Positions 1 through 64,000 of a DNA stretch of 64,000 nt are shown here, in pieces (the first letter of the stretch is position 1; each line of letters opens with the position of its first letter). The notes under the pieces are model-generated. The model did not search any database and had not been told where the DNA came from. It saw only the letters and a program-made list of their open reading frames with translations. The DNA comes from Paracholeplasma brassicae (GTDB taxonomy: Bacteria > Bacillota_I > Bacilli_A > Acholeplasmatales > UBA5453). The position numbers and the translations under genes were made by a program. The stretch lies in assembly GCF_000967915.1 (NCBI RefSeq), contig NC_022549.1, positions 372,001-436,000 on the forward strand. The letters run 5' to 3'.

Positions 1-1475
1 AGTTCAGCAAAGAAGGTATCCACGCTAACTTCGAAATCACCCATTTTAGCAACTAATGACTTGCTTGATTTTTTAGCAAGTGCATAAGCATCACTGTTTT
101 GGTTTAAGTATAAGTGTAATAATGAATCATAAATGGTTACTTTTGCATCTTCTAAACGTTCAGAAGCTTTACTTGCAATGTAGGTTTGAGTTAATTTAGA
201 TTCAACAATCTTATCAAAGTATTCTTGAGCTGTTGCAGTTAAGTCTTTCTTAGTATCGTCAGTGTAGATGATTAATTTGTCATCTTCATCAACTAATTCT
301 TGTTGATCTTCATCGTGTGATTTTAACTTAAATGCTAGGTAGTAGTTGTTGCCATAGCTACGTGGAGCTGCGGTAAATCTAGTACCTGATTCTTCTGTAC
401 TTAATGTGCTATATACGTAAGATCTCAAGCTTGTATTTGAGAAATCAGCGTAAGCTTTAGTAAATGGTAAGTTATCTAAGTCAGCAATTGCGCCATCGAC
501 TGTTGTAACACCAGTTACTGCATCTTTGTAAGAATAAATATAGTTGTAAATGTCAATGAACATAGCTAAGACTTGGTCATTGTCTAATTGAACGTCTAGT
601 TCATCAGCAGGTCTTTGTGCAGTTACAGAAGTAACGACGCTATAACGGTCATAATATTTTTGATAATCAGACTCACTGATTGCACCTGTGTTTTCAATAC
701 CTAAGTCTGAAAGAACAGTTGCTGCATAACCTGTAACGACTTCATTTCTTGGATCTTGTAGAACAACCCAAGCATTACGGTATGCTTTTAAGTTGAAGTG
801 ACGTAGTGTTGCGTTTGCTTCGCTTTGGTTAACAAAACGAATTAGAACTAAGCTTAAGTCGAATTGGTTTTCAACGTTAGTTTCGTAATACTTTTGAATG
901 TCTTCTTCAATCTTAATGAAGTTGGTTGAATCTTCATCCACAACTTCTTTTGCTAATTCTTCTTTAGCATAAATCTTTTTAGCAACAGATAATGTGTAAT
1001 AATCAAGAACCGTTTGACTGTGGTCTGTGAAATTCACAATATCAATGTCTGCTGCAGTGATGGTTTTACCTACCATATAGAAAGTATCGATAAATGAGTC
1101 AACGTAAGTTTGCACTTGGTCTGCTTTCATTTCTTTTAGGGTATCGATATCGGTAGTTCCAGAGAAGATGCCACGGTTAGCCGCTTCAACTAGATCATCT
1201 TTATATGCTTCAGGTGTAGCTGCGATTTTTGCTAATTCATCTTTAAATAGTTGTCTTTCTAAGATTTCAACTAAGACTGAACTGCCATTTAAACGCATTT
1301 CTTCGTAAAGTTCTTTTTCAGTGATTTCGTATCCGGTACCACTTAAATAAACTTCGTCACTTACACTACCATAAGGTGTTGAAAGTGTCTTCTCACCGCA
1401 AGCGGCAAGCATTAGAGCACCGGATGTTAACATCACTAATGCAGCTAATTTTTTCATGAGATTCGCTTTATTCAT
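1..1475 (-). CDS. PrsA/SurA-like lipoprotein (C-terminus cut by window edge)
   Basis: Reading the minus strand from ATG at 1475, a strong GAGGAGTGG ribosome site precedes a lipoprotein signal peptide with lipobox LMLAAC about 25 residues in. The mature part begins with a segment (ITEKELYEEMRLNGSSVLVE) like the first helix of SurA/PrsA-type peptidyl-prolyl isomerase chaperones, and is helix-rich and acidic. A similar pattern (KMGDFEVSVDTFFAE) recurs at the point where the window cuts the gene, about 490 residues in. I infer an extracytoplasmic folding factor anchored to the membrane. I saw no clear parvulin domain in the visible part, so the family call is tentative; the lipoprotein call is firm. 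It is transcribed divergently from walJ. Confidence 0.6.
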   Translation of the reverse strand, partial: MNKANLMKKLAALVMLTSGALMLAACGEKTLSTPYGSVSDEVYLSGTGYEITEKELYEEMRLNGSSVLVEILERQLFKDELAKIAATPEAYKDDLVEAANRGIFSGTTDIDTLKEMKADQVQTYVDSFIDTFYMVGKTITAADIDIVNFTDHSQTVLDYYTLSVAKKIYAKEELAKEVVDEDSTNFIKIEEDIQKYYETNVENQFDLSLVLIRFVNQSEANATLRHFNLKAYRNAWVVLQDPRNEVVTGYAATVLSDLGIENTGAISESDYQKYYDRYSVVTSVTAQRPADELDVQLDNDQVLAMFIDIYNYIYSYKDAVTGVTTVDGAIADLDNLPFTKAYADFSNTSLRSYVYSTLSTEESGTRFTAAPRSYGNNYYLAFKLKSHDEDQQELVDEDDKLIIYTDDTKKDLTATAQEYFDKIVESKLTQTYIASKASERLEDAKVTIYDSLLHLYLNQNSDAYALAKKSSKSLVAKMGDFEVSVDTFFAE

Positions 1476-1513
1476 AATTTCCACTCCTCGAATTTTTAAT
1501 CACAAGCAAATAT

Positions 1514-1543
1514 AATATAACACACATAACAAGGCCATTGCAA
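1514..1543 (-). promoter_or_regulatory. Possible promoter of the divergent lipoprotein gene
   Basis: On the minus strand TTGCAA (1538-1543) is followed after 18 bases by TATATT (1514-1519), about 40 bases before the ATG at 1475. Spacing is acceptable; the match was made by eye. Confidence 0.35.
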
Positions 1544-1617
1544 CGATTTTTAAAACGTTTCCATAATATCACACAATAAAGTTAATATATATATTAATAC
1601 CAGAAGGTATAAACTCG

Positions 1618-1626
1618 TGTTAAAAT
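1618..1626 (+). promoter_or_regulatory. Extended -10 promoter of walJ
   Basis: TGTTAAAAT is an extended -10 element without an obvious -35. Transcription would start near 1633, leaving a very short leader in which the Shine-Dalgarno sequence AGGTGAT sits at the extreme 5' end. Confidence 0.45.
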
Positions 1627-1642
1627 AGAGTAGGTGATTAAT

Positions 1643-2425
1643 TTGAAGTTTTATAACATGGCAAGTGGCTCCAAAGGAAATGCCACTTATATTGAACATA
1701 ACCAAACAAAAATACTCATAGATGCGGGTATTTCTTTTAAGCGTATGAAAGAAGCAATGCAGGACGCTGGATTTGATATTTATCAAGTGACGCATGTGTT
1801 TATAACACACGAACACGTTGATCACATCAAAGGCATGGATACCTTATACAAAAACATCAATGCACCAATTTATACGAGCGCTGGAACAGCAAAGGCGATG
1901 TCATATTATCAATCGACTGTCTATCAAACGAAAATTAGGATTGTAGAGCCATTAGAAGAGTTTTATTTAGATGACTTGACGATTATTCCGTTTCCGTTGT
2001 CACACGATGCGAGAGACCCGATTGGGTTTATTTTAAAGACAGAAGATAAAAAGATAGCTTACATTACAGACACAGGCTACATAAGAGAAGGGTTGATTCC
2101 ACTTTTATCAAACGCAGATCTCTATTATATGGAAGCAAACCACGATCCTTATTTATTAAAGAATTCGCCAAGACCGTTTCATACAATCAAACGTATTTTA
2201 ACTGAAAAAGGTCATTTGTCGAATGAGGATTCCGCCTATTACTTTTCACAAATGATGGGCACTCAAACAAAAACACTTATCATGGCGCATATTTCTGATG
2301 AATGCAATACCAATGACATCATCAAAAGAACGTATGAAGATGTTTTAATTGCTCATCAAAAAGATCTAGACACGTTAGAGGTTCACTATGCCTCACAAGT
2401 ACCACTCAAGGTGATTGAATTATGA
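1643..2425 (+). CDS. walJ: WalJ/YycJ-type metallo-beta-lactamase-fold hydrolase
   Basis: The protein opens with KFYNMASGSKGNATYI, the signature start of the WalJ/YycJ family, followed by the metal-binding THEHVDH motif (about residue 55) and later DTG and SHD metal-site segments. The family consists of two-metal MBL-fold enzymes, thought to act on DNA or RNA ends. It is known in Bacillus from the walRK neighbourhood, where it lies near rlmH as it does here. I prefer the TTG at 1643, six bases after AGGTGAT; a GTG at 1634 is in frame but overlaps the ribosome site. The stop overlaps the rlmH start by ATGA, so the two are translationally coupled. Confidence 0.88.
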   Translation: MKFYNMASGSKGNATYIEHNQTKILIDAGISFKRMKEAMQDAGFDIYQVTHVFITHEHVDHIKGMDTLYKNINAPIYTSAGTAKAMSYYQSTVYQTKIRIVEPLEEFYLDDLTIIPFPLSHDARDPIGFILKTEDKKIAYITDTGYIREGLIPLLSNADLYYMEANHDPYLLKNSPRPFHTIKRILTEKGHLSNEDSAYYFSQMMGTQTKTLIMAHISDECNTNDIIKRTYEDVLIAHQKDLDTLEVHYASQVPLKVIEL

Positions 2426-2868
2426 AAATAACGATTATCGCGGTTGGAAAGATAAAAAAAAGATACTTAGTTGATGCGATGCAAGACTACATTAAACAAA
2501 TGCCTGTTGCCTTTGAAATCATTGAGGTTGATGATGAAAAGGAACCTTCGGGGATGGAAAAAGAAGAACAACGAATTCTTTCGAAAATAAAGGATTCGGA
2601 CTACGTGATAGGGTTAGCAATCAAAGGAAAAATGCTTTCAAGTGAAGAATTTTCTTCCAAAATCGATGAAATTTCGACTTATACTAGTAAGGACCTAGCT
2701 TTTATTATCGGTGGGTCTTACGGTTTTACACAAAAAATATATGAAAAATGTGATTATTTGTTATCTTTTTCAAAGATGACTTTACCGCATCAATTGATGC
2801 GGTTGGTCCTTGTTGAACAAATCTACAGGGCATTTCAAATTAAACGAAATCACCCATATCATAAATAG
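2422..2868 (+). CDS. rlmH: 23S rRNA pseudouridine-1915 N3-methyltransferase RlmH
   Basis: This 148-residue SPOUT methyltransferase methylates pseudouridine 1915 in helix 69 of 23S rRNA using S-adenosylmethionine. The sequence shows the SAM-binding stretch FIIGGSYGF (around residues 91-99) and the family's diagnostic C-terminus LVEQIYRAFQIKRNHPYHK. Length is slightly below the usual 155-160, with no missing motif. Its start overlaps the walJ stop by four bases, so the pair is co-translated; a HAD phosphatase follows after 8 bases. Confidence 0.95.
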   Translation: MKITIIAVGKIKKRYLVDAMQDYIKQMPVAFEIIEVDDEKEPSGMEKEEQRILSKIKDSDYVIGLAIKGKMLSSEEFSSKIDEISTYTSKDLAFIIGGSYGFTQKIYEKCDYLLSFSKMTLPHQLMRLVLVEQIYRAFQIKRNHPYHK

Positions 2869-2876
2869 GAGATTGT

Positions 2877-3509
2877 ATGAAAAAATATGTCATTTGGGAT
2901 TTTAACGGGACTGTTTTAGACGATCTAAAACTATCGGTTGATTTATTGAATTTGATGTTAAAAAGACAAAACAAAAAACAATTAACGGTTGAACAGTACT
3001 TAGATGTATTTGGATTTCCAATCAAAACATACTATGAAAAAGCAGGCATTAGCTTTGAAAAAGAATCGTTTGACGAGATGGCTAATTTCTTCATTAGCCA
3101 ATACCAACCCGAAAGTTTGAATCAGTCATTAAACAAAGGAGTTAAAAAAACCTTAGAGAGATTAAAACAATTGGGTGTAAAAAACATCTTACTTTCAGCT
3201 TCTGAACAAAACAACTTAGAAGAACAGATTAAACATTTTAAGTTGGATCACTTATTTGAAGCGGTATTAGGAACAGATAATATTAAAGCTCATGGGAAAG
3301 TCTATAAAGGTATTGATTATTTAAAAACACACCAAATTAATCCTAAAGATTGTCTATATATTGGGGATACGACACACGATTATGAAGTCGCTCAAGCCTT
3401 AGGCGTTGAGGTTCTATTGTATACAGGTGGTCACCAAAGCGAAAGAGTTTTGAATCAAACCGGTGCTAGATTAGTGACCGGCATTAGTGATATAATAAAG
3501 TATATCTAA
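2877..3509 (+). CDS. HAD-family phosphatase (phosphoglycolate phosphatase-like)
   Basis: A 210-residue HAD-superfamily hydrolase. The N-terminal loop reads WDFNGTVLDD, giving the nucleophile Asp, but Asn stands where most phosphatases have the second (acid/base) Asp. This DFNGT variant is, to my knowledge, shared by a whole subgroup of Bacillota proteins. Motif II is LLSAS, a Lys (KVYKG) fits motif III, and motif IV is YIGDTTHDYEVA. A helical cap of about 70 residues follows motif I. Substrate unknown; phosphoglycolate phosphatase-like is a family-level label only. It probably shares a transcript with rlmH. Confidence 0.8.
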   Translation: MKKYVIWDFNGTVLDDLKLSVDLLNLMLKRQNKKQLTVEQYLDVFGFPIKTYYEKAGISFEKESFDEMANFFISQYQPESLNQSLNKGVKKTLERLKQLGVKNILLSASEQNNLEEQIKHFKLDHLFEAVLGTDNIKAHGKVYKGIDYLKTHQINPKDCLYIGDTTHDYEVAQALGVEVLLYTGGHQSERVLNQTGARLVTGISDIIKYI

Positions 3510-3527
3510 TAGAAGGAAGGTTATTTT

Positions 3528-4010
3528 GTGAAAAAATGGTTAGAAGGATTTAAAAAATTCATTAATCGTGGCAACATCCTAGATTTGGCGATTGGGGTTG
3601 TCATTGGGGGTGCGTTTGGGAAAATTGTTAATTCAATGGTTAACGACATCATCTTCCCTTTACTAGCTGCTGTATTAGGTGAAGCAGAATTTACTGACTT
3701 ATCATGGAAGATTTTTTTAAGAAGTGAACTAGATCCAACCACCAATCAAATGGTTGATATATTTTCAACCGTTCGATATGGCAACACAATTCAATTAATC
3801 GTGGAATTCTTAATTATTGCACTTGTGATTTATACGATTGTTATTCGTATCATTAAGGGTGAAGCTAAAAGACAACGCGAACTTGAAAGACAACAACGTG
3901 AAGCTGAACTTCAAAAACAAACAGAGGCACCAGTGGTTGTTGAAAAAGTCATCCCTGAGGACATTAAGCTTTTAATGGAAATCAGAGATTTACTAAAAAA
4001 AGAATCATAA
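3528..4010 (+). CDS. mscL: Large-conductance mechanosensitive channel MscL
   Basis: The pore-lining segment RGNILDLAIGVVIGGAFGKI, the following VNDIIFPLL and a second membrane helix (about residues 85-110) are diagnostic of MscL, which opens under membrane tension to release solutes during hypo-osmotic shock. At 160 residues it is longer than the usual 130-140; the extra length is in the periplasmic loop and in a charged C-terminal region rich in Arg, Gln and Glu that should form the cytoplasmic helical bundle. It starts at GTG, after AAGGAAGG. A hairpin terminator follows. Confidence 0.95.
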   Translation: MKKWLEGFKKFINRGNILDLAIGVVIGGAFGKIVNSMVNDIIFPLLAAVLGEAEFTDLSWKIFLRSELDPTTNQMVDIFSTVRYGNTIQLIVEFLIIALVIYTIVIRIIKGEAKRQRELERQQREAELQKQTEAPVVVEKVIPEDIKLLMEIRDLLKKES

Positions 4011-4022
4011 GATAGACAAATG

Positions 4023-4087
4023 CCCCTAAAGACGGACCATGCAAATCATTTTCTTTTGTGTGGGGTTCTATTTTAGGGGATTTTTTT
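4023..4087 (+). terminator. Rho-independent terminator after mscL
   Basis: CCCCTAAA (4023-4030) pairs with TTTAGGGG (4072-4079), followed by a run of seven T. The loop is unusually long (41 bases), so the terminator may hold further structure. Confidence 0.6.
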
Positions 4088-4106
4088 ATCGATTTAAGAC
4101 GATGTT

Positions 4107-4115
4107 TGATATAAT
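4107..4115 (+). promoter_or_regulatory. Extended -10 promoter of the 4142 gene
   Basis: TGATATAAT is an extended -10 element; transcription would start about 20 bases before the ATG at 4142. No good -35 is seen. Confidence 0.5.
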
Positions 4116-4141
4116 TAACTTAGTAGAATTGAGGTAGACGT

Positions 4142-5050
4142 ATGTATCAATTAGAAGACATAAAGAATAAGATATACAATCAAGGTAGAGATTTAGAAGT
4201 GGCACTTTTCAATCACTATTTTTTAGAGGATGACAGAGAAATGGTTTCCTATGCATTGTCCATTTATCAAAACGAAGATGGTGGGTTTGGTCATGGACTA
4301 GAGCCTGATAATACCAATCCCGATTCAAGCAGTTTTCAAACGTCATATGCGTTAGAGTTACTTGTGAATATAGGCTATAAATCAACTACGTTAGACGAGT
4401 TTACTAAAGAGATGGTAGACAGTGCCGTCCATTTTTTAAAAACGCAATTAACAGACGATTTATGGTTGGCTACCATCCCATCAAACAACGAGGCAAGTTG
4501 TGCGATATGGTGGAAACATCAACAAGGCGTCAATTCGTTTTTAGAAAACCCAACCGTTTCAATCGTTGGGACTTTATTACAATTATTAGATGAGACCGAT
4601 GATTTTTATCAAACCCTAGTAAAGCTTCAAACGAAATATTATCACCATTTTTTATCAACAAAGGTAGAGGATAAACATTTACTTGCTTGTTATATCCATT
4701 TTTATCAAGGGCTTAAAGTAACGAACCGATTTGACTTGGAGCCATTTTATAAGAAGTTATCAAATGAGATTAAAGAATCGATTGATGGTGTGGACCTGTG
4801 GAATGAAGGTTATGTCACAACACCATTTAGTTACCCACTCTATGAAGAGACTTACGGAATTGATGTTAAGCTAATTCAACAAAACCTTGATTTTTTAGAG
4901 AAGACCTACGTTCATAATCATTGGAACATCAATTTCACATGGATGAATGAAGATGAAGGATTTGACGTTCAGGCAATCAAATGGCAAGCAATTATTACCA
5001 TTCATAATTTAAGATTAATTAAAAAATATCAAGAAGCTGTTGTCTTTTAA
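4142..5050 (+). CDS. Uncharacterised alpha/alpha-toroid (prenyltransferase-like) protein
   Basis: A 302-residue soluble protein without signal peptide. Near residue 45 it carries YQNEDGGFGHGLEPDN, followed by TSYALELL. The QNEDGGFG pattern resembles the QW-type repeat of squalene-hopene cyclases and protein prenyltransferases, which fold as alpha/alpha toroids. The full set of repeats and the DXDD catalytic motif are not visible, so I do not assign an enzymatic activity. It is monocistronic, with its own promoter and a terminator at 5141. Certain as a gene, unknown in function. Confidence 0.7.
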   Translation: MYQLEDIKNKIYNQGRDLEVALFNHYFLEDDREMVSYALSIYQNEDGGFGHGLEPDNTNPDSSSFQTSYALELLVNIGYKSTTLDEFTKEMVDSAVHFLKTQLTDDLWLATIPSNNEASCAIWWKHQQGVNSFLENPTVSIVGTLLQLLDETDDFYQTLVKLQTKYYHHFLSTKVEDKHLLACYIHFYQGLKVTNRFDLEPFYKKLSNEIKESIDGVDLWNEGYVTTPFSYPLYEETYGIDVKLIQQNLDFLEKTYVHNHWNINFTWMNEDEGFDVQAIKWQAIITIHNLRLIKKYQEAVVF

Positions 5051-5140
5051 AGTTTCTTGTGTTACTATTTTAAAAAAGAAGGCTTGTTAATATGTTATTT
5101 ACATTGGTTGGTTTTTCCTATTTTTATTATTACTTTAAAT

Positions 5141-5165
5141 AAAAGGAATGTGTGCATTCCTTTTT
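5141..5165 (+). terminator. Intrinsic terminator 1 upstream of the aro operon
   Basis: AAAAGGAATG, a TGTG loop, then CATTCCTTTTT. This perfect stem with a T-run terminates the 4142 gene or belongs to the aro leader. Confidence 0.65.
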
Positions 5166-5182
5166 CAGGTTTTGATAAAAAA

Positions 5183-5242
5183 AGGAAATGTACTAAACGG
5201 TAAAGCTTCTTATCCTTAGGACATTCCTAAGGATATTTTTTT
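5183..5242 (+). promoter_or_regulatory. Possible attenuator in the aro operon leader
   Basis: ATCCTTAGG (5212-5220) and CCTAAGGAT (5226-5234) form a perfect 9-bp stem with an ACATT loop followed by ATTTTTTT, an intrinsic terminator only about 20 bases before the DAHP synthase gene. AGGAAATGT (5183-5191) can pair, with one bulge, with ACATTCCT (5221-5228), which would break the terminator. This gives two mutually exclusive folds. No T-box sequence or obvious leader peptide was seen. The AGGAGG ribosome site (5249-5254) lies just downstream. Confidence 0.45.
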
Positions 5243-5263
5243 ATATCTAGGAGGATATTTGAT

Positions 5264-6286
5264 ATGATCGTAACCATGCAACAAAACGCAACGAAACAAA
5301 ATTTTGAGAAAATCACCACTTATTTAATGAATAAGGGCTATGGAATTAAAGACAGTTCAAGCGAAAACTTGATGGTTTTTGGTGTGATTGGAGACACAAA
5401 GAGCTTAAATCCGAATGATTTAGAAGCTTTTGAGGGTGTTAAGAATGTCACAAGAGTATCAACACCATACAAGCTAGCCAGTCGCTCATTCAAAAAAACA
5501 GACACCATTATCACACTAGCTAACGGCACAGTCATTGGCGCTGATCAGTTTGTCGTAATGGCTGGACCTTGCTCGGTCGAATCATACGAGAACACCTTAG
5601 AGATTGCAAAAAGCGCAAGCAAGAGTGGGGCAACAATTCTAAGAGGTGGTGCTTATAAACCTCGTACCTCACCATACGCGTTTCAAGGTATGGGAATAGA
5701 TGGATTGAAGATTTTAAGAGAAGTCGCAGACAAGTTCAATATGGCGGTTGTTTCTGAAATCATGAGTGAAGATTTAATTGAAGCATTTGAACCCTACGTG
5801 GATATCTATCAAATCGGTACAAGAAACATGCAAAACTATAACTTGTTAAAACAACTAGGTGCAAGAACACAAAAACCTATTTTATTAAAACGCGGCATGT
5901 CTGCAACCATTGAAGAATGGTTAATGAGTGCTGAATACATCATGGCCTCAGGTAATGAAAACGTCATTTTGTGTGAAAGAGGTATTCGTACGTTTGAAAA
6001 ATACACAAGAAACACATTAGATATTTCAGCGGTTTTAGCAATCAAAGAATTGTCACATTTACCAATTGTGATTGACCCATCACATGCGGCAGGGAAATAT
6101 TCAATGATTGAACGTTTATCGATGGCAAGTCAAGCGGTCGGTGCGGATGGGATTATTGTCGAGATACACCCAGATCCTGAGCACGCATTAAGTGATGGGG
6201 CACAATCGCTAAAATTAGAAAAATTTGATTCGATGATGGGTAAACTAAAAGAGTTATCTAGCGTCTTAGATAAAAAAGTAAAATGA
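5264..6286 (+). CDS. aroF: DAHP synthase, type I-beta, with N-terminal regulatory domain
   Basis: This enzyme condenses phosphoenolpyruvate and erythrose-4-phosphate, the first step of the shikimate pathway. The catalytic barrel begins near residue 90 and shows VVMAGPCSVES, LRGGAYKPRTSPYAFQG, LLKRGMSATIEEW and VIDPSHAAGK, all typical of the AroG/AroA(G) type I-beta class. The first ~75 residues form a ferredoxin-like (ACT-related) domain; in Thermotoga this confers feedback inhibition by tyrosine or phenylalanine, so I infer the same here. First gene of a seven-gene operon; an AGGAGG site sits 9 bases before the ATG. The symbol aroF is conventional; aroG or aroA are used in other species. Confidence 0.93.
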   Translation: MIVTMQQNATKQNFEKITTYLMNKGYGIKDSSSENLMVFGVIGDTKSLNPNDLEAFEGVKNVTRVSTPYKLASRSFKKTDTIITLANGTVIGADQFVVMAGPCSVESYENTLEIAKSASKSGATILRGGAYKPRTSPYAFQGMGIDGLKILREVADKFNMAVVSEIMSEDLIEAFEPYVDIYQIGTRNMQNYNLLKQLGARTQKPILLKRGMSATIEEWLMSAEYIMASGNENVILCERGIRTFEKYTRNTLDISAVLAIKELSHLPIVIDPSHAAGKYSMIERLSMASQAVGADGIIVEIHPDPEHALSDGAQSLKLEKFDSMMGKLKELSSVLDKKVK

Positions 6287-7092
6287 AAATCTTCGTTGTC
6301 GGACTTGGTTTGATTGGTGCGTCTTTTGCACAAGGGTTATCAAACAAACATGACGTCTATGGCTTTGATTTAGTCAGTAATCAAAAAGCATTAGAAAAAG
6401 GCTATATTAAGGGTAATGATTTAAATGAGATTACCACATCGGATGTCGTTATCTTATCACTATACCCAAAAGACAATGTTTTGTTTTTAAAACAACACAT
6501 CCAATTATTCACAAACAAACAGTTAATTATGGACGTGGCAGGGACAAAAGTCGAAATGATTGATCAAATTGAATCGCTTTTACCTGCTGGGTATCGCTAT
6601 GTCTCTGCTCACCCAATGGCAGGAAAAGAAAAAAAAGGCATCGATTATGCGGATTGGAAACTCTTTAATAACGCGAATTTCATCATTTGTGAGACGAATT
6701 TCTCATCAAAAAATGACGTTTCGATCGTTAGAGAACTTGCCTTTGAACTAGGGTTTAAGAAGGTATCTGAACTGGATAGATACGCACACGATCGATTAAT
6801 CGGATTTACAAGTCAGTTGCCACACGCGCTTGCGGTTGCCTTAGTTAATAGTGACATTTACCAAGATACCTCTCGTTTTACAGGGGATTCTTATAGAGAT
6901 CTAACGAGAATTGCGATGATCAACGAACACCTTTGGCAAGAACTATTTTTCGAGAATATAAAAGTACTAGTTGAAGAAATCAATCGCTTTGAAAGTGAAC
7001 TTGATAAATTGAAACAAGCACTAATTAGTGAAGATAAAGAAATGTTAATTGAATTATTTATCGCATCGACCAAAAAAAGGAGTGGGTTTTAA
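6283..7092 (+). CDS. tyrA: Prephenate dehydrogenase (tyrosine branch)
   Basis: A 269-residue NAD(P)-dependent dehydrogenase converting prephenate to 4-hydroxyphenylpyruvate. It has the Rossmann motif VVGLGLIGAS at the N-terminus, the AHPMAGKEKKG segment (around residue 105) that binds prephenate, and the FTSQLPHALAVAL helix of the dimer domain. No ACT domain is appended, so feedback control probably lies on the DAHP synthase. The start overlaps the upstream stop by ATGA and the next gene begins at its last base. Confidence 0.92.
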   Translation: MKIFVVGLGLIGASFAQGLSNKHDVYGFDLVSNQKALEKGYIKGNDLNEITTSDVVILSLYPKDNVLFLKQHIQLFTNKQLIMDVAGTKVEMIDQIESLLPAGYRYVSAHPMAGKEKKGIDYADWKLFNNANFIICETNFSSKNDVSIVRELAFELGFKKVSELDRYAHDRLIGFTSQLPHALAVALVNSDIYQDTSRFTGDSYRDLTRIAMINEHLWQELFFENIKVLVEEINRFESELDKLKQALISEDKEMLIELFIASTKKRSGF

Positions 7093-8120
7093 TGATTTTA
7101 TCAATGCCTTTAGCAACGAATCCATACGACATTCACATTGGAAAAAATCTCATGGCACAACTAAAGATGCTCATTAAAAAAGTGTATGAGGGTAGTAAAA
7201 TCTATGTGATTACTGACCAAACGGTCTTTAACTATCACCAAGAATATCTACTAAAACGACTCGTTGATTTTGAGGTCGAAGTCGTTGTGGTTGCCCCAGG
7301 TGAAACCTCAAAATCATTTGAAGTGTTTGAACAAGTTGTCGATGAATTAATCGAAAAAGGAATCAAAAGAGGTCACTTGATTTTGGCTTTTGGCGGTGGG
7401 GTGATTGGCGATTTAGCCGGTTTTGTTTCTGCTACGTTATACCGCGGGATTGACTACATTCAAATCCCAACCTCACTACTAGCGATGGTTGATGCATCAA
7501 TCGGTGGAAAAACAGGCATCAACACGAATAAAGGGAAAAACTTAGTTGGTTCGTTTTATCAACCAAAGATGGTGATTATTGATACGTTATTACTCCGTAC
7601 GTTAGATAAAATAGAGTATCAAAACGGCATGGCTGAAGTGATTAAATCGGCATTCATTGGTGATGCAAGTTTAGCAAATCAGCTCTTAGTATCACCAGTG
7701 TCAGAAGATGAAATGATTAAACGAACAATCGAAGTTAAACGTCGTTATGTACTGCTTGATGAGTTTGATCGAAAAGAACGAATGTACCTTAATTTTGGCC
7801 ACACGTTTGGCCATGCGATCGAACGAAAATCAAACTACCACATTAAACATGGATTTGCGGTTGCTGTTGGTATGGTTATCGCGTGTGACGTCGGAATTAA
7901 ACTTGGTATCACCTCGCAAGAAACTAAAGAAAAACTAGTAGCATTATTAAAGAAGTATGGGTTGGATAAGACGGTTGTCAACCCGAATAATTACATCAAC
8001 GAGGTATTTTTTGATAAGAAAAACATCAATGATATTCTTAACATGATCTTTATTACTGATATCGGGTGTCCGATGATTTCTCAGATTAAGAAGGAGGATT
8101 TTAATGGATGCTTTAATTAA
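7092..8120 (+). CDS. aroB: 3-dehydroquinate synthase
   Basis: Second shikimate pathway step: NAD- and metal-dependent cyclisation of DAHP to 3-dehydroquinate. The protein has the NAD-binding LAFGGGVIGDLAGF, the substrate loop SIGGKTGIN and the metal site NFGHTFGHAIE (about residues 232-242). Length 342 is typical. Its end overlaps aroA by 17 bases, and the AAGGAGG ribosome site for aroA lies inside aroB. Confidence 0.96.
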   Translation: MILSMPLATNPYDIHIGKNLMAQLKMLIKKVYEGSKIYVITDQTVFNYHQEYLLKRLVDFEVEVVVVAPGETSKSFEVFEQVVDELIEKGIKRGHLILAFGGGVIGDLAGFVSATLYRGIDYIQIPTSLLAMVDASIGGKTGINTNKGKNLVGSFYQPKMVIIDTLLLRTLDKIEYQNGMAEVIKSAFIGDASLANQLLVSPVSEDEMIKRTIEVKRRYVLLDEFDRKERMYLNFGHTFGHAIERKSNYHIKHGFAVAVGMVIACDVGIKLGITSQETKEKLVALLKKYGLDKTVVNPNNYINEVFFDKKNINDILNMIFITDIGCPMISQIKKEDFNGCFN

Positions 8121-9366
8121 TCCTCATAAACTAAAAGGGGAAATTGACGTCATTGCATCAAAGTCAATTACACACCGAGCGCTCATTTGCGCCGCACTTG
8201 CTAATGGGACAAGTGTGGTAAAAAATGCGCTCCACTCAAATGACACGTTCGCTACAATCGATATGCTTAATGCATTAGGTGTTGATTTTGAGGTTAAAAA
8301 AGACACGATTGTCTATGGCAGACCAATGATGAAACCGATGAAAGTACTAAATGCAAATGAATCTGGTTCATCAATTCGATTTTTAATCCCAGTGGCAATC
8401 ACCTCACCTTATGAAGTAATCTTTGATGGCAAAGAAGGATTAAGAAAAAGGCCACAGAACGTCTACTTTGATTTATTCAAGAAACACCAGATTACTTACG
8501 AGGCACTTTCTAATGAAGACTTGCCATTTAAAGTAAAAGGGCCACTGACACCAGGGACTTATGAATTGCCTGGTGACATCAGTTCTCAATTTATCACAGG
8601 GTTATTGTTTTCACTGCCTCTATTAAATGGGGATTCACTCATTAAATTAACGACGCCACTTGAATCGGTCGGTTATATCGATTTAACCTTAGACGTCTTA
8701 AAAACGTATGGGATATCAATCGAAGTAAAAGGCAATACCTACCATATCAAGGGAAATCAATCGTATGAAGCCAAAGACTATGAAGTTGAAGGCGATTTTT
8801 CACAAGCGGCATTTTTCCTTGTTGCAAATACACTAGGTTCGAAAGTGGTATTAAACAAGATGAATGAGAAATCTCTGCAAGGAGATAAAAAAATCATTGA
8901 GATTATTAACCAAATGGGTGGAAATGTTTACTTTGAGAATGGGCAGTTGTTTGCGAAAAAAGCACAAACTAAAGGCATTGAAATTGATTTATCTCAAACA
9001 CCTGATTTAGGTCCGATACTCACAGTGCTTGCCTCGGTCTCAAAAGGGACAACAACGATCGTTAATGCTCAAAGACTACGAATCAAAGAGTCTGACCGAA
9101 TTAAATCGATGATTTGTGAATTAACTAAAATGGGCGCAAAAATCACCGAAACGAGTGATGGGATGATTATTCAGGGGGTATCCAAATTAAAAGGGAATGT
9201 CACCCTAGAAGCATGGAATGATCACCGTGTAGTCATGGCGCTTTCCATTGCTGCAACCATAGCCGATGGGCCAGTTAGAATAAAAAATTCTGAGGCTGTG
9301 AATAAATCATACCCAACATTTTTTGAAGAATTTGCACGTTTACAAGGGAGTGTTACATTTGAATAA
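8104..9366 (+). CDS. aroA: 5-enolpyruvylshikimate-3-phosphate synthase
   Basis: Joins shikimate-3-phosphate with phosphoenolpyruvate. Visible signatures are SKSITHRALICA near the N-terminus, the ESGSSIRFLIP loop, and RLRIKESDRIKSM late in the second domain. At 420 residues it is full length. The PEP-binding loop has Ser-Gly-Ser-Ser where Gram-negative enzymes have Ala/Thr variants, suggesting a class II-like enzyme; glyphosate response cannot be judged from this. It overlaps aroB and the chorismate mutase gene. Confidence 0.95.
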   Translation: MDALINPHKLKGEIDVIASKSITHRALICAALANGTSVVKNALHSNDTFATIDMLNALGVDFEVKKDTIVYGRPMMKPMKVLNANESGSSIRFLIPVAITSPYEVIFDGKEGLRKRPQNVYFDLFKKHQITYEALSNEDLPFKVKGPLTPGTYELPGDISSQFITGLLFSLPLLNGDSLIKLTTPLESVGYIDLTLDVLKTYGISIEVKGNTYHIKGNQSYEAKDYEVEGDFSQAAFFLVANTLGSKVVLNKMNEKSLQGDKKIIEIINQMGGNVYFENGQLFAKKAQTKGIEIDLSQTPDLGPILTVLASVSKGTTTIVNAQRLRIKESDRIKSMICELTKMGAKITETSDGMIIQGVSKLKGNVTLEAWNDHRVVMALSIAATIADGPVRIKNSEAVNKSYPTFFEEFARLQGSVTFE

Positions 9367-9625
9367 ATTAGAAAAAGCACGCATTAACATTGATTTAATT
9401 GATCAAGAAATGGCGAAATTGTTCGAAAAAAGAATGCAAGAAGTCAACGAAGTAATTGCCTATAAAATGGAACAAGGGTTACCGATATTCGATCAAAAAA
9501 GAGAACAACAAGTGATAGAAAAAAACTTGAAATATATTAATAATAATGAATTAAAGCCGTATTACGAAGCGTTTTTGAATGCATTGATGGGTATTTCTAA
9601 AGAATACCAAAGTAAAAAAATATGA
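9359..9625 (+). CDS. Chorismate mutase, AroQ type (monofunctional)
   Basis: A short all-helical protein of 88 residues with the AroQ pattern INIDLIDQEMAKLFEKRM, then IAYKMEQGLPIFDQKREQQV, including the conserved Arg, Lys and Asp/Arg active-site positions. It rearranges chorismate to prephenate and feeds tyrA. I chose the TTG at 9359 because GGGAGTG lies seven bases upstream; a longer in-frame reading from 9323 would run inside aroA without a ribosome site. It overlaps aroE by ATGA. In many Bacillota this domain is fused to DAHP synthase; here it stands alone. Confidence 0.87.
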   Translation: MNKLEKARINIDLIDQEMAKLFEKRMQEVNEVIAYKMEQGLPIFDQKREQQVIEKNLKYINNNELKPYYEAFLNALMGISKEYQSKKI

Positions 9626-10413
9626 GTAAATTTGGACTAATTGGTAAATCACTTAAACACAGTCACTCAAAAGCACTTCATGAGTTAATTGCAAAGAATA
9701 ATCAGTTAACATACACCTATGAATTGCTTGAATACGAGTCAAAAGACGATCTTATAGTTGCGATTGATCTGCTGAAGAAAAAAAAGTATTTGGGTTATAA
9801 TGTAACCATCCCATACAAAGAAGCCATCATGAGTTATTGTGATGAGCTAAGTGAGGCAGCAAGAAAAATCCAAGCGGTTAACACCATCTATCTAAAAGAC
9901 GGTTTGGTTTACGGTGATAACACGGACTATTATGGGGTAATGAGACTTTTTGAGTTTTACCATATTAACCCAAAAACCAAAGCGGTGTATATTTTGGGTT
10001 CTGGTGGTGCTGCTAAAGCAACCGCCTATGCACTCTCCTTATTAGGCTATCTACCTGTGGTGGTTTCAAGAGATAAACAAAAGAATAAAAAACAGTTTTC
10101 GATGGTGATTGATTACGAACAATTTTATCAAATTGATCAGTATCCCTTAGTAATTAACACCACACCTGTGGGGATGTATCCAAATAATGACAACTGTCCT
10201 TTGCCACCACAAATCGCCAAAAAAATTGATATTGTGATTGATTTGATTTACAACCCTAAGAAGACCGTATTGATGAAAGAAGCAAACTTTAGTTGTAATG
10301 GGATTGTGATGTTAGTCACCCAAGCACTTAGATCACAAGAGTTGTGGCAAAAAAAAATACTTAAGAGTACAAAAGAAGATATTGATGATTTAATCGGAGG
10401 GCTTAATTTATGA
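9622..10413 (+). CDS. aroE: Shikimate dehydrogenase
   Basis: NADP-dependent reduction of 3-dehydroshikimate to shikimate. The N-terminal substrate domain shows the SHSKALHE shikimate-binding serines, the catalytic Lys in NVTIPYKE, and Asp in DNTDYYG. The nucleotide-binding loop is ILGSGGAAKATAYAL, followed by INTTPVGMYP. At 263 residues it is complete. It overlaps both neighbours by ATGA, so it is translationally coupled within the operon. Confidence 0.94.
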   Translation: MSKFGLIGKSLKHSHSKALHELIAKNNQLTYTYELLEYESKDDLIVAIDLLKKKKYLGYNVTIPYKEAIMSYCDELSEAARKIQAVNTIYLKDGLVYGDNTDYYGVMRLFEFYHINPKTKAVYILGSGGAAKATAYALSLLGYLPVVVSRDKQKNKKQFSMVIDYEQFYQIDQYPLVINTTPVGMYPNNDNCPLPPQIAKKIDIVIDLIYNPKKTVLMKEANFSCNGIVMLVTQALRSQELWQKKILKSTKEDIDDLIGGLNL

Positions 10414-11396
10414 ATACGTTTGGACGTTTATTTAGAGTGATGATTTATGGTGAATCACATCAAAAAGCGATCGGTGTGATTATCGATGGTATAAAACCGG
10501 GCATTAAATTCAATGAGTCAGTCCTTTTGGAGGACTTAGAAAGAAGAAAACCCGGGGCAATTGGGACAACAAAACGTGTGGAATCAGACCAACCAAACAT
10601 CACATCGGGGGTATATCAAGGTTATACAACCGGCAGCCCAATTCACATCACGTTTGAAAACACCAAAACACAATCAAAAGATTATAGTAACCTGATTTCG
10701 TTTCCAAGACCAGGTCATGCCGATTTTGTTGCGATAAAGAAATATAAAGGTTTTTCAGATCCAAGAGGTGGTGGGCCGTTTTCAGGAAGAATGACCACCG
10801 GATTGGTGGCTGCTGGTAGTTTCGCTAAGATGTTCACAGGATTTAATGTCGATGCAAAGCTCATTCAAGCAGGTGAATTAACCGACATGAGTAAACTCGA
10901 TGATTATATCCAAGACGCCTCAAATAAAGGCGAGAGCGTCGCTGGCATTATTGAAGTGACGGTTAAGGATTTACCGATTGGGTTAGGTGAACCTTTCTTT
11001 GAATCATTAGAATCGAAAATGGCACAAATGATGTTTTCCATTCCAGCCATTAAAGCGATTGAGTTTGGCGTAGGTTTTAAAGGCGTCTCATTATTTGGAA
11101 GTCAGTACAACGACTGCTTAATTGATGAAACAGGTAAAACCAAAACGAATCACAATGGTGGTGTCAACGGGGGAATTACCAACGGAAATCCGCTTGTTTT
11201 TAGAGTACTTGTCAAACCAGCTTCTTCAGTTTATGTCAAACAAGAGACGTACCATTTTATTGAAAACAAAATCCTGCCACAACAAATTGAGGGTAGGCAT
11301 GACGCATTTATCGCAAGACGTGCGGTAATTGTGGTTGAAAATGCCTGTCACATCGTTTTAGCAGATTTGTTATTACAGTCAAAATCAAGGGACTAA
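10410..11396 (+). CDS. aroC: Chorismate synthase
   Basis: Last shikimate pathway step, the anti-1,4 elimination that makes chorismate and needs reduced FMN. It has the N-terminal YGESHQKAIGVIIDG segment, RPGHADF, SDPRGGGPFSGRMTTGLVAAG and, near the C-terminus, GRHDAFIARRAV. At 328 residues it is shorter than the usual 350-390, with a compact C-terminus but no missing core motif. It is the last gene of the operon; the terminator begins inside its final codons. Confidence 0.95.
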   Translation: MNTFGRLFRVMIYGESHQKAIGVIIDGIKPGIKFNESVLLEDLERRKPGAIGTTKRVESDQPNITSGVYQGYTTGSPIHITFENTKTQSKDYSNLISFPRPGHADFVAIKKYKGFSDPRGGGPFSGRMTTGLVAAGSFAKMFTGFNVDAKLIQAGELTDMSKLDDYIQDASNKGESVAGIIEVTVKDLPIGLGEPFFESLESKMAQMMFSIPAIKAIEFGVGFKGVSLFGSQYNDCLIDETGKTKTNHNGGVNGGITNGNPLVFRVLVKPASSVYVKQETYHFIENKILPQQIEGRHDAFIARRAVIVVENACHIVLADLLLQSKSRD

Positions 11397-11409
11397 ATGT
11401 CCTTTTTTT
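11387..11409 (+). terminator. Terminator of the aro operon
   Basis: AAGGGAC (11387-11393) pairs with GTCCTTT (11399-11405) around a TAAAT loop, followed by T residues. It overlaps the aroC stop codon. Confidence 0.7.
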
Positions 11410-11417
11410 GTTATAAT
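11409..11417 (+). promoter_or_regulatory. Extended -10 promoter of recG
   Basis: TGTTATAAT is a perfect extended -10 directly after the aro terminator's T-run. The start would lie about 10 bases before the recG ATG. Confidence 0.55.
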
Positions 11418-11434
11418 TATCTTGAGGTGTTTAG

Positions 11435-13393
11435 ATGTACAGGATCATTGATGCGCCAGGGGTAGGCAAACAACTAGAAATATTATTTCATAATCATCAA
11501 ATCGAGACCATTAACGATTTGATTTTTACCTTTCCCAAAAAATATCAATCGTTTAAAGAAGACGCTTTGTTATTTGCGATTGATAAGACCGAGGTCACAG
11601 TCACCGGACAGCTCATCGATATTCCAAAAATAGTCAATCATCGAGGCACGTTAAAAAGCGTTCAGTTCAAACTACTTGTGGATAACGAAGTCATTAAGGT
11701 AATTGCTTATCGAAGAGAATACCTTAAAGAAAGCATGACTGAGCATATGACTTTGACGGTCAAAGGTAAATACGAAAAGAAAAAACGGTTGATTACAGCT
11801 CAAGCGGTCTTGCTAAAACCACTTGAAACGGAATTAAAACCAATCTATCAACTGGATGGTATTTACGATACGACCATCTCAAAGATTGTCAAAAAAATAT
11901 TAGACCAACAACTCGTTGTGATTAATGATGATTTGCCTAAGGTATTAGTCAACAAGCATCATTTAATGTCTAAAGAGGAAATGGTAAAAACGCTTCATCT
12001 ACCGAGTTCAGATGAACGTTTGGTTGAGGCATTAAAACGATTAAAATACGAAGAAGCGCTTCGTTTTCAGTATAAGATGATGTATCAAAAGGTTCATCAT
12101 GAATTAATCTTTAAAAAACCAAAGAAGTACGATTTAGAACAAGTCAAGTTATTCATTCAAGACATCCCATTTGAGTTAACGCAAGATCAAAAAGAGACGG
12201 TAAATGATCTTTTTAGAGATTTCAAAAAGAATTATCCAGCCAGACGGTTAATCCAAGGTGACGTTGGTTCAGGAAAAACCATTGTTGTGGGCATTGGTGT
12301 GATGGGTGCGAAATCGGCAGGCTATCAAAGTGCTTTAATGGCGCCAACCGAAATACTTGCGATGCAACACTACCAATTCTTTAAAAACGCATTAAAAAAC
12401 CTTAATATTTGTTTATTAACAGGTTCAACAAAAAAGAAGAAAGAGCTAAAAGAACAAATTAAACATGGGGTATATGATTTTGTGATTGGTACACACGCGT
12501 TAGTCACAGACGACGTCATCTTCAAGAATCTAGGGTTCGTTATCATTGATGAACAACACCGTTTTGGCGTTGAAACCAGAGAAACGTTAAAAGAAAAAGG
12601 AAACGCTGATGTGGTCTATTTAAGTGCCACCCCAATCCCAAGAACCTTAGCCATCGTTTTATTTGGGGACATGGAAGTATCAATCATCAAAGAAAAACCC
12701 ATTGGCAGAAAAGAAATAATCACGCGCTATTTAAGTGATCAACAACTACCCTCGGTCTTTCAGCACGTAAATAAGGAACTAGAGAAGGGAAATAAGGCTT
12801 ATTTTATTGCACCTTCGATTGAATCCGAAGAGCGTGGGACAAATGTGTTTTCATTGTTTGAAGAAGTACAAGCTGCGTTTTCAAAGTACACCGTTATCAT
12901 GTTACACGGCAAACAAAGTGCACTTGAAAAACAACAAGCCATGGAAGATTTCTATCAAATCAAGTCTTCGATATTAGTTTCAACCTCTGTCGTCGAAGTA
13001 GGGCTTGATGTAAAAGAAGCAACCATAATGGTTATTACAGGCGCGAAATATTTTGGTGTAAGCCAATTACACCAATTAAGAGGTCGTGTGGGTAGAAGTG
13101 ACGTACAAAGCTTTTGTTACGTATTAAGTGACGAATCCGATATTGACAGACTTCAGTATTTTTCAAAAACCTCAGATGGATTTCAACTGAGCGAATACGA
13201 TTTATCTAAGCGAGGGCCAGGTGAATTCTTAGGTGTTAGACAAAGTGGATCGCTTCGTTTTGAATACGCTGACTTAGGCAGCGATTTTGATGTATTTTTA
13301 AAAGCAAAACAAGACGCTTTATGGTTATTATCAAATGAAAAAGAGAACCAATATTATTTGAACTACCAAAAATTAGATTTAGACGAAACATAA
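11435..13393 (+). CDS. recG: ATP-dependent DNA helicase RecG
   Basis: A superfamily 2 helicase that reverses stalled replication forks and branch-migrates Holliday junctions. The N-terminal ~230 residues form the wedge/OB domain. Then come Walker A GDVGSGKT (about 275), motif II DEQH (about 372), motif III LSATPIPRT, and the C-terminal helicase block with QLRGRVGRS. The terminal ~60 residues match the RecG TRG region (SKRGPGEFLGVRQSG). Length 652 is close to the family norm. It has its own promoter. In Bacillus recG is followed by fapR and plsX; here plsX follows without fapR. Confidence 0.96.
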   Translation: MYRIIDAPGVGKQLEILFHNHQIETINDLIFTFPKKYQSFKEDALLFAIDKTEVTVTGQLIDIPKIVNHRGTLKSVQFKLLVDNEVIKVIAYRREYLKESMTEHMTLTVKGKYEKKKRLITAQAVLLKPLETELKPIYQLDGIYDTTISKIVKKILDQQLVVINDDLPKVLVNKHHLMSKEEMVKTLHLPSSDERLVEALKRLKYEEALRFQYKMMYQKVHHELIFKKPKKYDLEQVKLFIQDIPFELTQDQKETVNDLFRDFKKNYPARRLIQGDVGSGKTIVVGIGVMGAKSAGYQSALMAPTEILAMQHYQFFKNALKNLNICLLTGSTKKKKELKEQIKHGVYDFVIGTHALVTDDVIFKNLGFVIIDEQHRFGVETRETLKEKGNADVVYLSATPIPRTLAIVLFGDMEVSIIKEKPIGRKEIITRYLSDQQLPSVFQHVNKELEKGNKAYFIAPSIESEERGTNVFSLFEEVQAAFSKYTVIMLHGKQSALEKQQAMEDFYQIKSSILVSTSVVEVGLDVKEATIMVITGAKYFGVSQLHQLRGRVGRSDVQSFCYVLSDESDIDRLQYFSKTSDGFQLSEYDLSKRGPGEFLGVRQSGSLRFEYADLGSDFDVFLKAKQDALWLLSNEKENQYYLNYQKLDLDET

Positions 13394-13406
13394 TCAAAGT
13401 TACCTA

Positions 13407-13415
13407 TGGTATAAT
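13407..13415 (+). promoter_or_regulatory. Extended -10 promoter of plsX
   Basis: TGGTATAAT, an extended -10 element, 24 bases before the plsX ATG. No FapR-type palindrome (TTAGTACC..GGTACTAA) was found around it. Confidence 0.55.
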
Positions 13416-13438
13416 TATTAATTAAAGGGAGTGGTATC

Positions 13439-14446
13439 ATGATAAAGATTGCAGTTGATGCAATGGGGGGCGACTTCGCACCTAAAATTACAGTCCTTGG
13501 GGCAATGGATGCCGTCAAACAATTTGAGGATATCGAAATCACTTTGTTTGGTGATCAAGATAAAATCAACGAATTCTTAATTGCTCACCCAAGAATTAAA
13601 GTAGAAAAAACAACTCAAGTCATCGATATGGGAGAAAAAGACCCGATTCGAGCGATTAGAAATAACAAAGATTCATCGATGGTTAGAGCGATGTATAGTG
13701 TTAAAGAAGGTCAAACACAAGCGCTTGTTTCAGCTGGACCAACCCAGGCAATTATCGCAGGTGCGCACTTAGTTATCAAACGCATGTCATTGATGCATCG
13801 TGTCGCCTTGGCTCCGATCATTCCATCAACTGATGGTAGAGGTCGAATACTACTGGATGTCGGCGCAAACATCGAGCTAAGAAGTGAACATTTACTAGAA
13901 TTAGCACTTTATGCGACAATCACAGCAAGAGAGTATTTAGGTATTAAGGACCCAAAGGTTGCGCTAATAAACATTGGCAGTGAAGAAGGTAAAGGTAGAG
14001 ATTTAGAAAAAGAAACCTTCCAACTATTGAAAAACCACCCAATGATTAATTTTATGGGCAACATTGAAGGTAAAGAAGTTTTGTCAACCGATGCGGACAT
14101 TATGCTAACTGACGGTTACACAGGTAATGTTTTAATGAAAACCGTTGAAGGCACTGCTAAAGCGATGGGTAGCATGCTTAAAGAAGAGATTAAATCCTCT
14201 TTAGGTGGGAAGATTGGTTATCTATTCATGAGAAAAAATCTAAAACGTTTTTCAAAACGTCTAGACGCTTCAGAAATTGGTGGAGCAATGATTTTCGGTA
14301 TTCAAGCACCTGTGATTAAAGCACATGGTTCATCGTCTGCATATGCATTTAAAAATGCGATTGCACAGGCACGTTTATTTGTAAAAAATGACGTGCTTAA
14401 TCAAGTGAATGAAGCACTTGAAAAGACACTAACAAAAGAAGAATAA
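13439..14446 (+). CDS. plsX: Phosphate acyltransferase PlsX
   Basis: Converts acyl-ACP to acyl-phosphate, the donor used by PlsY to start phospholipid synthesis. The start IKIAVDAMGGDFAPK is diagnostic, followed by the DPIRAIRNNKDSSMVRAM and SAGPTQAIIAGA segments and the C-terminal HGSSSAYAFKNAI. At 335 residues it is full length. It links the fatty acid operon at 18252 to membrane lipid synthesis. A 10-bp inverted repeat follows, then rnc. Confidence 0.96.
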   Translation: MIKIAVDAMGGDFAPKITVLGAMDAVKQFEDIEITLFGDQDKINEFLIAHPRIKVEKTTQVIDMGEKDPIRAIRNNKDSSMVRAMYSVKEGQTQALVSAGPTQAIIAGAHLVIKRMSLMHRVALAPIIPSTDGRGRILLDVGANIELRSEHLLELALYATITAREYLGIKDPKVALINIGSEEGKGRDLEKETFQLLKNHPMINFMGNIEGKEVLSTDADIMLTDGYTGNVLMKTVEGTAKAMGSMLKEEIKSSLGGKIGYLFMRKNLKRFSKRLDASEIGGAMIFGIQAPVIKAHGSSSAYAFKNAIAQARLFVKNDVLNQVNEALEKTLTKEE

Positions 14447-14464
14447 TCAAACAATAGAACAAGG

Positions 14465-14488
14465 ATCAGGCGTTTGATAACGCCTGAT
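14465..14488 (+). terminator. Hairpin after plsX (weak terminator)
   Basis: ATCAGGCGTT and AACGCCTGAT form a perfect 10-bp stem with a TGAT loop. The following TTTGCTGTTT is a poor T-run, so read-through into rnc is likely. Confidence 0.5.
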
Positions 14489-14501
14489 TTGCTGTTTCGA
14501 T

Positions 14502-14554
14502 TGTATTGATAATGAACAACATACACAATTTTGTAGTTGTTGATTATCGATACA
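14502..14554 (+). promoter_or_regulatory. Long hairpin in the rnc leader, possible RNase III autoregulation site
   Basis: The 19-base arms 14502-14520 and 14536-14554 pair with 17 Watson-Crick pairs, one G-U and one mismatch. Inside them TACA (14522-14525) pairs with TGTA (14532-14535), leaving a six-base loop. The stem of about 22 bp ends 13 bases before the rnc ribosome site. RNase III cleaves a hairpin in its own leader in E. coli and Streptomyces; the same control here is inference. Confidence 0.5.
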
Positions 14555-14581
14555 CTCCATAAAAAAAGAGAGGGTATCTAC

Positions 14582-15244
14582 ATGAAAAGTATTGAACAAG
14601 TATTAAAAGTAAAGTTTCATAATAAACTCCTACTAGAACAAGCCTTGACACACTCAAGCTTCGCAAACGAAAATGAGTGTAAGGATAACGAAAGACTTGA
14701 GTTCCTAGGGGATGCAGTTATTGGATTGATGATGGCAGACTACCTTTATAATCAACACCAAGGTGATGAAGGCGAAATGTCAAAAAAACGTGCTCAAGCG
14801 GTATGTGAAGAAGCACTAAACGTTTATGCAAAAAAAATAAATTTATCGCAGTATCTAAAACTAGGTAAGGGTGGAGAAATATCAAACGGTAGAGAAAATC
14901 CTTCGATTATTGCTGATGCCTTCGAGGCAATTTTTGGTTCTTTATACATCGATCAAGGCTACATACAAACCAAAAATCTATTTGATCGTATCGTCATTCC
15001 ACACCTTGATGAGGTGGTGGGAATTAAAGACTATAAGTCGACCCTACAAGAGTTAGTACAGACTGACAGGAGAAACATTTCATATCACATTGACAACCAA
15101 ACTGGCCCATCGCACGATCGTGTTTTTACTGCATCTGTTCGCATGGATGATATTGTCTATGGTGTCGGTAAGGCAAGATCAAAAAAAGAAGCTGAACAAA
15201 ATGCTGCAAAAGAAGCACTTAAGAAATTAGCAAAAGAGTTTTAA
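14582..15244 (+). CDS. rnc: Ribonuclease III
   Basis: Double-strand-specific endoribonuclease for rRNA processing and mRNA decay. The signature DNERLEFLGDAVIGLMM (around residues 36-52) holds the metal-binding Glu and Asp, and DAFEAIFGSLYIDQG holds the second acidic cluster. The C-terminal ~70 residues are a double-stranded RNA-binding domain ending ARSKKEAEQNAAKEALKKL. I start at ATG 14582, nine bases after AGAGAGGG; a TTG at 14537 in frame lies in the leader hairpin and lacks a ribosome site. No smc or acpP adjoins it, unlike Bacillus. Confidence 0.95.
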   Translation: MKSIEQVLKVKFHNKLLLEQALTHSSFANENECKDNERLEFLGDAVIGLMMADYLYNQHQGDEGEMSKKRAQAVCEEALNVYAKKINLSQYLKLGKGGEISNGRENPSIIADAFEAIFGSLYIDQGYIQTKNLFDRIVIPHLDEVVGIKDYKSTLQELVQTDRRNISYHIDNQTGPSHDRVFTASVRMDDIVYGVGKARSKKEAEQNAAKEALKKLAKEF

Positions 15245-15266
15245 ACGATGGGAAAAGGTGAGTTAA

Positions 15267-15890
15267 ATGTTTAATAAAATGATTGAAGAGGGGTATTTAA
15301 ATCTTCATAAACTCCTATTAAAAGAATATGTTCGATTGGGAATTAACGAAAAAGAAGTTATTGTACTCAGTCAATTGGCAACCATGTTAGAAAAAAAGAA
15401 ACACACGCTTTCCTTGAAATCAATCGCAAGAATGACTCATTTATCCTCAAATGAGGTGGGTGAATTGCTAGAACAACTGATTGTTAATCAATTCGTTTCA
15501 ACCGAACTAGAACTAAAAAACGACGGTAAAGAAAGAGAAATCTTTAGTCTTAATCCGTTGTTTGATAAAATCATTCAGTTATTCAAAGAGGATTTAAAAG
15601 TTGAGAATGAAAAGCAGTCGGATAACGAAATAAAAGCGGTTATTACTAACTTAGAAGATGTGTTTCGAAAATCGTTAAAACCATACGACCTACAAATGAT
15701 CCAACAGTGGTTTATTGATGGTTACAACAAAAAAGAGATTGATCAAGCACTTGAGGTCGCAATTAACCATAATAAGTTAAATTTAAATTACCTCGATCGA
15801 ATCCTAAGAACCACAGATGAAATGAACGATGACGACTTGGACGATGAAAAACGTGATTTAATAAATAAGTTGATTAGAGGCGTTAAATAA
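15267..15890 (+). CDS. dnaD: DnaD-like replication initiation/primosome protein
   Basis: A 207-residue protein. The N-terminal half is a winged-helix domain (LGINEKEVIVLSQLATML...SIARMTHLSSNEVGELLEQL), and the C-terminal half is a DnaD (DDBH2) domain with the diagnostic YLDRIL near residue 176 and a charged acidic tail. DnaD helps load the replicative helicase in low-GC Gram-positives, with DnaB and DnaI. It is followed, with a one-base overlap, by nth, the same dnaD-nth order as in Bacillus, which supports the assignment. Confidence 0.85.
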   Translation: MFNKMIEEGYLNLHKLLLKEYVRLGINEKEVIVLSQLATMLEKKKHTLSLKSIARMTHLSSNEVGELLEQLIVNQFVSTELELKNDGKEREIFSLNPLFDKIIQLFKEDLKVENEKQSDNEIKAVITNLEDVFRKSLKPYDLQMIQQWFIDGYNKKEIDQALEVAINHNKLNLNYLDRILRTTDEMNDDDLDDEKRDLINKLIRGVK

Positions 15891-16519
15891 TGATGAAAAT
15901 TGACCGTATCATTGAAGTCATGAATGATATGTTTCCAGATGCAAAAGCCGAGTTAACACATGACAATGCGTTTGAATTGTTAGTTGCTGTAGTGCTCTCT
16001 GCACAAACCACGGATAAGGCAGTTAATCTGGTGACACCAATTTTATTTGATAAATACCCAACACCTGAGTTGTTAATGAACGCGGATTATTCTGAGGTAT
16101 GTGATGTACTAAAAACCATCGGGTTATATAAAAACAAAGCTAAATTTATCATCGCATTAGCCAAAGACCTTGTGCTATTACACAATGGTGAAGTACCTAA
16201 TGATAGAACAAAGCTTGAAGCGTTACCTGGTGTGGGAAGAAAAACAGCTAATGTGGTTTTATCAAATGCATTTAATGTACCTGCAATCGCTGTAGACACA
16301 CATGTAGCAAGAATATCAGTTCGCTTGGGTTTAGCGAAGAAAGACGATAATGTCCTTGAAATTGAACAAAAATTAATGAGAAAGTTGCCTAAAGATAAAT
16401 GGATGAAAATGCACCATCAAATGATTTTCTTTGGTCGCTATCACTGTTTAGCAAAAAAGCCAAAGTGTAGCGATTGCCCACTAAAAGATATTTGTAAATA
16501 TGAACAAAAAAACATATAA
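15890..16519 (+). CDS. nth: Endonuclease III (DNA glycosylase/AP lyase)
   Basis: Removes oxidised pyrimidines from DNA. The helix-hairpin-helix LPGVGRKTANVVL carries the catalytic Lys (about residue 120), VDTHVARIS carries the catalytic Asp, and the C-terminus has the complete Cys-x6-Cys-x2-Cys-x5-Cys [4Fe-4S] loop (CLAKKPKCSDCPLKDIC). The 209-residue length is typical. Start at ATG 15890, with a second ATG one codon on; it shares one base with the dnaD stop. Confidence 0.96.
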   Translation: MMKIDRIIEVMNDMFPDAKAELTHDNAFELLVAVVLSAQTTDKAVNLVTPILFDKYPTPELLMNADYSEVCDVLKTIGLYKNKAKFIIALAKDLVLLHNGEVPNDRTKLEALPGVGRKTANVVLSNAFNVPAIAVDTHVARISVRLGLAKKDDNVLEIEQKLMRKLPKDKWMKMHHQMIFFGRYHCLAKKPKCSDCPLKDICKYEQKNI

Positions 16520-16532
16520 TAATACAGTTTGA

Positions 16533-16567
16533 GATAAATCTAAATAGAGGTTTATCTTTTTTTTGTT
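16533..16567 (+). terminator. Terminator after nth
   Basis: GATAAATCT pairs, with a two-base bulge, with AGAGGTTTATC, followed by eight or more T. Confidence 0.7.
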
Positions 16568-16649
16568 TTTGTAAATTTTTTTGAAGTAAAAAAGAAAGGA
16601 ATATGATATAAATAATAACAGTGGGGAAATACAATCTAAGAGGAAAGAA

Positions 16650-17882
16650 ATGAAAAACAATTACGTAATAAACGACTTATCTCATTTATTAAAGGTGACT
16701 AAAGAGGAGTCACCATGGTCTTACGTCGGACCGGTACTTAAGAGAATGAGACGAAATGAGAATTGGACAATACAAGAGGTGTCATCCAAGTATGGCATCA
16801 ACCAGTCTGTTATATCAAGAGTAGAGAATTCGCTAATAGAACCGAATAAAAGTGTTTTTGATCGCTACTTTGAAGCCATTGGTTTTAATTTAGAAGAGTC
16901 GTTAAATGGCTTTGATCTTGAGAGCATTGAAGCTGATTTTTTAGATTACATGTTGGGGTTAAAAGCAGAATTTAACAGTCTTTCTTATGGGCTTCCAAAA
17001 GTCCACTATTACCATGAACTTTCGTGGTATTATGAACACGCAGTAAATAATGATTATCAGTTAATGCATCAAGAGCTAAGTGAATTAATGTCGTTGATGA
17101 CAAGTTCAACCATGAAATCAACCCAGATATTTTTGATGATCATGGCTAAGTATTATCAAAAAAACCATAAACAAGTAAAATCGTTAGCAATCGTTAAAGC
17201 ATTAAAAGCAAATCAAGGCTTATCAAAAAAGCAAATGTTGTATATTGGTATCATTGAACTGGAACTTTCGCTTTCCACATCAAATGCGATGATTGCATTT
17301 CATAAAATGCTGCAAGTCAACCAACAACTACAAACTTATGGGCTATATGACACACAAACAAATCTGACGAAAAAGTATCTTTATGCTTTTTTTATGAGGG
17401 TGTCTAATACGCATCTTAAGGATTTTAAATATGGTAAATTGGAAAAGACAGTTAAGAAGTTACTTTTGTACAAACAACTTTTTAATCAACAACTCAATCA
17501 GGAGGTGGCAGATAAGATAAAGGATTCGTCTTATTATCAGTGTTTGTATTTGCTCTATTTAGATCAAATTAATGACACGGTTACGATCAAAGATTATTTA
17601 AGTAACGTTAAAAAAGAAAGACGGTCGTTATTTGAACAATGTATCATTGAGTTTATGGTATCGAAGTATCAAACTGACTCACTAGATATTTTCTTCCATG
17701 AGTGTTTTAAGAAAAAGAACAAGTATCAGCAAGCCTTTCAAACGGCATACTACCTGACAAATCATTGTAAAGAGTATTTAAGGAAAATAGAGAAATACAA
17801 AAGCGCGTGTGACTTGATTCACCTTAATTACCGATATTTTAACGAACTAGAATCTGGTTTATTCGAATTGCAAACAAGATAA
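16650..17882 (+). CDS. XRE-family regulator with long helical C-terminal domain
   Basis: A 410-residue protein. Residues about 27-80 form an XRE/Cro-like helix-turn-helix (MRRNENWTIQEVSSKYGINQSVISRVENS). The remaining ~320 residues are helix-rich, as in TPR-type Rgg/PlcR-like peptide-responsive regulators, although it is about 100 residues longer than typical Rgg proteins. No membrane segment. It lies immediately upstream of the accB promoter region in the same orientation, with its own terminator, so control of the fatty acid operon is plausible but unproven. What it senses is unknown. Confidence 0.7.
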   Translation: MKNNYVINDLSHLLKVTKEESPWSYVGPVLKRMRRNENWTIQEVSSKYGINQSVISRVENSLIEPNKSVFDRYFEAIGFNLEESLNGFDLESIEADFLDYMLGLKAEFNSLSYGLPKVHYYHELSWYYEHAVNNDYQLMHQELSELMSLMTSSTMKSTQIFLMIMAKYYQKNHKQVKSLAIVKALKANQGLSKKQMLYIGIIELELSLSTSNAMIAFHKMLQVNQQLQTYGLYDTQTNLTKKYLYAFFMRVSNTHLKDFKYGKLEKTVKKLLLYKQLFNQQLNQEVADKIKDSSYYQCLYLLYLDQINDTVTIKDYLSNVKKERRSLFEQCIIEFMVSKYQTDSLDIFFHECFKKKNKYQQAFQTAYYLTNHCKEYLRKIEKYKSACDLIHLNYRYFNELESGLFELQTR

Positions 17883-17891
17883 ATATAAATT

Positions 17892-17921
17892 AACAATCTC
17901 TAATTTGGGGTTGTTTTTTTA
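17892..17921 (+). terminator. Terminator after the XRE regulator
   Basis: AACAATCTC pairs (two G-U) with GGGGTTGTT around a TAATTT loop, followed by seven T. Confidence 0.65.
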
Positions 17922-18059
17922 TTATTTATAACGAAATTATAAAAAAGAACATTCATAATAGACTTTAATATAAAAAATATAAATAAACTGAAATTTGTGT
18001 TAAATGGGGTAGAAATTACCCATTTAAAAACATAAAAAGGGTATTATATTAAAAAAACA

Positions 18060-18160
18060 TTTGAAATTCAAAGCATTTTAAAACGCTTACAACTAAAACG
18101 TATTTACATAACGATGCACCAGTGTTAAAATACGTGTATGCATAAATTTTGAAATTCAAA
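18060..18160 (+). promoter_or_regulatory. accB promoter flanked by two identical FabT-like palindromes
   Basis: The 369 bases before accB contain no convincing gene of normal size. A good promoter has -35 TTTACA (18103-18108), a 17-base spacer and an extended -10 TGTTAAAAT (18123-18131), with the start near 18138. The palindrome TTTGAAATTCAAA occurs at 18060-18072 and again at 18148-18160, just after the start; each is followed by GCAT. It fits the TTTGANNNTCAAA form of FabT operators in streptococci and enterococci. A site matching 13 of 14 positions of the CcpA cre consensus, TTAAAACGCTTACA, lies at 18078-18091. Which protein binds is not known. Confidence 0.55.
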
Positions 18161-18172
18161 GCATATTTATGC
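18140..18172 (+). repeat. Nested palindrome in the accB leader
   Basis: GCATAAAT (18140-18147) and ATTTATGC (18165-18172) form an outer 8-bp inverted repeat around the second TTTGAAATTCAAA palindrome. In RNA this is a hairpin ending two bases before the strong Shine-Dalgarno-like AAGGAGATGAT at 18174. Confidence 0.5.
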
Positions 18173-18198
18173 TAAGGAGATGATAAAGCCAAATAACA

Positions 18199-18246
18199 AT
18201 GATTGACTATTTAAAGATTAGAATGGATTTAGTTGAAAGAGAGTGA
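18199..18246 (+). other. Possible 15-codon leader ORF before accB
   Basis: ATG at 18199 opens a short frame ending at TGA 18244-18246, just before the accB ATG at 18252. An excellent AAGGAGATGAT site (18174-18184) lies too far upstream (about 15-20 bases) to serve it well. It could act by translational coupling, or be chance. Confidence 0.2.
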
Positions 18247-18251
18247 ATATT

Positions 18252-18695
18252 ATGACAATTAAAGAATTACAAACAATTATTAAAGACATCGAAAACTCAC
18301 CATTAATGAGTCTTGAACTTGAAATGGTAGACTTCAAATTAAAGTTATCTAAAAACAAAGTTGAGTACATTGAAAAAACCGAAACAATTAATAAACCTTC
18401 AAATATTGAAACAACAACAAATAAGAAAGAGACAGCAAGTGAAATAAACACCAAAGAAACAATTAAATCACCGTTGGTGGGAACGTTTTATCGTTCCTCA
18501 ACCAATAATGGAACGCCTTACGTCGAGGTTGGACAGAAAGTAAAAAAAGGCGATGTCATTTGTATCATTGAAGCGATGAAAATCATGAATGAGATTACTT
18601 GTCCATACGATGGTGTAGTTAAGGAATTTCTCGTTTCAAATACCGATGCGGTTGGATTTGATCAAGCGTTGATGGTGATTGCTAATGAGTCATAA
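18252..18695 (+). CDS. accB: Biotin carboxyl carrier protein of acetyl-CoA carboxylase
   Basis: Carries the biotin that shuttles CO2 between the AccC and AccDA active sites. The N-terminal helix (IKELQTIIKDIENSPLMSLE) and the C-terminal biotinyl domain with EAMKIMNEI (biotinylated Lys about residue 110) are clear, joined by a Ser/Thr/Lys-rich linker. It lacks the usual Ala/Pro-rich linker. I prefer ATG 18252, preceded by AGAGAGTGA; a GTG at 18243 is in frame. It is the first gene of a 13-gene operon and overlaps accC by 11 bases. Confidence 0.95.
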   Translation: MTIKELQTIIKDIENSPLMSLELEMVDFKLKLSKNKVEYIEKTETINKPSNIETTTNKKETASEINTKETIKSPLVGTFYRSSTNNGTPYVEVGQKVKKGDVICIIEAMKIMNEITCPYDGVVKEFLVSNTDAVGFDQALMVIANES

Positions 18696-20049
18696 AATAT
18701 TAATAGCAAACCGTGGTGAAATTGCAGTTCGAATTATACGTGCAGCAAAAGAATTGGGCATTGAAACCGTCAGTGTATATTCAAAGGCGGATGAAGATGC
18801 ACTTCATGTGAAAATTGCCGATCAAGCCATCTGTGTGGGCGAACCAAAAAGCAGTGATTCGTATTTAAATATGAATCATATTTTAAGCGCAGCTATCGCA
18901 ACAGGTTGTGACGCCATTCATCCAGGGTATGGATTTTTATCTGAAAATGCCGTGTTTGTGGAAATGGTTGAAAGCTGTGGTTTAAGATTTATCGGGCCAA
19001 CCGCAGACACCATTAGATTAATAGGTGATAAAGCATCTGCCAAGCGTATTGCAAAGGAAGCCGGTGTGCCTATTATTATGGGTTCTGAAGGCATTCTAGA
19101 ACATCTAGAAGAAGCGTTGAAAGTTGCCAAAAAAATAGGTTATCCAGTCATGATTAAAGCGACAAATGGTGGTGGAGGCAGAGGTATATCGATTGCTTAT
19201 AACGAAAAAGAGTTGGTTCATGCCTATGAGCGTACCTCACTTGAAGCCGAAGCGGCTTTTGGTGATAAGTCCTTATATATCGAAAAATTCATTGAATCAC
19301 CTAAGCACATTGAAGTGCAAATCATTGCAGACAAAGAAGGTAATGTGGTTCATCTTTACGAACGTGATTGTTCTACACAAAGAAGAAATCAAAAGATGAT
19401 AGAAGAAGCACCTGCGCCAACCATCAGTGACACATTAAGAAAAAAACTAGGGGTGGCCGCCATCAAATTAGCAAAAAAAATAAACTACATTAACGCTGGC
19501 ACACTTGAATTCTTAGTCGATAAAAACCAAGATTATTATTTCATTGAAATGAACACACGTATTCAAGTCGAACACCCAATCACAGAAATGATTACTGGGA
19601 TTGATTTAGTCAAAGAACAAATCAATGTCGCTTATGATAAACCGCTTAGTTTTAAGCAACGAGACATCAAAATTTTAGGCCACGCGATTGAGTGTCGAAT
19701 CAATGCCGAAGATCCAATGAATGGATTTCGTCCGTCACCAGGTAAAATCACCAATTTATTTATTCCTGGTGGCTTTAACGTCCGAGTAGACACGCACGTC
19801 TATCAAGGCTATTCAGTACCGCCCTATTACGATTCGATGGTGGCAAAAGTGATTGTTTTTGAAAAAAATAGAAGAGAAGCAATTAAAAAAATGCGTGTCA
19901 CACTAGAACAAATGGTCGTTGAAGGCATTAAGACTAACATTGAATATCAATACCTAATTATGCACGATTATACATTTATCAAAGGTAACTATGACACTGG
20001 TTATATTGCTAAATTTAATGAACTAGTGGAGAAGAATAAAAATGAATGA
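18685..20049 (+). CDS. accC: Biotin carboxylase subunit of acetyl-CoA carboxylase
   Basis: ATP-grasp enzyme that carboxylates biotin on AccB. It starts KILIANRGEIAVRIIRAAKE, has the glycine-rich ATP loop ATNGGGGRGI, the ERDCSTQRRNQK segment, and the catalytic EMNTRIQVEHPITEM. Length 454 is standard. The start is ATG 18685, inside the end of accB after GGTGATTGCTA; its stop overlaps accD by 8 bases. Confidence 0.97.
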   Translation: MSHKILIANRGEIAVRIIRAAKELGIETVSVYSKADEDALHVKIADQAICVGEPKSSDSYLNMNHILSAAIATGCDAIHPGYGFLSENAVFVEMVESCGLRFIGPTADTIRLIGDKASAKRIAKEAGVPIIMGSEGILEHLEEALKVAKKIGYPVMIKATNGGGGRGISIAYNEKELVHAYERTSLEAEAAFGDKSLYIEKFIESPKHIEVQIIADKEGNVVHLYERDCSTQRRNQKMIEEAPAPTISDTLRKKLGVAAIKLAKKINYINAGTLEFLVDKNQDYYFIEMNTRIQVEHPITEMITGIDLVKEQINVAYDKPLSFKQRDIKILGHAIECRINAEDPMNGFRPSPGKITNLFIPGGFNVRVDTHVYQGYSVPPYYDSMVAKVIVFEKNRREAIKKMRVTLEQMVVEGIKTNIEYQYLIMHDYTFIKGNYDTGYIAKFNELVEKNKNE

Positions 20050-20920
20050 TTTTTTTAGTGAACGTAAAAAAAGATTACACGATTTCAAAGTGAAGTTTCT
20101 TAAAAAAACTGCCGTCAAAAAACAAACCGATATTCCAGATGGGTTATTCCTTAAATGTGAAGAGTGTCAAAAACCTATTTATGAAAAAGAGTTAGAAGCT
20201 CAACTGCATGTATGCCCAAATTGTGGTTTTCATTTTCGAATTAACGCTAAAAAAAGAATTGCAATGCTTGCGGATGATGATACGTTTGTTGAAGTAAATG
20301 AGCATTTAGAATCAACAAATCCACTGGGAATGCCTTTTTATGAAGAAAAATTAAACAGTGCAAAAAAATTTACAAATCAAAACGATGCGTTTATTAGTGG
20401 GTCTTGTACGATTGGTGATTACCCTTGTTTCTTAGGTGTGTTAGATTCCTTTTTTATGATGGGCTCTATGGGGAGTGTCGTCGGTGAGAAAGTCACAAGA
20501 TTGATTGAACTTGCCATTAAAGAACACAAACCACTTGTTATTGTAAGTGCCTCTGGTGGCGCACGTATGCAAGAGGGTATTTTGTCTTTAATGCAAATGG
20601 CAAAAACCGCAGGGGCATTAAAAAAACTTGAGCAAGAAAAGTTACTCTATATAAGCGTGATGACTTACCCAACAACCGGTGGGGTTGCAGCTAGTTTTGC
20701 CACCCTCGGTGACATCAACATCGCAGAAAAATCCGCATTGATTGGTTTTGCTGGTTCTAGGGTAATCAAACAAACAATTAAAGAAGAGTTACCTGCCCAT
20801 TTCCAATCAGCTGAGTTTCAAAAAGAACACGGTTTGATTGATTTAGTCGTTGAAAGAAAACAGTTAAAATCACAAATAAGTGCCTTGTTAAAACTACATC
20901 AAGGAGGACATAAAGCATGA
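20042..20920 (+). CDS. accD: Acetyl-CoA carboxylase carboxyltransferase beta subunit
   Basis: With AccA it moves the carboxyl group from biotin to acetyl-CoA, giving malonyl-CoA. The N-terminal zinc ribbon (CEECQKPIY...CPNCGFHF, about residues 38-62) is complete and the carboxyltransferase core SASGGARMQEGILSLMQMAK follows. At 292 residues it is full length. It overlaps accA by ATGA, favouring equimolar synthesis of the two subunits. Confidence 0.96.
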   Translation: MNDFFSERKKRLHDFKVKFLKKTAVKKQTDIPDGLFLKCEECQKPIYEKELEAQLHVCPNCGFHFRINAKKRIAMLADDDTFVEVNEHLESTNPLGMPFYEEKLNSAKKFTNQNDAFISGSCTIGDYPCFLGVLDSFFMMGSMGSVVGEKVTRLIELAIKEHKPLVIVSASGGARMQEGILSLMQMAKTAGALKKLEQEKLLYISVMTYPTTGGVAASFATLGDINIAEKSALIGFAGSRVIKQTIKEELPAHFQSAEFQKEHGLIDLVVERKQLKSQISALLKLHQGGHKA

Positions 20921-21717
20921 ATAGTTCATGGGAAAAAGTTCAACTTGCAAGACATCCAAAACGTCCAACATCTAAAACGGTTATTCGTCACATCATTGAT
21001 GACTTTATCGAGTTGCATGGCGATCGTAGCGTAAGAGATGATTTATCAATTATTGGTGGCATTGGTTATTTCGAAGGCATACCGGTTACTGTAATTGCTC
21101 AAGAAAAAGGGACAGACACAAACGATAAAATCAAAAGAAATTTTGGCATGCCACACCCTGAAGGGTATGAAAAAGCACTTCGTTTAATGAAGCAAGCAGA
21201 AAAATTCAAACGTCCGATACTGGTATTTATTGATACACCAGGTGCTTACCCTGGACTTGAGGCTGAAATGAGAAATCAAGCCTTTAAAATTGCCAATAAC
21301 TTAAAAGAGATGATGTGTCTTGATACACCGATTATTGCCGTCGTATTAAGTGAGGGTGGATCAGGTGGTGCATTAGCGATTGGTGTTGCTGATCAACTTT
21401 TAATGTTTGAAAATAGCATATACTCAATTCTATCGCCAGAAGGATTTGCATCTATTCTATACAAAGATAGTAAAAAAGCAAACGAAGCTGCAGAAATAAT
21501 GAAATTATCTGCAAATGATCTTTTTGATTTGAAAATCATCGATGGGATTATTAAGGAAAAAAACGGACTACATGAAGATCAAGCGTTTGGATTTAAAGAG
21601 TTAAGAAGTCAATTAGTCAAACGATTAACAATCGAAATGAAAAAAGATACTCAAAAACGATTGAATGATCGTTATCAGAAATACCGCAGAATGGGTGTTT
21701 TTAGTGAAAGGATTTAA
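20917..21717 (+). CDS. accA: Acetyl-CoA carboxylase carboxyltransferase alpha subunit
   Basis: Partner of AccD. Characteristic segments are LHGDRSVRDDLSIIGGIG, FGMPHPEGYEKALRLM, DTPGAYPGLEAE and SEGGSGGALAIGVAD. At 266 residues it has the short N-terminus common in low-GC Gram-positives and lacks the longer leading helix of the E. coli protein. fabH starts two bases after its stop. Confidence 0.96.
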   Translation: MNSSWEKVQLARHPKRPTSKTVIRHIIDDFIELHGDRSVRDDLSIIGGIGYFEGIPVTVIAQEKGTDTNDKIKRNFGMPHPEGYEKALRLMKQAEKFKRPILVFIDTPGAYPGLEAEMRNQAFKIANNLKEMMCLDTPIIAVVLSEGGSGGALAIGVADQLLMFENSIYSILSPEGFASILYKDSKKANEAAEIMKLSANDLFDLKIIDGIIKEKNGLHEDQAFGFKELRSQLVKRLTIEMKKDTQKRLNDRYQKYRRMGVFSERI

Positions 21718-21719
21718 TT

Positions 21720-22643
21720 ATGAAAAATATAAAAATTGTTGCTACTGGGAAATACGTACCAGATAAAATAGTAACGAATGATGACCTCTCGAAAGTGGTC
21801 GATACCACAGATGAATGGATTTTTTCAAGAACAGGCATCAAAGAACGAAGACAAGCAACGATTGAAAATACACTAGATTTGGCTTATCTAGCAGCAAATG
21901 ATTGTATCAAAAATGTGAATTACTCGGTCGATGATATTGATTTGATTGTTGTAGCTACCATTACTCAAGAAGATAAAACACCATCGGTTGCTAACCTTGT
22001 CAGTGGCAAACTTGGTATTAAGAGAGAAATTATGACCTTTGACATAAACGCAGCATGTACTGGTTTTGTCTACGCACTTGAGGTAGCAAGTAGTCTATTA
22101 TCTAGTGGTAACTATAAAAGCGCACTAGTCATCGGAAGTGAAAAACTGACCAATGTACTTGATTATGAAGACCGTAATACTTGTGTATTATTTGGTGATG
22201 GTGCAGGTGCGGTGATCATCGAAAAAACGATCGAACCGAATCAAGCAAACTTCATTAATCGCTCAAGACCAGACATGAATGAGGTCTTAACGGTGGGTAA
22301 ATTCATTCACATGGATGGTAAAAAAGTCTATCAATTTGCTGTTGAAGTATTGTCAAAAAGCATTAAAGAGATTTTAGAGACAAATCAATTAACGATTGAT
22401 GATGTGGATGTGATTATCTCACATCAAGCCAACCTAAGAATTATCAAAAGTGTTGCAAACTCACTTGAGATACCATTAGAGAAATTCATACTTAACATTG
22501 AAAAATACGGCAATACCTCTGCCGCAAGTATACCGATTTTATTAAGTGAGTATAACAACAACCAAAAGAGCAGAGTCTTGATGGTTGGATTTGGTGGCGG
22601 GTTCACCTATGGAGCCGCAATTATGAATTTGGAGCGTAAATAA
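21720..22643 (+). CDS. fabH: 3-oxoacyl-ACP synthase III
   Basis: Starts fatty acid synthesis by condensing an acyl-CoA primer with malonyl-ACP. The Cys-His-Asn triad is visible: NAACTGFVYAL (about residue 112), SHQANLRI (about 234) and KYGNTSAASIP (about 264). At 307 residues it is complete. Whether it prefers acetyl or branched primers, and so the membrane lipid type, cannot be read by eye. Confidence 0.96.
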   Translation: MKNIKIVATGKYVPDKIVTNDDLSKVVDTTDEWIFSRTGIKERRQATIENTLDLAYLAANDCIKNVNYSVDDIDLIVVATITQEDKTPSVANLVSGKLGIKREIMTFDINAACTGFVYALEVASSLLSSGNYKSALVIGSEKLTNVLDYEDRNTCVLFGDGAGAVIIEKTIEPNQANFINRSRPDMNEVLTVGKFIHMDGKKVYQFAVEVLSKSIKEILETNQLTIDDVDVIISHQANLRIIKSVANSLEIPLEKFILNIEKYGNTSAASIPILLSEYNNNQKSRVLMVGFGGGFTYGAAIMNLERK

Positions 22644-22646
22644 CAT

Positions 22647-23579
22647 ATGAAAAACATTTGTGAATTATTAAATATTAAATACCCAATTATACAAGGTGGG
22701 ATGGCAAACATCGCAACAGCAGAATTCGCAGCAAGTGTTTCTAACGCTGGTGGTCTTGGTTTGATTGGTTCTGGTGGGTTTGATGAACACTGGGTCAGAG
22801 CTGAAATTAGAAAAGCAAAGCAGCTAACGAATCACACGTTTGGCGTTAACATTATGTTGATGAACCCAAGAGCGGCTGAAATTGCAAAAGTTGTTGTTGA
22901 AGAACAAGTTGAAGTCGTGACAACCGGTGCTGGTTCACCTGGGGTATACATGCAAGCCTGGAAAGAAGCTGGGATAAAAGTGATACCAGTCGTACCGAGT
23001 GTGGCATTGGCCATAAGAATGGCACGCGCTGGGGCAGATGCTGTCGTCGCAGAAGGCACCGAGGCAGGTGGTCACATTGGAGAACTGACAACAATGGCTT
23101 TAATTCCTCAAATAGCAGATGCCATCGACATTCCTGTAATTGCAGCTGGTGGTATTGCTGATTATCGTGGGGTATTGGCTGCGTTTGCTCTTGGTGCAAA
23201 AGGGGTCCAAGTAGGAACGGTCTTACTTGCGACTATCGAATGTCCAATTCACCAAAACTATAAAGACATCGTTGTGAGTGCAAGAGATACTGATACGATT
23301 GTTACAGGCAGAAACACCAAAGCACCTGTACGTGTATTAAAAAATAAAATGGCAGTAGAGTACGTAAGATTATCAAGTCAGCAAATTGACCATATGGAAT
23401 TAGAGAAGTTGACGCTAGGTTCCTTAAGACGTGCGGTTTTTGATGGTGATATTGATAGAGGTTCTTTCATGGCTGGACAAATTGCAGGGTTAGTAAAAGA
23501 AATTAAAACGGTCAAAGAAGTCATCGAGTCCATGTTTGATCCAATTGAAAATTACGCCAAAGGACTTCAAGTATTATGA
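22647..23579 (+). CDS. fabK: FMN-dependent enoyl-ACP reductase II
   Basis: Flavoenzyme of the nitronate monooxygenase/TIM-barrel family that reduces enoyl-ACP, replacing FabI in many Bacillota. The sequence has YPIIQGGMANIATAEFAA, GVNIMLMNP, VAEGTEAGGHIGE and VIAAGGIADYRGV, with FMN-phosphate loop GAKGVQVGT. Its position between fabH and fabD supports FabK rather than a nitronate oxidase. FabK enzymes are naturally insensitive to triclosan. It overlaps fabD by ATGA. Confidence 0.93.
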   Translation: MKNICELLNIKYPIIQGGMANIATAEFAASVSNAGGLGLIGSGGFDEHWVRAEIRKAKQLTNHTFGVNIMLMNPRAAEIAKVVVEEQVEVVTTGAGSPGVYMQAWKEAGIKVIPVVPSVALAIRMARAGADAVVAEGTEAGGHIGELTTMALIPQIADAIDIPVIAAGGIADYRGVLAAFALGAKGVQVGTVLLATIECPIHQNYKDIVVSARDTDTIVTGRNTKAPVRVLKNKMAVEYVRLSSQQIDHMELEKLTLGSLRRAVFDGDIDRGSFMAGQIAGLVKEIKTVKEVIESMFDPIENYAKGLQVL

Positions 23580-24499
23580 GTAAGTTGGCGTTAGTCTTTG
23601 CTGGTCAAGGGGCGCAATACACAGCTATGGGTCTGGATTTTCACAACGAAGAACTAGCAATAAAGGCATCCAAAGTGCTTGGGTATGATCCAATAGAGAT
23701 TTTAAAGAGCAACGATGGTACACTTAATCAAACGCTTTATACACAACCAATGGTTTTTTATACAAGCTATTTAATTTATCAAGCGTTTTTAAAACTTTCG
23801 GTCATACCAAACGGTTTTCTAGGTTTTAGTTTAGGTGAGTACAGTAGTTTATGTGCTTCTAGCGTATTTTCATTTGAAGATGCGTTAAAACTGATTCAAG
23901 TTAGAGCTACGTTAATGGAAGAACAAACAAAGAAAGAAAAAGGAACCATGACTGCTTGTATAGGAATGGAAGACAAAGTCATCGAGTCCATATTAATGGA
24001 AAATCAGATTAATATTGAAGTTGCTAATTATAACACTCAAGTTCAAACCGTTATTAGTGGCAGCATCGAAGAAATGGATAAAGCCGTTTCTTGTTTGAAA
24101 GAAAACGGACTTAAAAGGGCTATTGCTCTTAATGTATCAGGTGCATTTCATAGTCAATTGATGAAAGAAGCGGGCGTTAGGTTAAGACCATATTTAGAAA
24201 CCGTAAAAAAGAACAAAGTTTCCTATGATATTTATATGAACGTGACAGCAAATAAACTTGAGTTTGAAACACTTGTGGATTTATTAGAAGAACAAGTGTC
24301 TGGTGCCGTACGATTTAAACAAAGCATCGAGCAAATGAAAAAAGACGGATACACACATTTCATCGAAATAGGCCCTGGTAACACACTAAGTTCATTTATT
24401 AAAAAAATTGATCCGACCTTAGAGGTTATTGGTATCAATCAAATCAAAGACATCGATATTGTTGAAAGGTGGTTAATCGATCATGAATTTAAAAAATAA
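23576..24499 (+). CDS. fabD: Malonyl-CoA:ACP transacylase
   Basis: Loads malonyl groups from CoA onto acyl carrier protein. N-terminal FAGQGAQYTAMG, catalytic Ser in GFSLGEYSS (about residue 85), NVSGAFHSQLM with the catalytic His, and EIGPGNTLSSFIKK near the end. 307 residues, full length. The C-terminus overlaps fabG by 17 bases. Confidence 0.95.
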   Translation: MSKLALVFAGQGAQYTAMGLDFHNEELAIKASKVLGYDPIEILKSNDGTLNQTLYTQPMVFYTSYLIYQAFLKLSVIPNGFLGFSLGEYSSLCASSVFSFEDALKLIQVRATLMEEQTKKEKGTMTACIGMEDKVIESILMENQINIEVANYNTQVQTVISGSIEEMDKAVSCLKENGLKRAIALNVSGAFHSQLMKEAGVRLRPYLETVKKNKVSYDIYMNVTANKLEFETLVDLLEEQVSGAVRFKQSIEQMKKDGYTHFIEIGPGNTLSSFIKKIDPTLEVIGINQIKDIDIVERWLIDHEFKK

Positions 24500-25226
24500 A
24501 GTCGCTATTGTCACTGGTGGTGCACAAGGCATCGGCCGTGCTATTAGCCTACGATTAGCACAAGCAGGTGCCAAGGTGGTTGTAAACTACAACACAAGCG
24601 AAGCTAAAGCAAATCTATTGGTAGCAGAAATTGAAGCAATGGGTGGAGAAGCACTTGCTGTTAAAGCCGATGTTTCGAAATTTGATGAGGCAAAACAGTT
24701 AGTAGATGCTGCGGTAACAACATTTAACACGGTTCATATCTTAGTGAATAACGCAGGCATCACGAAAGATAGCCTATTATTACGAATGACAGAAGACCAG
24801 TTTGATCAAGTCATCGATGTGAATTTAAAAGGCGCATGGAATATGATCAAGCATACGAGTAAAATTCTACTAAAAGAGACCGATGCCAAAATCGTGAATA
24901 TCGCAAGTGTTTCTGGGATATTGGGAAACGCCGGACAAACCAACTATAGTGCCTCAAAAGCTGGGGTCATAGGACTAACCAAAGCCGTTGCTAGAGAATT
25001 TGCAGGCAGAAAAGTCAACTGTAATTGTGTCGCTCCTGGGTTTGTCTCCTCAGACATGACTGATTTATTAAACGACACACAAAAAGAAACGTGGTTATCT
25101 CAAATACCACTTGGACGATTTGGACAAAAAGAAGAAGTGGCCGAACTAGTCTTATTTCTTGTTAGCAAAGAATCGTCTTATATTACCGGCCAAACCATCA
25201 GCATTGATGGCGGCTTAGTGATGTAG
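24483..25226 (+). CDS. fabG: 3-oxoacyl-ACP reductase
   Basis: NADPH-dependent short-chain dehydrogenase reducing the ketoacyl intermediate. TGGAQGIGRAIS cofactor loop, NNAGI, catalytic Ser about residue 142, YSASKAG (Tyr/Lys about 155-159) and the C-terminal GQTISIDGGLVM. 247 residues, typical. Its start lies within the fabD end. Confidence 0.95.
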   Translation: MNLKNKVAIVTGGAQGIGRAISLRLAQAGAKVVVNYNTSEAKANLLVAEIEAMGGEALAVKADVSKFDEAKQLVDAAVTTFNTVHILVNNAGITKDSLLLRMTEDQFDQVIDVNLKGAWNMIKHTSKILLKETDAKIVNIASVSGILGNAGQTNYSASKAGVIGLTKAVAREFAGRKVNCNCVAPGFVSSDMTDLLNDTQKETWLSQIPLGRFGQKEEVAELVLFLVSKESSYITGQTISIDGGLVM

Positions 25227-25233
25227 GTGTCAG

Positions 25234-26466
25234 ATGAAAAGAAGAGTCGTCGTTACTGGCATGGGACTAGTGAGTCCCTTAGGAAATACTGTAAATGAGT
25301 CCTTCAAACACATGGTTGAAGGAAAAAATGGTATTGATTTTATTACGTTGGCAGACACAACAAACTGGAAAGTTAAATTGGCTGGTGAGGTTAAAAACCT
25401 AGATTTTGAAGCCTTTATAGATAAAAAAGAAGTCAAACGAAGTGATCGTGTTTCTAACCTTGCAATGGTTGCGGCTGATGAAGCGTACAAACAAGCCAAA
25501 CTTGAAGGGGCAGAAATAAACCGAAAGCGATTTGGGCTTTTTGTCGGCAGTGGTATTGGTGGGTTAAACACAATTGAACAAGACGTAACGGTTTGTAAGA
25601 CAAGAGGTCAAGACCGGATGTCGCCATTTTTTATCCCCAACTCGATCATCAATCTAATCGGTGGGAAGCTTGGGATTAAATATCAAATTTATGGCCCCAA
25701 TCTACCGCAAGTCACGGCATGTTCTGCCGCTACTAACTCGATTGGTGAAGCATTTAGATACATTAGAGATGGTTATTTAGAAATCGCAATGACTGGTGGA
25801 TCTGAAGCCCCAGTTAATGAAATTGGTGTGGGTGGATTTGCAAGCATGAAGGCACTAAACACCTCAAACGATGTGAATAAAGCCTCGATTCCATTTGATA
25901 AAAACAGAAGTGGGTTTGTCATTGCTGAAGGTGCAGGTATTCTCATCTTAGAAGAATACGAACACGCCATTAAAAGAAACGCGCCAATCTTAGCAGAAAT
26001 CGTCGGGTATCACACAACGACCGATGGGTATCACATGACCTCACCGGATGTTGAAGCTAGAGGGATTACTGATTGTTTAACTGGGGCACTTGCAGATGCA
26101 AATCTAGAACCCAAAGAGATAGGTTATATCAACGCACACGGTACATCAACACAGTTAAATGATAAATACGAAACGTTAGGGATTAAACAAGCGTTTAAAG
26201 AAGATGCGTATCGATTAAACATATCTTCGACCAAATCGATGACGGGGCATGCGCTTGGTGCTGCTGGTGCGATTGAGTCGATTGCAGTCATTAAAGCCTT
26301 ACAAGAAGGTATTATTCCACCAACAATTAACTATCAAGCATATGATGAGGACTGTGATTTAAATTACACACCAAATCAGGCGGTTAAAAAGGAAATGACA
26401 TACGCAATCAATATTAACATAGGGTTTGGTGGCCAAAACGCAGCCATCATATTTAAGAAGGTGTAA
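25234..26466 (+). CDS. fabF: 3-oxoacyl-ACP synthase II
   Basis: Chain-elongating condensing enzyme. Catalytic Cys in TACSAATNSIG (about residue 162), His in NAHGTSTQLND (about 298) and His in TGHALGAAGAIE (about 336). 410 residues, standard. No second elongating synthase (fabB) or fabA-like isomerase is seen in this operon, so a route for unsaturated fatty acids is not evident here. Confidence 0.96.
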   Translation: MKRRVVVTGMGLVSPLGNTVNESFKHMVEGKNGIDFITLADTTNWKVKLAGEVKNLDFEAFIDKKEVKRSDRVSNLAMVAADEAYKQAKLEGAEINRKRFGLFVGSGIGGLNTIEQDVTVCKTRGQDRMSPFFIPNSIINLIGGKLGIKYQIYGPNLPQVTACSAATNSIGEAFRYIRDGYLEIAMTGGSEAPVNEIGVGGFASMKALNTSNDVNKASIPFDKNRSGFVIAEGAGILILEEYEHAIKRNAPILAEIVGYHTTTDGYHMTSPDVEARGITDCLTGALADANLEPKEIGYINAHGTSTQLNDKYETLGIKQAFKEDAYRLNISSTKSMTGHALGAAGAIESIAVIKALQEGIIPPTINYQAYDEDCDLNYTPNQAVKKEMTYAININIGFGGQNAAIIFKKV

Positions 26467-26468
26467 AC

Positions 26469-26894
26469 ATGTTGAATCAAGAACAAATTAAAGCAATCAT
26501 TCCACACAGAGACCCATTTTTATTAATCGATGAGATTACCGATTATGAAGTTGGAAAATACGCGGTAGGTAAAAAATTCGTTAAGATGGATGAATCCTAT
26601 TTCAAAGGACATTTTCCTGGAAAACCAGTCATGCCGGGTGTATTAATTATTGAATCGCTTGCCCAAGTAGGCGCAGTTAGCCTGTTGTTGATGCCTGAAT
26701 TTCAGGGAAAAATAGCTTTTTTTGCCGGAATTGAAAAAGCTAAGTTTAGAAAATCGGTGTTACCTGGTGATACACTCAGATTGGAGTGTACGCTTACACG
26801 AGTAAGAAGACAATTTGGTGTGGGAGAAGCAAAGGCCTACGTTGGAGAAGAACTCGTTTGTGAAGCTACAATCTCCTTTATGGTATCTAATTAA
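26469..26894 (+). CDS. fabZ: 3-hydroxyacyl-ACP dehydratase
   Basis: Hot-dog-fold dehydratase of the elongation cycle. IIPHRDPFLLIDEI, then GHFPGKPVMPGVLIIE with the catalytic His (about residue 47) and Glu. 141 residues, typical. Its stop shares a base with the biotin ligase start. Confidence 0.96.
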   Translation: MLNQEQIKAIIPHRDPFLLIDEITDYEVGKYAVGKKFVKMDESYFKGHFPGKPVMPGVLIIESLAQVGAVSLLLMPEFQGKIAFFAGIEKAKFRKSVLPGDTLRLECTLTRVRRQFGVGEAKAYVGEELVCEATISFMVSN

Positions 26895-27415
26895 TGTCTA
26901 GCACCTTACGTGTTTTTGACTCTCTAGACTCAACAAATAACTATTTAAAACAGCACTATCACGAATTAGAAAACATGACGTTTGTTTGTGCGAATTATCA
27001 AACAAGCGGCCGTGGTCAGTTTGACCGGACATGGCAATCGGATAAAGGCAAAAATCTCTTGGTCTCTTTTTTGATTAAAGCGTTGCCAACGCATGAAATG
27101 CCTTTACTTCAAAAAACGTATTATGATGGACTTGTGTCGTATGTAAAGACCTTTGTGCCTAACGTGTATTTAAAAGAGCCAAATGATCTTTATGTAAATG
27201 ACAAGAAAATAGCTGGCATATTGATTGAAACGCTAGTCAGTGATCAATGCTACAAATACGTCATTATTGGTCTGGGTTTAAACGTCAATCAAACAGAGTT
27301 TTCAGGTTTATGTGCCACCTCAATAGCGATAGAAACAAATCATCATTACGACATTCAATCCTTACTTAGTACTTATGTAACTAAGACAATAGAAAACTTA
27401 GGAGAACACCTATGA
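26894..27415 (+). CDS. birA: Biotin--protein ligase (minimal, no regulatory domain)
   Basis: Attaches biotin to AccB. The catalytic domain shows FDSLDSTNNYLK, the ligase loop SGRGQFDRTWQS, and KEPNDLYVNDKKIAGILIE, with GLGLNVNQTEF. At 173 residues it has neither the N-terminal DNA-binding domain nor the C-terminal SH3-like domain of E. coli BirA, so it cannot act as a biotin-operon repressor. Its place after the acc/fab genes and before bioY makes this a biotin-supply module for the carboxylase. Overlaps bioY by ATGA. Confidence 0.9.
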   Translation: MSSTLRVFDSLDSTNNYLKQHYHELENMTFVCANYQTSGRGQFDRTWQSDKGKNLLVSFLIKALPTHEMPLLQKTYYDGLVSYVKTFVPNVYLKEPNDLYVNDKKIAGILIETLVSDQCYKYVIIGLGLNVNQTEFSGLCATSIAIETNHHYDIQSLLSTYVTKTIENLGEHL

Positions 27416-27975
27416 AATTAGAACGTTTGTTGAAATTGTCAATTTTAGTATCGATGCTAATCGCACTTGTGTATTTGATGCCTCCAATTGTGATGCCTTT
27501 TTCAGGTATCCCTATAACGCTTCAAACATGGATGGTATTAATGATTGGGTTATTACTAAAACCGAAAGAAGCGTTCTTTGCGGTGATGAGTTATGTAATT
27601 CTTGGGGCATTAGGACTACCCATATTTAGTGGGCAAAAAGGTGGTATGTCAGTTATCTTGGGGCCAACTGGTGGGTTTATCGTTGGCTTTCCACTGGTTA
27701 GTATGTTTGTCGCTGTCTTTAAACAAAAACAATCAGCAATCATCAAAAACACACTGATTAGTATCGTATTTATGATCATCGTGCTTTACGCATTTGCGGC
27801 ACTATGGTTTGTGAGTTATTTAAACATGACTTACCTCAATGCACTTTTTGTGCTACTACCGTTTGTTCCTTTTGATTTAGCAAAAGTGCTCTTTGCCAAT
27901 TTGATTTATCAAAAGCTACCATTACAATTGTTAAATACCCAAACGGTACGAACAAAGGAAAAGAAATATGAATAA
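27412..27975 (+). CDS. bioY: BioY biotin transporter (ECF S-component)
   Basis: A 187-residue membrane protein with about six hydrophobic helices. MPPIVMPFSGIPITLQTWMV and the KGGMSVILGPTGGFIVGFP loop are BioY hallmarks. It binds and imports biotin, alone or with a shared ECF energising module encoded elsewhere. No bio synthesis genes are seen, which fits dependence on external biotin. It overlaps the next gene by 8 bases. Confidence 0.92.
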   Translation: MKLERLLKLSILVSMLIALVYLMPPIVMPFSGIPITLQTWMVLMIGLLLKPKEAFFAVMSYVILGALGLPIFSGQKGGMSVILGPTGGFIVGFPLVSMFVAVFKQKQSAIIKNTLISIVFMIIVLYAFAALWFVSYLNMTYLNALFVLLPFVPFDLAKVLFANLIYQKLPLQLLNTQTVRTKEKKYE

Positions 27976-29377
27976 GAAATATAGTAAACCTACCCTAATA
28001 CAAGGTGGCATGGGGATTGGTGTATCAAGCCATCAACTAGCAAATACCGTTAGTAGAGAAGGCGGTCTTGGCGTGGTTTCTTTAACCGCTGTGACCGTTA
28101 GTTTCTTAAGACGATTAATGGATAAAGAAGAAGATTATCTAAACGCATGTGAGGGGTTTATTGACCCCGAATTTGTCAAAGAAGTGACTTTGAAATATTA
28201 TGGTATGAAAAATAACGAGGCTTATCAAATGATTGAGATGCCTTCACTTAATCCAAGTGCATTTTTCTTAAAAGCCATGGTATTATCAAGTTATGTCGAA
28301 GTTAGTTTAGCAAAAAAAGGACATAACGGCGTTATTGGGATTAACATGTTGGAAAAAATACAGATTCCAACCCTGCCACTCTTATTTGGGGCGATGTTAG
28401 CGGGTGTTGATTACGTCATTATGGGGGCGGGGATACCAATTCGTATGCCTCAAATCATTGATCAATTTTCGAACAAAGAAAAAGCAAACTATTTGGTTAA
28501 GTTAAATGATTCTTCACAGCCACAAGTCACTTATGAGTTTGATCCAAATGATTTGTTTGATTTAGAGCCAATCGAGATTAAGAAACCGAAGTTTTTGGCG
28601 GTAGTTAGTTCACTTACACTAGCGAACTATCTATTAAAGGCTACGCATAAACCGGATGGATTTATTATCGAATTACCAACCGCTGGTGGTCACAACGCAA
28701 GACCACGAGGGGAATTGGTGTTTGATGAAACAGGTGAACCGGTTTATGGTAAAAAAGATGAGATTGATTTTGAAGGATTTAGAAAACTAGGGTATGATTT
28801 TTGGCTAGCCGGTGGTTTTGGTTCGCACGAAAAATACAAAGAAGCACTAAGCTTAGGGGCTGTAGGTATTCAAGTGGGAAGTGCCTTTGCGTTTTGTGAA
28901 GAATCTGGGTTTACAAAAGAGATAAAAGAACAAGTCATCAAACAAGTACTAGAAGACAATCTTACGGTTAAAACGGATTTTTTGGCATCACCTACAGGCT
29001 TTCCATTTAAAGTTGCTGATGTCCTAGGTAGTCTTCACGATGATGAAAGTTATCAAAAAAGAAAAAGAATTTGTGATTTGGGTTATTTAAGAGAAGCCTA
29101 CGAAAAGCCTGATGGAAAGATTGGGTATCGATGCCCCTCTGAACCGGTGGAAGATTACGTTAGAAAAGGTGGAAATATCGAAGATACAGTCGGTAGAAAA
29201 TGCTTATGTAACGGTTTAGTCTCAGCCATTGGAGTGGCTCAAAGTAGAGCATCAATCAAAGAAAAATCAATTGTGACAGCAGGTAATGATGCCATCTTTA
29301 TTAAGCGTTTTATTAAACCTGGCAACAAGCATTATCAAGCAATTGATGTGATCAATCATATATTGTATAACAAGTAA
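27968..29377 (+). CDS. FabK/nitronate monooxygenase-like flavoprotein, long form
   Basis: A 469-residue TIM-barrel flavoprotein of the NPD family. The start LIQGGMGIGVSSHQLANTV, ELPTAGGHNARPRG, WLAGGFGSHEKYKEAL and GAVGIQVGSAFAF match the FMN-binding scheme. It is about 150 residues longer than FabK (22647), with an inserted middle section and a C-terminal region containing four Cys (one each in KRKRICDLG and GYRCPSEP, two in RKCLCNGL) that could bind metal. PfaD-type enoyl reductases are another long branch of the family. As the last gene of the fatty acid operon it may reduce a lipid intermediate; the substrate is unknown. Confidence 0.75.
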   Translation: MNKKYSKPTLIQGGMGIGVSSHQLANTVSREGGLGVVSLTAVTVSFLRRLMDKEEDYLNACEGFIDPEFVKEVTLKYYGMKNNEAYQMIEMPSLNPSAFFLKAMVLSSYVEVSLAKKGHNGVIGINMLEKIQIPTLPLLFGAMLAGVDYVIMGAGIPIRMPQIIDQFSNKEKANYLVKLNDSSQPQVTYEFDPNDLFDLEPIEIKKPKFLAVVSSLTLANYLLKATHKPDGFIIELPTAGGHNARPRGELVFDETGEPVYGKKDEIDFEGFRKLGYDFWLAGGFGSHEKYKEALSLGAVGIQVGSAFAFCEESGFTKEIKEQVIKQVLEDNLTVKTDFLASPTGFPFKVADVLGSLHDDESYQKRKRICDLGYLREAYEKPDGKIGYRCPSEPVEDYVRKGGNIEDTVGRKCLCNGLVSAIGVAQSRASIKEKSIVTAGNDAIFIKRFIKPGNKHYQAIDVINHILYNK

Positions 29378-29389
29378 AAAAAACAACAA

Positions 29390-29421
29390 GAAAAGGTGTC
29401 TATGCACCTTTTCTTCTTTAT
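29390..29421 (+). terminator. Terminator of the fatty acid operon
   Basis: GAAAAGGTG (29390-29398) pairs perfectly with CACCTTTTC (29405-29413), followed by TTCTTTATTT. Confidence 0.75.
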
Positions 29422-29485
29422 TTGTAACACTTTCATAAATTATCTTCTATCTTTCGACTTATGAATAATATTTTCAACACAGCTT

Positions 29486-29494
29486 TGTTAAAAT
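29486..29494 (+). promoter_or_regulatory. Extended -10 promoter of the 29529 lipoprotein gene
   Basis: TGTTAAAAT, identical to the accB and walJ elements, 35 bases before the chosen ATG. Confidence 0.5.
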
Positions 29495-29528
29495 GAAATC
29501 AATTAAAGATGTGATAGAGGAGAAAAAA

Positions 29529-30167
29529 ATGAAAAAGAGGGTTATATTTTTAATTGTAATTGTAAGCGCTCTTATCTTATCGGGTTGTCAAAAAAAGAAA
29601 ATAACCTGTGAGGAAGATGAGACAATAAAAGACGGTAAATGTGTTGTTTTGCTTTCTGAAATTGATCAAAAAATAGTCGATACGAGTGAATTAACGAACT
29701 ATACAATTGAAGTTAGTATTCAATTTAAAGAGGAAATCGCCAACGTGGTGATTGCTTTTGATGATGAAAAGTCAGTGTTTCAAACAAATAATCAAACGGA
29801 ATATTACTTAAATGAAAACAATCAAGTTTACCGTGTGTTTGAATCCAAATCAGGGTATCAAAAAGAACTGATTTCTGCTGATTCAAGTCAAGCCACACTC
29901 TATGATTTTTTTGTGGATTTAAAAGAAGATGATTTAAGTAAGCATGAATCAGCCTACTTACTTAACTATAGCAGTTATGATTTACTAGATGATTTAAGAA
30001 AATCGTTTGATCGTAACGCTGTATTATCAAACGTGGTTGTCACGTTTGGTGATACACACATAAAAAGCTTTAATTTTGATTTATCAACTGGTGAACTCGT
30101 GTATCATTTAATGATGAATTTCACTAATATCAATCAAACCGTAATCGAGGTACCAAGTCATGTCTAA
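29529..30167 (+). CDS. Small lipoprotein of unknown function
   Basis: I start at ATG 29529, after AGAGGAG. The first ~20 residues (KKRVIFLIVIVSALILSGC) are a lipoprotein signal with lipobox LSGC. A short motif CEEDETIKDGKCVV follows; the same Cys pattern (C, five to seven residues, DGxCV) occurs twice near the C-terminus of the GHL10 surface protein at 39898. The rest (about 210 residues) is acidic and beta-rich with no family I recognise. It overlaps the next gene by 8 bases, so the two products likely work together outside the cell. Confidence 0.75.
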   Translation: MKKRVIFLIVIVSALILSGCQKKKITCEEDETIKDGKCVVLLSEIDQKIVDTSELTNYTIEVSIQFKEEIANVVIAFDDEKSVFQTNNQTEYYLNENNQVYRVFESKSGYQKELISADSSQATLYDFFVDLKEDDLSKHESAYLLNYSSYDLLDDLRKSFDRNAVLSNVVVTFGDTHIKSFNFDLSTGELVYHLMMNFTNINQTVIEVPSHV

Positions 30168-31752
30168 ACACCGCATATGGGTTAAAAGTATCTTATTATT
30201 TTTTGTTCTTACATTAGGATTAGTTCTGCCTACTGCAGTTAAAGTTGATGCATTTTTCAGGGTCTATCCGACTACAAAAGAAACAAGATATGTCGAAGGG
30301 GTAAAACATCAAAAAATCATCGGCGATATTGATTTTAATGGAACATCCTCAAAACAAATCATCAACTATGTTGGGGCAAATATAAAAACCGAAGATATTA
30401 AGGTTGTTGTTGGAGACGGGTATGCCGATTATGGCTTTGGGATGTCCAACTTACTAAGTCAAATTTATAACGTTAACCGTCGTTATGATAATTTAAATGT
30501 CATCGCAGGTGTTAATGGCGATTTCTATAATATGTCAAATGGAATTCCAACGATGGCCTATGTTAGAAACTTTGAAGTTATTTTTGAAGGTGTAACAAAG
30601 GCAAGAACACTTATCGGGTTTAAAGACGACGGTGAGGTTGTTTATGGTAATCCGACTTTTGAAGGTTATGAAGTAATGGTCTTCAACGAAGAAGGCGAAC
30701 TTAAACTAAAACAAATCAAAGTCAATGGGTTTAATCGTTTACCAAATCAAGGCGAAGTCACGGTGTTCTTTAGTGAATATGTTGGTGTCATCGATAGTGG
30801 TGAATCAAAAATTGTACTTGACGCTAAAGACATCAAATCCGATGGTTCAGGGGCAAGATATTTTGGAAAAGGTGTTTTACAAAGTGTAACCAAAGAACGC
30901 ATTGAAGTTCAAGAAAAACAAATTGTCTTAATGGGAGATTCACTCTTCGAAGAAGGGTTAATTAATGAAACAGACACGGTCGTAATTCAACAAAAATTAG
31001 GTGGTAAATTTGAAGGTGTCAGACACGCTTTAGGCGGTTGGGAACATTTGGTTAAACAAGGGGTACCTGAAACAACATTTACAGCAGGTGCGAGTTATCA
31101 ATTCCGAGCACCTAGAACTGCAATTGGGATTAAGAGTGATGGAACAATCTTTTTTGTCACGGTGGATGGCAGACAAAAACCGCAAGGCATGGAGGGCGTG
31201 ACTGCTTATGAAATGGCAGAAATCATGGCTTATTTTGAAGCAGAAGAAGCATTCAACCTTGATGGTGGTGGCTCAACAACCATGGCCGTTCTCGGTGATG
31301 CTGAGGGTGTATATGACATTATGAATAGTCCTTCGGATGGGAACTTACGTTCAAATGCCAATGGGTTTTTCTTTGTTAAAGGCAGTTTTGATGAAGTGAA
31401 ACAACCAATTCCTTTTCCTGATAATCGAACACAATTAGATCTTCCAACGAATTTATTTATCAATGAAGAGGGAATCTTAAGTTTTGATCAAGTTGAAAAC
31501 GCCACTAGCTATGAACTTCTTGTGGATGGAAATAGTCGCATTAAAACAACCTCAACTACCATTGATCTAAATCAGCTAGAATTAGGCGGCCATCAAATTC
31601 AACTGCGTGCACTTGGTAATCATGAATTGTTTAGACAATCGAGTTATACCACATCAAGAGATTACGTTGTTTACAGCAGTGACGTAATGAAAATGATTGA
31701 GTTTTTAAGAGAATACACAAGAAAAGAAAGCGAACGAATGGGTTCAAATTAA
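30160..31752 (+). CDS. Secreted phosphodiester glycosidase (NAGPA domain) with Ig/FnIII-like tail
   Basis: A 530-residue exported protein with an N-terminal signal/anchor helix (residues about 8-30). Residues about 270-410 form a NAGPA domain: PRTAIGIKSDGTIFFVTVDG, then a Glu-rich helix, AFNLDGGGSTTM and NANGFFFVKG. The family hydrolyses alpha-GlcNAc-1-phosphodiesters (the human uncovering enzyme), and bacterial members are suspected to act on cell-envelope glycans such as teichoic acid links. Residues about 425-510 look like a fibronectin/Ig-like module. Substrate is inference. It lies upstream of the peptidoglycan locus and may add teichoic-acid or linkage cleavage to it. Confidence 0.82.
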   Translation: MSKHRIWVKSILLFFVLTLGLVLPTAVKVDAFFRVYPTTKETRYVEGVKHQKIIGDIDFNGTSSKQIINYVGANIKTEDIKVVVGDGYADYGFGMSNLLSQIYNVNRRYDNLNVIAGVNGDFYNMSNGIPTMAYVRNFEVIFEGVTKARTLIGFKDDGEVVYGNPTFEGYEVMVFNEEGELKLKQIKVNGFNRLPNQGEVTVFFSEYVGVIDSGESKIVLDAKDIKSDGSGARYFGKGVLQSVTKERIEVQEKQIVLMGDSLFEEGLINETDTVVIQQKLGGKFEGVRHALGGWEHLVKQGVPETTFTAGASYQFRAPRTAIGIKSDGTIFFVTVDGRQKPQGMEGVTAYEMAEIMAYFEAEEAFNLDGGGSTTMAVLGDAEGVYDIMNSPSDGNLRSNANGFFFVKGSFDEVKQPIPFPDNRTQLDLPTNLFINEEGILSFDQVENATSYELLVDGNSRIKTTSTTIDLNQLELGGHQIQLRALGNHELFRQSSYTTSRDYVVYSSDVMKMIEFLREYTRKESERMGSN

Positions 31753-31759
31753 TTGAATG

Positions 31760-31782
31760 AAGCCACAAAAATGTGGCTTTGT
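31760..31782 (+). terminator. Hairpin terminator after the NAGPA gene
   Basis: AAGCCACA (31760-31767) and TGTGGCTT (31772-31779) form an 8-bp stem followed by TTGTT. The T-run is short. Confidence 0.55.
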
Positions 31783-31806
31783 TCGACTGTTTAGGGGGAA
31801 ATGAAA

Positions 31807-32595
31807 TTGAAGATTATTACGTGTATTAAACAAGTACCAGCCTCAAGTAACGTTCAAGTTGATCCAATTACTGGGGTATTATTAAGAGATGGGAATAACG
31901 TGAAAATGAATCCGTACGATTTGTATGGATTAGAAACGGCATTTCAAATGAAAGAAAGAACTGGTGCAATCGTTAGTGCAATTACGATGGGACCACCAAG
32001 TGCAACAAGTGTCTTAAAAGAAGCACTCTATATGGGTGCGGATGAAGCAGCACTCATTACGGATAGAAAGTTTGCTGGTGCAGATGTACTAGCTACCTCC
32101 TATACAATTAGTCAAATGATTAGACACATGGGTGAGTTTGATGTAGTCATCTGCGGGAAACAAACAACCGATGGTGATACTGCTCAAGTAGGACCAGAAA
32201 TGGCAGAGTTTCTAGGTATCCCACACATTCCTTATGTAAAAGAGATTATTGAGGTAACTAAAGATTACTTGATTGTCAAATCGACCTACGAGCAGTATGA
32301 AGAAATCGTTAAAGTTAGTACACCGTGTTTACTAACCATTGAAAAAGGCTATAATACGCCGAGATTACCTTCCTATCTAAGAAAACAACAATATAAAGAC
32401 TATAAAATTGAAATGGTGACTCTTAAACAATTTGAAGATCAAGACGAATCTCATTATGGCTTAAATGGTTCACCAACTCAAGTCGATGAAATATTCTCAC
32501 CTTCTAAGAACCATGAGGTCAAACACCTTGTGGGTAGTAGTGAAGAACTAGCAGCAAAAATGATTGAAATATTAAAAGAAAGTCGATTTGTGTAG
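31807..32595 (+). CDS. etfB: Electron transfer flavoprotein beta subunit
   Basis: The protein begins KIITCIKQVPASSNVQVDP and contains TMGPPSATSVLKEAL, ICGKQTTDGDTAQVGPEMAE and the adenine-nucleotide-binding region of EtfB. In bifurcating Etf this subunit holds the second FAD. I favour TTG 31807, eight bases after AGGGGG; ATG 31801 is in frame but only two bases from the site. First gene of a three-gene set with etfA and a glycolate/lactate oxidase-type dehydrogenase. Confidence 0.9.
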   Translation: MKIITCIKQVPASSNVQVDPITGVLLRDGNNVKMNPYDLYGLETAFQMKERTGAIVSAITMGPPSATSVLKEALYMGADEAALITDRKFAGADVLATSYTISQMIRHMGEFDVVICGKQTTDGDTAQVGPEMAEFLGIPHIPYVKEIIEVTKDYLIVKSTYEQYEEIVKVSTPCLLTIEKGYNTPRLPSYLRKQQYKDYKIEMVTLKQFEDQDESHYGLNGSPTQVDEIFSPSKNHEVKHLVGSSEELAAKMIEILKESRFV

Positions 32596-32603
32596 GTGAT
32601 ATC

Positions 32604-33797
32604 ATGGGTTATATTAAAGTAAATAATGAGAAAGTAACTAAAGAAGTAGCAAGTGAGTTGATGGACATTTGTCCGTTTAATGCATTCGAATACACAGATG
32701 CGTATTTATCAATCAATGCGTCTTGTCGGGTATGTAAACTCTGTGTCAAAAAGGGACCAAAAGGGGTTTGTGAGTTTATCGATGATTCAAGACCTAAAAT
32801 TGATAAAACAATTTATCGTGGGATTGCAGTTTATATTGAGCAACGAAACAACAAAGCACATGAGGTTGGGTTTGAACTCTTAGGTAAAGCACAAGAGATT
32901 TCTAAAAAAACAAATGAACCTGTTTACGCGATTGTTATTGCAAAAGACGCAAGTAAAATAGTCGAACAATGTTTGTCATATGGTGTTGATGAAGTCTTTG
33001 TATTTCAAGACGATGCTTATGAGGACTTCAATGTAGAAACGTATACGAATGCCGTAGAACATTTTTATAAGAAATACCAAAACAACGTTATTTTGATGGG
33101 TTCAACCCCACAAGGTAGAAGCTTTGCTCCCCGAATTGCAGCAAGACTACGAACAGGACTTACCGCAGATTGTACGATGCTAGATATCACAGAAGAAGGC
33201 GACTTACTCCAAATTAGACCAGCGTTTGGCGGTAATATTATGGCAAAAATCAACACACCGAATAACCGCCCACAACTAGCGACCATCAGATATAAGATGT
33301 TTAATAAACCAAATAAAGTCGTACCTTTTGGAAAGGTAACCTATGAAGAGACCGGCAATTTAAGCAAAGAATCAACCATCAAAATGATAGAAAAAATAGA
33401 AAAACCAAAAGTGAATGACATCTCTGAGGCGGAAGTAATCATAGCGGTTGGAAGAGCATTTAAGAAACAAAAAGATTTGGAATTGATTGAACCATTAAGA
33501 CAAAAATTGAATGCACAAATTGCTTGTACTAGACCACTTGTTGAAAATGGATGGTTTGATAACCGACTTCAAATCGGGTTAAGTGGCCGAACCGTAAAAC
33601 CAAAGCTTTTGATTAATCTCGGTATCAGTGGTTCAGTTCACTTTATTGAAGGCATGAAAGAATCCGAACTAATCATCTCAGTCAATCAAGATCCCAATAC
33701 AAAATTATTTGATGTCTCTCATTATTCAATCATTGGAGATATTTATGAAGTTATACCAAAACTAAATGACTTATTAAAAGAGATAGGAGTCGTCTAA
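32604..33797 (+). CDS. etfA: Electron transfer flavoprotein alpha subunit with N-terminal Fe-S domain
   Basis: A 397-residue EtfA. The extra N-terminal ~60 residues carry CPFNAF (about residue 23) and CRVCKLC, enough for one [4Fe-4S] cluster, as in LctC of Acetobacterium woodii and CarE-type bifurcating Etf. The rest is the usual EtfA: GSTPQGRSFAPRIAARLRTG and the C-terminal FAD site with GLSGRTVKPKL and NLGISGSVHF. The Fe-S extension argues for a complex that couples to ferredoxin rather than a respiratory Etf. It follows etfB by 8 bases and abuts the dehydrogenase gene. Confidence 0.9.
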   Translation: MGYIKVNNEKVTKEVASELMDICPFNAFEYTDAYLSINASCRVCKLCVKKGPKGVCEFIDDSRPKIDKTIYRGIAVYIEQRNNKAHEVGFELLGKAQEISKKTNEPVYAIVIAKDASKIVEQCLSYGVDEVFVFQDDAYEDFNVETYTNAVEHFYKKYQNNVILMGSTPQGRSFAPRIAARLRTGLTADCTMLDITEEGDLLQIRPAFGGNIMAKINTPNNRPQLATIRYKMFNKPNKVVPFGKVTYEETGNLSKESTIKMIEKIEKPKVNDISEAEVIIAVGRAFKKQKDLELIEPLRQKLNAQIACTRPLVENGWFDNRLQIGLSGRTVKPKLLINLGISGSVHFIEGMKESELIISVNQDPNTKLFDVSHYSIIGDIYEVIPKLNDLLKEIGVV

Positions 33798-35192
33798 ATG
33801 TACAAAAAAGTAGAACTTACGGATGTTGAATCGTTAATCAATATTGTTGGAAAACAACAGTTGTTTTTCAACGATGAAATCGAACAAGAGTACGCACATG
33901 ATGAATTAAAAACAGTTAAACACATGCCTGAAGTACATGTGATTGCTCAAAATAAAATTCAAATTAGCCAAATCATGACTTACGCGTATTCAAATAATAT
34001 TCCTGTAACGGTTCGTGGAAGCGGCACGGGACTTGTTGGTGCGTGTGTGCCTATTTATGGTGGTATTTTACTAGATTTATCACGAATGAATCGCATATTA
34101 GAACTGGATAAAACAAATATGACACTTACCGTAGAACCAGGGGTATTGTTATTAGATATCTATGAAAAAGTAGAAAAAGAAGGTCTGTTTTACGCACCAG
34201 ATCCAGGTGAAAAAACGGCGACCATTGGTGGTAATATTTCCACAAACGCTGGCGGGATGAGAGCGGTCAAATATGGTGTGACTAGAGACTGGGTTCGTGG
34301 ATTAGAAGTGGTATTACCAAACGGTAAAATTGAAAAATTCGGTGGAAAAGTTGTGAAAAATTCTACTGGATTCAGCCTGAAAGATTTAATCGTTGGTTCT
34401 GAGGGGACTCTAGGGATCATCGTAGAGGCGACACTTCGTTTAATATCACTACCAAAACATCAAGCTTCCTTATTAGTGCCATTTAAAAACAGAGAAGATG
34501 CGATTAAAGCCGCACCTGAACTGATTAAAAATCATGTAACGCCTACGGCAGTTGAGTTTATGGAAAAGCAATCATTACAATACTCAGAAACCTTTTTAGG
34601 AAAGAAAATTCCTCATAACAATTTTGAAGCTTATCTACTACTGTCATACGATGGAAACACAGATCAAGCTTTAAATGATGACATTGAAATCGCAAGCAAA
34701 ATGGCACTTGAATTAGGAGCGATTGATGTTTTCTTAGTCGACACCGAAGAACGTAAAAAAGGTATTTGGACGGTTCGGGGAGGATTTTTAGAAGCCATTA
34801 AAGCTTCATCAAGCGAAATTGATGAGATTGATGTCGTGCTACCTCGCTCTAACATTAGCAATTACTTGGCCTATGTGAGAGAAGTTTCTGAACAATTAAA
34901 TGTTCGTATCCCATATTTTGGACACGTTGGTGATGGTAACTTACACATCTACTTCTGTAAAGATGAGTTATCAGATAAAACATGGAAAGAGAAAATTGAA
35001 GAAGGCTTTGATTTACTCTATAAACGCGCCTTCGAATATGGTGGACTTGTCTCTGGTGAACATGGTATTGGTTTTGCAAAAAAGAAATACATGAAACACC
35101 TACTTGGTGAAGAACAAATGCGACTCATGAAAGGTATTAAAGACACATTCGATCCGAAACGTATCTTAAATCCTGGGAAAGTGATTGAATAA
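33798..35192 (+). CDS. FAD-linked lactate/2-hydroxyacid dehydrogenase (LctD/GlcD type)
   Basis: A 464-residue GlcD-family flavoprotein. The FAD domain shows VTVRGSGTGLVGACVP and GGMRAVKYGVTRDWVRGLEV; the C-terminal half shows PYFGHVGDGNLHIYF with metal-ligand His, SGEHGIGFAKKKYM and DPKRILNPGK. With etfB and an Fe-S-bearing etfA directly upstream and no gap, it matches the LctBCD arrangement, in which lactate oxidation with NAD is driven by ferredoxin through electron confurcation. D-lactate is the likely substrate by family; glycolate or another 2-hydroxyacid remains possible. Followed by a terminator and then the MurR-like regulator. Confidence 0.85.
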   Translation: MYKKVELTDVESLINIVGKQQLFFNDEIEQEYAHDELKTVKHMPEVHVIAQNKIQISQIMTYAYSNNIPVTVRGSGTGLVGACVPIYGGILLDLSRMNRILELDKTNMTLTVEPGVLLLDIYEKVEKEGLFYAPDPGEKTATIGGNISTNAGGMRAVKYGVTRDWVRGLEVVLPNGKIEKFGGKVVKNSTGFSLKDLIVGSEGTLGIIVEATLRLISLPKHQASLLVPFKNREDAIKAAPELIKNHVTPTAVEFMEKQSLQYSETFLGKKIPHNNFEAYLLLSYDGNTDQALNDDIEIASKMALELGAIDVFLVDTEERKKGIWTVRGGFLEAIKASSSEIDEIDVVLPRSNISNYLAYVREVSEQLNVRIPYFGHVGDGNLHIYFCKDELSDKTWKEKIEEGFDLLYKRAFEYGGLVSGEHGIGFAKKKYMKHLLGEEQMRLMKGIKDTFDPKRILNPGKVIE

Positions 35193-35200
35193 AAATTTCT

Positions 35201-35230
35201 AAAAAAGATGATATACTCATCTTTTTTAAT
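35201..35230 (+). terminator. Terminator after the Etf-lactate dehydrogenase operon
   Basis: AAAAAAGATGA (35201-35211) and TCATCTTTTTT (35217-35227) around a TATAC loop. The A-tract and T-tract make it potentially bidirectional. Confidence 0.75.
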
Positions 35231-35249
35231 TATATTGAGTTAAGAATCT

Positions 35250-35308
35250 TGTCTAATGTATAGACAGTTGTCGAAAACGCTATCAATTTTGACAATTTAT
35301 GTTATAAT
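35250..35308 (+). promoter_or_regulatory. Promoter of the rpiR-family gene with palindrome and cre-like site
   Basis: Extended -10 TGTTATAAT at 35300-35308. At 35272-35285 CGAAAACGCTATCA matches 13 of 14 positions of the CcpA cre consensus TGWNANCGNTNWCA and overlaps the -35 position. At 35250-35266 TGTCTA and TAGACA form an inverted repeat around ATGTA, a possible operator for the regulator itself. Confidence 0.45.
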
Positions 35309-35343
35309 ATCTCATAGAAGAGATTGAACATGGGGTGAATCTA

Positions 35344-36189
35344 ATGAGTGTAATGTTAAATATGTTGAAATACAAGGAAGATCTTAGTATGGCTGAAAAG
35401 GTGGTTCTTGACTATTTAATTGAACATAAAGAGGATTTAGAAGATTTTGGAATTGAAAAAATCGCAGAAGCAGCCTACACCTCACCGGCATCGGTTGTTC
35501 GCATGTGCAAGAAACTAGGGTATAAAGGATTTAAAGACTTCAAAATTGACTTCATTTTAGCAAATGCGAAAGTAGAAATTCCTGAAGGTAGTGAGTACTC
35601 CGATGTTATATTAACTAAAAAATTTAACACAGGTAAAACCGCGATTGAAAATAACATTCGTGTATTAGAAGATACACTAAAACTTTACAATGAAGAAGTT
35701 GTTGAAGAAGCTGCACAAGTTATCATGAATTCAAGAAAAATATTGATTTTTGGTAAAGGTTCTTCATACATTGTCTGTAAGGACTTAGAGATGAAATTAA
35801 GACGAATCAATAAATTTGCGATTGCACAAGGTGAATCACATGAACAGTTGATTGATGCGTCATTCATCAACCAAAGAGATGTCATTATTTTTATTTCAAA
35901 CTCAGGTAAAACAAAAGAAATTATATCAGCGGCGCTTTTAGCTAAAGAGAATAAAGCGAAGATTATAGCGATTACAAAGTTAGGTACATCAATCCTAGCG
36001 GATTTAGCAGATATTTGCATCTACACTTCGTCACTCGAAAGTGAATTTCGTAGTGCAGCAATGACTTCAAGAATCTCTCAATTAGCGGTTGTTGATGCGT
36101 TATTCTCGCATTGTGCGTACGTTGATATTGATCGTTCGGTTAAAACATTAGAAATGACCTATCAAACATTTAAAAGATTTAAAAGATAA
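35344..36189 (+). CDS. RpiR/MurR-family transcriptional regulator
   Basis: A 281-residue regulator. The N-terminal RpiR helix-turn-helix domain (residues about 1-75) includes IAEAAYTSPASVVRMCKKLGYKGFKDFK; the C-terminal SIS domain (about 110-260) has ILIFGKGSSY and IIFISNSGKTKEIISAAL for binding a phosphosugar. MurR, which senses MurNAc-6-phosphate, belongs to this family, and the next gene is anmK, so a MurNAc-6-phosphate sensor is the natural inference. I start at ATG 35344, six bases after GGGGTGA, rather than GTG 35335. It has its own terminator. Confidence 0.85.
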   Translation: MSVMLNMLKYKEDLSMAEKVVLDYLIEHKEDLEDFGIEKIAEAAYTSPASVVRMCKKLGYKGFKDFKIDFILANAKVEIPEGSEYSDVILTKKFNTGKTAIENNIRVLEDTLKLYNEEVVEEAAQVIMNSRKILIFGKGSSYIVCKDLEMKLRRINKFAIAQGESHEQLIDASFINQRDVIIFISNSGKTKEIISAALLAKENKAKIIAITKLGTSILADLADICIYTSSLESEFRSAAMTSRISQLAVVDALFSHCAYVDIDRSVKTLEMTYQTFKRFKR

Positions 36190-36191
36190 GT

Positions 36192-36222
36192 AGGGTGCAC
36201 AGGAAACTGTGCTCCTTTTTTT
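36192..36222 (+). terminator. Terminator after the rpiR-family gene
   Basis: AGGGTGCACAG pairs (one mismatch) with CTGTGCTCCT across a GAAA loop, followed by seven T. Confidence 0.7.
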
Positions 36223-36271
36223 CGCTCTAGCATCCTTTTTTTCCGATAGTGAAAAAAACAACCTAAAACGG

Positions 36272-36309
36272 ATGTAAGCGTTTCATTTACGTAGTAAAGC
36301 GACTATAAT
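36272..36309 (+). promoter_or_regulatory. anmK promoter with cre-like box and palindrome
   Basis: -10 TATAAT at 36304-36309. ATGTAAGCGTTTCAT (36272-36286) differs at one position from the cre form WTGNAANCGNWNNCW and covers the -35 position. TTTACGTAGTAAA (36286-36298) is a perfect 5-bp-arm palindrome in the spacer, well placed for a repressor such as the adjacent RpiR-family protein. Confidence 0.45.
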
Positions 36310-36330
36310 GAATGTGAAAGAAGTGATTTT

Positions 36331-37491
36331 ATGAAGAAGAAAGCCATTGGAATTATGAGTGGGACCTCCTTGGATGCTGTTGATATTGTTTTATGCGAGA
36401 TTGAGGGAAGTTATCTAGAGACCCAAATTAAAGAACTTGCGTTTAAATCTTACTCTTTTGATGAAGAATTAAAACATAAAACACTTCAAGCCATTTCATT
36501 GGAAAATGCCTCTGCAAAAGATTTATGTAGTCTAAATTTCGAGCTTGGTTATTTATTCGCTGATTGCGTTAATCAATTCTTAAATGAACACTCACTGACC
36601 TCAGATGAAATTGATTTTATTGCTTCGCATGGGCAAACCATATATCACATACCACAAGATGAAAAAAATCATATTAGAAGCACCCTTCAATTAGGTGATG
36701 GGTCAATCATCTCATCAAAAACGGGTATTACTACCGTCTCTAATTTTAGAACCGCTGACATGGCGCTTGGTGGTCAAGGCGCACCACTGGTACCATATGC
36801 AGAATTTCTTATGTATCGTGATAAGAACAAAAATCGTGCCATGCATAATTTGGGTGGTATTTCGAATTTGACTATTTTGAATAGAGACTGTAGTGAAGCA
36901 TCAGTTTTAGCCTTTGATACAGGGCCTGCAAACATGATGATTGATTATTCGATGCAACAGCTCTATCATTTACCATACGACCAAAATGGTGCTACTGCTA
37001 GAAAAGGTCAGCTAATTAGATCGATGTATGATCAAATCATGTCCAAAAGTTATTTTAATGAATGCCCACCTAAGTCAACAGGTAGAGAACTATTTGGAAA
37101 TCTTTATACTAAGTCATTGATTGATCAATATATGAATCATAAAAAAGAAGACATCATACACACATTAACCAAGGTGACAGCTAATTCGATTATCGAGGCT
37201 TATGAGCGTTTTGTACTTAAAAACACACCACTAGATGAAATAATTTTTGCTGGTGGTGGGGCATATAATACGTATTTAATGGAGTTAATTCAAACTGGTT
37301 TACCAAATATTAAAATTATGAGACTAGAAGACTTAGGGTTTAATAGTCAGTCGAAAGAAGCGACCGCGTTTGTGGTCTTAGGTAATGAAACACTAAACGG
37401 TCATTACAACCATTTGCTTAAAGCCACAGGTGCTACAACATATGGCATTTTAGGACAAATCAGTCCTGTATATAAGAAGGTGAAATCATGA
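36331..37491 (+). CDS. anmK: Anhydro-N-acetylmuramic acid kinase
   Basis: Hydrolyses and phosphorylates 1,6-anhydro-MurNAc to MurNAc-6-phosphate, a step of cell-wall recycling. The start GIMSGTSLDAVDIV, the ASHGQTIYH segment, TVSNFRTADMALGGQGAPLVPY, HNLGGISNLT and AFDTGPANMMID are all family markers. 386 residues, full length. A final IIFAGGGAYN matches the ASKHA nucleotide fold. First gene of a run that continues through glycosidases and an amidase; overlaps the next gene by ATGA. The expected etherase (murQ) is not in this window. Confidence 0.95.
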   Translation: MKKKAIGIMSGTSLDAVDIVLCEIEGSYLETQIKELAFKSYSFDEELKHKTLQAISLENASAKDLCSLNFELGYLFADCVNQFLNEHSLTSDEIDFIASHGQTIYHIPQDEKNHIRSTLQLGDGSIISSKTGITTVSNFRTADMALGGQGAPLVPYAEFLMYRDKNKNRAMHNLGGISNLTILNRDCSEASVLAFDTGPANMMIDYSMQQLYHLPYDQNGATARKGQLIRSMYDQIMSKSYFNECPPKSTGRELFGNLYTKSLIDQYMNHKKEDIIHTLTKVTANSIIEAYERFVLKNTPLDEIIFAGGGAYNTYLMELIQTGLPNIKIMRLEDLGFNSQSKEATAFVVLGNETLNGHYNHLLKATGATTYGILGQISPVYKKVKS

Positions 37492-38705
37492 GATATAAGA
37501 AACTTTTGATCGTTGGAAGAAGTATGTTTTTAGAGACAATCATTGATCAGGTGATAGAGAACAATCAAACCAACATTGGTGAAATTGTTTTGTATCAAAC
37601 GGGGCTTGATGCTGCAACAAAAAAAGAAGTTCAACAAGAATTGATGAATAAAGTTCATGATAAAACATACGCACTTAATTTCATGATTACAGACGACAAA
37701 AAGAAAGCGTTTGGTGGGTCTGATTATGTGGTGATATCGTTTTGTGAAAAAAATCACCCGAAAGACATCAATCAATACGAACCACTGATCGATTCTAAGG
37801 TATCGTCAAGAGAAGCTTACATTGTTAGTAATCATTTTAAAGCAATGAATCTAATTCCGAAAATCATTGACGTTTTACATGATGTTGATACCTATGCAGA
37901 AGACGCATGGGTCATTAATTTAAGTACACCAAATGGTGTCATCAATGAATCGATATATCGCTATTGTGAACACGAAAAATACATTGGGATTGGGCAATCA
38001 CCATTAAAAATGAAAGAACAATTTATTAAACAAATGGCAGTTCAACCAAAGCAGTTAATTCCTGTGGTTGCTGGGTTAGATGGCTTATCTTATGTGTTAA
38101 ACTTGTATAATTCAAAAAATGACATATTACCTAAATTGATTGATGAACTACATGAGACAAAACAACTCAATGATTGGCGCTTTGAATTTGTTAAACAGCT
38201 TGGAGTCTATCCAAGCATACACCATCAATTTTTTGAACAATTTATGTCAAACACGGAAGTAATCGATACAGATACGTTGGCACAAGATCAACATTACATG
38301 GCAAAAAGCGTGACTGATTTTATTTCAAGTGTGGAGCAAGATAAAAGAGATTATCAAGTGGTAATCACATCTAATAAAGGTCACATCACGGATCTTCCAA
38401 GAAATGCATCAATTGAAATTACCGCGAGAATTACAAAAGATGGACCAAAACCTGTACATGTTGGTAGTCTTCCTATTCAAATAAGAGGTCTTGTACAAAG
38501 CGTCAAGGCGTATGAAGAGTTATTAAGCGATGCAGTTTTTGAAAAAAACATAGACAAAGCACGGTTGGCATTACAAATCCACCCAGCCATTAAAAACATG
38601 AAAAATGCAAAAATGGTTTTTGATGAGATTGTTTCAAACAATCAATACTACTTTCAAGGATTTTTACCTAAGGAGAAAAACAACAATGAAACTGTTTTAC
38701 TATAA
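37488..38705 (+). CDS. GH4-family protein lacking metal ligands, possible pseudoenzyme
   Basis: The C-terminal third is clearly family GH4: SNKGHITDLPRNASIE, then KDGPKPVHVGSLPIQIRGLV and ALQIHPAI. The AWVINLSTPNGVINES segment matches the GH4 NP-A motif. However, GH4 enzymes need NAD and a divalent metal held by Cys in a GLCN-type motif and His in GLNH. Here these read GIGQ (about residue 165) and GLDG (about 197), so both ligands are absent, and the conserved glycine-rich TxGxGG loop is replaced. I infer altered chemistry, a sugar-binding role, or loss of activity. 405 residues, intact frame, translationally coupled to anmK, so it seems to be maintained. Confidence 0.8.
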   Translation: MRYKKLLIVGRSMFLETIIDQVIENNQTNIGEIVLYQTGLDAATKKEVQQELMNKVHDKTYALNFMITDDKKKAFGGSDYVVISFCEKNHPKDINQYEPLIDSKVSSREAYIVSNHFKAMNLIPKIIDVLHDVDTYAEDAWVINLSTPNGVINESIYRYCEHEKYIGIGQSPLKMKEQFIKQMAVQPKQLIPVVAGLDGLSYVLNLYNSKNDILPKLIDELHETKQLNDWRFEFVKQLGVYPSIHHQFFEQFMSNTEVIDTDTLAQDQHYMAKSVTDFISSVEQDKRDYQVVITSNKGHITDLPRNASIEITARITKDGPKPVHVGSLPIQIRGLVQSVKAYEELLSDAVFEKNIDKARLALQIHPAIKNMKNAKMVFDEIVSNNQYYFQGFLPKEKNNNETVLL

Positions 38706-39897
38706 AGATAAAGAAAGACCGATTTGTTATTACAATACAGACAAGCAGGTAGAAATACCAGAGACGTTTAAATTAAAACCGTTTCGGGGCATGTGGGTTT
38801 CGAATGTCGCAAACATCGATTTACCGATATTAGAAGATGAACAAAGCTACAAAGAAAAGATTAATCGTATGCTAGAGGTAGCAAAGTCCTTTAATATTAA
38901 TGCGATTTTATTTCAAGTTAGAACCACAAATGATGCTTTTTATGAATCGAAACTCAATCCTTACAGCCGTTATCTTACAGGGCAAGAAGGTAAAAAACCA
39001 CTGTTCGATGTCTTAAAATACGTGATTGATGAAGCCAAGAAATACAACATTGAAATTCATGCGTGGGCAAACCCTTACCGTGTCTCTTTAAATGGCATAA
39101 TCAAACAAGAAGATTACATAAAGACGTGTGATCCTCTAAATTTCGCAATCAAACACAATGAGTTTGTGATACTAAATAAAGAAGGTCAAATGATTTTAAA
39201 TCCTGCGAAAGAAGAAGTTAGACAACATATTATCGATTCAATGATAGAGATTGTCAGAAACTATGAAGTCGCTGGAATACACTTTGATGATTACTTTTAT
39301 CCATATCAAGGGCTTGATGAGTCATGCAATGACCTTAAAGACTATGAGCAAAGAGAAGATAAAAAGATGAGTTTAGGTGATTTTCGAAGACACCAAGTGG
39401 ACTTGGTAATTAAAGGTGTTCATGACGCACTAAAAAAAGAAAATCCTAAAATTAGATTTGGCGTTTCACCATTTGGGATTTGGAGAAACAACACAAATGA
39501 CGCTCATGGATCGAATAATGGACCAGGGGCTACTGAATCCTATGAAAACCAATACGCCAATTCCTATAAATGGGTTAAAGAAGGGTACTGTGATTACATT
39601 GTTCCACAACTTTATTGGGAGTTTGGGCACAAAATTGCGCCATTTGCTGATTTATGCGATTGGTGGCAAAATTTATGTAAAGATTCGAACGTTGACTTAT
39701 ATATTGGTCACGGGGCTTACCGTCTAGGTCAAGAAGGCGAGTATGAAAATCCATTAGAAATTACAAATCAGGTAACGTATGCAAATCAATACGATACCGT
39801 TAAGGGAAATGTTTTTTTCACTTATAAGACGTTTATCGATGAAGATAAAAACCGTTTGGGTATGTGTGAACTTAAAAAACTGTTTGGGGGAAAATAA
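38686..39897 (+). CDS. GHL10-family glycosidase, cytoplasmic single-domain form
   Basis: A 403-residue GHL10 (DUF187/YngK/DigH-type) protein: RGMWVSNVANIDLP, FQVRTTNDAFYESKLNPYSR, EIHAWANPYRVS, then AGIHFDDYFYPYQG with the conserved Asp pair, and RFGVSPFGIW. E. coli DigH (YddW), of this family, cleaves peptidoglycan glycans lacking stem peptides. There is no signal peptide, so it should act inside the cell on imported oligosaccharides. I start at ATG 38686, ten bases after AAGGAG, inside the end of the GH4 gene. Its stop abuts the next GHL10 gene. Confidence 0.87.
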   Translation: MKLFYYKDKERPICYYNTDKQVEIPETFKLKPFRGMWVSNVANIDLPILEDEQSYKEKINRMLEVAKSFNINAILFQVRTTNDAFYESKLNPYSRYLTGQEGKKPLFDVLKYVIDEAKKYNIEIHAWANPYRVSLNGIIKQEDYIKTCDPLNFAIKHNEFVILNKEGQMILNPAKEEVRQHIIDSMIEIVRNYEVAGIHFDDYFYPYQGLDESCNDLKDYEQREDKKMSLGDFRRHQVDLVIKGVHDALKKENPKIRFGVSPFGIWRNNTNDAHGSNNGPGATESYENQYANSYKWVKEGYCDYIVPQLYWEFGHKIAPFADLCDWWQNLCKDSNVDLYIGHGAYRLGQEGEYENPLEITNQVTYANQYDTVKGNVFFTYKTFIDEDKNRLGMCELKKLFGGK

Positions 39898-42800
39898 ATG
39901 AAACGAATAATCACTTTACTGAGTTTGATATTAGGGGTATGGGCAGCAAGCTCACTACGCCCTACTTTAGAAGAAAGACCAATAGAATTTCAATCAGAGG
40001 CGTTTACAATTAACGATTACGTTGAAAAGGATCGAGAATTTAGAGCAGTTTGGGTTGCAACAGTATTTAATTTAAACATGCCACTTCATGTCAACCAAAC
40101 GCAGTATAAAGACGCGTTTATAGCGGTTGTTAATCAAATTAAAAAATATAACATGAACGCGATGATCTTCCAGGTGAGACCGATGAATGACGCATTTTAT
40201 GCCTCAGATTACGCACCTTATTCAAAATACTTTACAGGTAGTGAAGGCGCAGACCCAGGATGGGATGCACTTTCTTGGATGATTGATTATGCACACCAAC
40301 AAGGCATTGAGTTTCACGCTTGGTTAAATCCTTACCGCGTGGCTAACTCAAGCATGTCAAAAGAAACCTATTTGAATACACTTCACCAAGATAATTTTGC
40401 CAAACAAAACCCAGATTATGTGGTTGCTGGTAAGCCAAATGATTCAGGCGTTTACCCATATATCCTAGATCCAGGTCGTCCTGAGGTTAAAACATACATT
40501 AGAGATGTTGTTAAAGAACTTATGGATAATTATGACGTAGATGGGATTCATTTTGATGATTATTTCTACCCTTATTCCGGGATTTATGATGCTGAGGATC
40601 AAACAACATACAATTTATATAATGAGAATAATCTAAGTAGAGCTGACTGGCGTAGGGAAAACGTTAATGACGTCGTTAGGGGTGTCATGCAAGATGTTAC
40701 AGCTTATAATGAGGCAAATAACCAAATGGTTCGATTTGGTATCTCACCGTTCGGTATTTGGAAAAATAAATCATCCGATCCAGCAGGCTCAGAGACCAAT
40801 GGTATGCAAAGTTATAGTGCTCAGTACGCTGACTCAAAAAAATGGGTTGAAGAAGGATGGCTACATTATATCAATCCACAAGTCTATTGGAATATGTCAC
40901 ATTCGCTTGCACCATACGACAAAGTTGTCTCTTGGTGGGCAGATGTCACAAGAGGCACTGGTGTTGATTTGATCATCGGTCACGGCATCCATAATGGCAG
41001 TTCTTGGACCGCATATGAGATTCAAAACCAGCTCATTTATAATCAGCAGTTTCCTGAAATTAAAGGTTCAGCATTCTATTCCTTTAGTTACTTAAATTCG
41101 ACAAATGTAAATAACGTAAAAGCAAACCTTTGGAAAAATATGCCACTTTCACAGTGGGATTATAGCAATATTGAATCACCTGTTGTGACACTCACAGGGG
41201 AAAAAGAAGGAAACACTTATAAAACAGATGTGACCTTAACTGCCACAAGTAGCCACGACATATATTACCGTTTAGGTGATAACGACTGGGTGCTTTATGA
41301 AGAGCCACTGGTTTTTCAAACCCAAGGGACGCATACCATCTATCTCAAAGCGGTCACACTAAATGGCGATGAGTCATTGGTTGAAGGCTACAACGTAGTC
41401 ATTAACAAAGAAAACAATGACGTGCCTGAAATCACCATTGTTGGGACACCAAGCGGGTCAAATTACCTTGTTGGTGCACAAGCTGTTATCACAGCAAACA
41501 ACATGGAAAATCTTTGGGTTGCGATTAACCATGGTAGTGTCGGGGTATATCAAAAATACACTGGTCCAATTGTTTTAGATGATTTAGGCGCGAGTGGTCG
41601 CTATTTCATACGCACAAAAACAATCACGAGTGAAGGGGTAGAATCCATAGAAAAAACCTTACTCGTCACGGTCGTTCCAGATTGCTATCCAAAACCTACG
41701 ATTCAATTAAATGGTGTTGGTCAAAATGGTTTTTATCAATCACTTGAAGTGACAATTGACAAAGAAACCGAAGTCCAATATAAGATTAATGATGGAAACT
41801 ATCAAACATACACAGAGATGCTCACGTTTGATGAGTCTGGTGAATACACCATCTATTACCGAAATAATGATGGATGTAAATTAGAATACAACGAAACATT
41901 CACAATAGACAAAGAAGCACCAATTGGCCCCAATGTTGAATTAGATGGGACACTTGAGGGTGATTTCTACGTCACTGAAACATACGTCAGTTTTACTCAC
42001 GATGATCAAGACGTGTTAATCTATTATCGCTATTATGACGCATTTAACGTCATTCCAACAGCATGGACACTTTATCAGGAACCTGTTAAATTTGGTAAAA
42101 ACACGATGTTTACAGTAGAATATTATGCCGTTGATCAGGCGTTAAATCAGAGCCAAAGAGAACAAGTTAGATTTAAAATGAACTTAAAACCAGTTGAAGA
42201 CAACTTGTTCGTCACACGTAATGGTAGTGTAGTCAATTACAGAGGCACAGACACACCTATATTACTGCCAAAGACTTACACTGAAAAAGAACAAGAAGTT
42301 AGAGCTGTTTGGGTCTCAACGGTTTCTAACATCGATTTAGATAGACTATCAACTATTGATGGGTATAAAGCACAATTAATCACGATGCTTGATGTGGTAA
42401 AACAAAATAATTTTAACACCATCTTTTTCCAAACCAGACCAATGAATGACAGTTTTTATCCGTCCGAGCATGCCCCTTTCTCAAGGTACATCACGGGGGT
42501 TGAAGGCAAAGACCCAGGGTTTGATATTTTAGAGTTTGTGATCAAAGAAGCACATCAAAGAGGTATTGAAGTACACGCGTGGTTAAACCCATACCGTGTT
42601 TCTACAGGTACTCAAGATAAGTTAAGCCAATTGAGTTTGCTTTCAGATGATAATTTCGCAAAGAAAAATCCAGACTTAGTGATTGCTGATAAACAAGGTA
42701 AGTTGATTCTAAATCCGGGAGAACCACAAGTTCGTGCATACATCGGTAATGTCGTTAGTGAATTGATTACAAATTACGACGTTGATGGTGTCCATTTTGA

Positions 42801-43677
42801 TGATTATTTCTACAGTTATGGTGGTATGTATGACAGCGAAGATCAATTAACTTACAATAAATACAATCAAGAAGGTCTAGCACGTGATGATTGGCGTAGA
42901 GATAACGTTAACCGATTAGTAGAGAGTATCAATGAGATTGTAAAAACACACAACCAGCAAAAAACAGATTACGTCAAATTCGGTATATCACCATTTGGTA
43001 TTTGGAAAAATGGTGGGGTTGATGGATCGAATACCAATGGCATGTCAAGCTACAGTGCTCAATACGCAGATACTAAGAAGTGGGTTGATGAGGGTTGGCT
43101 TGATTACATCATGCCACAACTCTACTGGGAGTTTAATCATAGCGTTGCACCATTTGCCGATTTGGTTGACTGGTGGGTTAACGTAACTAGAGCGGCGGGT
43201 GTTGATCTCATTATAGGTCATGGTTTTTATCGTTTTGCTGATAACACATGGCACGATGAGAATGAATTAATCGAGCAATTGCGATACACGAGTCAATTTG
43301 ATGTCATTAAGGGGAGTTCGTTCTTCACTTATAACACTTTAGTTAGTTCGGATTTGGAAGTTACACAGACTCTAAATCGCTTAAATAATCTCTATTGGAC
43401 TGCACAACCAGGTTTTCCATGGGCATCTAATGTCACCCCTGGCGGCACTGATCCGGTTTGTGGTGATGACGAAATTCTAGTTGATGGTAGTTGTGTATTA
43501 AAACCAATTGAATGTGACAATGGAGAAATTATTGATGGCGTCTGTGTGCCAGATAAAACAGAAGAACCAAATAATCGTAGTGAACAACAACGCGTTGCAT
43601 TAATCGTTGCTTCAAGTGCAGTTGGTGTGGCTGTTGTTTCATTAACAATGTTCTTTGTGCTTAAGAAAAGAAAATAA
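39898..43677 (+). CDS. Surface-anchored protein with two GHL10 glycosidase domains
   Basis: A 1259-residue exported protein: signal peptide (about 1-20), GHL10 domain A (about 45-415, IHFDDYFYPYSG), four Ig- or OmpL47-like beta modules (about 425-785), GHL10 domain B (about 795-1170, VHFDDYFYSYGG), a Cys-rich stretch with two CxxxxxxxDGxCV repeats, an Asn/Glu linker and a C-terminal membrane helix ending FFVLKKRK. Both GHL10 domains keep the FDD motif and the SPFGIWKN segment. By analogy with DigH I infer hydrolysis of peptide-free peptidoglycan strands at the cell surface. Tandem GHL10 domains in one chain are unusual to me. Confidence 0.87.
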   Translation: MKRIITLLSLILGVWAASSLRPTLEERPIEFQSEAFTINDYVEKDREFRAVWVATVFNLNMPLHVNQTQYKDAFIAVVNQIKKYNMNAMIFQVRPMNDAFYASDYAPYSKYFTGSEGADPGWDALSWMIDYAHQQGIEFHAWLNPYRVANSSMSKETYLNTLHQDNFAKQNPDYVVAGKPNDSGVYPYILDPGRPEVKTYIRDVVKELMDNYDVDGIHFDDYFYPYSGIYDAEDQTTYNLYNENNLSRADWRRENVNDVVRGVMQDVTAYNEANNQMVRFGISPFGIWKNKSSDPAGSETNGMQSYSAQYADSKKWVEEGWLHYINPQVYWNMSHSLAPYDKVVSWWADVTRGTGVDLIIGHGIHNGSSWTAYEIQNQLIYNQQFPEIKGSAFYSFSYLNSTNVNNVKANLWKNMPLSQWDYSNIESPVVTLTGEKEGNTYKTDVTLTATSSHDIYYRLGDNDWVLYEEPLVFQTQGTHTIYLKAVTLNGDESLVEGYNVVINKENNDVPEITIVGTPSGSNYLVGAQAVITANNMENLWVAINHGSVGVYQKYTGPIVLDDLGASGRYFIRTKTITSEGVESIEKTLLVTVVPDCYPKPTIQLNGVGQNGFYQSLEVTIDKETEVQYKINDGNYQTYTEMLTFDESGEYTIYYRNNDGCKLEYNETFTIDKEAPIGPNVELDGTLEGDFYVTETYVSFTHDDQDVLIYYRYYDAFNVIPTAWTLYQEPVKFGKNTMFTVEYYAVDQALNQSQREQVRFKMNLKPVEDNLFVTRNGSVVNYRGTDTPILLPKTYTEKEQEVRAVWVSTVSNIDLDRLSTIDGYKAQLITMLDVVKQNNFNTIFFQTRPMNDSFYPSEHAPFSRYITGVEGKDPGFDILEFVIKEAHQRGIEVHAWLNPYRVSTGTQDKLSQLSLLSDDNFAKKNPDLVIADKQGKLILNPGEPQVRAYIGNVVSELITNYDVDGVHFDDYFYSYGGMYDSEDQLTYNKYNQEGLARDDWRRDNVNRLVESINEIVKTHNQQKTDYVKFGISPFGIWKNGGVDGSNTNGMSSYSAQYADTKKWVDEGWLDYIMPQLYWEFNHSVAPFADLVDWWVNVTRAAGVDLIIGHGFYRFADNTWHDENELIEQLRYTSQFDVIKGSSFFTYNTLVSSDLEVTQTLNRLNNLYWTAQPGFPWASNVTPGGTDPVCGDDEILVDGSCVLKPIECDNGEIIDGVCVPDKTEEPNNRSEQQRVALIVASSAVGVAVVSLTMFFVLKKRK

Positions 43678-43678
43678 T

Positions 43679-44719
43679 ATGGAAAAACAAATCAAAGAAA
43701 TTCTTTTAAGAGGCGTATTGAATAAAGCCTTTCCAGGTGGACAATACGGTATTCTTGAAAATGGTGTGATTACCACAGGCCATTTTGGTTACAAAGAGAA
43801 CTTAGATGAACAAATAGAAACAACAGGTAGTGAAGTATATGACATTGCTTCACTATCTAAGGTTGTTTCAACGACCATTCTTATCTTTAAATTAATTGAA
43901 ACAGGCAAACTTAAACTCGATACTCAAATTCATGACTATTTACCAGTCGCATTTAAAGGTATTACCGTCTATGATTTATTGACCCATACGAGTGGGCTTG
44001 ATGCAGACATAAAAAAAGCCAATCTCCTAGAATCTAGAGAAGAACTATTGGAGAAGCTATTTCAAAGTCAGCCTGATCAGTCAAAAAAAGGGACAATCGT
44101 TTATTCGGATATAGGCTTTATGTTGCTTGGGTTATTAATCGAAAAAATAAGTGAAAAAACATTAGATGTGTACGCAAAAGAAGTTATTTTTGATCCACTT
44201 AATATGAGAAACACATCATATCATCCAAACATCCATGATGCTGCACCAACCGAGTACCGAACCTCACCTGTTTTTACTGGGCTACTTAGAGGTAAGGTGC
44301 ACGATGAAAAATCCTTCGCATTAAACGGGGTTTCAGGTCACGCTGGTGTCTTTTCAACAGCCTATGATTTATCTTTATTTATGAAAGCGCTTGTGGAAGA
44401 TCGGTTTGTATTAAACAAAGAAACGGTCGAGCTAATGTCTCTTTCACAAATTGAAGGATTAAATCAATTTGGTGTGTTAAAACACCGTGCTTTAGGGTAT
44501 GAAAAACCAACCAAAGAAAGTGTGTTTAAAGCTTATCGAATGGCGATGATTACCCATACGGGTTTCACGGGATGTCATTTAATCATTAATAAAGAAAAGA
44601 AGTTCGGATTTGTCTTATTAACGAATGCGGTTCATCCCAAAAGAGAAAATAATCAAATTTTTTCTTACCGTGATGAAATATCAAACGTTATCTTAGAGAA
44701 ATGGGAGGAAACAAAATGA
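43679..44719 (+). CDS. Serine beta-lactamase-family hydrolase (AmlB/EstB-like), cytoplasmic
   Basis: A 346-residue class C/S12-type serine hydrolase with SLSK (SxxK, about residue 57), YSDIG in place of YxN (about 141), and HTGFTG in place of KTG (about 291). No signal peptide, so it is probably cytoplasmic. In Bacillus subtilis a beta-lactamase-like gene (amlB, formerly ybbE) lies with the MurNAc-peptide catabolism genes murQRP-amiE-nagZ-namZ; the same association here suggests cleavage of peptide or ester links in muropeptides, not resistance. Starts one base after the upstream stop, with a weak ribosome site. Confidence 0.82.
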   Translation: MEKQIKEILLRGVLNKAFPGGQYGILENGVITTGHFGYKENLDEQIETTGSEVYDIASLSKVVSTTILIFKLIETGKLKLDTQIHDYLPVAFKGITVYDLLTHTSGLDADIKKANLLESREELLEKLFQSQPDQSKKGTIVYSDIGFMLLGLLIEKISEKTLDVYAKEVIFDPLNMRNTSYHPNIHDAAPTEYRTSPVFTGLLRGKVHDEKSFALNGVSGHAGVFSTAYDLSLFMKALVEDRFVLNKETVELMSLSQIEGLNQFGVLKHRALGYEKPTKESVFKAYRMAMITHTGFTGCHLIINKEKKFGFVLLTNAVHPKRENNQIFSYRDEISNVILEKWEETK

Positions 44720-47496
44720 AAAAAGGCATGGTTTTACTTTTTATCGCGATTGTCAGTTTATCTTTGGCAAGTTGTAAGAAGAAAACAACACCAATTGAGC
44801 TTACAACCACCACAAAGGATTTAGTTATGGTCGTTGGAGACGTTAAAAATATCAGCGTAGAAACCAACGATAAGAAGGGCGTGACTTATACAGTCTCGAA
44901 CCCGAGTATGCTTGAAGTAGATGAAAACGGAAAAGTAACTGCGATTGCGCATGGGACGACTGAAGTTATCATCACATCAAACACAGATCAAAAAGAGAGT
45001 CTTACCATTAAAGTAACGATTCATAAAGATGTTGTTATTTCTTTAGAACATGACACCATCATGGTAATGGTTGGTAGCACTAAAGAATCACAAGTGACAT
45101 CAACAGACCCACTCGTCTATAAATCATCAAACGATGACGTATTTAGCGTAGATGAAAATGGACTTATAACAGGGATGTCTAGTGGGACTGCTCAGTTAGA
45201 AATCACTACCACACTAAATCCAAATGTGAAAAAAGAAGTGACAATCGTTGTGGAAGATATCCCTAACTCACTTGATAATAATGTCTTCTTAGTTGATCAA
45301 AATGTGACTGAAGAAACGGTTGTATATAATGAAATGACTTATCTAAAAGGCTACAGTTTATTTAGCAGTATAGAAGAAGCCCTTTTAAGTGCTAAAGAGC
45401 ATACTGTAATCACAGTTTTAGAAGGCAATTATAACGACGATTTAGTAATTGAAGAGTCAATTACGCTTGTATCAGAAAATGCGACAATCGGTGGGAAACT
45501 AACCGTTAAAGCTGATGACGTTGTTGTTAGAGGCTTTTCGTTTGAAGGTTCTGGTAGCATCTTAAATGAAGGACACATCAAAGGTTTGGTTGTTGAAGAC
45601 AATACCTTTAAGGATACAATGTCTACCTCGATTTCATTAAATCATGTGTCATTTGTTACTATCACAAACAATGTCATTAATGGTAGTCAAACGGCAATTT
45701 CAATTGAAAATTTCATTGATGGCGACTTTGTAATTAGTAAAAACACAATCACTGATGTTGATAACGCGGTTGTGATTAAGGCAGGCAGCGAATATGCCTT
45801 AGAAACAACCTTTAAAGTTGAAAGAAATACCATCGATCAAGTGGGATTAGGTGTTTCCTTTGATTTACGCTATGGTGACTTGCAAAAAGAAATATTTGCT
45901 TATGTTCGATTTAATACGATTTCAAATGCTACTGTACTTGCTAAACAAAGCGAAAATTCAGACGTTGATTTCACCCTAAACTATTGGGGCAGTGAAATCC
46001 CTAATTATGACAAATTTGAAAATATCAATGATTACCAATTAAGAGGTTATTATTCACTTGCATCATCAATTATTTCAGAAAATGCGTATAACCCATTAGT
46101 CCCAATTGTCATTGAGATATTAAACCCAATTGATGAATTAGTAATTGGAGAAGAATATCAACTTGAGTTTTCGTTATTACCTAGAGAAACAGATCCTTCA
46201 AGAATGCGTTGGATCACTTCAAATCCAAATACAATCTCTTTATCTAATGGGAAAATTACCCCAACTAAGAGTGGTGAGGTCACTGTAACACTAAGATCTT
46301 CAATAGACATTAGAGTAAAAACGACAATGGACTTAAAGGTGATGACAACCCCAGGTGTTGAATTATCTCTTAATGAACCATTAAATCAATTGACACCAGG
46401 TAAAACACTAAAATTAAATGCTTATGCGTTTCCTTATACAATTGCAAGTGAAGAACTTGTTTATGAATCGTCTGATCCGAGTGTAGCTAGCATTTCAAAT
46501 GACGGCATGATTCAAACGCATCAAGCAGGTGTGGTTACATTTAAAGTAAGTCTTTTAAGTGATGAAACGGTGTATCAAAGTTTAACTGCTGAAGTTTATG
46601 AATCACTGAGTGAAGACAACGTGATGGATGCGCTAACCATGTCGATGGTGATGTATTCGACACCTCATGAGTGGATGGTTTACGGCGTAGGGTTTAATTA
46701 CCTAGATTTCAAATATGAATCTGTCTCAAGATACCTGTTTGATGAAATTGATGTAAACAAAACGATGTTGTTGCCGATAGAGCATAGTATACGTCCGGGT
46801 TTCAAAAAGACGGAATTAAGTGAAGAGTTAAGGTACAACGATCAAAATATTCATTGGGTAGTAATTCATGAAACAGCAAACACAAATCCTGGTGGAGGAG
46901 CATTTTCGCATGCGAAATACCTGTGGGATTCATCATTCACAGGAAGTTCAAATGACCCTTCGTGGCATTATACAATGGATGATAAGACGGTATATCAGCA
47001 CATACCTGACGACGAAGTAGCTTTTCATGCTGGTGATGGCGGAAGTACACCTGGAAAAAACGGTATATATCTTGGCGGAGGAAACCGTAATGGGATTGGT
47101 ATCGAAACCTCAGTTGCTCAAGATGGCGATAACTACCGCGTTTGGCAACGAACAGCTAAATTTGCAGCAGAAAAACTTGTAAGTTATGGATTACCACTCG
47201 CTCACATGAGATACCATCAAGACTTCTCAGGTAAGGTTTGTCCACAGTCGCTTATCCGTGGTGGGCTAATTCCACTGTTCGAAGCACTTGCTTACTATGA
47301 ATATTTAATCGAAAAGAATTTCAGTGACTATAGCATTTCATTCGAATCACACGACACCGATTACGTTGATCACAGCGGCAGAGTTATTAATATGCCTGAT
47401 CGTGGATTAAGTGTAAGTTATACGGTGACGGTTTCAAACGGAAGTACGAATCAATCTAGAACATTCTACACTTATTTACCAGGTACAGTTCATTAG
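44716..47496 (+). CDS. Lipoprotein amidase: BIG2 modules, beta-helix and N-acetylmuramoyl-L-alanine amidase
   Basis: A 926-residue lipoprotein (lipobox LASC near residue 20). Two BIG2-type Ig modules (about 25-175) are followed by a parallel beta-helix with NosD-like repeats (about 220-440), two more BIG2 modules (about 460-640) and an Amidase_2 domain (about 705-860). Zinc residues fit VIHETAN, WHYTMDD and HQDFSGKVCPQ. Amidase_2 enzymes cut the bond between MurNAc and L-alanine. Being tethered outside, it would strip peptides from foreign peptidoglycan. I start at ATG 44716, after GGGAGGAA. The beta-helix, a fold that usually binds or cleaves polysaccharide, is an odd partner for an amidase. 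Confidence 0.9.
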   Translation: MKKGMVLLFIAIVSLSLASCKKKTTPIELTTTTKDLVMVVGDVKNISVETNDKKGVTYTVSNPSMLEVDENGKVTAIAHGTTEVIITSNTDQKESLTIKVTIHKDVVISLEHDTIMVMVGSTKESQVTSTDPLVYKSSNDDVFSVDENGLITGMSSGTAQLEITTTLNPNVKKEVTIVVEDIPNSLDNNVFLVDQNVTEETVVYNEMTYLKGYSLFSSIEEALLSAKEHTVITVLEGNYNDDLVIEESITLVSENATIGGKLTVKADDVVVRGFSFEGSGSILNEGHIKGLVVEDNTFKDTMSTSISLNHVSFVTITNNVINGSQTAISIENFIDGDFVISKNTITDVDNAVVIKAGSEYALETTFKVERNTIDQVGLGVSFDLRYGDLQKEIFAYVRFNTISNATVLAKQSENSDVDFTLNYWGSEIPNYDKFENINDYQLRGYYSLASSIISENAYNPLVPIVIEILNPIDELVIGEEYQLEFSLLPRETDPSRMRWITSNPNTISLSNGKITPTKSGEVTVTLRSSIDIRVKTTMDLKVMTTPGVELSLNEPLNQLTPGKTLKLNAYAFPYTIASEELVYESSDPSVASISNDGMIQTHQAGVVTFKVSLLSDETVYQSLTAEVYESLSEDNVMDALTMSMVMYSTPHEWMVYGVGFNYLDFKYESVSRYLFDEIDVNKTMLLPIEHSIRPGFKKTELSEELRYNDQNIHWVVIHETANTNPGGGAFSHAKYLWDSSFTGSSNDPSWHYTMDDKTVYQHIPDDEVAFHAGDGGSTPGKNGIYLGGGNRNGIGIETSVAQDGDNYRVWQRTAKFAAEKLVSYGLPLAHMRYHQDFSGKVCPQSLIRGGLIPLFEALAYYEYLIEKNFSDYSISFESHDTDYVDHSGRVINMPDRGLSVSYTVTVSNGSTNQSRTFYTYLPGTVH

Positions 47497-47582
47497 TATT
47501 TTCAAAAAAGTTTCACGGTATTGAAAAAAACATTCAAAAGTTGTAAGAATGCGCACTTTGTGTGATAAAAACCAAAATTGCA

Positions 47583-47611
47583 TTGACAGCGCTTTCAATA
47601 TTACATAGAAT
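47583..47611 (+). promoter_or_regulatory. Consensus promoter overlapped by a perfect cre site
   Basis: -35 TTGACA (47583-47588), 17-base spacer, -10 TAGAAT (47606-47611). TGACAGCGCTTTCA (47584-47597) matches all 14 positions of the CcpA consensus TGWNANCGNTNWCA and overlaps the -35, the classical arrangement for catabolite repression. The 160 bases between the amidase and the next gene hold nothing else. Confidence 0.7.
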
Positions 47612-47656
47612 GAAGTTGAAGATTCAACATTTAGGAGGAAAAAGAAAAAGTTAGTC

Positions 47657-50038
47657 ATGTTTTTATTACTAGGATTAAGCCTAGTGCTAGCTCCAGGGCG
47701 TTATAGCGCTGCTGAGAGTGAAGAATTAATTGATCTATACCCATACGATCAAGAAGCTTGTTTATTAGCAACAAGTGAATGTACAGAAACGAAAGTTGGC
47801 GATTCGTTCTTCGATGCAATTTACAATGGTTATCGATATAACCTCACCAGAGGTTCTGTACGATTTACAAAAGATTTTGAAGATGATAATAACGATGGTG
47901 TTTATTCAGCTTTAGAAATTACTGCGATGAGTTACAGTGCATTTGCATCTTTTATTATCAACGATAGGGAAGAAGCTTATGTTTTATCGAGTCAAAACAA
48001 TAGAGCTGACTTAACTGCTGGTGTCTCTCATTTAATCTATAGTTATTTTGATGAAAACGGTAAACTATATTTATTTGAAGACGCTGTACATACTTACTTA
48101 ATCGTCAATGAGGGAACTGCTGAAACACCAGATTTTCGTCTTGCGACTACAGCAGAAGAAGTTACTTATAATGCTGCTGAGACAAAACCGGAAAATATGA
48201 AGCTATCCAATATCCGCATTTTAATGGATAGTGAAGCTGCAAGAGGTTATGTTATTGAGGAACTTAAGTTTGCCTCATTTACTAAATTAGGCGTTGACAC
48301 ATCCGTTGAATTGGATCCTGAAAAGTGGTCTGATATTATCGATGGAAACCCAACGAACGTTACTATACCTGCGGGTCACTCTGTTTTTAGTTTTGGTGCG
48401 AGAGACCGAGGAGGGAATATAAAACCTCTAGGACTTATCAAGTCAATGCCTCAATCGATGGTTTCAGATAATACTTTACCACTTGAATTAATTTATGATG
48501 TTCAACCAGCAATATTTGAAGGCATTACAACACTTGATGATGATGCTTCAACTCCGGGTACAAACATCGTTGTTGACTACAACGCAAGTTTTGACTTACC
48601 GACAAGTGTTACTGCTTCATGGATCAAAATGAATGATGAAGATGGTTTGTTTATCAATGAAACTGAAAAATTAGATTATTCTGTTGAGATTGCTCAAGAT
48701 GGTGTTGTTTTAGAAACAATCGACTTTACTTATGACGCAGTTGAAGACAAATATATAGCGAGTGCTCCTGTGACTAAAGTCGACTCATCTGTGTTTGGTG
48801 CGGCTTATACAGCAACTTTCAAGGTAACAAATCCTGAAAATCAAGAAACAACTTACACAGCAGATATCGTGGTTGGTGTTATGCCTCCTAAATTTGTTGG
48901 TGTACAAGATCGTTTCTCTGATGAAGGTGTTTACGTTGACTTATTAGAAGGTATCACAGCTGACAATGGTTATGGTTTGGATATTACAAATACAATTAAT
49001 ATTTCAACACCAAGAGGTTTTAACTTCTATAGCCCTAAAGCTGGTACTTACACAATTAACTTAGACTTTACTTACCATGTGAATATTCCTGGAACTCCAG
49101 ATAAACTTGCACAAGTGATTTTTGGTGGTAATGCTTATAATATCACTAAAACTAATGAGAAGTTAGCGTCAGTAGCAAATGATATTTCTATGTTTACAGA
49201 TGTTACAAATCTAAAAACTTCAACATTTGGATGGAGTAGTGCTGGTGTTCTAATTGAAGTTGGTGGTGACGGTAAGGTTATCAGAACAATCGATAGACGT
49301 ACATGGGATCTTGAAGATGAAAATGGTAAAAATACTCCAGCGAATGCTCAAAACATGTTTGATGCATGGCTATCAGGGATTACACTTCAAGAAGGTGGCT
49401 TTGTGGCAATCATTGGTGTTAATAAAACCGCTGAATATAATGCAGCTAAAACATTAGTTTTTGGTGATACTGTTACAAGAACAGAATTTGAAGCTGGTAT
49501 TCCAGACTTTGATATTGACATTGTTAAATCAGCTTCATATGTACTAACAATAGATGATCTTACACCTCCAACATTAGTTGCTGTTGATAACAAATACACC
49601 GTTGTTGAAGGTTCATACGCTTCAGTGAATGATGCAATTCTTGCAAACGTTGTTGCAATCGATAATTTTGATTCTAGAAATGACATCGCATTATTCGTAA
49701 CTAATAATGATGGAATGTCATTGTCAACACCTGGTACTTACAATGTTGTTGTAACTGGTGAAGATAGTGCAGGAAACTCAGCAACTGTTTCATTCCAAGT
49801 AACTGTGGTTGCTAAAGAAATTACTGAAGGCAAAGTTGATGAAAAAGTCGAAGACGCAATGGATGATCTAAAAGATTACGTTGGCGACAATACATTAACT
49901 GAACAACAAATTAAAGATCTAATTGAAGCTCAAGAAGACGCTGTTGGAACTAGCTTAGTTGTAACAATCGTTGTTTCATTAGTATCAGCTGGTTTAGCAT
50001 TTGGTGCGGCATTCTTTGTACTAAAGAAAAGACCATAA
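47657..50038 (+). CDS. Surface protein with Ig-like domains and C-terminal membrane anchor
   Basis: A 793-residue exported protein without a recognised catalytic domain. After a signal peptide (LLLGLSLVLAPG) come an unknown N-terminal region (about 25-270), beta-sandwich modules, a region near 410-640 and an Ig/HYR-like module (about 645-725). A charged helix (EGKVDEKVEDAMDDLKDYVG) and a C-terminal membrane helix ending FFVLKKRP follow, the same anchor ending as in the 39898 protein. The start is problematic: AGGAGG at 47633 is 18 bases from ATG 47657, while an in-frame KKKLV stretch upstream lacks a start codon. Likely a scaffold or ligand-binding protein; role unknown. Confidence 0.75.
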   Translation: MFLLLGLSLVLAPGRYSAAESEELIDLYPYDQEACLLATSECTETKVGDSFFDAIYNGYRYNLTRGSVRFTKDFEDDNNDGVYSALEITAMSYSAFASFIINDREEAYVLSSQNNRADLTAGVSHLIYSYFDENGKLYLFEDAVHTYLIVNEGTAETPDFRLATTAEEVTYNAAETKPENMKLSNIRILMDSEAARGYVIEELKFASFTKLGVDTSVELDPEKWSDIIDGNPTNVTIPAGHSVFSFGARDRGGNIKPLGLIKSMPQSMVSDNTLPLELIYDVQPAIFEGITTLDDDASTPGTNIVVDYNASFDLPTSVTASWIKMNDEDGLFINETEKLDYSVEIAQDGVVLETIDFTYDAVEDKYIASAPVTKVDSSVFGAAYTATFKVTNPENQETTYTADIVVGVMPPKFVGVQDRFSDEGVYVDLLEGITADNGYGLDITNTINISTPRGFNFYSPKAGTYTINLDFTYHVNIPGTPDKLAQVIFGGNAYNITKTNEKLASVANDISMFTDVTNLKTSTFGWSSAGVLIEVGGDGKVIRTIDRRTWDLEDENGKNTPANAQNMFDAWLSGITLQEGGFVAIIGVNKTAEYNAAKTLVFGDTVTRTEFEAGIPDFDIDIVKSASYVLTIDDLTPPTLVAVDNKYTVVEGSYASVNDAILANVVAIDNFDSRNDIALFVTNNDGMSLSTPGTYNVVVTGEDSAGNSATVSFQVTVVAKEITEGKVDEKVEDAMDDLKDYVGDNTLTEQQIKDLIEAQEDAVGTSLVVTIVVSLVSAGLAFGAAFFVLKKRP

Positions 50039-50059
50039 TTAAATAGTTTAAATTAATTG

Positions 50060-50084
50060 GAAAGTTCCCATTTTGGGAACTTTC
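50060..50084 (+). terminator. Terminator after the surface Ig-like protein
   Basis: GAAAGTTCCCA and TGGGAACTTTC form a perfect 11-bp stem with a three-base loop, followed by TCTTCTTT. Confidence 0.7.
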
Positions 50085-50130
50085 TCTTCTTTGAAGAGAT
50101 ATTGATAAAAAAACGATCTGTGAAAATAAT

Positions 50131-50218
50131 TTTTCGAATGCGAAAATCCACACATTGATAGATAAAAGCACATTAAAACATAGTATAATGATAGTGTAAA
50201 AATGCTTACATACGTAAG
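50131..50218 (+). promoter_or_regulatory. Promoter of the solute-binding protein gene with two palindromes
   Basis: -10 TATAAT at 50184-50189, with no good -35. The inverted repeat TTTTCG-AATG-CGAAAA lies at 50131-50146 and the palindrome CTTAC-ATAC-GTAAG at 50205-50218, just after the predicted start. Both are operator-like. No gene is visible between 50085 and 50261. Confidence 0.45.
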
Positions 50219-50261
50219 TATCTAGCATAAAAACTTTTTAAATAAAGAGAGGGAGTTAAGA

Positions 50262-51824
50262 ATGAAGAAAGTATTTTTAGTTTTACTACTTACTGTTTCA
50301 TTAGTTAGCCTTGCGGCCTGTGGTGGCGATAAGAAACCGGCTGCAGCGTCTGCAAAGATTGAAGGCGCAACGAACGTAACAATTACTGTTGGTGATACAT
50401 TTGATCCTAAGGCGGGCGTTACTGCGACCGATTCAGGGGATAAAGATATCACAGCTGATATTAAAATTACAGGTAGTGTTAATACGAACACACCGGCTAA
50501 GTATGAACTTGTTTATTCGGTTACTGGAAGTGACGGAAAAAAAGTTGAAGTTAAACGTACAGTGACTGTCACAGGTACTGCGGTAACTGCACAAAAGATA
50601 ACAATTATGCATGGGGCACCTTATGAAATTGACCCTTTCCATGAAACTTACTCAGGTAAAAATGCAAAAGAAAGACAAGATATTCAAAAAGCCGTTGAAG
50701 CAAAGTATAACGTCGACATCGATTACATTGCATACCCTGCGAATGCACCTTGGGGTCCAGACCGCGTTCAAGCAATCATCAACGCATCTATTTCTGGTAA
50801 ACCATTAGCAGACATTTATTGGTCAACTTCTGACTGGATTCAACAATTAGCAAAAGCAGAAGCAATTGCGCCAATTGACAACTATTTGGATACAACAGGT
50901 AGTCGTATTCATTCTAGTTACCGTGAAATAGGTTCCTTCCAAGGTCAAACTTATGGTTTTTCTGAAGGCAATTTAACGGTTGACGTGGGTCTATATTTCA
51001 ATGCCGCTTTAGTAAAAAGCTTAGGTGTTGCTAACCCATCTCAACTATTCCTTGATGGTGAATGGACTTGGTCACGTTTTGAACAATGGGCAACGCAAGT
51101 TCAAACGTTAATGAACGCACAAGGTGATGGTTCATACGCACTAGGTGGTCAATTATCCGCTTATGCAGAGTCGATGATTCCTCTTAATGGTGGGTCATTA
51201 ATCAATGCAACAACAAAACGTGTGGCTTTTGCTCAAAACCCTGCGTTACAAACATATGATTTCCTTCATAATTTATACACAAAAGGTGTATTTGAACAAA
51301 CCCCTGCCTATGACGCTGGTTCACCAGAATGGCAAGCAGGTAAAGTCGTTATGCACCCAGGTAGTTTATGGTTTGTTACGGCAGATAACCGTTGGGGTGG
51401 ACTTCCATTTGAATTAGGATTTGTACCTTATCCAAAAGCGGACGCTTTTGAAGGCGAATATGCTTCACCAGTTTCAGGTGTTGCTTTATTTCACGTTGCA
51501 AGTGGTATGACTGCTGAAAGAGAAGCGCTTGTATTTGAAGTGTTTAACGAACTTCAATTATGGCGTACAGAAGCTGAATTAAAAGAAGAGTTTGAATTAT
51601 CGTTAATGACTAAATTTGACGATCCGCTATACGTTTCTGCTTACTTAGAAATTTATGATAAAACTTACCTTGAATTGATTAACGCTGTGGGCATTGGGGC
51701 ATACGGTGAAAGCGGTTGGAGAAGAAATATCAACGTCGCTATTAAAGAAGGTAATGCAAGAACGGTTGTAGATAGCATCAAGCAAGCGTATGATAACGCA
51801 TTAAATACTTATTTAAATTCATAA
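50262..51824 (+). CDS. ABC sugar-type solute-binding lipoprotein with N-terminal Ig-like domain
   Basis: A 520-residue lipoprotein (lipobox LAAC, about residue 20). Residues about 33-105 match a DUF5011-type Ig-like module (VGDTFDPKAGVTATDSGDK...VTVTG), and the remainder is a family 1 extracellular solute-binding protein (PLADIYWSTSDWIQQLAKA, then GEWTWSRFEQWA). It should capture an oligosaccharide or muropeptide for the permeases at 54816-56619. Its own promoter and the 3' hairpin at 51840 suggest higher expression than the permeases. Confidence 0.88.
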   Translation: MKKVFLVLLLTVSLVSLAACGGDKKPAAASAKIEGATNVTITVGDTFDPKAGVTATDSGDKDITADIKITGSVNTNTPAKYELVYSVTGSDGKKVEVKRTVTVTGTAVTAQKITIMHGAPYEIDPFHETYSGKNAKERQDIQKAVEAKYNVDIDYIAYPANAPWGPDRVQAIINASISGKPLADIYWSTSDWIQQLAKAEAIAPIDNYLDTTGSRIHSSYREIGSFQGQTYGFSEGNLTVDVGLYFNAALVKSLGVANPSQLFLDGEWTWSRFEQWATQVQTLMNAQGDGSYALGGQLSAYAESMIPLNGGSLINATTKRVAFAQNPALQTYDFLHNLYTKGVFEQTPAYDAGSPEWQAGKVVMHPGSLWFVTADNRWGGLPFELGFVPYPKADAFEGEYASPVSGVALFHVASGMTAEREALVFEVFNELQLWRTEAELKEEFELSLMTKFDDPLYVSAYLEIYDKTYLELINAVGIGAYGESGWRRNINVAIKEGNARTVVDSIKQAYDNALNTYLNS

Positions 51825-51839
51825 GCTTAGTCTAATAAC

Positions 51840-51872
51840 AGTCCCCCTTACTTTAATTATTTAAGGGGGACT
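51840..51872 (+). repeat. Stable intercistronic hairpin without T-run
   Basis: AGTCCCCCTTA and TAAGGGGGACT form a perfect 11-bp stem around an 11-base loop. No T-run follows, so it is more likely an mRNA 3'-end stabiliser or processing site for the binding-protein transcript than a full terminator. Confidence 0.55.
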
Positions 51873-51895
51873 ATCAAATATAAAGGGGTGTTTTT

Positions 51896-54802
51896 GTGAA
51901 AAAAGTATTAATTATAACCTTATCGGCTGTCTTTTTACTCTTAGTATACGCTGTGGTTGATTTCGCTATTTTGTCAAATAGAGAAAACCACTTGAGTTAC
52001 AATGTCAGTGATAAGCAACAAATTAATCTAGATGATTATACGAGTTCGTCCTCGTATTATAAGTACAAAGAATTATACGATGCCGTTTACCCACAAACTG
52101 GCAATATTGTATTAAGTGGTGATAATTATAAAACGTTGGAAGGAGAACATCAAATACTTGGGCTTTACCAAGGGTTAAACAATGTCCTCTTAACTGAAGA
52201 ATCTGGTTCAGTGACTTACGAGTTTGATGTTACTGAAGCGGGTTTTTACCACGTTGGTTTAACGTATTATCCATACGAAGGTAAGAGTTCTAATATTGAA
52301 CGCACGGTTTATGTGAACGATGAAATATTATTTCCTGGGTTAGAAAATTTGGTTTTCCACCGTCTTTGGGGAGCTAGTGAGTCAATCAAGCAAGACATTT
52401 ATGGCAATGATATTAGACCATCTCAAGTGGAATTGCCAAGATGGATTGAAACCAAGTTAACCGATCCAGTGGGCTATGTCACCGAACCTTATGAAATCTA
52501 TTTTGAACAAGGGTTAAATACCGTTACCTTTGAATCCCTAAGAGAGACAATGGTGATTGCAGAGGTTAGATTAGAGGTAATTAAACCACTAAACACATAT
52601 GAAGAAATCAAAGCAATTTATGAAAGTAATAACTATCAAGAAAGCTCAAGCAAAATTGAAATCATAGAAGCGGAGCGTCCGTTGTTTACAACCTCACCAA
52701 CGCTATATCCGCTCAATGACCGTACGTCGGTATTAACAAGACCTTCACACGCCTCATTAATCAAACTCAACACCATCGGTGGTAACAACTGGCGTGTGGC
52801 TGGTGATAAGATTGTTTGGGAATTTGACGTAGAAGAATCAGGGCTATATGAAATCTCGATGAGAGTTAAACAAAAGCTCGCTACCGGAATGAGTGTGGGT
52901 AGAAATATTTATATCGATGGAGAAATTCCATTTGAAGAAATGCGTAATTATGAATTTCAACATTCTAATGACTGGCGCATTCAAACACTAGGCACAAAAA
53001 ATGAAGCATTTATGTTCTACCTTGAAGAGGGTACACATGAGTTAATGCTTGAGGTGTCACTAGGCCAATATGGTGTTTTAATCGATCAAATTCAAAATTC
53101 AATTTCAAATTTGAATAAATTATATCGTGAGATCCTTGTTTATACTGGTCCAGAGCCAGACCCATACCGTGATTATCAATTGACTGAACGTATTGATCAT
53201 ATGGTAGAGCGTTTCATATCTGAACGTGACACACTAAGATCAGTCCGTAAAGGTTTAATTCAAGTCGCGGGTTCAAAGAGTGAAAAAACAGGTATCCTGG
53301 ATACCATGTTATTACAACTTGACGACTTCATTAAAAAGCCAAGGGAAATTCATAAAAACTTAACGTCGTATAACTCGAACATCTCATCCTTGGGTACGCT
53401 TATTACATTACTAGATGCTCAACCACTTGAAATAGATTACTTTGTCTTGCATAACGGGGATTCTAAATTACCAAAAGCGAAAGCAAGTATGATTGAGAGT
53501 TTTGTTTATTCATTTAAATCATTTATCGCCTCATTTACTACAAATTACGCTGCGGTTGGTAAAACAACCACAGAATCAACTGAAACCATTGAAGTTTGGT
53601 TATCAATTGGTAAAGATCAGGCAAACATTTTAAGAAAACTGATTGACGAAACTTTTACACCACAAACTGGTGTTCAAGTTGATTTAAAATTAGTTAATTC
53701 TGCCGTGTTACTTCCAGCAACCTTAGCTGGTGTAGGACCAGACCTAGCAATGGGGATTGACCACAGCACACCAGTAAACTATGCGATGAGAAAAGCTGCA
53801 GCTGATTTAACGCAGTTTGCAAACTACGAAGAAGTAGCAAGTCGCTTTAAGGCAAGTGCGATGGTACCTTATCAGTACAATGATGGTGTATACGCGCTGC
53901 CAGAACAACAAATATTCTTAATGATGTTCTACAGAACAGACATTTTTGAAGAACTTGGACTTGGCGTGCCTGATACATGGGATGACGTGATTAGTTTAAT
54001 TCCGGACTTACAAAAACATAACTTGGAATTTTTCTTACCAGTACCAACAACGACAGGCGCAGTTGCGAATCTACCTGCAAACCCAGTGTTCTCATCAATG
54101 TTCTATCAAAACGATGGGTCATTCTACATTAATAACAATAGTGAATCTGGTTTTAATGAAGGTATGGGTCCTCAAGTGTTTGAACGCTGGACACAGTTTT
54201 ATACGGACTATTCATTTCCTGTAGAAGCAAACTTTGTTAACCGTTTTAGAAGTGGGCAAATGCCGATTGGGATTACCTACTACAATACTTACAATACACT
54301 AAGTGTCTTCGCTCCTGAAATTAAGGGGAAGTGGGACTTTGTTCCAATACCAGGTACGATTTATACAGATGATGAGGGTAATCAACAAGTCAGAAGAGAA
54401 ACCATCTCAACTGGTACTGGCATCATGATTACAGAACAATCAAGTAAAAAAGCTGAAGCATGGCAATACCTTGATTGGTGGACTAAGACAGAAACACAAG
54501 TACGTTTTGGTCGTGAAATGGAAGGTATTTTAGGTAGTGCTGCAAGATATCCAACGGCAAATATCGAAGCAATGAATCAATTGCCATGGACTGTAAAAGA
54601 ATACGAAAAATTAGAAGAAGCTTGGGATTGGGTCAGGGGTATTCCTGAAGTTCCAGGTGGCTATATGACCGGTCGTCATTTAGACAACGCGCTACGTTTA
54701 GTCATTAATGACGCTTCAAACCCACGTGAAACCATCTACGATTACGTTCAAAAAATCAATGCTGAAATTGAGAAAAAACGTAGTGAGTTTGGTTTAGACT
54801 AG
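51896..54802 (+). CDS. Membrane-anchored solute-binding protein fused to two carbohydrate-binding-like modules
   Basis: A 968-residue protein. An N-terminal membrane helix (about 4-27) without lipobox is followed by two beta-sandwich, CBM6/35-like modules (about 80-240 and 255-400; VTYEFDVTEAGFYHVGLTYY and IVWEFDVEESGLYEISMRVK). A helical segment (about 405-555) leads into a family 1 solute-binding domain (about 560-960; EVWLSIGKDQANILRKLIDE, GIPEVPGGYMTGRHLDNALR). The module order suggests that a polymer is held at the surface while released sugars are passed to the transporter. Starts at GTG 51896 after AAAGGGGTG. Confidence 0.82.
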   Translation: MKKVLIITLSAVFLLLVYAVVDFAILSNRENHLSYNVSDKQQINLDDYTSSSSYYKYKELYDAVYPQTGNIVLSGDNYKTLEGEHQILGLYQGLNNVLLTEESGSVTYEFDVTEAGFYHVGLTYYPYEGKSSNIERTVYVNDEILFPGLENLVFHRLWGASESIKQDIYGNDIRPSQVELPRWIETKLTDPVGYVTEPYEIYFEQGLNTVTFESLRETMVIAEVRLEVIKPLNTYEEIKAIYESNNYQESSSKIEIIEAERPLFTTSPTLYPLNDRTSVLTRPSHASLIKLNTIGGNNWRVAGDKIVWEFDVEESGLYEISMRVKQKLATGMSVGRNIYIDGEIPFEEMRNYEFQHSNDWRIQTLGTKNEAFMFYLEEGTHELMLEVSLGQYGVLIDQIQNSISNLNKLYREILVYTGPEPDPYRDYQLTERIDHMVERFISERDTLRSVRKGLIQVAGSKSEKTGILDTMLLQLDDFIKKPREIHKNLTSYNSNISSLGTLITLLDAQPLEIDYFVLHNGDSKLPKAKASMIESFVYSFKSFIASFTTNYAAVGKTTTESTETIEVWLSIGKDQANILRKLIDETFTPQTGVQVDLKLVNSAVLLPATLAGVGPDLAMGIDHSTPVNYAMRKAAADLTQFANYEEVASRFKASAMVPYQYNDGVYALPEQQIFLMMFYRTDIFEELGLGVPDTWDDVISLIPDLQKHNLEFFLPVPTTTGAVANLPANPVFSSMFYQNDGSFYINNNSESGFNEGMGPQVFERWTQFYTDYSFPVEANFVNRFRSGQMPIGITYYNTYNTLSVFAPEIKGKWDFVPIPGTIYTDDEGNQQVRRETISTGTGIMITEQSSKKAEAWQYLDWWTKTETQVRFGREMEGILGSAARYPTANIEAMNQLPWTVKEYEKLEEAWDWVRGIPEVPGGYMTGRHLDNALRLVINDASNPRETIYDYVQKINAEIEKKRSEFGLD

Positions 54803-54815
54803 AAGGAGGAATAGT

Positions 54816-55751
54816 GTGCAATCAACATCAATCGATATCACAAGTAAAAAAGCACTAAGAAAGATGAAAATCGACGAAATTAAAAAACACAAACACCTCT
54901 ATATTATGATGGCACCTTATGCCTTGTTGTTTTTTACATTTACCGTCATCCCTGTGTTTATGTCACTTGGGATCAGCTTCACATACTTCAACCTCCTAGA
55001 ACCACCTCGTTTCATAGGTCTTGAAAACTATATGAAGTTATTATTAAGTGATGATGAGTTCATCATCGCAATTAAAAATACGCTAATTTTAGCCGTCATT
55101 ACCGGACCAGTCAGTTATTTAATGGCCTTCGTGTTTGCATGGTTAATTAACGAATTAAAACCGAAGATGAGAGCGTTTATGACGCTCATCTTCTACGCAC
55201 CGTCAATTTCTGGTAATGCATACTTAATGTGGCTCATTATCTTTAGTGGTGACGTTCATGGTTACGCAAACTCATTTTTAATCCGTTTTGGCTTTATTGA
55301 CAACCCAGTCTTATGGTTAAAAGACCCGGATTATATTTTGTTAGTCATTATTATTGTTCAATTATGGCTAAGCTTAGGTGTGAGTTTTCTATCATTCATC
55401 GCTGGTCTTCAAGGTGTCGATAAGACACTGTTTGAAGCAGGTGCAATTGATGGGATTCGAAACCGCTGGCAAGAACTTTGGTATATTACACTACCTTCAA
55501 TGAAACCACAATTACTTTTTGGTGCGGTGATGCAAATCACTACCTCCTTGGCAATTGCAGAGGTTTCAATGCAATTGGTTGGGTTTCCATCCGTTCAATA
55601 CGCGGGTCACACGATCGTGACACATTTAATAGACTATGGTTCAACGCGCTTTGACTTAGGTTATGCCTCAGCAATTGCAACCGTACTGTTCTTAATCATG
55701 ATGGGGGCTAACTTAATTGTAAGAAGCTTCTTAAGAAAGTTGGGGGATTAA
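54816..55751 (+). CDS. ABC sugar transporter permease (LplB/MalF type)
   Basis: A 311-residue permease with six membrane helices; the first begins at about residue 28 (YIMMAPYALLFFTFTVIPVF). The EAA loop reads EAGAIDGIRNRWQELWYITLP. Starts at GTG 54816 after AAGGAGG. Pairs with the next gene; the ATPase is not in the window. Confidence 0.9.
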   Translation: MQSTSIDITSKKALRKMKIDEIKKHKHLYIMMAPYALLFFTFTVIPVFMSLGISFTYFNLLEPPRFIGLENYMKLLLSDDEFIIAIKNTLILAVITGPVSYLMAFVFAWLINELKPKMRAFMTLIFYAPSISGNAYLMWLIIFSGDVHGYANSFLIRFGFIDNPVLWLKDPDYILLVIIIVQLWLSLGVSFLSFIAGLQGVDKTLFEAGAIDGIRNRWQELWYITLPSMKPQLLFGAVMQITTSLAIAEVSMQLVGFPSVQYAGHTIVTHLIDYGSTRFDLGYASAIATVLFLIMMGANLIVRSFLRKLGD

Positions 55752-55755
55752 GATT

Positions 55756-56619
55756 GTGAAAAAATTCAAAATCAAAACGAATCGAAAACTTAATCGCTCC
55801 CTTGGTGGTGACATCTTTTTAATGGCCTTACTTTTAGTATTTGGTGTCTTTAGTGCTTACCCACTGATTATGACGGCATCGAATGCCTTTAAACCACTAG
55901 ATGAATTATTCCGTTTTCCACCAACATTGTTGCCTAGAAATCTAACGTTTGATAACTTTAGAGATTTATCTGAGTTAATGGAAAACTCTTGGGTGCCATT
56001 TACAAGGTATTTCTTTAACACCATATTTATTACGTTGATGGGGACTGTCGGACACGTGATTATCGCATCAATGGCTGCCTACCCACTAGCGAAGTATAAA
56101 TTTCCAGGAAAAACCATTTTCTTTTCACTGGTTGTTTACTCGCTGATGTTTTCACCACACGTAACAGCAACGCCAAACTATATTATTATCTCAAGTATTG
56201 GTTTAATTGATACGCACTGGGCAATTATTCTACCAGCCATCGCATCGAGCTTAGGGCTTTACTTGATGAAACAGTTTATGACACAAATTCCAGATGACTT
56301 AATCGAATCAGCAAAAATCGATGGAGCATCTGAGTACCGTATTTTTTGGCAAATTGTAATGCCTTTAGTGAAACCGGCTTGGTTAACACTAGTAATCTTA
56401 CTGTTCCAACGTTTGTGGACAACCGATGGGGGTTCGTTTATCTTTTCTGAGGAATTAAAACCAGTTTCATACGCATTAAGACAAATCGCACAAGGCTCGA
56501 TTGAACGTGCCGGTACGATTGCTGCAGTTGCGTTTGTAATGATGATCGTACCAGTGACATTCTTTATGTTATCGCAATCACGTATTGTTGAGACATTTAG
56601 TCACTCGGGTATGAAATAA
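55756..56619 (+). CDS. ABC sugar transporter permease (LplC/YtcP type)
   Basis: A 287-residue permease with six membrane helices and EAA loop ESAKIDGASEYRIFWQIVMP. Begins at GTG 55756, five bases after its partner's stop. It is of the CUT1 class that imports oligosaccharides; the substrate is inferred from the neighbouring cell-wall enzymes. Confidence 0.9.
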   Translation: MKKFKIKTNRKLNRSLGGDIFLMALLLVFGVFSAYPLIMTASNAFKPLDELFRFPPTLLPRNLTFDNFRDLSELMENSWVPFTRYFFNTIFITLMGTVGHVIIASMAAYPLAKYKFPGKTIFFSLVVYSLMFSPHVTATPNYIIISSIGLIDTHWAIILPAIASSLGLYLMKQFMTQIPDDLIESAKIDGASEYRIFWQIVMPLVKPAWLTLVILLFQRLWTTDGGSFIFSEELKPVSYALRQIAQGSIERAGTIAAVAFVMMIVPVTFFMLSQSRIVETFSHSGMK

Positions 56620-56634
56620 GAAGGGGGAACATTT

Positions 56635-58101
56635 ATGAAATTATGGATTTTATTCTCATTGCTGTTCTCTCTACCCATTCAAATTAGTACAGTGAATTAT
56701 AATTATTCTTATTATGGTGAAGTTATTCATTCTGCACCAGGGATGACTTACGCGACTTACTTTAATGCACAGACGCTTGGCTCAAAGCTTTCATCACCTG
56801 AGGATTTGGTTGTTTTTGAAGATACAATTTATATGATTGATTCTGTCGAAAACAAAATTCTATTGATTGACCAATCGTTTAATAAATTAGCAGAATATAG
56901 TGAGTTTAATTACAGCACGTCTTATCTCGACAAACAAGAGGCAACATTTGAAGAAACTAGTACGAAACTCAAAGGCGCAAGTGGACTTGAAGTGACACAA
57001 AGTGCGATTTATATCGCCGATACGGGTAACTACCGTATTCTAAAACTTAATCACCAATTTGAAGTGCTTGAGGTATTTGATACCGTTGATGATAAAACAT
57101 TTGATGAGATTGCATTTGAACCAAGAAAAGTGACTGTTGATGTGACTGAACGTATGTATGTTGTTGCAAGAAACGTCTATGAAGGTATTATCGAACTTGG
57201 ATCAAATGGTGACTTTAACCGATTCACAGGGGTAAACCCAGTATCATTGACCCCGTTTGAAATATTTAGAAGAAGTCTAATGACTGAAGCACAATTAGCG
57301 AAGTTAAAGTTATTCTTACCAACAGAGTATACGAACGTCTCAATTAATGAAAGAGGCTTCATCTATGCGACCTCAAGACCAACCGAAAACAATGCAAAAA
57401 ATACGATTCAATTGATTAACCCTAAAGGGGTTGACGTCATCAAACGTAATGGTTATCACCCACCAATGGGAGATGTTCAGTACATTGAAGGCAACAACAA
57501 CTACGTGATCACAGGACCTTCATTATTAACAGATATTGCCTATACAAAGCATGGTATTTATACTGTTTTAGATCAAAAGCGTTCAAGACTATTTACTTAT
57601 GATCAAGAAGGGAACTTATTATACATTAATGGCGATGAAGGCCAACAGAGTGATAAGTTTTCTGAAGGTGTGGCAATTGGCTATTTAGGGGATGACTTGC
57701 TTGTTTTAGATAGAAAGAGTCGTACCGTAATTGTCTACCGCTTAACCGATTTTGGACTCGCAGTTAACCAAGCGATTGGTTTTCATGACCAAGGTAAATT
57801 TGATGAAGCTGCAGCCATTTGGAAAGACGTCTTAGTGTTAAATACAAACTATGAAATTGCTTATAACGGAATTGGTAAATACTTATTAAGAGAAGGCGAA
57901 TTTAAAGAAGCAATGGACTATTTTAAACTCGGCCATGATACGTATTACTATTCAAAAGCGTTTAAAGAATATCGAAATGAGATTATTAGAGACAACTTCA
58001 CCTTGATTATGAGTGGTGTGGTCTTACTAACGGGTGGATTAATTTTCCTTAAGGTAAGAAAGACAATTAAAAAAGGAGGCTCAGTTTTATATGAAGACTA
58101 A
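56635..58101 (+). CDS. Exported NHL/beta-propeller and TPR protein with C-terminal membrane helix
   Basis: A 488-residue protein with signal peptide (about 1-18). NHL-type repeats follow (DLVVFEDTIYMIDSVENKIL; YIADTGNYRILKLN; LLVLDRKSRTVIVYRL), then about 80 residues of TPR-like helices (AIGFHDQGKFDEAAAIWKDV) and a membrane helix near 460-480 followed by a positively charged tail. No catalytic function is evident. Such proteins travel with LplB-type transporters and DUF5696 genes in other Bacillota. Overlaps the next gene by 11 bases, suggesting a membrane complex. Confidence 0.8.
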   Translation: MKLWILFSLLFSLPIQISTVNYNYSYYGEVIHSAPGMTYATYFNAQTLGSKLSSPEDLVVFEDTIYMIDSVENKILLIDQSFNKLAEYSEFNYSTSYLDKQEATFEETSTKLKGASGLEVTQSAIYIADTGNYRILKLNHQFEVLEVFDTVDDKTFDEIAFEPRKVTVDVTERMYVVARNVYEGIIELGSNGDFNRFTGVNPVSLTPFEIFRRSLMTEAQLAKLKLFLPTEYTNVSINERGFIYATSRPTENNAKNTIQLINPKGVDVIKRNGYHPPMGDVQYIEGNNNYVITGPSLLTDIAYTKHGIYTVLDQKRSRLFTYDQEGNLLYINGDEGQQSDKFSEGVAIGYLGDDLLVLDRKSRTVIVYRLTDFGLAVNQAIGFHDQGKFDEAAAIWKDVLVLNTNYEIAYNGIGKYLLREGEFKEAMDYFKLGHDTYYYSKAFKEYRNEIIRDNFTLIMSGVVLLTGGLIFLKVRKTIKKGGSVLYED

Positions 58102-58732
58102 GTTAGCAAACCTCAGATTCAACTATTTGAGTTTCCCTGGTTATTTGTTATTCCATCCATTTGATGGGTTTGACGATTTTAAACGATATAAAAAAGCAAA
58201 GATGAGTGTAGCCATTAGTTTAATGATACTTTATGCGTTTTTACGTATATACACTTATCAATACGAAGGGTTCTTAATTAACGAACGTAACCCACTCTTA
58301 TTAAATAGCTTGGAAGAAGTCTTCTCAGTGGCATTACTCATTGGTTTATTTACAATTGGTAACTGGTCAGTGACCACACTAATGAGTGGTAAAGGTAATT
58401 TTAAAGAAATCTTTATGGTCACCGGGTATGCACTATTTCCACTGGTAATTATTGGATTTCCAGCGGTATTTATTTCGAACTATTTAACCCTTGAAGAAAT
58501 GGCGTTTTATAATCTAGCGATGGGCATTGCCTATATTTCGACTGGGTGGATGCTGTTTATGGGGATGTTGAACATCCATAATTATGGTTTAGCTAAGACC
58601 ATTGGTGCGTTTTCCGCAACCTTTGTCTCAATGATTGTGATGATGTTTTTAGGATTATTATTCTTTGATTTGATTCAACAATTTATCAGTTTTGTTGCGT
58701 CCATATATGAAGAAATATCGTTAAGGTACTAG
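58091..58732 (+). CDS. Yip1-domain integral membrane protein
   Basis: A 213-residue protein with about five membrane helices. The N-terminal HPFDGFDDFKRYKKAK sequence, with Pro and aromatic residues before the first helix, resembles the Yip1 entry motif. Function unknown; it lies between the NHL/TPR gene and the DUF5696 gene with tight overlaps, a set I infer to be accessory to the ABC transporter. Confidence 0.75.
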   Translation: MKTKLANLRFNYLSFPGYLLFHPFDGFDDFKRYKKAKMSVAISLMILYAFLRIYTYQYEGFLINERNPLLLNSLEEVFSVALLIGLFTIGNWSVTTLMSGKGNFKEIFMVTGYALFPLVIIGFPAVFISNYLTLEEMAFYNLAMGIAYISTGWMLFMGMLNIHNYGLAKTIGAFSATFVSMIVMMFLGLLFFDLIQQFISFVASIYEEISLRY

Positions 58733-58742
58733 GAGGATGCAT

Positions 58743-61313
58743 ATGAAATTAATCAGAAGAAGTGCGATTATTTTAATTGCATTAGGCTTACTATCCTTGT
58801 ATTTCTTTGGGTTTAGATTAAGCGCAAGTGCGTTAAAAACAAATCAAACAATTGAATTTGAACGAACAGATTTTGTTGATGCGGAAACATTAAATGACAA
58901 CAATAAACTAGTCGCTTCAAATGATTTATTTAACTTATATCTTGATGAGACAACATCTTATTTCAAGGTAGAAGATAAACGTAGTGGTGAGGTATGGCAG
59001 TCAAACCCAACCGAAAAAGATCCTTGGGAAACAGATCCATCTAAGCCAATTACAAACACAGCAATTGAAAAGCAAAAGTCAACCTTAGAATTGACATATG
59101 TAAACAAGAATGGTTCATCTGCAACCATCAATAATTACACAACGAGTATTGCACACCCAGGTAATGCGATTACGAAAGATGGGCTTAGAACTTATTCAAT
59201 CAATTACATTGATGGTGGGTTTCAAGTGCTTTATCGAATTGAAAACCTGGACATCGATTATTTATTCTTTCCTAAGTACATCGATAAAGATGTGTTTGAA
59301 GGCTTAGAAAAGCGTCGAATTTTAGAGAGCTTAGCTTACACAGGCTTTGATGAAGAAAAAAACGCTTATGAAATCAAAGCATACGAATCAATGAGTGGTA
59401 TTGTTAGAGACCGCTTATACCAAATATTCTATAATGAGTTAGGTTATACTCTCGAACAAACAATCGAAGAGAATAAAGCGTATGGCTATACCAAAGAATA
59501 CGAAAAAATCGTCTTTGAACTTGCAATCCAAGTACTTTTGACTGAAAAAGGCATTAATACGTCGATTATCAAAGATTCAATCAAAGAAACTGGGGATGTT
59601 AAGATTGCGAATATTGCATTATACCCACTTTTTGGTACAGCAATCTCACACATCGATGACAAAGAAACCGAAGGCTACATTGTCTTACCTGATGGGTCAG
59701 GTGCAATCATTGAATTTAACAATGGTAAATACTATCAAAACCCATACCGTAAACGCCTTTATGGTCAAGATTTAGCTTTACTTCCATATAAGATGCGTGA
59801 ACAACAACAAGATATTACAATACCAGTTTATGGGATGGTAAAAGAAAATGGTGGGTTTGCTGCAATCATTACAGAAGGTGACACAATGGCTTGGATTAAC
59901 GCCGATGTTTCAGGTCGTATTGATTCCTACAATAACGCTTATGTTTCATTTTCATTAAGAGAATCAGAGGCGATTACCTTAGGCAGTGGCTTCTCATCCT
60001 ACGGGATTACGTTATGGACAAAATCGATTGTCGATACGGATTTTACCGTCTCATATGAGTTTTTAACCGGCAGTGACAACACATACGTTGGGGTTGCAAA
60101 CAGTTATAGAAACTATCTAAGAGAAGAACTTGGTATGAAAGTAACCGATACAACAAGAAACACTGTTGTAAGTACAGAAATGCTTGGTGCTTATGATAAA
60201 AAAGAATTCTTCTTAGGCGTTCCTTATAACACAACGCGCAGTTTAACGACATTTAAACAGGCTAAGAAGATTATAGAAAACCTTGAAGATGAAGGCATCA
60301 ATGATCTAAATGTATTATATGCTGGCCTTGCTAATGGTGGGCTAAGTAACGACATTGAAGCGTCATTTGACATTGAAAAAGTGCTTGGCGGGAAAAAAGG
60401 ATTTGATCAACTAGTCAAGTCACTTGGACAAAAAGACATTGATGTGTTTGCCTCAGTCAATTTAATGACAGCAAGCAAATACAACCGTTTCTTTGATCAA
60501 TACGCTTATACAGCAAGTCGATTAAACGGGAAGCAAGCTTTCGCGTTTAATTATCATTATCCTTCAAGATTACCGTATACAGAGACGACTTATGAACACT
60601 CAGCAAATGATTTTGTGATCAATCCACTTTATTATCAAGCCATTTATAATAAACTTGAAAAAGATTTTGATTATGATCAAATTCATATGGCGACGATTGG
60701 TTCAAAACTCGCAGGTAGTTACGATAAGGCAAATGTGGTTTATAAAGAACAAGCCATTTATTTACAAGAACAGTTACTAAAACAAATCGATAAAGAAGTG
60801 ATGTTATCAAATCCACTTGGATTTGCGATGCCATATGCGTCTTACATCACTGACTTACCAACTGAAACAACACTATACTCAATTATTGATGATCAAATTC
60901 CATTGCTTCAATTAGTATTATCAGGTTTAGTGGATTACTCATCAACATCAATTAACTTATCTTCAGATCGTAGTATTGACTATAATTTCTTAAAAGTGAT
61001 TGAAACAGGTTCTAACTTGAAATACACGTTATCTTACGATGATTCAAAAGAACTGATCAATACTGAATACAATAATTACATGTCAACACACTATGTAAAC
61101 TGGGTAGAAGATATAAAAGAACAAACCGAAGAATTGAATCGTCTAGGGATACATAAGGGGTATTTAATTAATCACGAAAGAGTTATCAACAACGTCTACA
61201 AAGTAACGTATTCTAGCGGATTAACGATTGTATTAAATTACAACTTGTCGCCAATTGTTTATCAAGGTAAGACGATTAGTTCAATGGATTATTTTGTGGT
61301 ACAGGGGGCTTAG
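58743..61313 (+). CDS. DUF5696-type exported protein of unknown function
   Basis: An 857-residue protein with an N-terminal membrane helix (about 6-28) and a long extracellular part. Motifs such as NLYLDETTSYFKVEDKRSGE, VWQSNP, and VLPDGSGAIIEFNNGKY are typical of DUF5696 proteins associated with sugar ABC systems. The middle contains NDLNVLYAGLANGG and ending segments that could form a TIM-barrel-like glycosidase fold; I cannot name catalytic residues. I chose ATG 58743, six bases after AGGAGG, over ATG 58737. Confidence 0.75.
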   Translation: MKLIRRSAIILIALGLLSLYFFGFRLSASALKTNQTIEFERTDFVDAETLNDNNKLVASNDLFNLYLDETTSYFKVEDKRSGEVWQSNPTEKDPWETDPSKPITNTAIEKQKSTLELTYVNKNGSSATINNYTTSIAHPGNAITKDGLRTYSINYIDGGFQVLYRIENLDIDYLFFPKYIDKDVFEGLEKRRILESLAYTGFDEEKNAYEIKAYESMSGIVRDRLYQIFYNELGYTLEQTIEENKAYGYTKEYEKIVFELAIQVLLTEKGINTSIIKDSIKETGDVKIANIALYPLFGTAISHIDDKETEGYIVLPDGSGAIIEFNNGKYYQNPYRKRLYGQDLALLPYKMREQQQDITIPVYGMVKENGGFAAIITEGDTMAWINADVSGRIDSYNNAYVSFSLRESEAITLGSGFSSYGITLWTKSIVDTDFTVSYEFLTGSDNTYVGVANSYRNYLREELGMKVTDTTRNTVVSTEMLGAYDKKEFFLGVPYNTTRSLTTFKQAKKIIENLEDEGINDLNVLYAGLANGGLSNDIEASFDIEKVLGGKKGFDQLVKSLGQKDIDVFASVNLMTASKYNRFFDQYAYTASRLNGKQAFAFNYHYPSRLPYTETTYEHSANDFVINPLYYQAIYNKLEKDFDYDQIHMATIGSKLAGSYDKANVVYKEQAIYLQEQLLKQIDKEVMLSNPLGFAMPYASYITDLPTETTLYSIIDDQIPLLQLVLSGLVDYSSTSINLSSDRSIDYNFLKVIETGSNLKYTLSYDDSKELINTEYNNYMSTHYVNWVEDIKEQTEELNRLGIHKGYLINHERVINNVYKVTYSSGLTIVLNYNLSPIVYQGKTISSMDYFVVQGA

Positions 61314-61314
61314 T

Positions 61315-62244
61315 ATGGAAAAAGAAAATACAATCAAACTTAAGTCAACAAAGCCACTATCAAGTTACAAAAAACAAAAACTATTTTGGGGCGTTGTATT
61401 CTTACTACCTTGGTTATTAGGGATCATTTTCCTATTTGGATTTCCACTGATTCAATCACTTTATTATAGTTTCTTTGAACTAACGCCAAAAGCTGGTGCA
61501 TTACTTACAAAATTTGTTGGTTTTGATAACTACATTTACGCATTTAATGAACACGTGACAACCTTATCATCATTTAAGGTTGAACTACTGACAACAATGG
61601 GTGATGCGGCAATTAATTTACCGGTATTACTAATCTTCAGTTTATTTATTGCAGTTATGTTAAATGCAGAGTTTAAAGGACGTGCCGTCATACGTGCTAT
61701 CTTCTTTATACCTGTGATTCTAAACTCGGCAGCAATTGCAACAGCACTTGGTGGTGGTGATGTATTAACACAGCTTTTAGAAGAACAAGGTATTGGGCAA
61801 ATATTCGACCTCGAGTATTATTTAGTACAAACGGGTCTAAATCAAGCAATCGTCGCTTTTGTGGTTGGATTAATTGGCCGTATTTACGACATCTTGGCGC
61901 TTGCTGGTGTACCTATCTTACTATTTTTAGCAAGTATTCAATCTGTACCAAAACACTTGTATGAAGCTGCACGTATTGAAGGGGCAACCTCGTATGAAAT
62001 GTTTTGGTTGATAACATTACCAAACGTATCATCACATATCTTAACCGTGGTCGTTTATGCGCTCGTTGACACATTCCTTACTTCATCTGTCTCAGGTATA
62101 ATCTCAGATGAGTTAAGTAGACAACAATGGGGTCTGGCCTCTGCGATGTCATGGGTTTATGTTTTATCCGTCTTGCTGATTTTAATTGTGGTATTCAGTC
62201 TGGCAAAATTCTTTAAGATTGGAGGCTCACATTATGAAAACTAA
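61315..62244 (+). CDS. ABC sugar transporter permease, second pair, MalF-like
   Basis: A 309-residue permease with six helices and EAA loop EAARIEGATSYEMFWLITLP. Start ATG 61315, seven bases after AGGGGG. This second CUT1 permease pair has no dedicated binding protein next to it in the window; the membrane-anchored protein at 51896 or a downstream gene may serve it. Confidence 0.9.
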   Translation: MEKENTIKLKSTKPLSSYKKQKLFWGVVFLLPWLLGIIFLFGFPLIQSLYYSFFELTPKAGALLTKFVGFDNYIYAFNEHVTTLSSFKVELLTTMGDAAINLPVLLIFSLFIAVMLNAEFKGRAVIRAIFFIPVILNSAAIATALGGGDVLTQLLEEQGIGQIFDLEYYLVQTGLNQAIVAFVVGLIGRIYDILALAGVPILLFLASIQSVPKHLYEAARIEGATSYEMFWLITLPNVSSHILTVVVYALVDTFLTSSVSGIISDELSRQQWGLASAMSWVYVLSVLLILIVVFSLAKFFKIGGSHYEN

Positions 62245-63247
62245 CGAACTGGTTTCAAAAGCAAAAGAACGTTATGAAGAACAATTACAACGTGTGGAAT
62301 CTTTCTTAAAAGATCCAAAAAAGAACGCGAAAAGAAAAAGAGTTTTTCAAGCATTCAGTTCGTCATTCTTTAGATATGCCTTCTTAATTGGATTAAGCTT
62401 TGTCATATTGTTTCCAACCATCCAGCAAATCTTACAAGCCTTAAGAGCACCTCAAGATGTTAATAACCCAGCAGTTATTTGGATTCCTGAGATTTGGTCA
62501 ACACTTAATATCAAACTCGCTATTGGTGTTCTAGATTACAAAGACGCAGCGCTCAATACGGCCTTCCTAAGCGTGGTTTCGATGTTATTACAAATATTTG
62601 CGACATCGCTTGCGGGTTATTCATTTTCAAGACTCAAAACAAAGTTCTCAAATATTCTATTCATTCTGGTCATTTTGACCATTGTGATTCCGCCACAAGC
62701 GTTGTCACTATCTCAATATTTATATTTTAGAAATTTAAATTTAATTGGGACACCTTGGGCAATCGTGTTAATGAATCTATTAGGCATGGGGATTCGTTCT
62801 GGGATTTTCATCTTCATCTTTAGACAATTCTTTGCTGGCTTACCTAAAGAATTAGAAGAATCGGCTCAAATTGATGGGGCAGGGGTCTTTAGAACATTCT
62901 TTAGTGTCATGTTACCTAACGCACGTGGTGCGATGGTAACGGTGGGTCTATTTAGTTTTGTTTGGGCTTGGAATGACGCTTACTATGTCAAAATATTTGA
63001 AGTTTCAACTGAAAAGTTCCCGATTTTAACGATGCGTTTAATTAACGCAGCAGAAAACATGAAAGCACAACTCTTTTATGAGGGGATGCTTGATTTAGTC
63101 GGACAAGACGTATGGGAAAATCCATTGTTCTTGGCATTAATCTCTAACGTTAGTGCGTTATTGATGATGTTACCACTATTAATTATGTATTTATTCGTTC
63201 AACGCTTGTTCGTTGAATCAATTGAAAGAACCGGTATCGTCGGTTAA
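62234..63247 (+). CDS. ABC sugar transporter permease, second pair, MalG-like
   Basis: A 337-residue permease with a ~45-residue cytoplasmic N-terminal extension rich in Lys/Arg/Glu, then six helices. EAA loop EESAQIDGAGVFRTFFSVML. Overlaps its partner by 11 bases; ribosome site GGAGG (62221-62225) lies within the upstream gene. Confidence 0.9.
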   Translation: MKTNELVSKAKERYEEQLQRVESFLKDPKKNAKRKRVFQAFSSSFFRYAFLIGLSFVILFPTIQQILQALRAPQDVNNPAVIWIPEIWSTLNIKLAIGVLDYKDAALNTAFLSVVSMLLQIFATSLAGYSFSRLKTKFSNILFILVILTIVIPPQALSLSQYLYFRNLNLIGTPWAIVLMNLLGMGIRSGIFIFIFRQFFAGLPKELEESAQIDGAGVFRTFFSVMLPNARGAMVTVGLFSFVWAWNDAYYVKIFEVSTEKFPILTMRLINAAENMKAQLFYEGMLDLVGQDVWENPLFLALISNVSALLMMLPLLIMYLFVQRLFVESIERTGIVG

Positions 63248-63259
63248 TAGGTGATAATA

Positions 63260-63901
63260 ATGAAGTTTGATAATCCTTTGGTTCAAAAATTAAATCAAAT
63301 AGCGGATTGGATCATTCGAATTGTAGTGATCAACTTTCTTGTGATCTTATTTTCGATTCCACTAGTAACGATGTTTAATTCGTTTAGCAGTGGGTATCGA
63401 TTGTTTCATGATTACATTAATAAGAAGAACACAAAGCTATTTTCAGGCTTCTTTACCTATTTTAAAGAATATTTTAAAACCAGATTGATGTTAGGTTTAT
63501 TAATGACTTTGTTCCTTGTCTTAGGGTATCTTAACGTAACTTATTACGTTGAGACCCTAAATCAAGGGGCTGGGTTATTTTATCACTTAGGGTATTATGT
63601 GACGATATCATTTTTAGTAGGCGCGTACATTGTGTACTTGTATTTGTTTCCGGTATCGATGGTCTATCCAACAATGAAGTTTCGTTTAATGATTAAATTG
63701 GCATTTTTTGTCTCAGGAAAATTTGTGATAAGAACCATGTTATTAATTATTTCTACCCTTGTGCCATTCTTACTTTTATTTTCATCAATCACATCTTTAA
63801 TATTTGTTTTTGCCGGAGTATCACTTTGGCTACTTATTGCAGTAATGATTACCAATGAAGTTACTGATTATCTTGAAAGGCTAGGTAAAAAAAATGATTA
63901 A
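63260..63901 (+). CDS. DUF624 (YesL-like) membrane protein
   Basis: A 213-residue protein with about four to five membrane helices (VVINFLVILFSIPLVTMF, then four further hydrophobic stretches). YesL/DUF624 proteins accompany CUT1 permease pairs in Bacillota; their function is unknown. Start ATG 63260 after AGGTGATA; it overlaps the namZ start by 8 bases. Confidence 0.8.
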   Translation: MKFDNPLVQKLNQIADWIIRIVVINFLVILFSIPLVTMFNSFSSGYRLFHDYINKKNTKLFSGFFTYFKEYFKTRLMLGLLMTLFLVLGYLNVTYYVETLNQGAGLFYHLGYYVTISFLVGAYIVYLYLFPVSMVYPTMKFRLMIKLAFFVSGKFVIRTMLLIISTLVPFLLLFSSITSLIFVFAGVSLWLLIAVMITNEVTDYLERLGKKND

Positions 63902-64000
63902 AGTTGGCATCGAACGTATTGATGACTATTTAGAACTATTTAAAAATAAACGCGTGGGATTAATTACAAACCCAACGGGGGTTTGTCAAAATTTTAAAAC
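63894..64000 (+). CDS. namZ: DUF1343 exo-beta-N-acetylmuramidase NamZ, N-terminal part
   Basis: The 35 visible codons read VGIERIDDYLELF, then NKRVGLITNPTGV, the characteristic N-terminus of DUF1343 proteins. NamZ (YbbC, GH171) of Bacillus releases MurNAc from the non-reducing end of peptidoglycan fragments. No signal peptide is present, suggesting a cytoplasmic enzyme. The rest lies beyond the window. This is a short but distinctive match and is key to reading the locus as peptidoglycan catabolism. Confidence 0.78.
   Translation, partial: MIKVGIERIDDYLELFKNKRVGLITNPTGVCQNFK

Follow-up and report, generated by a model that had tools for sequence, protein, structure and literature searches.

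The ribonuclease III gene (rnc) of Acholeplasma brassicae (= Paracholeplasma brassicae) is directly preceded by a long hairpin, set in a 135-base gap that separates rnc from the upstream gene plsX. On the basis of folding models we tentatively propose, in the knowledge that it may well prove wrong, that an RNase III site peculiar to this species lies in the gap, either in the rnc leader or between the two cistrons, and that rnc expression would be damped by it. Self-control of rnc through the hairpin is plausible but unproven; we favour it because of the length, place and rarity of the hairpin, its bias towards the coding strand, the lack of a terminator tail, and the established self-control of RNase III.

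The genome is a single contig of 1,877,792 bases, and the window, that is the whole stretch of 64,000 nucleotides that was analysed, corresponds to positions 372001-436000. Open reading frames were called by length only, and family profile matches gave the gene order recG, plsX, rnc, DnaD-domain gene, nth, the recG match scoring slightly below the cut-offs of the recG models. For plsX, the match to NCBIfam TIGR00182 reached 347 bits (cut-off 243). The gene after the hairpin had been predicted to be rnc, and this was borne out by a match to TIGR02191 of 238 bits (cut-off 166). The 135 bases extend from the plsX stop (14446) to the rnc ATG (14582).

13439..14446, forward strand: plsX (phosphate acyltransferase), the upstream gene; open reading frame with stop TAA at 14444-14446, TIGR00182
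14499..14557, forward strand: hairpin B, 24 pairs in total, 22 of them within 14502-14554; folding and stem scan
14568..14573, forward strand: Shine-Dalgarno-like GAGAGG of rnc; read from the sequence
14582..15244, forward strand: rnc (ribonuclease III); open reading frame, TIGR02191

Hairpin B exists as originally described: folding recovered 22 pairs between 14502 and 14554, with one mismatch, one bulge and a six-base loop, and the spacing to the ribosome site of rnc is the predicted 13 bases (14555-14567, up to GAGAGG). From the outside inward, two pairs (14499-14500/14556-14557) and a mismatch are followed by 12 pairs (14502-14513/14543-14554), a G.G mismatch (14514/14542), six pairs (14515-14520/14536-14541), a bulged A (14521), four pairs (14522-14525/14532-14535) and the loop (14526-14531). 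Folded alone, 14490-14570 forms a single hairpin with a minimum free energy (MFE) of -25.5 kcal/mol (z -5.57), and none of 200 dinucleotide shuffles was as good. RNase III substrates have stems of about 20 pairs or more. With 22 to 24 pairs in the rnc message, the hairpin is long enough for an RNase III autoregulatory mRNA site, and the prediction that its stem would suit the enzyme holds in this respect. Owing to G-U pairing, the coding strand of 14499-14557 forms the more stable fold of the two (-24.4 and 24 pairs, versus -18.0 and 21 pairs for the complement), a difference that, in the folding model, suits an RNA element rather than a DNA palindrome. The stem is A+U-rich and is followed by CATAAAAAAAGA; as no U tract follows and the terminator scan does not list hairpin B, an ordinary terminator was ruled out. 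A known Rfam element was likewise rejected, the window giving no Rfam match above the gathering score.

A stem scan covered 704 kb of the A. brassicae chromosome (the window plus 32 stretches) on both strands, that is 1,408,000 strand-bases with 630 crudely called open reading frames. It returned 124 hairpins of 20 or more pairs, 51 of 22 or more and 19 of 24 or more. Two thirds of the first group (83 of 124) are in coding sequence, so that long stems occur without a known role too. The others are intergenic, 26 being terminator-like and 15 not, according to a simple T-count rule, and the 15 count hairpin B itself twice, once for each strand. When a same-strand open reading frame was required to start within 150 nt downstream, the intergenic non-terminator hairpins came down to three at 20 or more pairs, two at 22 or more, and a single one at 24 or more, which is hairpin B, before the RNase III gene. 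Local energy minima of -25.5 or lower, on the other hand, numbered 30 in 608,000 strand-bases, hairpin B among them. Being rare before an open reading frame without a T tract, and not rare by energy, hairpin B is unusual for its place and not for its energy.

The original prediction did not include a second stem, which lies upstream and competes with the base of hairpin B. The features that bear on this competition are the following.

14418..14447, forward strand: TTGAAA-18-AATAAT where plsX ends, a weak promoter-like site (10/12); motif scan
14446..14511, forward strand: stem A in its extended form, with as many as 27 pairs and in competition with the lowest part of hairpin B; MFE -28.4, z -8.3
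14465..14488, forward strand: core of hairpin A, 10 pairs and a 4-base loop, then a poor T tract; terminator scan and folding
14550..14579, forward strand: weak hairpin C, formed between the Shine-Dalgarno region and the 3' arm of B once this is free; folding

Folding of the whole gap (MFE -48.1, z -7.82) gave stem A with 22 pairs at 14451-14504, plus hairpin C, and in this minimum-energy fold 14500-14504 belong to stem A and are lost to the base of hairpin B. In RNAs with the end of plsX, the predicted probability of the lower stem of B fell with temperature from 0.28-0.47 (37 C) through 0.11-0.29 (30 C) to 0.05-0.19 (25 C), so that in read-through transcripts from plsX 5-47% of the predicted ensemble contains the whole of the stem first described. 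Full hairpin B was predicted at a probability of 0.98-0.99 in RNA starting at 14453 or later, and at 0.98 when 14440-14458 was kept from pairing, as a ribosome at the plsX stop would do. An RNA from the promoter-like site would begin near 14454 and would hold the entire hairpin B, without the competing strand. The AATAAT of this site overlaps the plsX stop codon, and promoter-like sites in the region are not above chance (five, against a mean of 6.9 in shuffles). According to the models, a stem of about 22 pairs is present in either fold, A or B.

Mutually exclusive stems recall a transcription attenuator, where stem A would end some plsX transcripts and the pairing of 14500-14504 with A or with B would set the read-through. 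Stem A is compact, with five G-C pairs, as such a device would have it. However, its tail (TTGCTGTTTCG) is a poor U tract, the terminator scan flagged A on the minus strand only, and the locus offers neither a regulator or ligand site nor, in the whole window, an Rfam match; we consider an attenuator quite unlikely.

The same stems could also form a two-state leader, making RNase III output depend both on plsX expression and on the enzyme's own level. Under read-through from plsX, stem A would break the base of B, and the 3' arm of B would pair with the rnc Shine-Dalgarno sequence; with the plsX stop occupied, or with a start near 14454, B would be whole and RNase III could cut it, after which the freed 3' arm would mask the Shine-Dalgarno sequence again. 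None of the modelled states leaves the Shine-Dalgarno core (14570-14571) mainly unpaired (unpaired probability 0.01-0.33; 0.29-0.47 in fragments starting at 14553 or later), which leaves a small contrast between off and on and speaks against this model. Hairpin C, at -7.0 kcal/mol, is barely above chance (equalled by 12 of 500 shuffles over 14548-14584 and by 95 of 500 over 14540-14600) and counts against it as well. A two-state leader thus appears highly improbable, and a Shine-Dalgarno switch was set aside as the main reading.

Relatives of A. brassicae were compared at the same locus. A match to rnc was found in 60 of 61 genomes, A. brassicae included, the one without a match being 64% complete (G005). 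Loci were gathered from 50 of the 60 genomes with an rnc match, namely A. brassicae itself and 49 relatives, and in one genome (G011) one of two rnc matches was covered. In the 11 family relatives with rnc (five of the same genus and six others of the same family), rnc overlaps plsX by 8 to 17 nt in nine, and starts 2 or 12 nt after plsX in the remaining two; a gap longer than 12 nt was found in none of them. More widely, plsX lies upstream in 93 of 130 rnc loci, a set that contains duplicates as some of its 80 named loci are from the same genomes as others, and the other 37 have no adjacent plsX in the stretch covered. The gap in the 93 loci is at most 10 nt in 67, 11-50 in four, 51-100 in three, and above 100 in 19 including A. 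brassicae, where the count for the other 18 may include intervening genes. One locus from another family of the order (L138, genome G027) has 152 nt between plsX and rnc.

The original prediction was open to refutation by loss of the stem in related genomes, and on this point it failed: in each of the 11 family relatives the space before rnc is too short for the hairpin, and there are consequently no paired changes to compare. A conserved leader element is ruled out by the same lack of space. No long match to the gap sequence was present in 12 relatives (best E 0.006, over 21 nt), and within the A. brassicae genome the gap matched only itself at E 0.001, the others being at E 0.69 or worse over at most 22 nt. 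A repeated palindromic or mobile element (MITE, REP-like) was therefore excluded, the gap sequence being single-copy. Judged from these alignments, hairpin B either arose in A. brassicae or disappeared from all the relatives examined, and the simpler account is that the 135-nt gap is probably an insertion. The self-control site first predicted is thus upheld in its substrate length, its place before rnc and its rank as the strongest non-terminator leader hairpin in 704 kb, but not in its preservation; that none of the 11 family relatives carries hairpin B counts against the proposal.

The contrast between the compact junction of the relatives, with gaps of at most 10 nt in most loci, and the spaced one of A. 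brassicae could have a different meaning. The hairpins may protect the 3' end of plsX mRNA, end translational coupling and allow unequal amounts of plsX and rnc, self-control not being the point. A similar intercistronic hairpin exists elsewhere in the same genome (L161:10078-10129, in the stretch 760001-780000), with 21 pairs and two unpaired bases, directly before the ribosome site of a permease-like gene and after a sugar-binding-protein-like gene of the same operon, both names being provisional; it looks like an intercistronic stabiliser. However, hairpin B is nearer to rnc than to plsX, and hairpin A by itself would suffice for 3' protection. We regard this stabilising or decoupling role as doubtful, though a serious contender.

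The insertion could also be without any role, a quasi-palindromic by-product of a duplication or template switch at the plsX-rnc junction. The gap is species-specific and single-copy, its two stems share one strand, and hairpins can be created in one step by template switching, as reported in PMC8794818. An imperfect direct repeat of 18 nt (78%), at 14449-14466 and 14586-14603, flanks the hairpins, and its left copy was compared with the rnc starts of 10 relatives.

14449..14466, forward strand: left repeat copy, possible relic of the ancestral rnc 5' end; comparison with relatives' rnc starts

This copy resembles the rnc start of one same-genus relative (L003) in an alignment of 15 columns that includes one gap and was equalled by 9 of 2000 random pieces, whereas for the other nine relatives 130 or more of 2000 were as good. 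That it is a relic of the ancestral rnc start is a suggestion only, and with one relative of 10 it lends a neutral origin little weight. Tandem duplication of the rnc 5' region was rejected as the source of the whole gap, the best match being 15 nt only. A template-switch copy of the flanks found no support: the hairpin arms have no significant copy there, the best gap-flank matches in either orientation being equalled by 88 to 954 of 1000 random pieces. Moreover, a ribosome site was acquired in the insertion, and its hairpin has remained stronger than any other leader hairpin in the sample. A neutral by-product is in our view unlikely.

Under the proposal of self-control, the species-specific 135-nt insertion would have given rnc a structured leader of its own. 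Hairpin B, or stem A in RNA reading through from plsX, would offer roughly 22 pairs or more, enough for RNase III. A cut in the stem would separate rnc from plsX and expose a new 5' end to decay, and rnc would be lowered when the enzyme is in excess. This would amount to a negative feedback of the E. coli rncO kind, independently reached. It counts against the proposal that the coincidence of the hairpin with rnc was noticed after the fact. Also against it are the 30 energy minima as low as that of hairpin B, the many long stems in coding sequence, and the incomplete formation of the stem first described in read-through RNA. Paired leader and trailer of 16S RNA are the usual substrate of RNase III; in the four 16S genes of A. 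brassicae, long leader and trailer sequences pair with each other (duplex energies between -60 and -72), and the enzyme thus has its ordinary work in this species.

That RNase III controls itself by cutting its own message is established for E. coli, where the cut is in the leader, and for S. aureus and Streptomyces, where it is in the coding region, according to the accounts in PMC3386247 and PMC8708148. Leader cleavage had originally been attributed to both E. coli and Streptomyces; it stands for the former, whereas the Streptomyces site is given as a coding-region one in PMC3386247. Self-control had also been thought unreported in this lineage: the Bacilli have the S. aureus case, as described in PMC3386247, and for the Mollicutes no report was found in the literature, as judged by titles and abstracts. 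The closest likeness is to E. coli rncO (Bardwell 1989 and Matsunaga 1996, as cited in PMC3386247 and PMC8708148), a long stem just before rnc without coding function. But rncO is cut by RNase III, whereas the A. brassicae stem is a predicted site, in one species only and with a competing upstream stem, and rnc here follows plsX and not its own leader of an rnc-era operon. The RNase III of S. aureus, broadly speaking a Gram-positive relative, reduces the level of its own mRNA, but the cut is in the coding region (U+296) and not before the gene, and the site is conserved among staphylococci, as stated in PMC3386247. Streptomyces coelicolor absB/rnc shares a polycistronic transcript and RNase III controlling its own gene (PMC10126417, PMC3386247), the site being in the coding region, as PMC3386247 has it, and not before rnc as is the A. 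brassicae stem. The intercistronic RNase III site of E. coli rpsO-pnp, as presented in PMC8708148, is also a stem between two genes of one message, and a cut at the A. brassicae stem would similarly part the genes and destabilise the second; there the second gene is pnp and cleavage was shown, here it is rnc and cleavage is predicted. Putative endonuclease cut positions in the B. subtilis transcript encoding RNase III are listed in PMC11780869.

If RNase III does cut the leader, a single Acholeplasma species would have acquired the feedback afresh, through the insertion of a structured leader. This would support the view put forward in PMC3386247 of a feedback that is kept while its site wanders, and would provide a before-and-after case, relatives with rnc overlapping plsX against one species with a decoupled, structured leader. 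If not, the locus cautions that long hairpins next to the gene for a nuclease can be recent insertions.

Stable structure near rnc was also recorded in other lineages. Upstream sequence was long enough in 128 of the 130 loci; in 14 of these, a fold window reaching -25 or lower lies no more than 150 nt ahead of the rnc match: A. brassicae itself, one Ruminococcus locus where the window begins 150 nt upstream, and 12 with compact G+C-rich hairpins, from Flavonifractor, Intestinimonas, one uncultured Clostridia bacterium and Terribacillus.

L071, L072, L073, L080, L083, L085, L088, L091, L093, L103, L105, L111: G+C-rich upstream hairpin, within 150 nt before rnc

In those lineages the hairpins are perhaps the ends of the upstream gene. 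A z of -4.5 or lower upstream of rnc was reached in four of the 128 loci (L085, L105, L111 and A. brassicae). Finally, windows inside rnc fold unusually well in two same-genus relatives, at about +96 in L003 (z -5.4) and at about +516 in L006 (z -5.0), positions being counted from the start of the rnc match and with 60 shuffles each; by analogy with S. aureus, these are possible coding-region RNase III sites.
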